Shown here: positions 1 through 33,597 of the stretch, piece after piece
Position numbering within the stretch: position 1 is the first letter of the stretch
Layout: each line of letters begins with the position of its first letter
Source: Clostridiales bacterium
GTDB lineage: Bacteria > Bacillota > Clostridia > Lachnospirales > Lachnospiraceae
Assembly: GCA_012735495.1 (NCBI GenBank)
Contig: JAAYHD010000036.1
Coordinates: 1-33,597, forward strand
Length of the DNA stretch: 33,597 nt
Reading direction: 5' to 3'
Notes under the pieces: generated by a model
What the model was told of the DNA's origin: nothing
The model's input: the letters and a program-made list of their open reading frames with translations, nothing else
The model's database searches: none
Made by a program: the position numbers and the translations under genes

Positions 1-115
1 CCTTAACACCACATACAAAGGAAGCTATATCCTTAGGATTTTTTAAAAAGTTTTCTACCACATTTTCTAAATTTATAGTGCCAAATTTCTCAAAATGTTG
101 TATACTATTAATCAT
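1..115 (-). CDS. ISLre2-family (UPF0236) transposase, N-terminal part
   Basis: This is the 5' end of a transposase gene that runs off the left edge of the window. Only 38 codons are visible, starting MINSIQHFEKFGTINLENVV. The start with a QHFEKFGTI-like stretch followed by ENFLKNPKDIASFV is what I recognise as the beginning of ISLre2/UPF0236 transposases. The ATG at 115 is preceded by an AGGAAGG ribosome binding site about 12 bases upstream. The catalytic domain lies outside the window, so I cannot tell whether the copy is intact. The element's outer end should lie to the right, somewhere before the MATE gene. The family call rests on remembered N-terminal motifs only. Confidence 0.68.
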   Translation of the reverse strand, partial: MINSIQHFEKFGTINLENVVENFLKNPKDIASFVCGVK

Positions 116-184
116 AAGAGAACACCTTCCTTTCTGTTATTGTTGTGGTAACTATATTTTAACACAAAGTTGGTGTTCTCTTAT
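114..184 (-). promoter_or_regulatory. 13-bp inverted repeat around the transposase start
   Basis: Bases 114-126 and 172-184 form a perfect 13-bp inverted repeat (ATAAGAGAACACC and its complement). One arm covers the last bases before the transposase ATG and two bases of the start codon; the loop holds the ribosome binding site and a TATAGT-like -10 box at about 150-155. A transcript entering from outside would fold and hide the start, whereas one beginning inside the loop would not. This is the layout of the fold-back inhibition known from IS10-type elements. The repeat is directly visible; the regulatory role is inference. Confidence 0.5.
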
Positions 185-365
185 TTTTTATTCCTATTTG
201 ACCTACAAAAATTTTACGCTAAGCAAGCATGCACAAAGCTCATTTTATTTTTGTATAATGGAATAATAAAATGATGGAATTTGTCGATGAGTTGTGGTAT
301 TGTAAATATTACTGAATTTTTCTATGAAAATGATAACATGGAAATAATAAAAGGAAGCGTTGAAA

Positions 366-1727
366 ATGATAAAGACTGATCAGGATAATGACATGTGCAG
401 CGGCCCCTTATTTGGGAAAATGATTCTTTTTGCATTGCCCATTATGGTAATGAATATACTTCAGCTATTGTTTAATGCTGCAGATTTGGTAGTGGTCGGA
501 CGGTTTGCCGGCAAAGAGGCTTTGGCGGCTGTTGGGGCTACCGGTACTCTTATTAATCTGATTGTTAATTTATTTATGGGCCTTTCTGTTGGAACAAGTG
601 TTATTGTTGCCCAGAGTTATGGTGCCAAAAATTCTGAGGAAACCAATAAATCAGTCCATACATCAATTATTGTAAGCTTCATAGCCGGTATCATAGTAAT
701 GGCATTGGGACTCACGCTATGCAAGCCTTTGCTGATAATGATAGGCACACCCGGTGATATTATTGACCTGTCGGTTGTCTATATGAGAATATACTTTCTT
801 GGCATTCCCGCCAGTATGATATATAACTTCGGTGCGGCAATACTGCGCGCAGTCGGAGACAGCCGCAGGCCTATGTATTATTTGTTCATATCCGGTGTCA
901 TTAATGTATTTCTGAATTTGTATTTTGTCCTTGTACTGCATATGACCGTGGATGGCGTTGCCTGGGCGACAACAATTACCCAGTATCTGTCGATGTTTTT
1001 AACCCTTGAGTGCCTTATCCGCAATAAGGAGGAATCAATCCGCCTGTATATGGGAAACCTTCGGATTGACCGCAGAAAGCTGCTTCGGATTATGCAAATC
1101 GGTCTTCCCGCCGGACTGCAGTCACTGTTATTTTCCATTTCCAATGTGCTGATACAATCGGCTATCAATTCCTTTGGCTCCTCTTTGGTTGCGGCTAATT
1201 CGGCGGCGTCAAATATCGAGGGATTTGTGGCCACACCCTTGACCGCCTATTACAATGCAGCAATTACTTTTACCGGACAGAATATGGGAGCAAAAAAATA
1301 TGACAGGATTGACAAGATAGCAAAGATTTGCACATTCCTGGTCTTTGCCACATGTGTTATTGCAGGCGGGCTGACCATATTATTAAGCAAACCTTTGCTG
1401 TCCATATTTACGACAGATCCTGAAGTTATCCGGCTGGGCATGACAAGAATCAACATTATGATGATCACATATTTTACCTGCGGTATTATGAATGTATTTC
1501 CTGGATTGACCCGTGGAATGGGATACTCTATGCTGCCAATGCTCTGTACTTTGGTTGGAGCATGCCTGATGCGTATTGTTTGGCTGGCTACCATTTTTTC
1601 ATGGTTTCCCACCATTTACATGCTTTATACCTGCTATCCGGTTACCTGGGCGCTTGCGTCCATCGGTCAGGTCTGCAGTTTCTTCTATGCCAGGAAGAAG
1701 GTAAGACAGATGGCTTTAAGCTTATAA
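366..1727 (+). CDS. MATE-family multidrug/sodium efflux transporter
   Basis: Integral membrane antiporter of the MATE family, exporting cationic drugs or metabolites in exchange for Na+ or H+. The protein is about 453 residues, the usual family length, and entirely hydrophobic apart from short loops, consistent with 12 membrane segments in two six-helix halves. The N-terminal half has the typical pattern: a proline-containing first helix (FALPIMVMNI), an NAADLVVVGRFAG loop and an AVGATG turn. I prefer the ATG at 366 because AAGGAAG at 351-357 is 8 bases away; the in-frame TTG at 360 would be too close. It is a single plus-strand gene converging on the glnN remnant. The substrate cannot be predicted. 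Confidence 0.9.
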   Translation: MIKTDQDNDMCSGPLFGKMILFALPIMVMNILQLLFNAADLVVVGRFAGKEALAAVGATGTLINLIVNLFMGLSVGTSVIVAQSYGAKNSEETNKSVHTSIIVSFIAGIIVMALGLTLCKPLLIMIGTPGDIIDLSVVYMRIYFLGIPASMIYNFGAAILRAVGDSRRPMYYLFISGVINVFLNLYFVLVLHMTVDGVAWATTITQYLSMFLTLECLIRNKEESIRLYMGNLRIDRRKLLRIMQIGLPAGLQSLLFSISNVLIQSAINSFGSSLVAANSAASNIEGFVATPLTAYYNAAITFTGQNMGAKKYDRIDKIAKICTFLVFATCVIAGGLTILLSKPLLSIFTTDPEVIRLGMTRINIMMITYFTCGIMNVFPGLTRGMGYSMLPMLCTLVGACLMRIVWLATIFSWFPTIYMLYTCYPVTWALASIGQVCSFFYARKKVRQMALSL

Positions 1728-1781
1728 TGGGATAAATGAGCTTTCCCGCAAACAAGATGTATTGGTAGAATATTTAAGTGT

Positions 1782-1826
1782 ATAAAAAGGCAGATGACCA
1801 AACATGATCATCTGCCCATTTTATAG
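1782..1826. terminator. Bidirectional Rho-independent terminator
   Basis: A perfect 9-bp stem, GGCAGATGA (1789-1797) with TCATCTGCC (1808-1816), has a ten-base loop. It is preceded by AAAAA, which gives a U-tract on the minus strand, and followed by a weaker T-rich stretch on the plus strand. It lies between the convergent MATE gene and the glutamine synthetase remnant and could end both. Confidence 0.8.
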
Positions 1827-1919
1827 TTTTAACTTCATTTTTGTATTTAAACCATAAACACCAGGCGCTGAACCGGGTTTTTATTTGACGGCTCATTGCC
1901 CTTTTCAAACACGCACATA

Positions 1920-3317
1920 TCAGATGACCCCAAACAGCAAATCGCCGTATGTAGGTATAGGCCACAGGCTTGCATCCACCAAAGTTTCAAGCTTGTCGGC
2001 AAAGGAGCGCATTTCGCCCATCAGCGGGATGATGACGTCCTTGTAAGTACGGGCATGCTCAAGCAAATCACCTTCATGCGCATCAACCTCTTCCAACTTC
2101 ACACCCAGCTGATCGATGGCGGCCTGCAGGCTGGATGTCAATGATACAAGCTTATCCAGTTTTCCCTTTGCGGCGGATGAATCAGCGCCTGCTGCATTGA
2201 GGGAAGCAACGGTATCCGCAACCTTTCTGACATATGCCAGCGATGCAGGAAGGATCTGCCTGTTTGCCATTTCAATCATGGTAAGGGCTTCTATGCGGAT
2301 TGTCTTGATGTAGTTCTCCAGGCATATTTCATAACGGGAGAATATTTCAGCACGGTTCAGTACACCATGTTTTTCAAGGACCTTGATGTTTTTCTCCGCA
2401 ACTAATGCGGGAATGGCATCAACTGTTGTCTTCAGGTTGGGCAGTCCTCTCCGCTCAGCTTCGGCAACCCATTCCTCGGAATAGTTATTGCCATTGAAGA
2501 TAATGCGCTTGTGGTTCTTTATTATCTCCTTGACCACGGCATTTACTTCTGCATTGAAGTCCTCCGCCTTTTCGAGGCGATCGGCAATCTGGCTCAGGGT
2601 TTCGGCAACTATGGTATTGATAATAAAGTTCGGGGTAGCTATGGACTGTGAAGAACCCACGGACCTGAACTCAAACTTGTTGCCTGTAAATGCAAATGGA
2701 GAAGTCCTGTTTCTGTCGGTGGTATCCTTCGGAAGAACGGGAAGCGTGGAGACGCCGATTTCCAGGGTTCTGCTGGTCCCATTATTCTTGACAACACCGG
2801 TCTCTATCTGCTCGATAACATTGGTCAGCTCATCGCCAAGGAAGATGGACATGATGGCCGGAGGTGCCTCGTTGGCTCCAAGCCTGTGGTCATTTCCGGC
2901 TGTGGCAACCGAGAATCGCAGCAGGTCCGCATATTCATCAATAGCCTTGATAACCGCAACGAGGAAGATGAGGAACTGTGCGTTATCCGATGGTGTGGTG
3001 CCGGGATCAAGCAGGTTCTTGCCATCGTTGTTTGAGATGGACCAGTTATTGTGCTTACCTGAACCATTGACGCCCGCAAATGGCTTCTCGTGCAGGAGGC
3101 ATGCTAGCCCGTGCCTGTCAGCCACCTTCTTCATAATCTCCATGGTAAGCTGGTTATGATCGGTTGCGATATTGGTGGTGGCAAACACCGGAGCCAGCTC
3201 GTGCTGCGCGGGTGCGACCTCGTTGTGCTTGGTTTTTGCGGAAACCCCAAGCTTCCAAAGTTCAGCATCCAGGTCATGCATGAAATTGGAGATCTTAATT
3301 AAAAAAGGCGCTTCACT
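1920..3317 (-). pseudogene. glnN: Type III glutamine synthetase, 5'-truncated remnant
   Basis: The frame encodes the C-terminal two thirds of a GSIII glutamine synthetase (glutamate + NH3 + ATP to glutamine). GSIII proteins are usually around 700 residues; here about 453-465 remain. Seen motifs are AKTKHNEVAPAQHELAP, TDHNQLTMEIM, the NGSGKHNNWS signature and GNDHRLGANEAPPA. Homology already exists in the codons before the first ATG (KISNF), up to an in-frame TAG at 3318-3320, so the ATG at 3281 is internal and has no ribosome binding site. The beta-grasp domain and the start of the catalytic domain are gone. Immediately upstream is the terminator of the gat operon, so the fragment has no evident promoter. 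The remaining frame is uninterrupted, suggesting recent loss. A separately encoded N-terminal half elsewhere cannot be excluded. Confidence 0.85.
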
Positions 3318-3333
3318 CTAAAGGTGAAACGCC
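3301..3333 (-). terminator. Rho-independent terminator of the aspS-gatCAB operon
   Basis: On the minus strand a GGCGTTTCAC/GTGAAGCGCC stem (one G-U pair, 3307-3333) is followed by six T. The stem pairs better as minus-strand RNA (G-U) than plus-strand RNA (C-A mismatch), fixing its direction. It lies about 200 bases after the gatB stop and directly abuts the truncated glnN frame. Confidence 0.85.
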
Positions 3334-3536
3334 TTTGTTTCATAATACTTATATTTAATTTTGCTTTATTTTAACAGACTGCTCATTATTTTGCAAGATG
3401 CAAAATTGAAAATCTGAAGATTTATTTCCTGTGCTTTTATATTATTGTATTCCATTATCAGATTAATGTTGCATCTTTTTACGACGGCCACTCTAACTTT
3501 CCTTTGCTGGCGCCGCCGCATTCCTATCCTGTTTTT

Positions 3537-4952
3537 TTAAAGCCCGATCAGTTTTCGCAGAATATCCTCGGCCTTGCGGATATCCGCCTTCCCGCCGGTT
3601 TTCTTCATGATGTAGCCGAACATCACGTTTATGGCTTTCTCCTTGCCGTTTCTTACATCGTCCACCGCCCTTTGATTGGCATCGATGGCTTCCCTGCACA
3701 GGCTTTCAAGCTGTTCATCAGAGATACCAACAAGATCCTCCGGCTTAATAAATTCCTCCGCCGGTTTCCCGCTGTCCAGCATCTTTTGCAGGATGCCCTG
3801 GGCAACTCCGATGTTGATTTTTTTCTCATCAGCAAGCTTTACAAGCGCGGCAAATTGAGCGGCGGAAATCCTGACGGCAAACAATTCCTTTTCCTCCTCG
3901 GTGTCCATATTGGAAAAGATGGTGCCGACAATCAGGTTGGCAGTATTTTTAACTCCTGCCCCCTCGGCCAGCGCGCCTTCGAAAAATTCTGCCACCTTCC
4001 TGTACTTGAAAATCTGTCTAGCCGTGGCTTCGGGAAGCCCAAGGACATTCACGTACCGCTTGAGCTTGTCAAAGGGAAGCTCGGGCAGGGATGCCCGGAT
4101 TTCCTCCACCTTCCCATCATCGATACTGAATCTCAGAATATCGGGATCGGGGAAATAGCGGTAATCATCGGAATTTTCTTTGTCGCGCATGGGGGCGACG
4201 CTGTTGGTTTGCTCGTCGTAGCGCATGGTCTGCTGAACAACGGTTCCTCCCGCATCCAGAATATCGGCCTGCCTTTCCGCCTCGGCCATGACTGCCTTTT
4301 GAATGAAAGTCAGGGAGTTGATATTCTTGATTTCGGTCCTCACGCCAAAATGCGTATCACCGGGCTTTCGCAGCGAAAGATTGACATCACAGCGCATGGA
4401 GCCTTCCTGCATCTTGCAGTCCGATATGCCGATATGGCGCATGATAAGCTGCAGCTTTTCGGCATACTCTCTTGCCTCTTCGGCAGATGATATATCCGGT
4501 TCTGACACGATTTCAATCAGCGGAACCCCGCTGCGGTTATAATCTATATAGGTATACCCGTTCTCATGTATAAGCTTTCCGGCATCCTCCTCGATATGAA
4601 TTCGGGTAATGCCGATACGCTTGCCGCTGTCCAGCTCAATATAGCCCTTTTCACAGAGGGGCTCATCATATTGCGAGATCTGGTAGGCCTTGGGCAAATC
4701 GGGATATACATAATTCTTCCGGTCCATATGGGACTTGGTATTGATTTTGCAGTTCAGTGCCAATCCTGCCTTGATGGCATACTCCACCACTTTTTGGTTC
4801 AGAATCGGCAGGGACCCGGGCTGACCGGTGCAAACGGGGCAGCAATGGGTATTGGGCTCTCCCCCGAATTCCGTGGTGCAGCCGCAGAAAATCTTGGTTT
4901 TGGTTGCCAGTTCAATATGGGTTTCTATGCCGCAGACAATTTCATAATTCAT
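3537..4952 (-). CDS. gatB: Asp/Glu-tRNA amidotransferase subunit B
   Basis: GatB binds misacylated tRNA (Asp-tRNA-Asn or Glu-tRNA-Gln), phosphorylates the side-chain carboxylate and completes amidation with ammonia channelled from GatA. At 471 residues it is full length. The N-terminal cradle domain has the zinc cysteines C23-G-C25 and C38-P-V-C41 followed by TGQPGSLP, and IEEDAGK appears in the ATP site. The C-terminal third (about residues 325-471) is the helical YqeY-like tRNA-binding tail, ending in GKADIRKAEDILRKLI. The ATG overlaps the gatA stop by four bases (ATGA) and has GGAGGTG upstream, so translation is probably coupled. It is the last gene of the aspS-gatC-gatA-gatB operon. Confidence 0.97.
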   Translation of the reverse strand: MNYEIVCGIETHIELATKTKIFCGCTTEFGGEPNTHCCPVCTGQPGSLPILNQKVVEYAIKAGLALNCKINTKSHMDRKNYVYPDLPKAYQISQYDEPLCEKGYIELDSGKRIGITRIHIEEDAGKLIHENGYTYIDYNRSGVPLIEIVSEPDISSAEEAREYAEKLQLIMRHIGISDCKMQEGSMRCDVNLSLRKPGDTHFGVRTEIKNINSLTFIQKAVMAEAERQADILDAGGTVVQQTMRYDEQTNSVAPMRDKENSDDYRYFPDPDILRFSIDDGKVEEIRASLPELPFDKLKRYVNVLGLPEATARQIFKYRKVAEFFEGALAEGAGVKNTANLIVGTIFSNMDTEEEKELFAVRISAAQFAALVKLADEKKINIGVAQGILQKMLDSGKPAEEFIKPEDLVGISDEQLESLCREAIDANQRAVDDVRNGKEKAINVMFGYIMKKTGGKADIRKAEDILRKLIGL

Positions 4953-6409
4953 ATCCCGGCACCTCCTTCATAAGCGCCAGTCACTTTTCCGGCGCTTTGC
5001 TCATAAAAATGGGCTGCTTGAAGAATTGTTGCCTCATCAAACCTCCTGCCGATGATCTGCATGCCGATGGGAAGTCCCTTATTGTCCTCCCCGCAGGGAA
5101 CCGAAATTGCCGGAACACCTGCGATATTGACCGGAACTGTGCAGATATCCGACAGGTACATCTCAACCGGGCTTGCGCTCTTGTAGTTTAGCGGGAATGC
5201 CGTATTGGGCGCCGTAGGAGCAATAAGTACGTCACATTTCTCAAAGACTGCATCAAATTCCCGGTTTATCTCATCACGAATCAGGCAGGCTTTCTTGTAG
5301 TAAGCATCGTAATAACCGCTGGACAGCACATAGGTTCCCAGCATGATGCGGCGCTTGACCTCGTCGCCGAAGCCTTCGCCCCTGGTTTTGACAATCATAT
5401 CATCAATGCTGGCATATGATGATGTGCGGTGACCGTAGCGGATTCCATCGTACCGTCCCAGGTTGGATGATGCCTCGGCACAGGCGATAATGTAATATAC
5501 CGGAAGCGACAGCTTCAAGGCCGGAAGCCTGATGCTTTCTATCACTGCGCCATTTCTTTCAAACAGCTTTACAGCTTCCTCAATCCTTGATTTGATTTCG
5601 GGATTGATTCCGTCAAAGAACTCCTCGGCAACACCAATGCGCATGCCCTTGACATCCCGGTCCAGGCATTCAGCCAGGGAGGAACCGTAATCATAATCCA
5701 CACTGGTCTGATCGCGCTTGTCTCCGCCTTTGATGGCGTCAAAAACGATGGCGGCATCCTTCACGCTGTTTGTAAGAGGCCCGATCTGGTCCAGAGAGCT
5801 TCCATAAGCGATAAGCCCATATCGGGATACCGCGCCATAGGTCGGTTTAAGTCCCACTACACCGCAGAAGGAAGCCGGCTGACGGATGGAACCGCCTGTA
5901 TCCGAACCCAGAGTGTATACCGCAAGATTGGCGCAAACGGCCGCGGCTGAGCCGCCCGAAGAACCGCCGGTAACATAATCCGTATTCCTGGGATTCAGCG
6001 GCGCACCATAGCAGCTGGTTTCCGATGTGCTTCCCATGGCGAATTCGTCCATGTTGGTCTTGCCCAGAAGAACCGCGCCCTGCTTCTTTAACTTCTCCCA
6101 GACGGCAGCATCATAGTATGGCATAAAGCCCTTAAGGATTTTGGAGCAGCAGGTGGTGGGAAGCCCGTCGGTGCAGATATTGTCCTTCAAGGCCATGGGA
6201 ATGCCGCATAACATCGGCGCATCATCATCCTTAAGCATTTGATCGGCCTGCTCTGCAGCTTTCAGGGCCGTGTCATAGGTCAAATGCACATAGGCATTGA
6301 GAGTTGGATTCAGTTTTTCAATTGCATCAATATATGCTTTTGTAAGCTCCACCGCTGAAATCTCGCGGTTACGAAGCCTTTTGGCCAGTTCTGGTATACC
6401 CGCTCTCAT
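4949..6409 (-). CDS. gatA: Asp/Glu-tRNA amidotransferase subunit A (amidase)
   Basis: Amidase-signature subunit that hydrolyses glutamine (or asparagine) and passes ammonia to GatB. At 486 residues it is the usual length. The Lys-cis-Ser-Ser triad is visible: K75 in ALKDNI, S150 in GGSSGGSAAA and nucleophile S174 in SDTGGSIRQPA. These correspond with a constant offset to the residues I recall for the Staphylococcus enzyme (79/154/178). The start overlaps the gatC stop by four bases and the stop overlaps gatB by four, so the three subunits are translationally coupled for equal stoichiometry. Confidence 0.97.
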   Translation of the reverse strand: MRAGIPELAKRLRNREISAVELTKAYIDAIEKLNPTLNAYVHLTYDTALKAAEQADQMLKDDDAPMLCGIPMALKDNICTDGLPTTCCSKILKGFMPYYDAAVWEKLKKQGAVLLGKTNMDEFAMGSTSETSCYGAPLNPRNTDYVTGGSSGGSAAAVCANLAVYTLGSDTGGSIRQPASFCGVVGLKPTYGAVSRYGLIAYGSSLDQIGPLTNSVKDAAIVFDAIKGGDKRDQTSVDYDYGSSLAECLDRDVKGMRIGVAEEFFDGINPEIKSRIEEAVKLFERNGAVIESIRLPALKLSLPVYYIIACAEASSNLGRYDGIRYGHRTSSYASIDDMIVKTRGEGFGDEVKRRIMLGTYVLSSGYYDAYYKKACLIRDEINREFDAVFEKCDVLIAPTAPNTAFPLNYKSASPVEMYLSDICTVPVNIAGVPAISVPCGEDNKGLPIGMQIIGRRFDEATILQAAHFYEQSAGKVTGAYEGGAGI

Positions 6410-6699
6410 TTTTTACTCCTTTCCACGCTGAAAAATCCGTTATACCCTTCGACATTGGAAAGGATTTTTTCATTGGGCAGGGACGGCATCACTTCATCAG
6501 GGCGCAGGTCGTCAAATGTAACCATCCTGGCACCCACACTTCTAATCTGTTCGGTCCCGCCTTCAACGGTTTGGTTGATGGTATCCGCAAATGCAATAAT
6601 GTCATCAAATTCGGCTGTAAACCGCTCAAGCTCTTCATCCGAAAAGCTCAGCTTTGCAAGCTTTGCGAGCTTTTCTATTTCGGTTTTCGATATTGGCAT
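6406..6699 (-). CDS. gatC: Asp/Glu-tRNA amidotransferase subunit C
   Basis: Small belt-like subunit that wraps around and stabilises the GatA-GatB interface. About 97 residues, with the typical start ISKTEIEKLAKLAKLSFSDEE and the C-terminal LRPDEV...N..EGYNGFFSVER motif that contacts GatA. An in-frame GTG at 6708 would add three residues, but GGAG at 6708-6711 sits 8 bases before the ATG at 6699, so I prefer that start. The stop overlaps gatA by ATGA; the gap to aspS upstream is about 59 bases. Confidence 0.95.
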   Translation of the reverse strand: MPISKTEIEKLAKLAKLSFSDEELERFTAEFDDIIAFADTINQTVEGGTEQIRSVGARMVTFDDLRPDEVMPSLPNEKILSNVEGYNGFFSVERSKK

Positions 6700-6758
6700 A
6701 ATCCTCACTCCATTTCTGACAGCATCCGGCTGTCAAGCTCGTGATGATTCAAACACGT

Positions 6759-8504
6759 TTAGCTCCTGATTTTTATATGCACCTCACGAAGCTGCTGCTC
6801 GGTCACCTCGCCGGGAGCTCCGCACATCGGGTCCTGCGCGTTGCTGTTCATGGGGAAGGCCACTACCTCACGGATGTTTTCCTCATTCCTAAGAAGCATG
6901 ATTATCCGTTCAACCCCCGGGGCCATGCCGGCGTGAGGTGGCGCTCCGTACTGAAATGCATTATACAACGCTCCGAACTTCTTTTTCAAGGTCTCCTCAT
7001 CATAGCCCGCTATCTCAAAAGCCTTGACCATGATATCCAGGTCGTGGTTCCGTACCGCGCCCGAGGATAGCTCAACGCCGTTGCATACGATATCATACTG
7101 GTATGCCAGAATATCCAGAGGATCCTTGGTTGTAAGCGCTTCCAGCCCACCCTGCGGCATGGAGAACGGGTTATGGGTGAATTGTATCTTTCCCGTCTCC
7201 TCATCGATTTCATACATTGGAAAATCATTTACATAACAGAAGCGATATGCCTTCTTCTCACAAATATCAAGGCGCTTGCCCAGCTCATTGCGGATCAGTC
7301 CTGCGTATTTGCACGCGAGCTTTTCCTTGTCGGCGATGAAGAATATGACATCGCCGGGAACAAGGCCGGCAATTTGAGCCAACTCCCCTTTTATATCCTC
7401 GGGAATATATTTGTCGATGGGGCCTTTATAGGCCATATCATCCTGGACCTCAAGGTAGCCGAGTCCGCCCATCCCGATGGACAGTGCGTATTCCAGCAGT
7501 TTTTCATGGAATCCCTTGGACATTTCGGCATGAACCTTTATGGCTCTGACGGTTTTATGATGGAACGGCTTGAAGGAACACCTCTGGAAGAAATCGGTCA
7601 CATCGATGATGCGCAGAGGGTTGCGCAGGTCCGGCTTGTCGGTACCGAACTCCAGCATGGCCTGCCTGTAGCTGAAGACAGGGAACGGTGCCTCAGTAAC
7701 TTCATACCCTTCAGGTGCGAACTTCTTAAAGGTTGCAGCAAGCACTTCCTCACCCACACGGAAAACGTCCTCCTGGGTGGCGAAGCTCATTTCGAAGTCA
7801 AGCTGATAGAACTCGCCCGGAGAGCGGTCGGCCCGCGCATCCTCGTCACGAAAGCAGGGGGCGATCTGAAAATACTTGTCAAAGCCCGCCACCATCAACA
7901 ATTGCTTATATATCTGGGGCGCCTGTGGAAGCGCATAGAATTTTCCCTTGTACTTTCTGGACGGGACAATATAATCCCTTGCTCCTTCGGGAGAGGATAC
8001 CGAAAGAATCGGCGTTTGTATTTCAACAAAGCCCAGCTCGGTCATCTTCTGTCTTAGGAAACTGATAACCTGGGACCGGAAAAGAATATTATCCTTTACC
8101 TTCCGGTTTCTCAAATCAAGATAGCGGTACTTTAAACGCACTTCCTCACGTATTTCCTTGGATGTGATGATTTCAAACGGCAGGTCCTTATAGACCCGGC
8201 CTAAAAATGTGACCTTTTGTGCTGAGATTTCAATGGTACCTGTGGGAATCTTGGGATTGTAGGTTTCTTCATCCCGCTTTTCCACCATGCCTTCAATGGA
8301 TAGGCACTCTTCTTTTCTGATGCCTTTGGGAAGCTCTATGTCTCTGAATACCACCTGCATGACACCGTACATGTCCCTTAGGTCTATAAAGGACACGCCG
8401 CCGTGATCACGGATGTTCTCAACCCAACCGGCAATTTTAAGAACGGTGCCGATATCCTCTTCGGTTATTTGATTCATAGTCTTTGTACGATAAATTCCTG
8501 ACAT
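6759..8504 (-). CDS. aspS: Aspartyl-tRNA synthetase, probably non-discriminating
   Basis: Class II synthetase charging tRNA-Asp and, as argued here, also tRNA-Asn with aspartate. At 581 residues it is normal for the bacterial type. Order: OB-fold anticodon-binding domain (about 1-110), catalytic core with motif 2 (FRDEDARADRSPGEF), bacterial insertion domain (about 290-420), and motif 3 (GMAPGVERIIMLL). In the OB fold the loop reads RDHGG with His34; in the non-discriminating Pseudomonas enzyme the equivalent residue is His31, while discriminating enzymes such as E. coli have Leu. The second specificity position is less clear. Co-transcription with gatCAB and an Asn-type T-box support synthesis of Asp-tRNA-Asn for amidation. 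GGGAG precedes the ATG. Confidence 0.96.
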   Translation of the reverse strand: MSGIYRTKTMNQITEEDIGTVLKIAGWVENIRDHGGVSFIDLRDMYGVMQVVFRDIELPKGIRKEECLSIEGMVEKRDEETYNPKIPTGTIEISAQKVTFLGRVYKDLPFEIITSKEIREEVRLKYRYLDLRNRKVKDNILFRSQVISFLRQKMTELGFVEIQTPILSVSSPEGARDYIVPSRKYKGKFYALPQAPQIYKQLLMVAGFDKYFQIAPCFRDEDARADRSPGEFYQLDFEMSFATQEDVFRVGEEVLAATFKKFAPEGYEVTEAPFPVFSYRQAMLEFGTDKPDLRNPLRIIDVTDFFQRCSFKPFHHKTVRAIKVHAEMSKGFHEKLLEYALSIGMGGLGYLEVQDDMAYKGPIDKYIPEDIKGELAQIAGLVPGDVIFFIADKEKLACKYAGLIRNELGKRLDICEKKAYRFCYVNDFPMYEIDEETGKIQFTHNPFSMPQGGLEALTTKDPLDILAYQYDIVCNGVELSSGAVRNHDLDIMVKAFEIAGYDEETLKKKFGALYNAFQYGAPPHAGMAPGVERIIMLLRNEENIREVVAFPMNSNAQDPMCGAPGEVTEQQLREVHIKIRS

Positions 8505-8563
8505 ATAATCTCCCTTCCAGTCTTTTTTCTATTCACTATTTCGGGAGAGCAACTATGAAATTT

Positions 8564-8606
8564 AAAAAGCTGCTCGCCCGAAATAAAACTCAGGGCGAAC
8601 AGCTCT
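8564..8606 (-). terminator. T-box-controlled leader terminator
   Basis: On the minus strand GAGCTGTTCGCCC pairs with GGGCGAGCAGC across a T-rich loop and is followed by TTTTT. It directly follows the T-box sequence, whose pairing with the 5' arm region would form the alternative antiterminator. Confidence 0.88.
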
Positions 8607-8862
8607 AATAACGTCCGCGGTACCACCTGAATTACTGTACTTCATTGTACAGTCCCTTCTTAGTGTTTGCCGTTTTAACGTACGGCTTACGTCGCACCTA
8701 CTAATCATATATAATATGACTTTCAGATTGAGGCTGGTGAAGTGTTATTCACATGAATTCACTTTACAGGGTTCTCACCATTCCCCGCTCACTGTGAACG
8801 ATAATTCATGCTACTTCTCTTCGTCATCGCCTTTTACCGTATATTTTTGTATATTTTATTTG
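8607..8862 (-). promoter_or_regulatory. T-box riboswitch leader, Asn (AAC) specifier
   Basis: The leader contains the T-box sequence AGGTGGTACCGCGG (8615-8628). Stem I is readable: GGC with GCC at the base, a GATGA kink-turn-like motif, a GAAG/CTTC helix, and a perfect upper helix CATGAATT/AATTCATG. Between the two helices the 3' side of the internal loop reads TGAATAACA. In T-boxes the specifier lies at the 3' end of this loop before a purine, here AAC followed by A (AAC at 8744-8746), an asparagine codon. A GAA (Glu) triplet lies four bases upstream (8748-8750). Uncharged tRNA-Asn would stabilise the antiterminator and switch on aspS-gatCAB. Folding was done by eye. Confidence 0.88.
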
Positions 8863-8868
8863 GTGTAT

Positions 8869-8898
8869 ATTTTATTATATCTCAACTTGCCCTGTCAA
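8869..8898 (-). promoter_or_regulatory. Promoter of the aspS-gatCAB operon
   Basis: A perfect -35 box TTGACA (8893-8898) is followed after 18 bases by TAAAAT (8869-8874). A start at about 8862 gives a leader of roughly 360 bases that includes all of stem I of the T-box, which supports this choice. Other AT-rich -10 options with shorter spacing exist. Confidence 0.7.
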
Positions 8899-8962
8899 CA
8901 ATAATTTTGCGTTATATGAAAACCGTCCCATATTTGATGGCGGTGGCAGGATTCCGGAATGG

Positions 8963-9655
8963 TTATATACCCAGTGTCCAGTCGGAATTATGGAAATTTA
9001 AAATACACATCCGTGTTGGTGCCTTTTCAGCTTGTGTCCTTGTTTTCAAGAATTTTATTGTATTGCCTATCTGTTCTATATGCGCCTTATCAGCCCATAG
9101 AATAAGGTAATAGTACAATGAACCATTTATATTAACTGCTTCCGGGTATTTAACGATCAGTCCTGCCTGGTTTTTCATTTCTTCCGGTTGGTCGGCCGAA
9201 GGCAAAATGAGTCTTGCTTCCTGTCCGTCGATTATTCGATTGATGATTTTCGGGTCGGATCCGTAAGGATTCAGCATATGAAATGCGTCATTTTTCGCCG
9301 CATCATCGATTGTCATATTTTTGCCTTCAATTGCTCCAACCTGGAAAAAGCCATCCTTGCCTTCATATCTTTCAATATAGTCCGGATTTGGTTTCCAATT
9401 AGAAGGATATCTCAAGGATATTTTATATTGCCCGGATATGAATGTCTTACTTTCAGACGGATTTGCCGCAAATGCAATCGCAGCCGCGGAAACAACCATA
9501 ACCGCAGCCACTATGACCCAAGATGCGGGTTTCTTGAAATTGAATCCTTTATTTATCTTGGACTTTATATCGCTTAAAGCTAAAGGTTTCGCCGCCAAAA
9601 GCCCTTTTCTTTTCACCGCCGGTGCCAGGTTAAATAAATCCTGCCATAAGTTCAC
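8963..9655 (-). pseudogene. M56/BlaR1-like receptor lacking its peptidase domain
   Basis: The 230-residue protein resembles the C-terminal part of BlaR1/MecR1-type M56 proteins. LALSDIKSKINKGFNFKKPASWVIVAAV corresponds to the usual segment that ends the metallopeptidase domain and enters the last membrane helix (about residues 44-64). It is followed by an extracellular domain (about 75-205) of beta-rich, PsbP-like appearance (SGQYKISLRYPSNW, YYLILWADKAHIEQIGNTI). No HEXXH motif is present. The GTG start has AAAGGAG 8 bases upstream and an in-frame TAA just before it, so the short form could be translated. It may be an internal deletion joining a BlaR1-like N-terminus (MNLWQDLFN) to the tail, or a simple remnant. 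No BlaI-type repressor is nearby. Confidence 0.6.
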
Positions 9656-9813
9656 TTAACCGACTCCTTTATAATATATCCAATTAATATTTTATTTTTA
9701 CATATTATTTTCAGAACATCTTTGCCGTGGTGTTTTCCAAATAAAAAGAATTCCCGCATTAATTCAACTGATCTGCTTTTTTGCGCTTTGCACAGTGTGC
9801 GCTTTCCCGTAAA

Positions 9814-9848
9814 GGTGCCAGGCACCATTATGGGTGGTGCCTGGCACC
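9814..9848. repeat. Nested palindrome GGTGCCAGGCACC / GGTGCCTGGCACC
   Basis: Two 13-base copies (9814-9826 and 9836-9848) are exact reverse complements, and each is itself palindromic around one central base. The unit can form two small hairpins or one 13-bp stem with a nine-base loop. It lies six bases after the TlpA-like gene and carries no U-tract, so it is more like a REP/RAYT-type dispersed repeat than a classical terminator. Part of the same word (GGTGCCAGG) occurs at 9621-9629. Confidence 0.7.
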
Positions 9849-9854
9849 ACCCAT

Positions 9855-10505
9855 CTATTCGGTGATCATATCAATCCCTTTTTCAATCAATTCCATATTA
9901 ATCATACCGCTTGCATAAGCTACAAGGTTACCTTCAGAGTTAATAAAATATGTTACCGGTATTCCTGAGATACCATATGCCATTGCGGCTTCCGAATCGG
10001 TATCAAAATACACAGGGAAGGTATATCCGTTGTCGCTTATATGCTTCTTTGCACTGTCCATTGTCTCCTGTATGCCGTCGGTCAAATTGACCATCATAAA
10101 ATGTATTTCTTCGCCGTATTTCTTATACATCTCCTCAAAATCCGGCATCTCGACCTTACAGTAATAGCACCATGATGCCCAGAAGTTAAGAACGACCGGT
10201 TTCCCCTGCATCTCAGACAGCTTTATTCTGTTGCCGTCAGCATCAAAAACCGAAAAGTCCGGAGCCATGCTTAATTCATCATCCGGCGAATCATTCTGCG
10301 GATTATCCTGTGAATCATTCTGTGACTCCCGGCCGCCTTCGGTACCCGTTTCATCCTTTTGATCCGTTTCATCTTGTTTCTGATCTTGAGTCACCAGGTT
10401 ATCTGGGGCGTACCTGCCGGATAGGCTCCTGTACAAGTAATATACACCAATAAATGCCAGAACCGCAATTAAGACTATAGCAATTAACTTAATTGTTTTA
10501 TTCAT
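9855..10505 (-). CDS. Membrane-anchored TlpA/ResA-like thiol-disulfide oxidoreductase
   Basis: Thioredoxin-fold protein anchored outside the membrane, reducing or exchanging disulfides in exported proteins. The start at 10505 (MNKTIKL) has GGAGG six bases upstream; a longer frame reaching into ccdA is unlikely. About 216 residues: a membrane anchor at 5-24 without lipobox Cys, a charged low-complexity linker rich in D, Q, N and E (about 38-80), then a thioredoxin domain with the active site W-C113-Y-Y-C116 and the cis-proline loop GIPVTYF. It starts 11 bases after ccdA, which would supply its electrons from cytoplasmic thioredoxin. The client protein is unknown; no cytochrome c maturation genes are nearby. 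Confidence 0.9.
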   Translation of the reverse strand: MNKTIKLIAIVLIAVLAFIGVYYLYRSLSGRYAPDNLVTQDQKQDETDQKDETGTEGGRESQNDSQDNPQNDSPDDELSMAPDFSVFDADGNRIKLSEMQGKPVVLNFWASWCYYCKVEMPDFEEMYKKYGEEIHFMMVNLTDGIQETMDSAKKHISDNGYTFPVYFDTDSEAAMAYGISGIPVTYFINSEGNLVAYASGMINMELIEKGIDMITE

Positions 10506-10516
10506 GTAAACCTCCA

Positions 10517-11191
10517 TTATCCAAGTAATGCAAGGAATCGTCCGAGCAAGCCTGTCATCATTAGTATGCCGATTGCGGTTAGTATCCCGCCGCATATCAT
10601 ATTTATCACCGAGTAATGCTTTTTAATCCACCCGAACATACCCTTCAGCTTGTCAATAAGCAATGCGCTTGCAATAAACGGTATGCCGAGCCCGAGGGAA
10701 TAAGCTAAAAGCATAAGAATTCCTTCAATCACATGCCCCCGTTGTGACGCAAGCATCAAGGCGGAGCCGAGAAAAGCTCCCACACAGGGTGTCCACCCGA
10801 CTGAGAAAATGATACCGAACAAAACTGCCGAAATAAAACCGAGTTCTTTCCGGGCAAGCGGATTCTTAATTCCATGAAACAGGTTCAACTTAAATACACC
10901 TAAATAATTGAGCCCGAAGAATACCACGACCAGGCCGGTTGCAATATTAACAGCCACGGTATGCTGCCTTAGAAAGCTTCCGACTGTTCCGGCTAAAGCC
11001 CCAAGCATGACAAAAACCACGGTAAACCCCAGAACGAAGCCCAGCGCGTTGATTAATGTTTTCTTTACCGGGCGTTCCTTCTCTCCCCCTGCAAAATATG
11101 AAATGTATATCGGAAGCATTGGTAAAAGGCAGGGGGATATAAAGGTTATGATGCCTTCAAGAAACGAGATAAAGTATTGCATTGGCGTCAT
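10517..11191 (-). CDS. ccdA: CcdA-type thiol-disulfide transmembrane transporter
   Basis: Polytopic DsbD-beta-like protein that carries reducing equivalents across the membrane. It has 224 residues and six predicted helices. The two redox cysteines stand where the family has them: C21 in SPCLLPMLP of helix 1 and C136 in GWTPCVGAFLG of helix 4. AAGGAG precedes the ATG. It is co-transcribed with the downstream TlpA-like protein, a common reductant-supply pair in Firmicutes. Confidence 0.93.
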   Translation of the reverse strand: MTPMQYFISFLEGIITFISPCLLPMLPIYISYFAGGEKERPVKKTLINALGFVLGFTVVFVMLGALAGTVGSFLRQHTVAVNIATGLVVVFFGLNYLGVFKLNLFHGIKNPLARKELGFISAVLFGIIFSVGWTPCVGAFLGSALMLASQRGHVIEGILMLLAYSLGLGIPFIASALLIDKLKGMFGWIKKHYSVINMICGGILTAIGILMMTGLLGRFLALLG

Positions 11192-11444
11192 TTCTCCTTT
11201 TTAAAATTAAGATAAAAACGGGGCTGAACCTCCACTGATTTATCGTGTTTTTAATCTATCGTGTGTTTATTATATACTGCTATTACACAGTGTTCCGTGA
11301 TGATATCACTAATCATCAGGTAGCTTTCATTTGCAGGATAAACCCATGTCTTTTATTCAGTATAACAATTATACCATTACATTACCTAAAGATTGAATCA
11401 CCTTTTTCGCAAATCTGAAAACAAGCAAAAAAGGCCTCCCTCCA

Positions 11445-12929
11445 TTACAACTCGACACTAAACATATATGCGGTACTGCAGTTATAGTACCCCTTAGGAA
11501 ATACTTCCGCCGTCCAGTACTTATCCGGATACGGGATGTTTACATCCTGGCCCAGTATAATGTTTCGCGTGATATCATACATGGCATCTACGTCATACCC
11601 TCCTCTTTCGTGTATTGCTTCCATATTGCCCGAAAATACGGCAAATGCAAACTGTGAAATGTATGGCGGCCCCGGGACAAAATGACTTTCCATCCTTTGC
11701 GGTGTAAAATCAAAGTAAACAAAGCCTTCAGGTACGGGTGTGTCGGCCTTCATAAAGCGCCCCCAAAAGCCGTGACATCGTTCAACATCCACTCCTCTGC
11801 CATAATGATGCTGAAAAAACACGTCATAATCCCAGCCCGATTTGTATTCACTCATGGTGTCCAGGATGCCAAAAAGCCCCTTAAGGCCTTCGGCAGTATC
11901 CGGTCCGTCACCGTCACAGCTTTCTTTCCCTATAAAACGCATTGCGGGCATTTTCATATACTCAAATTTCACAATCTTAAAGTTTTTCTGCTGTTTTTCA
12001 GCAATATCAGGCATAAATAGTGCCCATTGTACTCTTGCATCGCATTCTTTTAGCAAATTCACATAACCAAAAACATCAACGCTGTCTGCCCCCGTTGGGC
12101 CTGTTTTACCTCCTGCAATCAGCTCACGTATCTTACGGTCACGCATTACTGAGAAATCGGTAAACATCCTTGTAATCACATCTTGAAGTTCATTATATTC
12201 AGTTTTGCCCGACAACTCGTTATCAAATCTGTCTATCGCGTTGAAAACAGCTTCATTAACCATCCCGGAAGGCTCAATTTCTTTCAAATATGCCCTGAGC
12301 TTTGCATTCTGGCTCTTGAATCGCGCAAGTATTCCCTGCATTAGGATTTGCTCATTCTCCACAAGCTTATCATCCGTCCATTCGGAATCGTCAAGAATCC
12401 ATTCGGTCAGGGCATCGAATACATTCGGATTATGTCCTCTTGCCTTAATCGCCCAGTTTACAATTCTCTGATACTTGTCAATGTCAGAGAGCATTTCTTC
12501 TTTTGAGTTTTTAAAATCATTCCAATAAAATTCATCAATAAATGAACGGGACAATTCGAATCCTCCTTGTACGGTAATATTTATTTTCAGAGGATGGAAT
12601 ATTCTGATTTTTTCAGCCTGCACCTTTGATGGCGGAAAACCATGAAATCGCGAAAACGCTTTTGAGAAGCTTTCCTGGGTATCATACTGATAACGCATTG
12701 CGACATCGATAATTTTGCTGCCCGGTTTCAGCAGATCAAGAGCAGCTAAGGTTAGCCGCCGGTTCCTGATATATTCGCCTACCGTTATGCCAAATACCAG
12801 ATGAAAAAGCAGCTGAAAATGGGAACTTGATGTATAAACCTGATTCGAAATTTCATCTATTCTTATCTTTTCATCTATATGTTCCTCGATGTACTGAATG
12901 CTTCTCGATAAGCATTGTATCCAGTTCAT
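11445..12929 (-). CDS. AraC-family transcriptional regulator with large C-terminal domain
   Basis: N-terminal AraC-type DNA-binding domain of two helix-turn-helix motifs (residues about 1-105 from MNWIQCLSRS): EKIRIDEISNQVYTSSSHFQ, GITVGEYIRNRRLTLAA, YDTQESFSKAFSRFHGFPPS. The remaining roughly 390 residues form a long C-terminal part with a helical section (about 150-290) and a beta-rich section that may bind a ligand (MPAMRFIGKES, FVYFDFTPQRMESHFVPG). I chose the ATG at 12929 because the GGGG/GGATGG stretch lies upstream of it; ATGs at 12938 and further upstream are possible. Total about 494 residues, long for AraC proteins but familiar in clostridia. Neighbours are unrelated, so its target is unknown. 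Confidence 0.85.
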   Translation of the reverse strand: MNWIQCLSRSIQYIEEHIDEKIRIDEISNQVYTSSSHFQLLFHLVFGITVGEYIRNRRLTLAALDLLKPGSKIIDVAMRYQYDTQESFSKAFSRFHGFPPSKVQAEKIRIFHPLKINITVQGGFELSRSFIDEFYWNDFKNSKEEMLSDIDKYQRIVNWAIKARGHNPNVFDALTEWILDDSEWTDDKLVENEQILMQGILARFKSQNAKLRAYLKEIEPSGMVNEAVFNAIDRFDNELSGKTEYNELQDVITRMFTDFSVMRDRKIRELIAGGKTGPTGADSVDVFGYVNLLKECDARVQWALFMPDIAEKQQKNFKIVKFEYMKMPAMRFIGKESCDGDGPDTAEGLKGLFGILDTMSEYKSGWDYDVFFQHHYGRGVDVERCHGFWGRFMKADTPVPEGFVYFDFTPQRMESHFVPGPPYISQFAFAVFSGNMEAIHERGGYDVDAMYDITRNIILGQDVNIPYPDKYWTAEVFPKGYYNCSTAYMFSVEL

Positions 12930-13052
12930 TCCATCCATCCCCTTGCAGGCAAGAATATATATTATTAGCATTCAAAAGTCATGTTTTAGAATATGATGTT
13001 TTGTCAGAGACATTAGCATGCCAATATCATACCATGCTTTACCATGAAATCA

Positions 13053-13081
13053 CCCCATGCCCAGCAAAGCAGGGCATGGGG
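13053..13081. terminator. Strong GC-rich hairpin between plsC-like and araC-like genes
   Basis: A perfect 10-bp stem CCCCATGCCC (13053-13062) with GGGCATGGGG (13072-13081) and a nine-base loop lies 17 bases past the acyltransferase stop. The tail is only moderately T-rich on either strand, so terminator function is plausible but not certain. Confidence 0.5.
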
Positions 13082-13097
13082 CTTAGAATACCAACAT

Positions 13098-14357
13098 TTA
13101 CATCGCTATATCATACTTTTTTCTCCGTTGAATTTGCGTCGCTTTATATAGCTCTTCTGTTGCCAATGATATTTTCGTTACGGAGAACTTCTTCGTTTGA
13201 GGATATATATATAAGGTGTCATCATTTGTATTTAAATCCACGCAATCTCCCAACCCGCGATAATTATATTCAATATGACAGGAATAGAGAGATTGGGGCG
13301 TCCAGGTCAATTCATAGGGAGTTGAGTTATGACTTCCTTTTAATATAAATCCCCTCATGTCATGAGTCAGGGTAGCAGGGCCAAGATTAATAAATCCTTT
13401 TGAATCCGGAAGGGAATGAACTATGACTTCACTATTGAAATGATAAATTCCTGCCTCGATCTCCCTTCGTACATTCTCCCTTTCCCACTCATACCAATCC
13501 GGAATATGGGAAAACTCTGTTTCTCCCTCTTCCGCCTTCAATTCTCCCAGGGTTGTCATAGTCCATCTTTTCCCGCAATGATTGCACCAAAGAGTATCCC
13601 CCTTGGAATCCATCTCATATTCCGTAAGACAATTAGGGCACTGGTATAACACCTTATGCAAGCCCTTAGCACGGTTGGGATATTTAATATGAATACCCCT
13701 CTCCTTCTGCCATCTGAAGTCATCATATTCAAACGCCTTGTCTACACCTTCGTTAATCTCATCTACGGTTAACTCACGAATCTGTTCAGGCGTGTATAAA
13801 AGCTTTAATTCCGCCTCTATCGGTTTGGCACCTCGATTTTTCGTATTCCAGAATGGAGAATTGACATGATGCCCATGCATCATCAAGGTAACCACCGGGA
13901 CATTCATTCTCTTGATCAGCTTTCCCAAAGAAGCCGGTAATACAGCATTGGTTCCGCATAAGGAATAGCGGGCTTCCGGGTATAGAACAACGATGTCCCC
14001 CCTTTGAACGGCATGAAGCATATTTTTTACCAGCATCAGATCGTTGGTAAACTTTCTTGTGCAAATACATCCAACCAATCGCATCAGCCATTTCCGCCCG
14101 ATAAACCCGTCAATAGCCACCACATAATTTGCTCTGTGAGGAAAGATAGCCATCGTCATAACCTTAAAATCAAGGAATGAATTATGATTGCATAACAGCA
14201 GATAGGGCGGCTTGATTCCTTCCATGCCGATACGCTTAATTACGGCTTTGTGCCGTAATGTATCAATATAGCTTAAGATCCAGGTTAATGGGCGCAGGTA
14301 ATGCTGCTGCCTTAGAGGCGGTAGCTTCGTATTAAATCTTTTAAAATCACCTATCAT
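13098..14357 (-). CDS. PlsC-like 1-acylglycerol-3-phosphate acyltransferase with zinc ribbon
   Basis: Membrane-associated acyltransferase fold transferring an acyl chain to lysophosphatidate or a related lipid. The catalytic HX4D motif is NH58NSFLD63 and the acceptor-binding motif is YPEARYS (about 126-132), a variant of the usual FPEGTRS. Residues 240-261 form a four-cysteine zinc ribbon (CPNC and CNHC), not part of standard PlsC. After it comes a beta-rich C-terminal domain (about 285-400) of unknown type. At 419 residues it is nearly twice the length of housekeeping PlsC, so I regard it as an accessory lipid acyltransferase. The gene stands alone with a plausible AAGGG site before the ATG. 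Confidence 0.82.
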   Translation of the reverse strand: MIGDFKRFNTKLPPLRQQHYLRPLTWILSYIDTLRHKAVIKRIGMEGIKPPYLLLCNHNSFLDFKVMTMAIFPHRANYVVAIDGFIGRKWLMRLVGCICTRKFTNDLMLVKNMLHAVQRGDIVVLYPEARYSLCGTNAVLPASLGKLIKRMNVPVVTLMMHGHHVNSPFWNTKNRGAKPIEAELKLLYTPEQIRELTVDEINEGVDKAFEYDDFRWQKERGIHIKYPNRAKGLHKVLYQCPNCLTEYEMDSKGDTLWCNHCGKRWTMTTLGELKAEEGETEFSHIPDWYEWERENVRREIEAGIYHFNSEVIVHSLPDSKGFINLGPATLTHDMRGFILKGSHNSTPYELTWTPQSLYSCHIEYNYRGLGDCVDLNTNDDTLYIYPQTKKFSVTKISLATEELYKATQIQRRKKYDIAM

Positions 14358-14510
14358 ATTTTTATACCCTTATATCGTTATACGAGTCCTCTCCTAATAA
14401 ATTTATTTTTATTTTATTTTATTTTTATTATATCTTAATAAACTGTAACCGACAAGATATATCTGATTATGATTTCACTGTATAAAATACCTTTTGGTTC
14501 CTGTCTTTAA

Positions 14511-14642
14511 TCCATCTTAAAACACCTTGGGCTATTGGCTGACAAATTGCCATTACAATGGATTATGATATTTTCAGGCATTGCTCTAATAATCGTCGCA
14601 TGGATGACTTACCGGGATCCTTATCTGAAAAGAATTAGATAG
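14511..14642 (+). pseudogene. C-terminal remnant of an MFS-type transporter
   Basis: A 43-codon plus-strand frame ends in TAG. It reads GLLADKLPLQW, then a hydrophobic helix (IMIFSGIALIIVAWMTY) and a basic tail RDPYLKRIR. A LADK loop followed by the last helix and a short charged end is typical of major facilitator permeases. An in-frame stop (TAA at 14508-14510) precedes it and no start or ribosome binding site exists. A GC-rich inverted repeat (GGCGGC/GCCGCC) follows at 14645-14661. Neither the family nor the substrate can be proven from such a short piece. Confidence 0.5.
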
Positions 14643-14751
14643 GAGGCGGCCAGCTGCCGCCCCCTACCAGATTGTCCCAGGCTAACTATAGCCCGGCACC
14701 GTGTCTTACACGGTGCACAAAGAAGGATTGGTTCTAATTATGAAAGCAAAA

Positions 14752-14928
14752 TTACTCTAGATAGCTATCCATTAGGGTTTTTAGCCTAGCTGCTTGTGAA
14801 TCCAACATTTTGGAATCTCCATAGCAGCAGTTATAAGGATCAATTACAGCCACTGCTTCCGTAGCCTCGTTGTTCAGTATAATATTCCATGTATTATAGT
14901 CGCCATGTATCAGGCTAGCCTTTGCCTT
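14752..14928 (-). pseudogene. C-terminal remnant of an aminoglycoside-phosphotransferase-like kinase
   Basis: The minus-strand frame encodes LIHGDYNTWNII, NNEATEAVAVIDP and ends in LMDSYLE. HGDYNTWN is the catalytic-loop signature of APH/fructosamine-kinase/choline-kinase folds (HGDxxxxN) and VIDP is the matching metal-binding Asp segment. About 58 codons survive; the frame is blocked upstream by TGA, and the GH74 stop lies only a few bases away. The N-lobe is missing, so the gene is dead. Together with the MFS remnant it fills the 577-base stretch between plsC and GH74. Confidence 0.72.
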
Positions 14929-14934
14929 TCATTT

Positions 14935-17301
14935 CTATTTCACAATTTCACTGTACACTATACCAAGTCCGACAGTGCCCATATACACTTTCCCATATTC
15001 ATTCATATCACCAACTACAAAGTTACCGTTTCCGGGACCTCCAAATTGGTTTTGGTCATCATTAATGCGGACCCATGTTGTCCCGAAATCTTCCGAGGCA
15101 AATAATCCTTCAGTATCCGGATCTGAAGTAAGACTTCCCCACATATAAATCACATAAGGTCTTCCTTCATTTTTGGGTTTTCCCACTCCAACAGCTTGAC
15201 ATGTCTCAACATTTCTAAAAGTGGTAAAGGTTTCACCATAATTCAGCGAAACTGACAATCCGCCCTTACCCTTTGGAATCAGGATGACGCCTTCCTGACC
15301 GGGAAAGACGGTAAATCTAATTCCACCGCTTAGTATAATATCACGGGAACTGAATGTTCTTCCTCCATCTGTGCTGATGTAGAATGATCTTCCGTTGCAG
15401 GCATATACATAGTCTGGATTTACGGGATCCCACATCAGATATGCACAATCTATTAAGCCTTTACATTCTTCCCATGTAGCGCCCTCATCTTTCGTATAGT
15501 AAGTATAAAATCCATTGGCCGGACTCCAGATAATGGTGGAAGCATCGGGAGAAATGGCAGCATATCCGCCGTATGCTTTATCAGAACCAATTACTCTGGG
15601 AACACTTTTAAGTCCCTTCCAGGTTGCTCCTGCATCTTTCGTATACAGAATCGGAGAAGTTTCTGTAGTGGATACACGCACCCAGTGATCTTTTGCATTG
15701 TAAGCATAAGCAATGCTGCAATTCGTTCCATTCGCGCTTTTAAATTGAATACCATATTCGTGAACATCCTCATGAATAAATCCGCAATAATCACCAATTA
15801 CGGATAACACACTGCCGCTGGGAATGCTAACCAGATCCAAAGGGACCGTCTCCTCTATGCCCTTTGCATTAAAGTAGAAATTCTTTGTCTCATCCCAGAT
15901 ATTGTCACAACTAAAAATACCATTTCCTGATGTAACAAAGATTCTATTCGGGTCAAATGGATCAATCATTAAAGAACCGCACCAGTGAATTGAACTATTC
16001 ATGATCCATGGATTACCATTTGCGTCCATGGTCATATTTTTCATAATATTGGTCCATGTTTTACCGCCATCCTTAGAGATATAGAAAACATCGCCCCATG
16101 AACCGTTAGGTTGTTGCTGCCAAGTATTAATCGTGCAGCATACCATGCGGTCAGCATTGGTAGGATCACTTACAACATCACCAATTGGCCGGCCGTCAGC
16201 AGGTGAAATATCCTCTGCTGTTTTTGTGTTTGGATCATATCGATATATACCGCCATTGCTGCCGTTCGACGGGCCTTCTTGATCAGCATAGGCAATTAAA
16301 AGTTTACCGTTTGCATCCATTTTCATACGTTGCGGCATCCAGTTCTTTGGCAAACCGGATACCGGAGTCCACGTTGCGCCGCCATCCTCCGTTACAAATA
16401 CGTTGTCATCATTAACTCTTGATATTGCCACAAAAATCCTTTGCGTAGCAGACCCCTCTTTACCGGTTGACTTATCAAAGACGACACTGTTTATACCATT
16501 CCTATTAGCAGTAGTGTTAATCTCAAAGGATCTGACCTTTTCCCAGGTATTGCCCCCATCCGTACTTTTTACAAGCCCGCCGGTACGGCCTCCACAGTAT
16601 ATGATATTGCCGTCATTCGGATCCACGGCAATCCGTTCGCCATTTTGCCTTCCCATGCCATTACCGTGTACCCTGATCAGATCAGATACATCAACCTGTC
16701 TTAAGGTATCGCCATAATCCTCTGATATGTAAATTACTGTTTTATTGTTGCTGAAATACTCGCATCCTGCCACCATGTATACTTTGTTCGGTGAACTGGG
16801 ATCAACAGCAAGTCCATCTATACTAAGTAAACCTTTATCCGCAGCGCTGACGCCATAATGCAGTGACTTCCAGGATTTCGTTTCCTCAACCCACCGATAA
16901 GCCCCTCCTACGTCAGTTCTTGCAAAAAACAGGTTCTTTTCTGTTGGAGCACTGATTAATCCGGTTACAAATCCGCCGCCTCCGATAGCCACTTGACCAA
17001 AGGTAAATGTTTCATCCGCCAATGTTGATTCGCCGTCGTTTATCTCATATACAGGTAAAGTCATAATATCCGGTCCCTTTTCTTCATTTGTTTGATTTCC
17101 AACTGTTTCTTTTCCATCATCCTTTGCCTCTATTTCTTCATCATTTGTTTCTATTTCCTCATCCCTTATTTCTATTTCTTCATCCTCTGTTTCTTCCTGA
17201 TTAACATCACTTCCCTTTGATTTACATCCAACTAAAAAGGTTATCCCCATTATAATAATTAATATGAAAACAATTAGCTTACGGTACCCATTACATTCCA
17301 T
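14935..17301 (-). CDS. GH74 xyloglucanase-like surface lipoprotein
   Basis: Glycoside hydrolase of family 74, cleaving the beta-1,4-glucan backbone of xyloglucan by inversion, attached to the outer face of the membrane. The lipobox LVGC puts the lipidated Cys at 26. Residues 31-75 are an acidic spacer with four imperfect EIE/DEEIE repeats. From about 100 on there are two seven-bladed propellers with many Asp-box-like STDGG..W repeats. IGGGGFVTGL and FARTD130VGGAYRW match the first catalytic region of clostridial Xgh74A, and IGD504YCGFIHEDV matches its second catalytic Asp loop. The end (GLGIVYSEIVK) also fits. No CBM or dockerin is present. GGGGAGG precedes the ATG. It is monocistronic and not adjacent to the GH130 operon. 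Confidence 0.92.
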   Translation of the reverse strand: MECNGYRKLIVFILIIIMGITFLVGCKSKGSDVNQEETEDEEIEIRDEEIETNDEEIEAKDDGKETVGNQTNEEKGPDIMTLPVYEINDGESTLADETFTFGQVAIGGGGFVTGLISAPTEKNLFFARTDVGGAYRWVEETKSWKSLHYGVSAADKGLLSIDGLAVDPSSPNKVYMVAGCEYFSNNKTVIYISEDYGDTLRQVDVSDLIRVHGNGMGRQNGERIAVDPNDGNIIYCGGRTGGLVKSTDGGNTWEKVRSFEINTTANRNGINSVVFDKSTGKEGSATQRIFVAISRVNDDNVFVTEDGGATWTPVSGLPKNWMPQRMKMDANGKLLIAYADQEGPSNGSNGGIYRYDPNTKTAEDISPADGRPIGDVVSDPTNADRMVCCTINTWQQQPNGSWGDVFYISKDGGKTWTNIMKNMTMDANGNPWIMNSSIHWCGSLMIDPFDPNRIFVTSGNGIFSCDNIWDETKNFYFNAKGIEETVPLDLVSIPSGSVLSVIGDYCGFIHEDVHEYGIQFKSANGTNCSIAYAYNAKDHWVRVSTTETSPILYTKDAGATWKGLKSVPRVIGSDKAYGGYAAISPDASTIIWSPANGFYTYYTKDEGATWEECKGLIDCAYLMWDPVNPDYVYACNGRSFYISTDGGRTFSSRDIILSGGIRFTVFPGQEGVILIPKGKGGLSVSLNYGETFTTFRNVETCQAVGVGKPKNEGRPYVIYMWGSLTSDPDTEGLFASEDFGTTWVRINDDQNQFGGPGNGNFVVGDMNEYGKVYMGTVGLGIVYSEIVK

Positions 17302-17574
17302 ATGTTTATATCCTCCCCATAAATTAATTAAAAAAACTTATCAGTTCTATTTTATTAAATCTTATTCAATATCTAAAGTAAATGTATTATTCTTAATATT
17401 CTTTGTCTTTTATTGGCAATTCTTCATTAATTATAAGACCTGTTTTTCAATTGTTTTCTGTGTTTTTAGCTGACCAGCGAATATATGAAGAAAAACCTGT
17501 AAATACAGATCTTCTATGATAATTAATGGTCTAAAGTATATTTAACTTTATGTACAGTTTTCTTTTCTCTTGCC
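17302..17574. other. Gene-free AT-rich stretch upstream of the GH74 gene
   Basis: No coding frame is supported here. It probably carries the GH74 promoter: a TTTACT/TTTAAT pair with 17-base spacing can be read on the minus strand at about 17353-17381, but it is weak in such AT-rich DNA. No clear operator was found. Confidence 0.4.
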
Positions 17575-17615
17575 ATAAAAATAGGCCTTCTTATGATTTA
17601 TATCATAGAAGACCT
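17575..17615 (-). terminator. Rho-independent terminator of the HTH regulator gene
   Basis: On the minus strand AGGTCTTCTATGAT pairs with ATCATAAGAAGGCCT (one mismatch) around a short loop and is followed by ATTTTTAT. It lies about 35 bases after the stop of the XRE-type gene. Confidence 0.75.
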
Positions 17616-17649
17616 AATAATTCTTTATTTACAAAAAATCTTTCATAGG

Positions 17650-18180
17650 TTATTTCAATAACCTTTGTTTAAAAGCTTTAATTCTCTGTCCGTATCGACT
17701 AGTAAACACTACTCCACAAATGATAATGCTGCATGCCGCTCCTTCGGAGAAATCAGTTATGGCACTCAAAACATTATTCTCAATAAGGCTGGTGTGGCTT
17801 ATTATTTGGGAAAGAACCCAAAGCAAAGCTCCTGCCGTCAATAATATATGAATTCTTCTGGTAAATCGCTCCGTTTCATTATTCGTATAATCCACGGCCT
17901 TTAATGCGGCTTCCTTTAACTCATTATTCATCTTCTCATCACTCATTTTCTCATTATTCATCCTCTCATTATTCCTTTCCCCATTTAATAATTCCCTGAA
18001 ATCAACACCATAGAAATCAGACATCTCTATCAAAATGTCCAGATCCGGCATGTTTCTTCCGGTTTCCCACCGTGAAACGGTCCTGTTTGATACATGAAAT
18101 ATTTCAGCCAACTGTTCCTGCGTTAGCCCTTTTTCCTTTCGAAGCTCTTTCAGAAAGGAACCTATTTTTTTCTGGTCCAT
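17650..18180 (-). CDS. XRE-family HTH regulator with two C-terminal membrane helices
   Basis: About 176 residues. Residues 6-62 are a Cro/CI-type helix-turn-helix (LRKEKGLTQEQLAEIFHVSNRTVSRWETG, split here: LTQEQLAEIF then VSNRTVSRWE). A hydrophilic linker follows with near-repeats of the type NNERM/NNEKM/SDEKM/NNE (about 73-90). Two hydrophobic segments (about 112-128 and 140-158) would anchor the protein in the membrane. Such HTH-plus-membrane proteins are common in Firmicutes. The start is the ATG at 18180, with GGAGG seven bases upstream; the frame is open further up but without a site. It is transcribed away from the adjacent ABC operon. Its target is unknown. Confidence 0.85.
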   Translation of the reverse strand: MDQKKIGSFLKELRKEKGLTQEQLAEIFHVSNRTVSRWETGRNMPDLDILIEMSDFYGVDFRELLNGERNNERMNNEKMSDEKMNNELKEAALKAVDYTNNETERFTRRIHILLTAGALLWVLSQIISHTSLIENNVLSAITDFSEGAACSIIICGVVFTSRYGQRIKAFKQRLLK

Positions 18181-18480
18181 GTAAATCCTCCATACATCAT
18201 AAAAATAACTGTTCGCTTGAGAAAATACCACGACATAAAGTGAGAATTACAAGTTTTCCGTATTGGACACATCATGTCGGGTTTGCACCGAAAGTCTTGA
18301 AGATGGTCATATTCCGTGTAGCATAACTCAAAAGAAAGCTTCCCAATATTATGTGCTTAACCGTTAATCATACGATTCACAATTTTTCACATTTTATCAC
18401 GATTGCTTACGGGTATCAATACATTATATGACCAAAACATCATATAAAAAACGCCTCTGTAACCGTATTATAAATAAGTA
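18181..18480. other. Gene-free region between divergent regulator and ABC operon
   Basis: I see no supported gene in this 300-base stretch. It must hold the start signals of the minus-strand HTH gene. The 18225-18330 part has a more mixed composition than its AT-rich surroundings and may be an old insertion scar, but no frame gives a recognisable protein. Confidence 0.3.
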
Positions 18481-18520
18481 TTGACAAAGCGTGTATAGTG
18501 TATATAATGTGTATATACAC
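18481..18520 (+). promoter_or_regulatory. Promoter and GTGTATATACAC operator of the ABC-GntR operon
   Basis: TTGACA (18481-18486), a 16-base spacer and TATAAT (18503-18508) form a consensus promoter. The perfect 12-base palindrome GTGTATATACAC follows at once (18509-18520), and further GTGTA half sites occur in the spacer. YtrA-type GntR repressors bind such GTGTA/TACAC sites in their own promoters, and one is encoded as the third gene, so autorepression is likely. Confidence 0.8.
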
Positions 18521-18554
18521 ATTGAACTTTTACACAATGCAATGAGGTGATTGA

Positions 18555-19439
18555 ATGAACAAGGTGCTTGAAGTGATTGGGCTGGAAAAGCATTATGACA
18601 ACTTTACGCTCGACAAGGTTTCGTTCTCAATTGAACCTGGATATATCATGGGCTATATCGGTCCGAACGGGGCGGGAAAGACGACAACTATCAATGCCAT
18701 ACTGGACATAATAAAGCCGGACAAGGGCAAAATAATGCTGTTTGGCAAAGAGCTTAACGGCAACGCCTGTGAAATCAAGCAAAGGATAGGATTTATCATC
18801 GGTGAGAATGCCTTTTATGAGTTCATGAACGCAAAAGAAATGGCAGGCATAATATCAAGATTTTATAAACGCTGGGACTGGGGCTTGTTCAACAAGTATA
18901 TGCGTGAATTTGAGCTTGATCCTGGGAAGAAAATCGAATCCTATTCCAGGGGGATGAAAGTAAAATTCGCGTTAGCTTGTGCGCTGAGCCATCATGCCGA
19001 GCTATTCATCCTCGACGAACCCACCTCCGGGTTGGACCCGGTATTCAGGAGCGAGTTGATGGAAATATTCCAGCAAATCATTTCAGACGGTGAAAAGACA
19101 ATTCTGTTTTCAACGCATATCACCTCTGATCTTGACAATATTGCAGACTATATTACCTTTATTTATCAGGGCCGGATTGTTTTTTCCCGGGACAAGGATT
19201 CCATCATGACGGAATTCGCCCTGGTCAAGGGCAGAAAGGACCAGCGTGATATGGTACTCGGCAGTGGGAAAATCAAGGGCATGCTTGAGTCTGATGTAGG
19301 ATTTTCAGCTCTGACCGATGACAGGAACTGGTTTTTTAGGAACGCGCCCGGCAGTCTTGTTATCGAAAGAGCCACACTGGAGGATATCATGGTACATTTT
19401 GTAAGGGGGAATAAAAAATATGACAAGCTTGCTATATAA
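18555..19439 (+). CDS. ABC transporter ATP-binding protein
   Basis: ATPase subunit of an ABC-2-type exporter, 294 residues. Walker A is GPNGAGKTT (36-44), the signature loop is the degenerate SYSRGMK, Walker B is LFILDEPTSGLD, and the switch His is in STHIT. The C-terminal 80 residues form the extra domain usual for YtrB/BcrA-like ATPases. GAGGTGA precedes the ATG. It is followed by its permease with a 20-base overlap and by a GntR/YtrA regulator. This set-up is known for cell-envelope-stress or antimicrobial-peptide responses, which is inference here. Confidence 0.93.
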   Translation: MNKVLEVIGLEKHYDNFTLDKVSFSIEPGYIMGYIGPNGAGKTTTINAILDIIKPDKGKIMLFGKELNGNACEIKQRIGFIIGENAFYEFMNAKEMAGIISRFYKRWDWGLFNKYMREFELDPGKKIESYSRGMKVKFALACALSHHAELFILDEPTSGLDPVFRSELMEIFQQIISDGEKTILFSTHITSDLDNIADYITFIYQGRIVFSRDKDSIMTEFALVKGRKDQRDMVLGSGKIKGMLESDVGFSALTDDRNWFFRNAPGSLVIERATLEDIMVHFVRGNKKYDKLAI

Positions 19440-20052
19440 GGACTGGAGTATAATTAAAAAAACGAGGGCGCTCTATTTTTCAGTGCTGTATTTTTCCCTC
19501 ATTATGCCTTCGTTTCAAAACATGGATTTCTTCGGGAAAAGCTTTTTGGCCAATTCCTACTACATTTTTATAATCTATTTGCTGTTCTCTTATCTGACTG
19601 CATATGATTACAAGTACAACAGCGATAACTTTATACCTGCCTTTCCGGTTACAAAAAAGCAAATTGTTGCCGCAAGGTATGTATTCGTCGCTCTGACCTT
19701 TGCGGCCTGCCTGGTTCTGCAATCGGTTGTCAGAATTGTCATTTTGGTTTTAAAGGGCCAGGATATAAATATTATGAATATTATGGACTATGGACAGGCG
19801 GCTATATTGATTTTAGTTTTCAGCCTCTACTTTGGGATTGTACTACCGTTATACTACAAGTTAGGTTACCAAAAATTAAGATTGTTAATGATAGGTGCAG
19901 CGGTTATCTCCGGTACAGTTTCAAGCGTCCTTTCAGAAGTTGGTTTGGACATGAACCGGCCGCTGGTCATGTTGTTCGCAGTAATTATCAGCGCAGTGAT
20001 TTATTATTTTTCATTTACCATATCAGTCAATATTTATAAAAACGGAAATTGA
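19420..20052 (+). CDS. ABC-2-type membrane permease
   Basis: Membrane subunit of 210 residues with six hydrophobic segments. The start MTSLLYKDW, a short FSYLTAYDYKYN loop and FPVTKKQIVAARY are typical of the ABC2_membrane_5-type permeases that pair with YtrA-regulated ATPases. The ATG lies inside the 3' end of the ATPase gene (20-base overlap), so the two are translationally linked. Substrate unknown. Confidence 0.87.
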   Translation: MTSLLYKDWSIIKKTRALYFSVLYFSLIMPSFQNMDFFGKSFLANSYYIFIIYLLFSYLTAYDYKYNSDNFIPAFPVTKKQIVAARYVFVALTFAACLVLQSVVRIVILVLKGQDINIMNIMDYGQAAILILVFSLYFGIVLPLYYKLGYQKLRLLMIGAAVISGTVSSVLSEVGLDMNRPLVMLFAVIISAVIYYFSFTISVNIYKNGN

Positions 20053-20067
20053 TGGAGAGGTGAGCCA

Positions 20068-20439
20068 TTGGATATCATAATTGCCAACTCGTTGGATAAA
20101 CCTATATATATGCAGATAAAGGAGCAGGTCATAGACCAGATCATCAACGAGAAGCTGAAGCCGGGCGAAATGCTGCCTTCAATCAGGACCCTCGCAAAAG
20201 AGCTGAGGATTAGCGTCATCACAACAAAAAGGGCCTATGATGAACTGGAAAGGGACGGCTACATAGAGACCGTGGTGGGAAAAGGCACTTTCGTATCGGG
20301 AATCAATAAAGATATAATCCGCGAGAGGCAAATGGGGTTGCTGGAAAATGACCTGTACGCCCTTATCGACAATGCAAAACGCATGAAGCTGTCAAAGCAG
20401 GAGCTGTTCGACCTAATCAACTTACTCTGGGAAGAATGA
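20068..20439 (+). CDS. GntR-family (YtrA subfamily) transcriptional repressor
   Basis: A 123-residue regulator made of a winged helix (about 10-78: PIYMQIKEQVIDQI, LPSIRTLAKELRISVITTKRAYDELERDGYI, GKGTFV) and only about 45 further residues for dimerisation. The short C-terminus is the hallmark of the YtrA subfamily. The TTG start is supported by GGAGAGGTGA 5-14 bases upstream. It follows the permease by 15 bases and probably represses the operon through the palindrome next to the -10 box. Confidence 0.92.
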   Translation: MDIIIANSLDKPIYMQIKEQVIDQIINEKLKPGEMLPSIRTLAKELRISVITTKRAYDELERDGYIETVVGKGTFVSGINKDIIRERQMGLLENDLYALIDNAKRMKLSKQELFDLINLLWEE

Positions 20440-20468
20440 AAGCGGCCGTTCTTTCTTCTCCCACTATC

Positions 20469-20488
20469 ACACTGTCCCGGTGTTTTTT
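20469..20488 (+). terminator. Probable terminator of the ABC-GntR operon
   Basis: A short stem ACACTG/CGGTGT with a three-base loop is followed by six T, 30 bases after the gntR stop. The stem is only six pairs with one G-T, so this is moderate evidence. Confidence 0.5.
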
Positions 20489-20500
20489 ACGCCGCATTGC

Positions 20501-20665
20501 TTAATGTACCGGCTGCTTTCCCGTCTGAAAATATGAGATAGTTTTCTTCCATTTTTCTGAAAACGCCTTTTCAAAGTATTTCTGTCTATTATCAGTTGTT
20601 ATGTTATCCCATACCTGATCGAGAACTATGCCTTTGTTTGCTTTCTTCCATGTTAAATTATACCA
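20501..20665 (-). pseudogene. Unidentified C-terminal gene remnant
   Basis: A minus-strand frame without start codon encodes about 54 residues that look protein-like: ANKGIVLDQVWDNITTDNRQ, KYFEKAFSEKWKKTISYFQ, ending TGKQPVH. Composition and amphipathic character look coding, but I do not recognise the family. An in-frame TAA precedes it. With the A/T-rich DNA at 20666-20935, where I see no gene, it fills the gap after the GntR operon. Confidence 0.3.
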
Positions 20666-20941
20666 TTAGGAGCTCAGCATTTCAAAAGGCAATAAAATAA
20701 CGCAACCGGAGACAGTGTTTATTATATTTTATTGAATGTAACGCACGAAAAATGATATAATATGCTGGATAAATAATACAATAAAGGCAAAATACTGTAA
20801 TTGTATTTTAAAGCCATGATGCATTTTTTGTCAGTTAACCTGTCAAATTTGATAAATTAAGATAATAAGGCAATGGAATGTTACAATGGAACCAGTAAGG
20901 CAAAAAGCTAAATAAATGAAATTCAGAAATGGAGGTTAAAA

Positions 20942-20990
20942 ATGAACAGAGAACTTGAGCTTTTTATCGAAAAAGTAATTGCTGGAGAGA
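20942..20990 (+). pseudogene. Orphan 5' gene fragment with a good ribosome binding site
   Basis: GGAGG lies seven bases before an ATG that opens MNRELELFIEKVIAGERYF. The sequence looks like a normal gene start, but from about 20990 the DNA becomes the antisense of the nuclease-like remnant, and the frame ends soon after. The junction suggests that two unrelated genes were joined head to head by a deletion. The family is not recognised. Confidence 0.4.
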
Positions 20991-21377
20991 GATATTTCCT
21001 CACATTCCAAAAGCTTGCTTTCAATGAATATATTCTTATCTGTAAATTCAATATACACATCCATATTGGGAGCACCAACTGAATAGCCCGTTAATGCTGG
21101 CAGCTTCATTTCAAATTCAATATCCAGGCAGCTTTTTTCATTCGCTAACCAGGAATATGCTTCAAATGCATATCTCGACGACGAATGAACCGACCAGAAC
21201 TTCTTTTTTAATTCATTTCCATCTCCGCTATTATACTGACTAATAAAAGTCTTTATTTGATTTTTCTTCTCGTATGGTGTGTTTAGCCATATTAAATTCT
21301 TTTTTATCATCTGGATCAATATATTGACCTGACTTTTCCTTACCAAGCCTTTCTCTTATTTTAATTTCCTGTTTCAT
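20990..21377 (-). pseudogene. PD-(D/E)XK-like nuclease gene, frameshifted and 3'-truncated
   Basis: The gene begins at the ATG at 21377 (MKQEIKIRERLGKEKSGQYI) with AAGGAG upstream. After about 35 codons the frame must change near 21270 to continue as NQIKTFISQYNSGDG, FWSVHSSSRYAFEAYSWL and YSVGAPNMDVYIEFTDKNIFIESK. The D-x-n-ExK arrangement (MDVYIEF...FIESK) and the SSSRYAFEAYSWL helix resemble restriction-endonuclease-like proteins. The frame then runs into the plus-strand orphan fragment, so the 3' end is missing. It is therefore doubly broken. The nuclease assignment is tentative. Confidence 0.5.
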
Positions 21378-21621
21378 GCCTGTTTTTTCTCCTTAGATTT
21401 GTCTTTATATCATAAACTTGCCAAAATCTAAACTCCATAGCCTCTCCCATATACCCTTTTCGCCAATAGGATGGCTGAGCTTGTTCCACCGAATTGCATG
21501 GCTCTGTATCATACAGATATTGATTTACTTCATCATTTGAAAACTGTTTATAGAAGAACTCCGCATCGTCACGTCCGATACATTTTAATAATAATCTCTC
21601 TGTTTCTAAGTCAATAGACAT
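21361..21621 (-). pseudogene. GNAT (RimJ/RimL-like) acetyltransferase with internal deletion
   Basis: The N-terminus reads ETERLLLKCIGRDDAEFFYK and has the ERLLL start typical of RimJ/RimL-like GNAT proteins. After about 48 residues it jumps to PSYWRKGYMGEAMEF, which is the acetyl-CoA-binding region (WxKGYMxEA) normally found 50-60 residues later. The tail then leaves the family and ends overlapping the start of the nuclease remnant. At 86 residues against a usual 160-180, it must be inactive. Confidence 0.75.
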
Positions 21622-21822
21622 AAGGCATTCCCCTCAATCGTATGTATATCAATATTATATAATATAACTTGTTTTTCCGCATGGAATTTTAATGTATCTT
21701 GCGTAATATCACTGCCATGCACTCAATATGACTAAAGTTAATGGAATTGATAGAAGCTACTCCTTCAGTTTTTATGTTGAGAAACCCGCTTCACGCTCAA
21801 CAGAGAAGCGAGCCGTCCGTAA

Positions 21823-21873
21823 CAAAAATTATATAAAATAGGGCTATCGCATTTACTTCCTATGCAATAGCCC
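21823..21873 (-). terminator. Terminator of the GH130/ABC glycan operon
   Basis: GGGCTATTGCAT pairs with ATGCGATAGCCC (21841-21873; one mismatch) and is followed on the minus strand by TATTTTATATAATTTTT. It lies about 20 bases after the lacI stop and closes the eight-gene operon. Confidence 0.85.
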
Positions 21874-21894
21874 TCATCGGACTGAATAAGAAAA

Positions 21895-22878
21895 TTATAT
21901 TATTGGACAGGTTGTTACAGAATCCCTGTATTTAATTGAACAATCAATGGTAACGGTTCGAACATTCGCCTCCGGATGCTGTAATCTTCTTTTCATAAGT
22001 TGGATGGCCTGCTCTGCCATGAACTCTCTTTGAACATGAGCCGACGTTATCGGCGGATCAGAAATCTCAGAATAGATTACATCATCGAATCCTACCACAC
22101 TGACCTCCTCAGGCACCTTAAAACCGAGGCCTTTTAACTGCTTTATTAATAAAAATGCTGTATGGTCATTGTTGCAAACAAATGCTGTAGGCATATCCGT
22201 TGGGAGTTGAATCTGCTGAAGTATTCCCTTATCGTCTCTATCATCAAGGCGATAATCGGCTCTCAATGGCAATTCCCCTTCCAGCATTGCCTTATAATAA
22301 CCGAGATAACGGTCGTTGACACTGTTGGTATAGTTTAAATTTCCGACAAATGCTATCTTTTTATGGCCCTTGTCAATCAGGTGCGAAGTCAAATTATAAC
22401 TGGCGCGGAAGCTATCTGAGACCACCGAGTCAGCTTCTACACCCCTATAGGAAAAGTCCAGGCAGAGAGTAGGTATTCCAAGACTTTGGACATGCATAAC
22501 ATACTTCCTGGAAAACTGTCCAAGAAACATAATGCCATTAAACTTATCTACTCCGGGATTTAATATGCTTCTTTTTTCATCCTCCCGGCTTACATAAAAC
22601 AAAGAGAATTTCATACTATTGGCCCATCCAAGTTCTTGAAGATACTTATAAAGGCCGCTGTAGAATTTCTCATTTGGTTCAAAGTATACCTCTGAGAAAA
22701 GTACCGCAATGCTGTATTTCAAACGCCTCTTATACTCATAGCCCATCTCTTCTGCCTTTTTTAATATAATGCGCTTTGTTTCTTCTGAAATGTCCTGGCT
22801 GTTTTTAAAACATTTGGATACCGTCATTTTCGATATTCCCAGCTCTGTCGCTATATCCTGCATGGAAACCTTCTTCAA
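21895..22878 (-). CDS. LacI-family transcriptional regulator
   Basis: Sugar-responsive repressor of 327 residues. Residues 4-50 form the LacI headpiece (VSMQDIATELGISKMTVSKC...ISEETKRIILKKAEEMGY). Residues 58-320 are the periplasmic-binding-protein-like effector domain (HKKIAFVGN, PTAFVCNNDHTAF, VSVVGFDDV). The TTG start has GAGGTGAA upstream. It is the last gene of the operon, 36 bases after the DUF1861-like gene, and probably represses the promoter near 30600. The effector is likely a transported or phosphorolysed sugar. Confidence 0.93.
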   Translation of the reverse strand: MKKVSMQDIATELGISKMTVSKCFKNSQDISEETKRIILKKAEEMGYEYKRRLKYSIAVLFSEVYFEPNEKFYSGLYKYLQELGWANSMKFSLFYVSREDEKRSILNPGVDKFNGIMFLGQFSRKYVMHVQSLGIPTLCLDFSYRGVEADSVVSDSFRASYNLTSHLIDKGHKKIAFVGNLNYTNSVNDRYLGYYKAMLEGELPLRADYRLDDRDDKGILQQIQLPTDMPTAFVCNNDHTAFLLIKQLKGLGFKVPEEVSVVGFDDVIYSEISDPPITSAHVQREFMAEQAIQLMKRRLQHPEANVRTVTIDCSIKYRDSVTTCPII

Positions 22879-22914
22879 AACAGTTCACCTCTGCCCTTTT
22901 GCTGAGTTGCCGCC

Positions 22915-23856
22915 TTAATACTTCCGGCATGCCTTATTATTAATTGCATGAAACGGATTTTGAATAGTGAAATATTGTACTTCACAATCCGAAACCCCAA
23001 CGTAAAGTATCGCTTGTTCTCCTATCAAATGAAGTCCCCCGGGGAAGAGGACATCTTCCAGGTCCAGTCGTTTACTTTCACCTGCCAGGAGGTCCCTGCG
23101 CTCAGCCAATATAACAGGAGGCGTAAAGGACATATCTTCAGGCGAGAATATAAAGGCCATGGGATAATAATGACGCGTTTTCTCCGGTCCGAAACATGCA
23201 ATGTGCCCCAGTACACCTATCTTACCATCCGGAAGCAGAACAGCCTCATTTACACCGCCCCATTCCTCTTCTACGAACATATTTAAAAGAGGAGCTTCCT
23301 CCAAAATGGCAGGTGTTATGCTTTTGAAATCATCAACCACGGTAAAGCCTATTTTGCCCCGTCCGCCCTTTTCGCCCTGGGGCCTGGTAAAAATTCCAAT
23401 TCTTTTATCCAAAAGCTCTACCAAACGTATATCTTTCATCCCTAAGGGGCCTTGCGTTAATCTTTCCAGATTCTCAAGAGTATCTCCATAGTAAAATGCC
23501 GTATGCCAGTTAAGCCATTCCGGATTCGTAGGATGCGGGAATACCTCTGTACCACCCAGTACATACTTTCCGCATACTTTTGCTATACTTGGGTCCTGGA
23601 GAGGATACCGTTTCATTTCTTCCATAACGCGATATACATCTTTTTCTATCTCGTGAAAAAAAACTGCTTGAGAAACCTCGCTGTCCCTTTTCTCAACACG
23701 GGCACAGATTATATTCTTCCCTTTGTAATGGAAAGGTGCGGTAGGATTATATACATCAAAGCCGTCTACACCAAGAAATGTAAGGCGTTTTGCCTGGATT
23801 TTTACAGCCTTATTTCTATAAGCCTCAAGCATTTTAGGTAACATACTATCCGTCAT
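22915..23856 (-). CDS. DUF1861-like protein, GH130-associated beta-propeller
   Basis: 313 residues. I recognise the DUF1861 pattern from its motifs: LTFLGVDGFDVYNPTAPF, RVEKRDSE, GMKDIRLVELLDKRIGIFTR, PQGEKGGRGKIGF, EEEWGGVNEA and GKIGVLGHIACF. The fold is probably a five-bladed propeller related to GH43/GH130 enzymes, but to my knowledge no activity is established. There is no signal peptide, so it is cytoplasmic. GGGAGAAG precedes the ATG, and the gene starts 11 bases after GH130. The tight pairing suggests it acts on the same oligosaccharide, as an enzyme or accessory factor. Confidence 0.85.
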   Translation of the reverse strand: MTDSMLPKMLEAYRNKAVKIQAKRLTFLGVDGFDVYNPTAPFHYKGKNIICARVEKRDSEVSQAVFFHEIEKDVYRVMEEMKRYPLQDPSIAKVCGKYVLGGTEVFPHPTNPEWLNWHTAFYYGDTLENLERLTQGPLGMKDIRLVELLDKRIGIFTRPQGEKGGRGKIGFTVVDDFKSITPAILEEAPLLNMFVEEEWGGVNEAVLLPDGKIGVLGHIACFGPEKTRHYYPMAFIFSPEDMSFTPPVILAERRDLLAGESKRLDLEDVLFPGGLHLIGEQAILYVGVSDCEVQYFTIQNPFHAINNKACRKY

Positions 23857-23867
23857 AATCTTCTCCC

Positions 23868-24944
23868 TTAAGTTTTTAAGCCCATGGAAACGAAAACCTC
23901 TTCCAGGGATATTTTTGCACGGGCAATTTTATCATCTGCCGCTCCATAATAAATAATCAGCATGCCGTCTTCCAGCAGGCATCCGCAGGAAAATACAACA
24001 TTTCCAAAAAAGCCTTCCGCTTCATATTCCGTTTCCGGTTCCAATATTGCATTTTCCGTCTTTGCTATGATTTTATCCGGTTGTTTCAAGTCTGTCAACA
24101 TGGCTCCCAGGCAGTACCGATTCTGCCTGTCCGCGCCATGGTAAATGTGTAACCAGCCTTTCTCCGTATAAATTGGTGGCGCGCCGCTTCCGATGCGTCC
24201 GCTTTCCCATCCATCTTCTGTCACTCCACAGACATGTTTATGATTCCCCCAGTGGATAAGATCAGGAGAAGAGGCCAGCCAGATATCGGGAGTTCCGATG
24301 CCATTAGGAACCGGTCTGTGGCATGCATAATATAAACCATTTATTTTTCTCGGAAATATCACTACGTCCTTATTTTCCGGCGGGAAAATTACGCCCATTC
24401 TGTGAAACTCACTAAAATCCGTGGTAATTAAGAGTCCGGGCATAACTCCCATATCAGATACTGCCGTATAAGTGATGCAGTACCTGTCTTCTTCTTCCAT
24501 ATAGGTAATACGGGGGTCTTCCATACCCCATCTCTCATATTTTCCGCAAAAAGGGATTGCCGGTTTTTCGTCTACCGTAAAGTTAATGCCGTCCATGCTT
24601 CTAGCAATACGCAGATGGGATATTGAAGTCAGATTGACTACACTTCTGAAACCCGCATCGTTTTTCAGTACAACGACCCTGGGATCGCTAATATCATATC
24701 TCTCCTGTATCTGCTTTCTGCTCAGTTTCCTGATGCAGATATCATCTATTTGTTCGTCATATACCGGGTAGCACAAATAATCTTCTTCCTGTATAGCACA
24801 GGATTCCGCTACTCTGCATAATAAAATATATTCGTTATCTTTTTTCGCTGCGCCGCAGTTGAACACACCGTCCACCTTCAGGAATTCCCTGGAAGGCTTT
24901 ATGTCTGCGGCAGTTAAGATTGGCTTTTGTGGTTCTCTTATCAT
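23868..24944 (-). CDS. GH130 family glycoside phosphorylase (beta-mannoside type)
   Basis: Cytoplasmic enzyme that splits a beta-mannoside with phosphate, giving mannose 1-phosphate and a shortened sugar. About 358 residues. Family motifs are NPIL-like QKPILT near the N-terminus, FNCGAAKKDNEYILLCRV, WGMEDPRI with the likely catalytic Asp, DVVIFPRKINGLYYACHRP, and SGAPPIYTEKGWLHIYHG. I prefer the ATG at 24944 because GGTGAG stands five bases before it; the frame opens at TTG 24956, directly after the stop of the upstream gene. The subfamily (beta-1,4- or beta-1,2-mannoside, or mannosyl-GlcNAc) cannot be decided by eye. Confidence 0.88.
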   Translation of the reverse strand: MIREPQKPILTAADIKPSREFLKVDGVFNCGAAKKDNEYILLCRVAESCAIQEEDYLCYPVYDEQIDDICIRKLSRKQIQERYDISDPRVVVLKNDAGFRSVVNLTSISHLRIARSMDGINFTVDEKPAIPFCGKYERWGMEDPRITYMEEEDRYCITYTAVSDMGVMPGLLITTDFSEFHRMGVIFPPENKDVVIFPRKINGLYYACHRPVPNGIGTPDIWLASSPDLIHWGNHKHVCGVTEDGWESGRIGSGAPPIYTEKGWLHIYHGADRQNRYCLGAMLTDLKQPDKIIAKTENAILEPETEYEAEGFFGNVVFSCGCLLEDGMLIIYYGAADDKIARAKISLEEVFVSMGLKT

Positions 24945-24956
24945 CTTTCTCACCAA

Positions 24957-26900
24957 CTAGCGACTAAAATTCAATCGTATACTTGTTCTGTCTGTTTTAT
25001 GGTCTGTTGTTATGACGCTTACATTCACAGTTTTACTGCCTTCCGTAAAGTCCTTCGTGTTAATCTCCACGTTATTTACATCGGAATAATACAGCTTGGC
25101 ACCATCGATTTCCACGATTATCTGTTCCAGCTTAGTTTCAGGATTGGTATTAACTATATTAAGGTCTAATTTAAATTTACCCGAAACCTGCTCATTGTTT
25201 TGAAGATTATTTATACTTACACTCAGTGTATCGGATGCAATCCAAAGATTATTTGCATAATAATGACCGTCTTTATGTGTAATTTCACTTCCTGCAGGGA
25301 GCTCAATAATGACTGCCGCTTCATCAGCATCGAGCTTTAATTCATATTTGCCGGACACGTCTTCTGCAATCACCTGTTTTGTCACGCTGTTAAATAAATC
25401 CCAGCTGCCTTCCGGAAGCTCATAGGTTACTTTCTTATTCCTGTCATATGGATTATATAGGAGCCATACGGCATAACCGGGATCTGCTTCCATAGCATTA
25501 CAATTAATCTTAAGAATCTTATCAACATCGGTCTTATCTACAACAGAAGCGAACAACCCTATATGCGCGCCGCTGTAAATAGACAGATCCGTGTTTGCCC
25601 ACCCATAAACAGTGGGATCTCCGCCGATCCATGGTGTCTTCGAGTTGCCGCTTCTCCGTATGCCTTCATAAGGCACGGCATCTTTGGATATTTCTATGAA
25701 TTCTTTTGCCGCCTTATCTGCGGATGCGGATTGATTTGACGGATCGGTCTCTCCTGAAAAGAAATACCGGGCGTTGGAAGATACGTTTAAATACCAGATT
25801 CCCATTGCTTTTGCATAACGGGTATCATGTTTCGCCAGGGAGGATAAGGCATATCCTGCGGCAAAGGTATTCATGGAAAAGGCATAGCCCCCTCCGTCTG
25901 TGGTACTCCCCATTAGTCCGTTCATGTTATAGTCTCCCCATGTGCCGACTATGGAGCCCCAGCCGCCTCTGGGAATAGAACTGCCATTAAAAACATCTCC
26001 CAGAAGATTATCAATATTATAATCCGTGTTCCTCTGCGCGTTCATCCTGGCAGCCAGGCCAGGCGCAAAGTACAACAACAGCTCGTAAAGAGCACTGCCG
26101 TCAAATTCATTGACATAGTCAAGACACTCCGAAACCGCTTTCGCATATTTTTCCTCGCCTGTCATTTCATAGCCCATCTGAAAAAGCATCGCCAAACCGG
26201 CTGCACAATCAGGTTCCTTCCATACCCCGTTATCATAGGGCTCCATGGTAATAAAATTGAAGCCCGTATAATTAAAGCTTTCAGTTTCCTTCATTATTAA
26301 AAAAGCTTCATACCATCTCTCTATGGTTGATAAAGCATCCCGGCGAATCTGCTCTTCCCGGGGATAACGGATGGATACCTGGGTAAACAGGATTGCAGGA
26401 TAAATCAGATACCACATGGAGGTTGACGCAGATGAACCGGCGGGATTGTTTAGGATTATCCCCTCTTCCTCTGAATAATAGGCATGAAGCTGCTCTACAT
26501 AATTGACTCCGTTCTGCTTGCTTTTATCGATTCCTATCTGGGTAGCACTTAAGACTGCGGCAACTGTCGCCACCGCTTCCTGAGAACCATTGTTTCCTGT
26601 CCGCCCATCACCGACATAGGCCGCAAAACCGAATGTGCTGTTGGTCTTATCCTGCCAAATCAAGGGCAAATAAGGGCCCGACGCATCCTCGTCAAATATG
26701 ATATTGTCGTATAAAAGCGCCTTTTCCTTATAATCAAACCATTTATAATTTTTCGGAATCACACTATCATAACGATTGATGCGCGCTATCTCCTTTTGTC
26801 CAGTTATATTCTTTTCCGGGCTGCCTGAATTAACCTTTGCGCATCCGGTGGCCTGAAAAATCAGGCATAAAACCAACAGCAATACGGTTATTCTTCTCAT
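24957..26900 (-). CDS. Surface lipoprotein of unknown family, glycoside-hydrolase-like layout
   Basis: 647 residues, family not recognised. The lipobox ends at Cys20 (QATGC), so the protein is exported and anchored. Residues about 85-470 look like an alpha/alpha barrel: repeated helical segments (AVATVAAVLSATQIGI, SMWYLIYPAILF, EPDCAAGLAMLFQMGYEM, AFSMNTFAAGYALSSLAKHD) joined by loops rich in G, W, D and Y (IPRGGWGSIVGTWGDYN, STTDGGGYAF, GWANTDLSIYSG). Residues about 480-545 resemble the beta-sandwich that often closes such enzymes (GSWDLFNSVTKQ, DADEAAVIIELP). Residues 550-647 form an Ig-like domain. Encoded between a transporter and GH130, it is probably an extracellular glycan-cleaving or glycan-binding protein. 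Function is inference. Confidence 0.75.
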   Translation of the reverse strand: MRRITVLLLVLCLIFQATGCAKVNSGSPEKNITGQKEIARINRYDSVIPKNYKWFDYKEKALLYDNIIFDEDASGPYLPLIWQDKTNSTFGFAAYVGDGRTGNNGSQEAVATVAAVLSATQIGIDKSKQNGVNYVEQLHAYYSEEEGIILNNPAGSSASTSMWYLIYPAILFTQVSIRYPREEQIRRDALSTIERWYEAFLIMKETESFNYTGFNFITMEPYDNGVWKEPDCAAGLAMLFQMGYEMTGEEKYAKAVSECLDYVNEFDGSALYELLLYFAPGLAARMNAQRNTDYNIDNLLGDVFNGSSIPRGGWGSIVGTWGDYNMNGLMGSTTDGGGYAFSMNTFAAGYALSSLAKHDTRYAKAMGIWYLNVSSNARYFFSGETDPSNQSASADKAAKEFIEISKDAVPYEGIRRSGNSKTPWIGGDPTVYGWANTDLSIYSGAHIGLFASVVDKTDVDKILKINCNAMEADPGYAVWLLYNPYDRNKKVTYELPEGSWDLFNSVTKQVIAEDVSGKYELKLDADEAAVIIELPAGSEITHKDGHYYANNLWIASDTLSVSINNLQNNEQVSGKFKLDLNIVNTNPETKLEQIIVEIDGAKLYYSDVNNVEINTKDFTEGSKTVNVSVITTDHKTDRTSIRLNFSR

Positions 26901-26911
26901 ACTCTTCTCAC

Positions 26912-27466
26912 TTATTTAGTATTTAATAATAGAATTTCAGATACGGAAACAATTGCTTCAGGGCCGCCTGCCGGATAAATCCACAGCTTAACCTTGCACT
27001 TCTCACCATAAATGGATATGAAGTCATCACCCAATGCCTCTTTCAAATTAACGCCTGCATATTTGTTCCATTTTAAATTGTTGTCAGGCATAATATAGAA
27101 GCCCCATTGGTGATCTTCCATCGCGTTTTCAGGCACTACTTTCATACCCCAATTGCATCCGTCCGGGTTTTCAAAAATCTTTGCCAGGATCATTGGCTCC
27201 TTATTTAAATCAATTTCAAAGTAACCGGATTCCAAGCCTCCCCATCCGTCTGAAGCAGCTTTAATCGTAACATAGCCATCCGTGTCATTTACACTTTCTA
27301 CACTGCCTGATCCGCTTCCCTCGATGGGAGTCTGCATTGTTCCCCAGGACGCGATGTCCTTGTAGCTGAACTGCTTAACTACTTGCCACCCTCCTTTGCT
27401 GCTGCAGCCTATAAGAAGAGATGCAGCCATTGCCAGGACTAATACTAACGCGATTACTTTTTTCAT
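26912..27466 (-). CDS. Small beta-rich lipoprotein, possible carbohydrate-binding protein
   Basis: About 184 residues from the third of three consecutive ATGs, the one best spaced from GGAGG (the first ATG at 27472 is also possible). The signal peptide ends in the lipobox LIGC. The mature part has no catalytic signature that I can name. It alternates short beta strands with aromatic residues (GWGGLESGYFEIDL, CNWGMKVV, HQWGFYIMPDNNLKW) and ends VSVSEILLL, which suggests a jelly-roll such as a CBM-like domain. It lies 11 bases before the large lipoprotein and after the permeases, so it may hold the glycan near the transporter. Confidence 0.65.
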   Translation of the reverse strand: MKKVIALVLVLAMAASLLIGCSSKGGWQVVKQFSYKDIASWGTMQTPIEGSGSGSVESVNDTDGYVTIKAASDGWGGLESGYFEIDLNKEPMILAKIFENPDGCNWGMKVVPENAMEDHQWGFYIMPDNNLKWNKYAGVNLKEALGDDFISIYGEKCKVKLWIYPAGGPEAIVSVSEILLLNTK

Positions 27467-27519
27467 CATCATTCCTCCATTCTTAATTACTTATTCTACC
27501 CTTTCCATATATGTTTTGC

Positions 27520-28380
27520 TTAACCCTTAATTCCTCCCAGCTTTATACCCTCCATGAAATATTTCTGGGCGTAAAGCAAAAGAGCAATAATCGGGATTAA
27601 TGCCATGCATGATGCCGCCATCAGCGGTCCCCAGAGTGTCTCTCCCGTCATGGAGCTGAAAGACGCCAAGGCAAGCTGTACCGTATATTTGTGTTGAGAA
27701 TCAATGTAAATCAACTGTCCAAGCAAATCGTTCCATGTGCCCATAAAGGACCATAGGCTTATAGTTACTAAAGCCGGTTTTGCCATGGGTATAAAGATCA
27801 TGTAAAATACCTTAAGATTTTTCGCGCCGTCCAGCCAGGCCGCTTCCTCGTAGTCCTTAGGAATCGTTTCAAAGTACATGCGCATAAAGAAGATAAAGGA
27901 AGCGGAACCGCAGAACGCGGGAAGCACAAGCGGTACATAGCTGTCAGAAAGCCCTAAATGGGACCATATCATAAAGGTAGGTATCATGGTAACCTCATAG
28001 GGCAACATCATGGTAGCCAACAAAATCATAAACAGTATGTTCCTGCCCTTAAATGCAAAGCGGGCAAAACCAAAGGCCACCAAGGCTGAAACAAATACCT
28101 CTCCTAATATTTTAGGAACGGCAATAATCACTGTATTCAGCATATTTTTCGCGATTGGCACGACCCTTAATGCCTTTATGTAATTTTCGAATGTTATTTT
28201 TTGGGGTAACCATTTAATTGGAATGGAAAAGATATCATTTTCTACCTTAAAGCTGGTAGACACCATCCAGACAAATGGCAGCAGCATCATAACGGATCCC
28301 AGAACCAAAACCACGTATAAAGCTGTCAACCTGCCTCTGCCCAAATGCTTACCCGTTTTTTTGCGTTTTCCCCAACTCAT
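27520..28380 (-). CDS. Sugar ABC transporter permease, MalG type
   Basis: 286 residues, six membrane helices, inner-membrane half of a CUT1 oligosaccharide importer. The EAA cytoplasmic loop YEEAAWLDGAKNLKVFY followed by IPMAKPAL is the docking site for the ATPase. The C-terminus YAQKYFMEGIKLGGIKG is typical of MalG-like subunits. It is 20 bases downstream of the MalF-type gene. No ATPase is encoded in the operon, so a shared MsiK/UgpC-type ATPase must serve it. Confidence 0.95.
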   Translation of the reverse strand: MSWGKRKKTGKHLGRGRLTALYVVLVLGSVMMLLPFVWMVSTSFKVENDIFSIPIKWLPQKITFENYIKALRVVPIAKNMLNTVIIAVPKILGEVFVSALVAFGFARFAFKGRNILFMILLATMMLPYEVTMIPTFMIWSHLGLSDSYVPLVLPAFCGSASFIFFMRMYFETIPKDYEEAAWLDGAKNLKVFYMIFIPMAKPALVTISLWSFMGTWNDLLGQLIYIDSQHKYTVQLALASFSSMTGETLWGPLMAASCMALIPIIALLLYAQKYFMEGIKLGGIKG

Positions 28381-28400
28381 ATTCTCTCCCCATCCTGACT

Positions 28401-29258
28401 CTACTCACTGTATACCCAGTATTTTTTCGTCCAGTTCACAATAATGGTCAAAAGGAGAATGATTGCAAACAGTATCCATGCCAGTGCTGTCGCATAACCC
28501 ATCCTGTAATGGCTGAAGGCCTCCTCGTACAGGTAAACCATATAGAAATTGCCTTCCTTGCCTGCTCCGCCCAATACATAGGCATCTGTAAATTTGCGAA
28601 AGGCCGCAATAATTCCCAGAACCAAATTATAAAAAATAATTGGTGTCATCAGGGGGATGGTGATATATTTCACTTTCTTCCACGTATTTGCCCCGTCTAT
28701 CATGGCCGCGTCATACAAATCCTGCGGGATGTCTTTTAACGCAGCCAGATATGTTAGCAGGCTTCCTCCCGCTCCCCACATCGCCATGATAAGGTAGGAA
28801 GGCAGCACCCAATCAGGGTCATACAGCCAATCAGGCCCTTTAATATGGAAGAAGGATAATACACCGTTAATCAGACCGTAGCTTGGATCAAGTATCCACT
28901 TGAATACAATAGCAACAGCAACACCTGAGACAATTGCAGGCATATAATAGATAACCCTGAAAATTCTCATTCCCTTATAATTCTTTGAAACCATTACTGC
29001 CATGGTCAGGGAAGTTGCTATAATAAGAGGTACCGCAAGAATGGCATACCGGAAAGTTACCCATAAGCTTTTTATGAATTCTTCCGATCGGAAGACATTT
29101 TTAAAATTATCCAATCCTATGAATTTCGCATTCCCCACAATATCCCAATCGGTCAGGCTGATATAAGCTGCTGCCAGCATCGGAAAGGCAGTAAATACAA
29201 TCAGGCCGATCAGCCATGGAAGTATGAAATAAAACCCTGCTCTTTGTCTTTTCTTCAT
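28401..29258 (-). CDS. Sugar ABC transporter permease, MalF type
   Basis: 285 residues, six membrane helices. It starts KKRQRAGFYFILPWLIGLIV in the usual way and has AYISLTDWD and the EAA loop YDAAMIDGANTWKKVKY with IPLMTP. It pairs with the MalG-type permease as the second half of the channel. Spacing to the binding-protein gene is 22 bases. Confidence 0.95.
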   Translation of the reverse strand: MKKRQRAGFYFILPWLIGLIVFTAFPMLAAAYISLTDWDIVGNAKFIGLDNFKNVFRSEEFIKSLWVTFRYAILAVPLIIATSLTMAVMVSKNYKGMRIFRVIYYMPAIVSGVAVAIVFKWILDPSYGLINGVLSFFHIKGPDWLYDPDWVLPSYLIMAMWGAGGSLLTYLAALKDIPQDLYDAAMIDGANTWKKVKYITIPLMTPIIFYNLVLGIIAAFRKFTDAYVLGGAGKEGNFYMVYLYEEAFSHYRMGYATALAWILFAIILLLTIIVNWTKKYWVYSE

Positions 29259-29280
29259 AACCTGTCGCCTTTCATTTAAT

Positions 29281-30552
29281 CTATCTTTTACTGATCAAAT
29301 CCTGCGAGTAGGCCTGGATCTCATCCATCTGGCTCCTGTAATCGAAGGACGCATCATTTAACAGCGATACATAAAGGTTATACCAAAGCTTGTCGTTAAT
29401 ATCCGACCATTCAGGTATGTAGTTTGCGGAACGGGCATAATCCATGATATAGGCAATGGTCTCCATTGCCACTTCCTTCTTTGGATTAATCTTAATAACA
29501 TTATTTATTGAGCCCTTTACCGGCGGTACGATCTTCCATTCAAAAAAGGCTTTTGTTACGGCTTCCAGTGCCTTATATGCCAAATCGTTTCCTTCAAGGC
29601 TCTTAGCCATTACAGTAGACGCCGTCCAGTCAAAGCTCCATGGGCTTCCGTCATCGCATACCGGCATAGGCGCATAACCAATCTCAAACTTCTCCGATTC
29701 ATCCATCTTGTCGACCTTGGTTTCAAAATTGTCCTGTACCCCGCCAAAGAACATGGCAACACGCTGCTTTTCAAACCAGACATTGTTGGAGCCAAGACTG
29801 GCCACTTCGGCATACCTGGGGCTTAGGCCTTCTTTAATAATCGTCTGCAGATAGCCCATGCCCTTCTTGGCTTCCTCTGAAGCCAAGACAATCGTCTCGC
29901 CGTCTTTTGCAATGATATCACCACCACCGGCCCATATGAAGGTTTCGATATTCGGCCATCCGTCAATTATCGTTCCATACACTGTATTTCCTTTGTATTC
30001 CTTGCCCGATACCTGGCGGCATATATCAATGAATTCCTCCCATGTCCAGTCGTCGGTAGCAGTCGGGCATTCAATTCCCAACTCATCAAACATGGTTTTG
30101 TTATAAAAGACAATGATTGGATTAGCTATCCATGGCAGTCCCCAGTAGGAGCCGTTATATTCCGCCGATGCCAATACCCCTTCATAATACATATCCGGGA
30201 TCAGACTATCACTATGCTTGAATTGCTCTGTGATGTCAGCCAGCGCTCCCATCTTCGCATATTTTGAAATCAACTCCTGGGTAAGCCAAAAGAAATCAGG
30301 GCTGTTTTTTGCGGCAATCTTCGTAGAAATCTTTACATAATAGTCGGAAGGAATACTCAGCACTTCGATTTTATATTCACCTGCGGCTTCTTCATTAACT
30401 TTGTCGATCACAGCCTGGAATTCCTCAAGTTCCGTACCGGCCGCCCAGGTCGCAAAGGTAAATGTGTTTTTATCCTTGCTATTTTTACTGCAGCCATTCA
30501 GCATGCTTAAAACTAATAAAAACACGATCCATATTAGGATGTTTCTTTTCAC
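29281..30552 (-). CDS. Sugar ABC transporter solute-binding lipoprotein
   Basis: Extracellular receptor of the CUT1 importer, 423 residues. The signal peptide ends in NGC with Cys21 as lipid anchor. The family-1 solute-binding pattern is clear: FTFATWAAGTELEEFQAVI, DFFWLTQELISKYAKMGALADIT, YWGLPWIANPIIVFYNKTMFDELGI and WTWEEF. The GTG start is preceded by GGAGGAGG. It is the first gene of the operon. Many Trp/Tyr in the binding region fit an oligosaccharide, but the ligand is unknown. Confidence 0.95.
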   Translation of the reverse strand: MKRNILIWIVFLLVLSMLNGCSKNSKDKNTFTFATWAAGTELEEFQAVIDKVNEEAAGEYKIEVLSIPSDYYVKISTKIAAKNSPDFFWLTQELISKYAKMGALADITEQFKHSDSLIPDMYYEGVLASAEYNGSYWGLPWIANPIIVFYNKTMFDELGIECPTATDDWTWEEFIDICRQVSGKEYKGNTVYGTIIDGWPNIETFIWAGGGDIIAKDGETIVLASEEAKKGMGYLQTIIKEGLSPRYAEVASLGSNNVWFEKQRVAMFFGGVQDNFETKVDKMDESEKFEIGYAPMPVCDDGSPWSFDWTASTVMAKSLEGNDLAYKALEAVTKAFFEWKIVPPVKGSINNVIKINPKKEVAMETIAYIMDYARSANYIPEWSDINDKLWYNLYVSLLNDASFDYRSQMDEIQAYSQDLISKR

Positions 30553-30573
30553 TTTTGCCTCCTCCCTTGTTTT

Positions 30574-30623
30574 TGTAACTTTACACTATAATTATATTAT
30601 AACCTGTCACCTGAATATGTCAA
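30574..30623 (-). promoter_or_regulatory. Promoter and putative LacI operator of the glycan operon
   Basis: On the minus strand TTGACA (30618-30623), 16 bases, TATAAT (30596-30601) is a full-consensus promoter. About ten bases downstream lies the symmetric TGTAAAGTTACA (30574-30585), two TGTAA/TTACA half sites around two bases. LacI-family regulators bind TGTAA-type half sites, and a site overlapping the transcription start would block initiation. The promoter is well supported, the operator is inference. Confidence 0.75.
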
Positions 30624-30660
30624 TATTAAAATACTGCATTTTGCACAATTTTTAAGTTAT

Positions 30661-30946
30661 TTACTGCGGATTATAAGGAATTATTACGAAACGTACAGGT
30701 ATTTTGTAACTATACATCTATACATGGTTAGTTCAATTACGCGTTCGTATATAACTAAGCGTATAAAATAATAAGCTCGAAGAAATGAGTGAAGACGGTG
30801 ACGCTTGGAAGAGTTACTAAGATAGCCGTTCATTTTATGCATAATAAATAAAGCCAGGTGCCGAATAAGCAGTACAGGATCGGTCTCCTGGCTGATGATT
30901 TATCGCTAATTCCAGCGGTTATATTACATAAATGAAATGAGTAAAA
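30661..30946. other. Gene-free region upstream of the glycan operon
   Basis: I see no intact gene. An inverted repeat AGCCAGG/CCTGGCT brackets about 30850-30891. A TGTAAC-TATACA sequence at 30704-30715 is a weaker relative of the putative operator. The end nearest 30946 joins the truncated tag gene. Confidence 0.35.
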
Positions 30947-31271
30947 TATGAACACTTTGGCGTTCTGCACGGCTGCAGCATTTTTAGCGCGGCTTTTTAC
31001 GATATAATCATTATGCACTAATCTCTCTATATCATCATCCGTATATTCAGCTATTTTTTATAATCAAATCCATTAAATGCCCGGCGGAACCCTTCCCTCT
31101 TCTTCAGTATGATCACCCATGACAATCCTGCCTGAAATGATTTGAGCAACAACATCTCAAATAAGTAGTCGTCATCATGTGAAAGTTTCCCCATTCATTG
31201 TCATGGTAACACTCCGAAGCTGAATCCACCCATGAGCAACGCCTGATGTAATTATCCTGTTCGATTCGCAA
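30947..31271 (-). pseudogene. tag: DNA-3-methyladenine glycosylase I, frameshifted and truncated
   Basis: Three frames in succession encode a Tag-like protein. The first reads LRIEQDNYIRRCSWVDS and ECYHDNEWG, with the zinc-type RCSW and YHDxEWG motifs. After a shift near 31178 comes HDDDYLFEMLLLKSF and QAGLSWVIILKKREGFRRAF. After a second shift in a run of A (about 31054-31059) it continues KIAEYTDDDIERLV, IVKSRAKNAAAVQNAKVFI. About 105 of roughly 185-190 residues are recognisable; the C-terminal part is gone. It begins immediately after the stop of the PNPOx-like gene, so it was the third gene of that operon. Two frameshifts and a lost 3' end make it a clear pseudogene. Confidence 0.88.
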
Positions 31272-31691
31272 TCATTCGTTGAAATCGAGATCGTATCTCG
31301 TCCCGTATGAGAAAAGTACCGCATCTTCAAGATTTATCTTTAATATGATAGTATTCTCGTCCTCAAAATTGTTGTGTCCGTTGTCAATCCATGATGCAAA
31401 CACCTTGCGAAGTTTACCGGCAATTTCCTTATTCTCCACTTTCCCGAAATATCCAAGGTTTTCGCCCTTACCCCTGGCGGAAAACCATTCCGCACAGACT
31501 GAAATATTGGGGTTCTTTGTAATCTGCCGCATTTTGCTGGACAGTGCATGGGTAATAACGTAAAATGCTCCTTCCTCGTAATATGCATTCACGAATCTTA
31601 CTGCCGGATAATCTCCGTTTATTGTGCTAAGCGCAATTACCGTGTCCTTCCCGAAACGATCATTTATTATTTTTAATGCTTCCTGGTTCAT
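31272..31691 (-). CDS. Pyridoxamine 5'-phosphate oxidase-like flavin-binding protein
   Basis: 139 residues, matching the small split-barrel FMN-binding proteins of the PNPOx-like superfamily: MNQEALKIINDRFGKDTVIALSTINGDYP (residues 1-29, in parts), VRFVNAYYEEGAFYVITHALSSKMRQI and NPNISVCAEWFSARGKGENLG. The physiological substrate of this group is generally unknown; it need not make pyridoxal phosphate. GGAGG precedes the ATG. It lies 11 bases after an XRE regulator and abuts the broken tag gene. Confidence 0.85.
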   Translation of the reverse strand: MNQEALKIINDRFGKDTVIALSTINGDYPAVRFVNAYYEEGAFYVITHALSSKMRQITKNPNISVCAEWFSARGKGENLGYFGKVENKEIAGKLRKVFASWIDNGHNNFEDENTIILKINLEDAVLFSYGTRYDLDFNE

Positions 31692-31702
31692 AATAACCTC
31701 CT

Positions 31703-31972
31703 TTACTCGATCTCTATCGATAAGATATTAATCCGCAGAACGGCAAAGTACACCCTTTCATTCGGAACTTCCTGCTCACTCTCGTTCAGCAGATAGTCAA
31801 TACTGCACTCCAAAAGCCTGCTGAGCTTTATCAGTTTCTCCGTCTCAGGAAAGGCCATATCGATTTCCCAACGGGATACTGACTGGCGTGAAACTTCCAG
31901 TATCTCTGCCATTTGCTCCTGTGTGAGACCTTTTCTTTTTCTTAAGAAAGCTATTTTCTCACCTGTCGTCAT
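31703..31972 (-). CDS. Small XRE-family HTH regulator
   Basis: About 89-92 residues. Residues 5-60 carry the helix-turn-helix IAFLRKRKGLTQEQMAEI and VSRQSVSRWEIDMAFPETEKL, followed by LLECSIDYLLN, all typical of clostridial XRE regulators. The end is short (ERVYFAVLRINILSIEIE); relatives often have a longer tail, so a truncation cannot be excluded. The ATG at 31972 and a GTG at 31981 are both possible starts; neither has a strong ribosome binding site. It probably regulates itself and the downstream PNPOx-like gene. Confidence 0.8.
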   Translation of the reverse strand: MTTGEKIAFLRKRKGLTQEQMAEILEVSRQSVSRWEIDMAFPETEKLIKLSRLLECSIDYLLNESEQEVPNERVYFAVLRINILSIEIE

Positions 31973-32131
31973 TTCTTTCACTTCTGTACTACAGAATACT
32001 ATATTTTATTTTTTATGAAAATACATTTTAAAGTGCTGATTGCATCATTTAGAGTGCTTTTACTGATCAATCGGTAATGTTGGTACCGAAAGATTTTTTC
32101 GCAAATTTATATCCTGCTTGGTAGAAAACAG

Positions 32132-32319
32132 CTAGCCAGCAATTACTCTTGAATTACCCATGGCATCCAGTTCCTCAAGATGGATCATACCATATAGCGC
32201 TTGATTCCCCAATCCTTACTTGCTACATAACGTAATCTTGCGCAAACCAGTAATAATGCAGAATTCCCATCAGGAAAGGTGCCAACAACCCTGGTCCTGC
32301 TTTGGGAACACACCTTCAT
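32132..32319 (-). pseudogene. IS256-family (mutator) transposase, C-terminal remnant
   Basis: The frame RTRVVGTFPDGNSALLLVCA, RLRYVASKDWGIKRYM matches the end of IS256-type transposases (xRVVGxFPDGxSAL...RYM). A one-base shift at about 32190 is needed to continue IHLEELDAMGNSRVIAG and the stop. No catalytic DDE part is present. The rest of the gap 31982-32131 shows nothing I can name. Confidence 0.72.
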
Positions 32320-32356
32320 AGCAGGTGGTTTTATTGTATAAGATACAAACAAGTAA

Positions 32357-32387
32357 GGCACTCTATGATGTCACATCATAAAGTGCC
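32357..32387 (-). terminator. Hairpin downstream of the split AraC regulator
   Basis: A long stem GGCACTTTATGAT/ATCATAGAGTGCC (minus strand, one G-T pair) lies about 65 bases after the stop of the split AraC/GyrI gene. The T-tract is weak, so this is a probable terminator. Confidence 0.55.
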
Positions 32388-32453
32388 CTTTAGCTGAAAA
32401 AGAATAATTAAGTCATAATTCAAATAACAGAGTATTAGTACTTTACGTTTTAA

Positions 32454-33287
32454 TTATTTTGTCAACTTTCTCACTGGAACAGCTGTCCTTGCTCCCGTTG
32501 TCGGTTCCGCTCCCATCCCTAGATATGGTGCATCATCAGATCTTTCCCATCCAAACCGTTCAAAAGGATAATTTTCGATAGCTTCATTCACGATTCCGAT
32601 TGCAATAGGGGAATCGTTTGGATCCTCATATGGCATACCGTTAAAGTATAGATAAGTGCATGGTGGCAATTCTGCGATTTCATACCCGTCAGGAATAGGC
32701 TTGCAGTAATCCAATGGAACTTCAACGAAAAATGCGTAGCCATTTGTATTCGGTTTGATTAAGAATTGTGGCAAGCGCCCTCCAACTGCAGTATCAAACT
32801 TTTCGGGAATGCTGTTGAAAAAACCCTCCCATTCACAACCAACTTCTTCACATACTGAAAAGTAGTCGGTTGCATTATGACGCAGAAAAATCAGTTTTCT
32901 TGCCGGTCTTTCTACTACTGTTACCGTAACCGTTTGAGATACTTATTCATTCATCATAGGCTCTATGCCTCCTTTAAGTATGAAGTAGGCTTCAATGGGA
33001 TGTTGGACAAACCAGTTTATCGGTGGGATTTCGGAGTGATATTTTTGCGGTGTGAGCCCAAATTGCCGATAAAATGCCCTGGTAAATCCGTCATGTGAAT
33101 CAAAGCCGCTGCTTATTGCCACATTCACAACTTTTTCATTAAAAGACTGCAAGGTCTGTGCCGCTTTAGTAAGCCGAAGAGCGCGGATGGTCTCAAAAAG
33201 TGTCCTGCCCGTTAATTCTTTAAAAATCCGTGCGGCATGGTATTGAAATAAATGTAAGCCACGAAAATAGATCATCTTATAAAACAT
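32454..33287 (-). pseudogene. AraC/GyrI-like regulator split by one in-frame TAA
   Basis: Two frames belong together. The first (33287-32943) holds the second half of an AraC DNA-binding domain: QYHAARIFKELTGRTLFETI, RALRLTKAA, VAISSGFDSHDGFTRAFYRQ, FGLTPQKYHSE, NWFVQHPIEAYFILKGG. It stops at TAA 32943-32945. The same frame continues directly for 56 codons (VSQTVTVTVVERPARKLIFL, ATDYFSVCEEVGCEWEGFF) into the GyrI-like effector domain (LPQFLIKPNTNG, YEIAELPPCTYLYFNG, ending AVPVRKLTK). Remove the TAA and the protein is contiguous. The first HTH helix is also missing or replaced upstream of QYHAARIF, near a small repeat-bounded element. I call it a pseudogene; reading through one stop would restore only part of it. 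Confidence 0.85.
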
Positions 33288-33329
33288 CCATCCTGTTTCC
33301 TCAACTCTATTAAAAATTTCCGTTATCTA

Positions 33330-33436
33330 TTCTGTCAACTCAACCCTACCAATTTTTGGGTTCAAATTTTACCTCAAAAATAATCGTCGATTTGCTTCCA
33401 TGTACGTATTTTGGACATTTAGGTTGAGTAGACAAC
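33330..33436. mobile_element. 107-bp element with terminal inverted repeats (MITE-like)
   Basis: CTGTCAACTCAACC (33332-33345) and the complement of GGTTGAGTAGACAA (33422-33435) agree in 12 of 14 positions and face each other. The interior is A/T-rich with no gene. This is the form of a miniature inverted-repeat element or of IS ends left after internal deletion. It lies about 45 bases upstream of the damaged 5' end of the AraC-like gene. Confidence 0.45.
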
Positions 33437-33483
33437 TTGGATGTGCTTCCGGAAACCTAGTAAAATAAAGGCTTACAGCCGCG

Positions 33484-33597
33484 ATAGAGTAGAGCAGTGG
33501 GGTTTCCACCGCCCCCTCATCAAACCGTACATGCGATTTTCCCGCATACGGCTTTCCGATATTCTTCTTCCTTCAGCATTCAACCGCAAATACTTGC
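33484..33597 (-). mobile_element. Group II intron, 3' end with domains V and VI
   Basis: On the minus strand AAGCCGTATGCGG (from 33556), a GAAA-type loop and TCGCATGTACGGTTTG (to about 33522) form the 34-base domain V with its AGC triad and conserved GTACGGTT. Next comes a GC-rich hairpin (GCGGTGG/CCACTGC) with the adenosine-containing CTCTACTCTAT end of domain VI, placing the intron 3' border near 33484. The frame at 33560-33597 (KYLRLNAEGRRISES) may be the tail of the maturase gene or domain IV. The rest of the intron lies outside the window. Confidence 0.82.

Follow-up and report, generated by a model that had tools for sequence, protein, structure and literature searches.

A surface lipoprotein with a predicted (alpha/alpha)6 barrel as a candidate extracellular beta-1,2-mannan hydrolase, encoded beside GH130 and DUF1861 genes

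Introduction

Beta-1,2-mannoside phosphorylases of bacteria were on record by 2014 (PMC4264767), and by 2015 so were secreted beta-1,2-mannosidases of the exo type (PMC4599007). The former paper describes the Teth514_1788/1789 cluster of Thermoanaerobacter, where beta-1,2-mannoside phosphorylases accompany ABC transporter genes, and lists Candida, trypanosomatids and some O-antigens as sources of beta-1,2-mannan; the latter presents BT3780 and BACOVA_03624, secreted GH130 beta-1,2-mannosidases that cut Man-beta1,2-Man and act exo on Candida mannan. The MPT proteins of Leishmania, as stated in a third report, act on mannogen, a beta-1,2-mannan (PMC8950772). Our literature search, partly narrow in its wording, found no endo-acting beta-1,2-mannan depolymerase. 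A pathway of comparable design serves another 1,2-linked glycan: GH144 endo-beta-1,2-glucanases (PF10091) work together with beta-1,2-glucooligosaccharide phosphorylases. Enzymes of this kind are named in the abstract of PMC11842490.

Here we describe an operon with two surface lipoproteins, called BIG and SMALL, in a Lachnospiraceae contig (JAAYHD010000036.1), of which a stretch of 33,597 nucleotides, the window, was analysed. Our main reading, to which we give a probability of roughly 0.6, is that BIG hydrolyses beta-1,2-mannan outside the cell, probably in endo fashion, by means of an (alpha/alpha)6 catalytic barrel, and that it represents a family unnamed in the libraries compared (Pfam, NCBIfam and PDB); its hydrolytic action, endo mode, linkage and catalytic acids are what we infer from the evidence below.

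Results

BIG (24957..26900, minus strand) and SMALL (26912..27472, minus strand) belong to a tight run of eight genes, all on the minus strand. The run begins with an ABC solute-binding lipoprotein (SBP; 29281..30552; SBP_bac_8 3.3e-24, SBP_bac_1 1.3e-23) and two proteins kept in homologous operons, which by family resemblance we take to be ABC sugar permeases (28401..29258 and 27520..28380). SMALL and BIG follow, and then GH130 (23868..24956; PF04041, 6.8e-54), a relative of beta-1,2-mannobiose phosphorylases, DUF1861 (22915..23856; PF08950, 6.3e-112), a relative of the GT108 beta-1,2-mannan phosphorylase/mannosyltransferases, and a LacI-family regulator (21895..22878; Pfam Peripla_BP_3 and LacI). 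From SBP to LacI the intergenic gaps measure 22, 20, 47, 11, 0, 11 and 36 bases. Upstream of the SBP gene lies a promoter-like site, TTGACA-16-TATAAT (30596..30623, minus strand), which agrees with the sigma-70-type consensus at 12 of 12 positions; promoter-like sites taken together number 28 against 25.0 +/- 4.9 in shuffled sequence, which is no excess, and the site is a consensus match and no evidence of function.

The two lipoprotein genes noted in a preliminary description of this DNA proved to be real open reading frames of 647 and 186 aa, each with a signal peptide that ends in a lipobox, read from the sequence as ...LIFQATGC(20) in BIG and ...SLLIGC(23) in SMALL. The 184 aa first given for SMALL were counted from a downstream ATG, and the ORF start yields 186. 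An intracellular phosphorylase had also been described; a phosphorylase is indeed present, but the operon encodes two phosphorylase-type enzymes, GH130 and DUF1861, since the latter is related to the Leishmania GT108 proteins.

These two enzymes bear on the probable substrate. GH130 scores 183.4 bits against PF04041 (cut-off 26), and its closest PDB sequence is Lin0857, a beta-1,2-mannobiose phosphorylase (1.7e-95), followed by Uhgb_MS, the structure of which, by the available part of its description, was solved with a 1,2-beta-manno ligand. It falls below the NCBIfam equivalog cut-offs of NF050092 (BtaManbiosPhlase; 437 of 550 bits) and NF052550 (beta-1,2-mannobiose phosphorylase; 231 of 450). 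The GH130 copy of a Paenibacillus BIG locus (L048) passes NF050092 with 651.4, and a Pedobacter copy from a Bacteroidota-type BIG locus is closest to Uhgb_MS (5.2e-155). DUF1861 reaches 373.9 bits with PF08950 (cut-off 28) and matches the PDB entries 2b4w (2.6e-47) and Leishmania MPT-4 (6q50, 6e-46). By sequence similarity, DUF1861 and this Lin0857-like GH130 each indicate beta-1,2-mannose.

In line with its earlier listing as unclassified, BIG had no convincing family match in Pfam (2025) or NCBIfam (June 2026), whether the window protein or 64 members were searched, and in a search of PDB sequences with a 64-row profile no match improved on 0.037. PF07944 (GH127/GH146) and PF00759 (GH9) matched neither BIG nor the 64 members; MetallophosN, Fimbrial_CS1, C5-epim_C, VirArc_Nuclease and DUF7601 were rejected as assignments, their matches being below cut-off or weak and found in 1-4 of the 64. 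Alignment A3 joined the window protein to 63 of the 66 ORFs that measure 500-700 aa, with those of L030, L031 and L103 omitted as near copies or N-terminally cut.

The AlphaFold model of BIG (pLDDT 94.8, mostly above 90 along the chain; pTM 0.92) bears out the layout proposed in the preliminary description: an (alpha/alpha)6 barrel of six helical hairpins (57-451), a closing beta-sandwich (about 454-549) and an Ig-like domain (about 552-646), the limits being our reading of the DSSP string. Foldseek gave 42 PDB matches at E<=1e-3, and most of them are glycosidases or sugar epimerases/isomerases (GH127, GH146, GH9, xanthanase and glucodextranase, the last presumably GH15); the solved barrels align with low TM-scores (0.21-0.50), and non-enzymes occur among the matches (phage SSV19 tail protein at rank 8, a fibronectin pair at rank 38). 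The top matches are GH127/GH146 beta-L-arabinofuranosidases (4qk0, 2.6e-07), which like BIG combine a helical barrel with a beta-sandwich, although the TM-score is only about 0.3 and the identity 8-11%. The catalytic set of GH127 is Cys/Zn; no column of the BIG alignment that is invariant or nearly so holds Cys, and therefore this set is without counterpart in BIG. GH9 endoglucanases, glucodextranase and the GH76 mannosidase Bt3792 (E 1.1e-3) share the barrel type, but no sequence relation of BIG to them was found; nor was one found to BT3780 and BACOVA_03624, which differ in being exo-acting five-bladed GH130 propellers.

The loops of the predicted barrel carry conserved acids. E273 and E412 are invariant in 101 of 101 BIG-domain ORFs, and E108 (100 of 100) and D428 (100 of 101) are nearly so; in the model all four sit in loops running into the inner helices. 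Such loops are enriched in positions that 95% or more of the sequences conserve (28/154 versus 17/267; Fisher p 2.6e-4, with loop limits set after inspection of the model). E273 and E412 are the first candidates for catalytic residues, along with E108 and D428.

SMALL was earlier taken for a lone carbohydrate-binding jelly roll, and its predicted structure supports a CBM-like fold, a jelly-roll beta-sandwich like those of known CBMs. Its matches at E<=1e-3 are three: 1cx1 (a C. fimi cellulose-binding domain that we take to be CBM4), CBM22 and CBM15. The fold also resembles CBM6 and CBM27; TM-scores of the CBM matches are about 0.34-0.60, and non-CBM folds match too (MAM domain at rank 5, pro-BMP9 at rank 14). 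No sequence family for SMALL was found in Pfam or NCBIfam. Where SMALL is a separate gene it lies immediately upstream of BIG (18 of 18 loci; alignment A5 holds the window protein and 16 of these ORFs, L028 and L031 omitted), and SMALL-like modules are joined to BIG in a single chain in the large proteins of L046-L049, L022 and L101. SMALL is thus placed as a candidate carbohydrate-binding partner of BIG.

A scan of genome contigs with the single BIG sequence found no relative, and a second scan with an alignment (A2) found 128, in Bacillota, Bacteroidota, Spirochaetota, Lentisphaerota, Planctomycetota and others. Two class-level matches covering the N-terminal part only (G814 and G652; model positions 1-110 and 3-55) were not counted, and spread by viruses was set aside, as none of 19 pattern matches in viral contigs was a BIG relative. 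Loci were analysed for the best 80 of the 128, a choice biased to near relatives; ORFs were called by the longest-ORF rule (at least 100 aa), which gave a BIG ORF in 79 of 80 (none in L078), and Pfam and NCBIfam scans of neighbours took in chosen proteins.

The suggested co-occurrence with GH130 and DUF1861 was confirmed: GH130 lies near BIG in 51 of the 80 loci, DUF1861 in 20 and either in 55; among the 48 loci that span 15 kb or more the counts are 36, 15 and 39. About 0.8 GH130 genes would be expected in the locus DNA from their density in ten BIG-bearing genomes. One of these ten, 84% complete, has BIG and DUF1861 without GH130 (G491), and three genomes (G659, G1024 and G1261) carry GH130 genes on contigs other than that of BIG. 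Four of the 80 loci have a phosphomannomutase/phosphoglucomutase gene at a distance of 43-238 bases from BIG. Neither GH130 nor DUF1861 was seen in 25 of the 80, including 9 of the 48 long ones, and part of the family therefore has other contexts; BIG adjoins sulfatases in a Phycisphaerae locus (L075) and unrelated genes in Arenibacter (L061). Among 92 BIG-domain ORFs with the N-terminus in the locus, simple rules found a hydrophobic stretch in 84, a lipobox-like motif in 36 and neither in 7, so not all would act outside the cell. Four genomes of the same bacterial family that carry DUF1861 gave no BIG match, and no BIG or SMALL was found in the stretch examined; in three of them GH130 and DUF1861 stand beside a different ABC set. 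This is as expected if BIG serves polymer users only.

Discussion

The preliminary description had proposed BIG as the missing extracellular depolymerase of a new family, and its predicted fold, its conserved acids and the GH130/DUF1861 context argue for that proposal. In the pathway that we suggest, surface-anchored BIG would break down beta-1,2-linked mannan, or stretches of beta-1,2-mannose within a larger glycan, to oligosaccharides, probably as an endo-acting enzyme, while SMALL, as a separate lipid-anchored carbohydrate-binding module, would keep the polymer near. The ABC importer would take in the oligosaccharides, which inside the cell DUF1861 (GT108 type) and GH130 may phosphorolyse, yielding mannose 1-phosphate and mannose. 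The wider proposal, that BIG founds a new GH family of endo-beta-1,2-mannanases and SMALL a CBM family for beta-1,2-mannan, which with the phosphorylases make up a complete and widely shared pathway, is put forward tentatively.

Such a pathway would resemble the GH144 system in its outer endo enzyme, inner phosphorylase and 1,2-linked glycan, but the glycan there is a glucan, not a mannan. The Teth514_1788/1789 cluster shares beta-1,2-mannoside phosphorylases and an ABC transporter with the BIG operon and differs in its GH5 and GDP-mannose genes; it also encodes two hypothetical proteins, Teth514_1785 and 1791. The Leishmania MPT/GT108 enzymes of mannogen metabolism are sequence relatives of DUF1861; they turn over an internal store, whereas the context of the BIG operon is one of uptake. 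With the BIG family beside phosphorylases in several phyla, and with a likely binding module, the question of an endo-acting enzyme becomes directly testable, and the distribution suggests that beta-1,2-mannan is commoner as a microbial food than its listed sources imply. If our reading is true, BIG would be a tool to cut an immunologically active fungal glycan.

A less probable reading, though one that deserves weight, is that BIG is a glycoside hydrolase acting on another linkage, such as a backbone bearing beta-1,2-mannose caps, or releasing mannobiose or mannose by exo action, in which case the phosphorylases would process whatever is imported. GH130 spans many beta-mannosides (PMC8950772), and Candida alpha-mannan bears beta-1,2-mannose that secreted Bacteroides GH130 hydrolases remove exo (PMC4599007); barrels of the BIG type include exo enzymes, GH127 for instance. 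In favour of the main reading, BIG turns up with import systems of two different kinds: ABC operons and, among Bacteroidota, SusC/SusD loci, where the gene order is SusC-SusD-GH130-MFS-BIG in 14 of the 80 loci and GH130-MFS-BIG-SusC-SusD in 10. (SusC, SusD, GH13 and PMM clusters were named by the Pfam match of one representative each, the MFS cluster by one match just below cut-off, 33.1 of 33.4 bits, and a plasmid annotation; a further neighbour cluster is presumably HTCS.) An apparently secreted protein of about 820 aa, assigned to no known family, occurs in 6 of the 14 loci with the first order and in 7 of the 80 overall, all Bacteroidota-type; two of the 14 (L072 and L073) have a GH13 gene after BIG, GH13 enzymes recur in 10 of the 80, and sulfatases appear in L083 and, as mentioned, L075. 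The about 820-aa protein or GH13 could share the depolymerisation work in their loci, and their recurrence, with that of the sulfatases, means that some natural substrates may be mixed. However, in 7 of the 14 loci (L058, L067, L077, L082, L087, L090 and L095) the available DNA contains neither the about 820-aa protein nor GH13, so that BIG is the only secreted-enzyme candidate seen there, and degrading a composite glycan would call for enzymes encoded elsewhere; the beta-1,2-mannose indicated by both DUF1861 and the Lin0857-like GH130 likewise speaks for the beta-1,2-mannan reading.

It is unlikely that BIG is a divergent member of an established CAZy family, or of one recently created beyond the compared libraries. 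The fold class is well populated, and the novelty of BIG was judged against Pfam, NCBIfam and the PDB, not CAZy/dbCAN; against this stand the lack of a convincing match in those libraries and the profile comparisons. In hhalign, BIG gave a probability of 10.2% over 35 columns with GH127 (small alignments, low power), 1.6% with GH9 (only 4 sequences, low power), and 0.5% and 0.1% with two PF10091 sets (one of 3 sequences, the other of 7 that are truncated at the locus ends), versus 99.9% for a distant true relative as control; the two PF10091 sets reach just 40.7% against each other, which marks the low power of that comparison. At this power, membership in the GH127, GH9 or PF10091 families was set aside. 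So was a polysaccharide lyase, on the general knowledge that a neutral mannan, as inferred here, offers no uronic acid.

That BIG serves at the surface to bind or modify glycans, with an epimerase- or lectin-like barrel, and is no depolymerase, is improbable: its Foldseek matches include sugar epimerase/isomerase folds, C5-epim_C matches weakly in 4 of 64 members (best 7.7e-4), and the SusD and LamG proteins of BIG loci (Pfam, representatives) show that binding proteins are common there, but a binder would not usually keep two acids invariant and two more nearly so, a CBM-like protein is already present as SMALL, the smallest loci would be left without a visible depolymerase, and in Paenibacillus (L046 and L048) a short relative without signal peptide lies near the large BIG.

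The preliminary description saw no recognisable secreted glycosidase in the operon; the window as a whole does encode a clear glycosidase, a GH74-type protein with a lipoprotein-like N-terminus (14935-17301, minus strand), 4.6 kb past the operon end and outside the operon.

The GH130 operon

Eight consecutive genes, all on the minus strand and separated by intergenic gaps of 0 to 47 bases, extend from 30552 to 21895. In order, they encode an ABC solute-binding lipoprotein, two permeases, a 186-residue lipoprotein (SMALL, 26912-27472), a 647-residue lipoprotein (BIG, 24957-26900), a GH130 protein (23868-24956), a DUF1861 protein (22915-23856) and a LacI regulator (21895-22878); names follow Pfam, except for the permeases, which were assigned by resemblance. 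Ahead of the first gene, at 30623-30596 on the minus strand, lies a perfect sigma-70-like site (TTGACA-16-TATAAT). No ORF for an importer ATPase was found within the eight-gene run. A recognisable glycosidase is encoded inside the window but outside this operon (14935-17301, minus strand): a lipoprotein-like GH74 (xyloglucanase-type) relative of 788 residues, identified by PDB sequence matches (6p2l, 8.1e-144; 7kn8, 1.2e-108; 2cn2, 3e-97).

Sequence, predicted structure and conserved residues of BIG

BIG gave only sub-threshold matches to Pfam (MetallophosN, E 0.0021, 18.7 bits against a cut-off of 35.6), none to NCBIfam at E<=1, and a best E of 0.14 against PDB sequences as a single sequence or 0.037 as a 64-row profile. 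When 64 members were scanned, any single Pfam family was matched by at most four and any NCBIfam family by one, all weakly. Two plasmid copies are annotated as "hypothetical protein".

The AlphaFold2 model of BIG, built on an alignment of the window protein with 63 ORFs of 500-700 aa, reached a pLDDT of 94.8 and a pTM of 0.92. Its DSSP string gives the helix pairs 57-68/109-121, 134-141/162-178, 183-205/232-247, 250-265/275-290, 296-304/342-358 and 360-380/441-451, the last inner helix being broken. In the model these six hairpins form an (alpha/alpha)6 barrel layout, followed by a beta-sandwich and an Ig-like domain; the latter is absent, in a second alignment (A2), from two plasmid-borne members and the locus L020 protein. 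Foldseek returned 42 PDB matches at E<=1e-3, headed by GH127 (2.6e-07) and followed by GH146, xanthanase, BT_1003, glucodextranase, GH9 endoglucanases, AGE-type epimerases and YihS, with GH76 at 1.1e-3. As TM-scores against these barrels were just 0.21-0.50 and a phage SSV19 tail protein ranked eighth, this search gives the fold class of BIG, not its family.

Eleven residues are identical in all 64 aligned sequences: E108, W163, Y164, Y272, E273, R311, N344, E412, D428, Y442 and N483. In the wider set of BIG-domain ORFs, E273, E412, Y164, Y272 and Y442 were retained in 101/101, D428 in 100/101 and E108 in 100/100 (one ORF was unaligned there), while among 100 ORFs position 231 carries D in 82 and E in 15, and D335 is variable (D in 72/101). 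E273, E412, E108 and D428, among which we infer the catalytic residues to lie, are all placed by the model in loops running into the inner helices of the barrel. With loop limits set after inspection of the model, these loops are enriched in positions conserved at >=95% (28/154 vs 17/267, p 2.6e-4) and at >=90% (35/154 vs 29/267, p 0.0018).

SMALL and the probable sugar

The model of SMALL (pLDDT 87.0) matched, at E<=1e-3, a Cellulomonas fimi cellulose-binding domain (1cx1, 4.9e-04), CBM22 and CBM15; weaker matches included CBM6 and the mannan-binding CBM27 (3.5e-3), and a MAM domain and pro-BMP9 were also listed. Tryptophans 43, 77, 108, 123 and 164 are invariant in 17 aligned sequences. Wherever a separate SMALL gene exists it lies directly 5' of BIG (18/18 loci), and in six loci (L046-L049, L022 and L101) a SMALL-like module is fused C-terminally to the BIG domain. 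The natural reading is that SMALL is a putative carbohydrate-binding partner of BIG.

The nearest solved protein to the window GH130 was Lin0857 (1.7e-95), described as a beta-1,2-mannobiose phosphorylase (PMC8950772), followed by Uhgb_MS, one PDB entry of which names a 1,2-beta-manno ligand in its incomplete title. The window protein falls short of two NCBIfam cut-offs, scoring 437 bits where NF050092 requires 550 and 231 where NF052550 requires 450; a Paenibacillus copy passes NF050092 (651 bits), and a Pedobacter copy is nearest to Uhgb_MS (5.2e-155). The DUF1861 protein matches PDB 2b4w (unnamed) and the Leishmania MPT proteins, described as GT108 enzymes acting on mannogen, a beta-1,2-mannan (PMC8950772). 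By resemblance, both sets of relatives point to beta-1,2-linked mannose as the sugar of the operon. In 4/80 loci a phosphomannomutase/phosphoglucomutase gene lies 43-238 bases from BIG and could provide the onward step for mannose 1-phosphate.

Proposed pathway

BIG would cut the polymer at the cell surface, presumably by endo-acting hydrolysis, while SMALL would hold it; the binding protein and permeases would import the pieces, which DUF1861 and GH130 would phosphorolyse. Utilization of beta-1,2-glucan combines an outer endo-glucanase with an inner phosphorylase, and the pathway proposed here resembles it in both respects. Profile comparison showed no relation between BIG and PF10091 enzymes (0.5 and 0.1% for two PF10091 sets), at low power since these two sets score just 40.7% with each other. 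GH130 already includes secreted beta-1,2-mannosidases with exo action (PMC4599007). Among the matches listed in the literature searched, which covered few subscription papers or preprints, no endo-acting depolymerase of beta-1,2-mannan appeared, and a recent family could have escaped. BIG is probably a new hydrolase family of little-explored specificity on a known barrel, as judged against Pfam, NCBIfam and the PDB.

Gene neighbourhood of BIG

Among the best 80 of 128 relatives, profiles built here found GH130 in 51 loci and DUF1861 in 20, with at least one of the two in 55; the corresponding counts for the 48 loci spanning 15 kb or more were 36, 15 and 39. Ten BIG-bearing genomes (~24.9 Mb) contain 17 GH130 genes (18 rows, two being one gene), a density that predicts 0.84 genes in the 1.23 Mb of locus DNA. 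This figure may underestimate the expectation by a modest factor, because the ten genomes belong to the window's phylum and Bacteroidota can carry more; B. ovatus has seven GH130 proteins (PMC4599007).

Two gene arrangements are seen repeatedly. Most loci from Bacillota, and some from Spirochaetota, have a solute-binding protein, two permeases, SMALL and BIG, joined by GH130, DUF1861 and LacI in varying number. The Bacteroidota arrangement is SusC-SusD-GH130-MFS-BIG (14 of the 80 loci) or GH130-MFS-BIG-SusC-SusD (10); Pfam confirmed SusC and SusD on locus L082, with MFS slightly under its cut-off. A Lentisphaera locus carries DUF1861, BIG, an MFS transporter and GH130.

In six of the 14 SusC-SusD-GH130-MFS-BIG loci a protein of ~820 aa is encoded 5' of SusC or 3' of BIG, and in two a GH13 gene lies 3' of BIG. 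Seven have neither in the DNA examined, leaving BIG as the sole secreted-enzyme candidate visible there. Across the 80 loci the ~820-aa protein occurs in seven, 5' of SusC or close to BIG (L072:10883-13351; L089:10698-13163; L081:16801 onwards; L084, L088, L097 and L100 each begin with a fragment of it). It has no relative in Pfam (four copies), NCBIfam (three) or PDB (the L072 copy), and the N-terminus of the L072 copy resembles a signal sequence; the protein is possibly a second enzyme of the pathway. GH13 alpha-amylase-type genes, named from Pfam on the L072 copy, lie 0.1-5.9 kb from BIG in 10/80 loci of both ABC and SusC/D types (L072:13390-15015, L073, L068, L104, L091, L092, L028, L029, L033, L034). 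A second Bacteroidota paralogue of ~1030-1060 aa shares some loci (L104:3303-6413; L066, L080, L107; L017:27057-30155), its L104 copy combining a PKD-like part with a LamG domain and carrying a secretion-sorting tail at the C-terminus.

Part of the BIG family may have another role, as 25/80 loci showed no GH130 and no DUF1861 (short contigs in some cases, yet 9/48 long loci are included) and neighbours are quite different in L061 (Arenibacter) and L075 (Phycisphaerae). Sulfatases adjoin BIG in L075 and in a Lentisphaerales locus (L083:4903-6969), a hint of sulfated substrates for some members.

Assuming that both surveys drew the same 299 genomes from the window's own taxonomic family, strong DUF1861 matches (E<1e-100) occurred in six and BIG in two, both among the six (chance 3.4e-4, on very small numbers). 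In three DUF1861 loci lacking BIG (L108-L110), GH130, DUF1861 and LacI are accompanied by a different ABC set, and two of the three also have an ORF that looks GH13-like at its N-terminus; in a fourth, on a short contig (L111), the DUF1861 gene was unlisted by the ORF rule and no GH130 was seen. Neither BIG nor SMALL was found in these four stretches. The contrast is consistent with two versions of the system, one that has BIG and uses the polymer and one that lacks BIG and scavenges oligosaccharides.

Distribution of BIG

BIG is rare within any one group yet taxonomically wide. Counting the window genome, it was found in 2/299 genomes of the family and 3/392 of the order with a single-protein query, and in 5/391 of the class (two matching the N-terminal part only) and 5/398 of the phylum with a 4-row profile. 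Scanning the genome_contigs collection with an alignment gave 128 relatives among 173 candidate stretches; titles of the best 80 include Lachnospiraceae, Clostridia, Paenibacillus, Treponema, Spirochaetia, Bacteroidota, Verrucomicrobia, Lentisphaera, Planctomycetota, Armatimonadota, Aerophobetes and archaeal MAGs. The viral contigs scanned yielded no relative. Two Persicobacteraceae plasmids encode BIG, within GH130-MFS-BIG-SusC-SusD loci of Persicobacter psychrovividus and Aureibacter tunicatorum (L017, L018).

A very distant relative of 461 aa (L024:8809-10191; 24% identity in A2), devoid of a signal peptide, is part of an ABC operon, with DUF1861, LacI and a GH2-like gene close by; its genome (G491, 84% complete) gave no GH130 match. 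Signal peptides are also missing from the relatives at L046:12009-13649, L048:12856-14490 and L053:1625-3247. In the Paenibacillus loci L046 and L048 the signal-less relative has a 990-993-aa BIG as a near neighbour, which suggests paired inside and outside versions of the protein.
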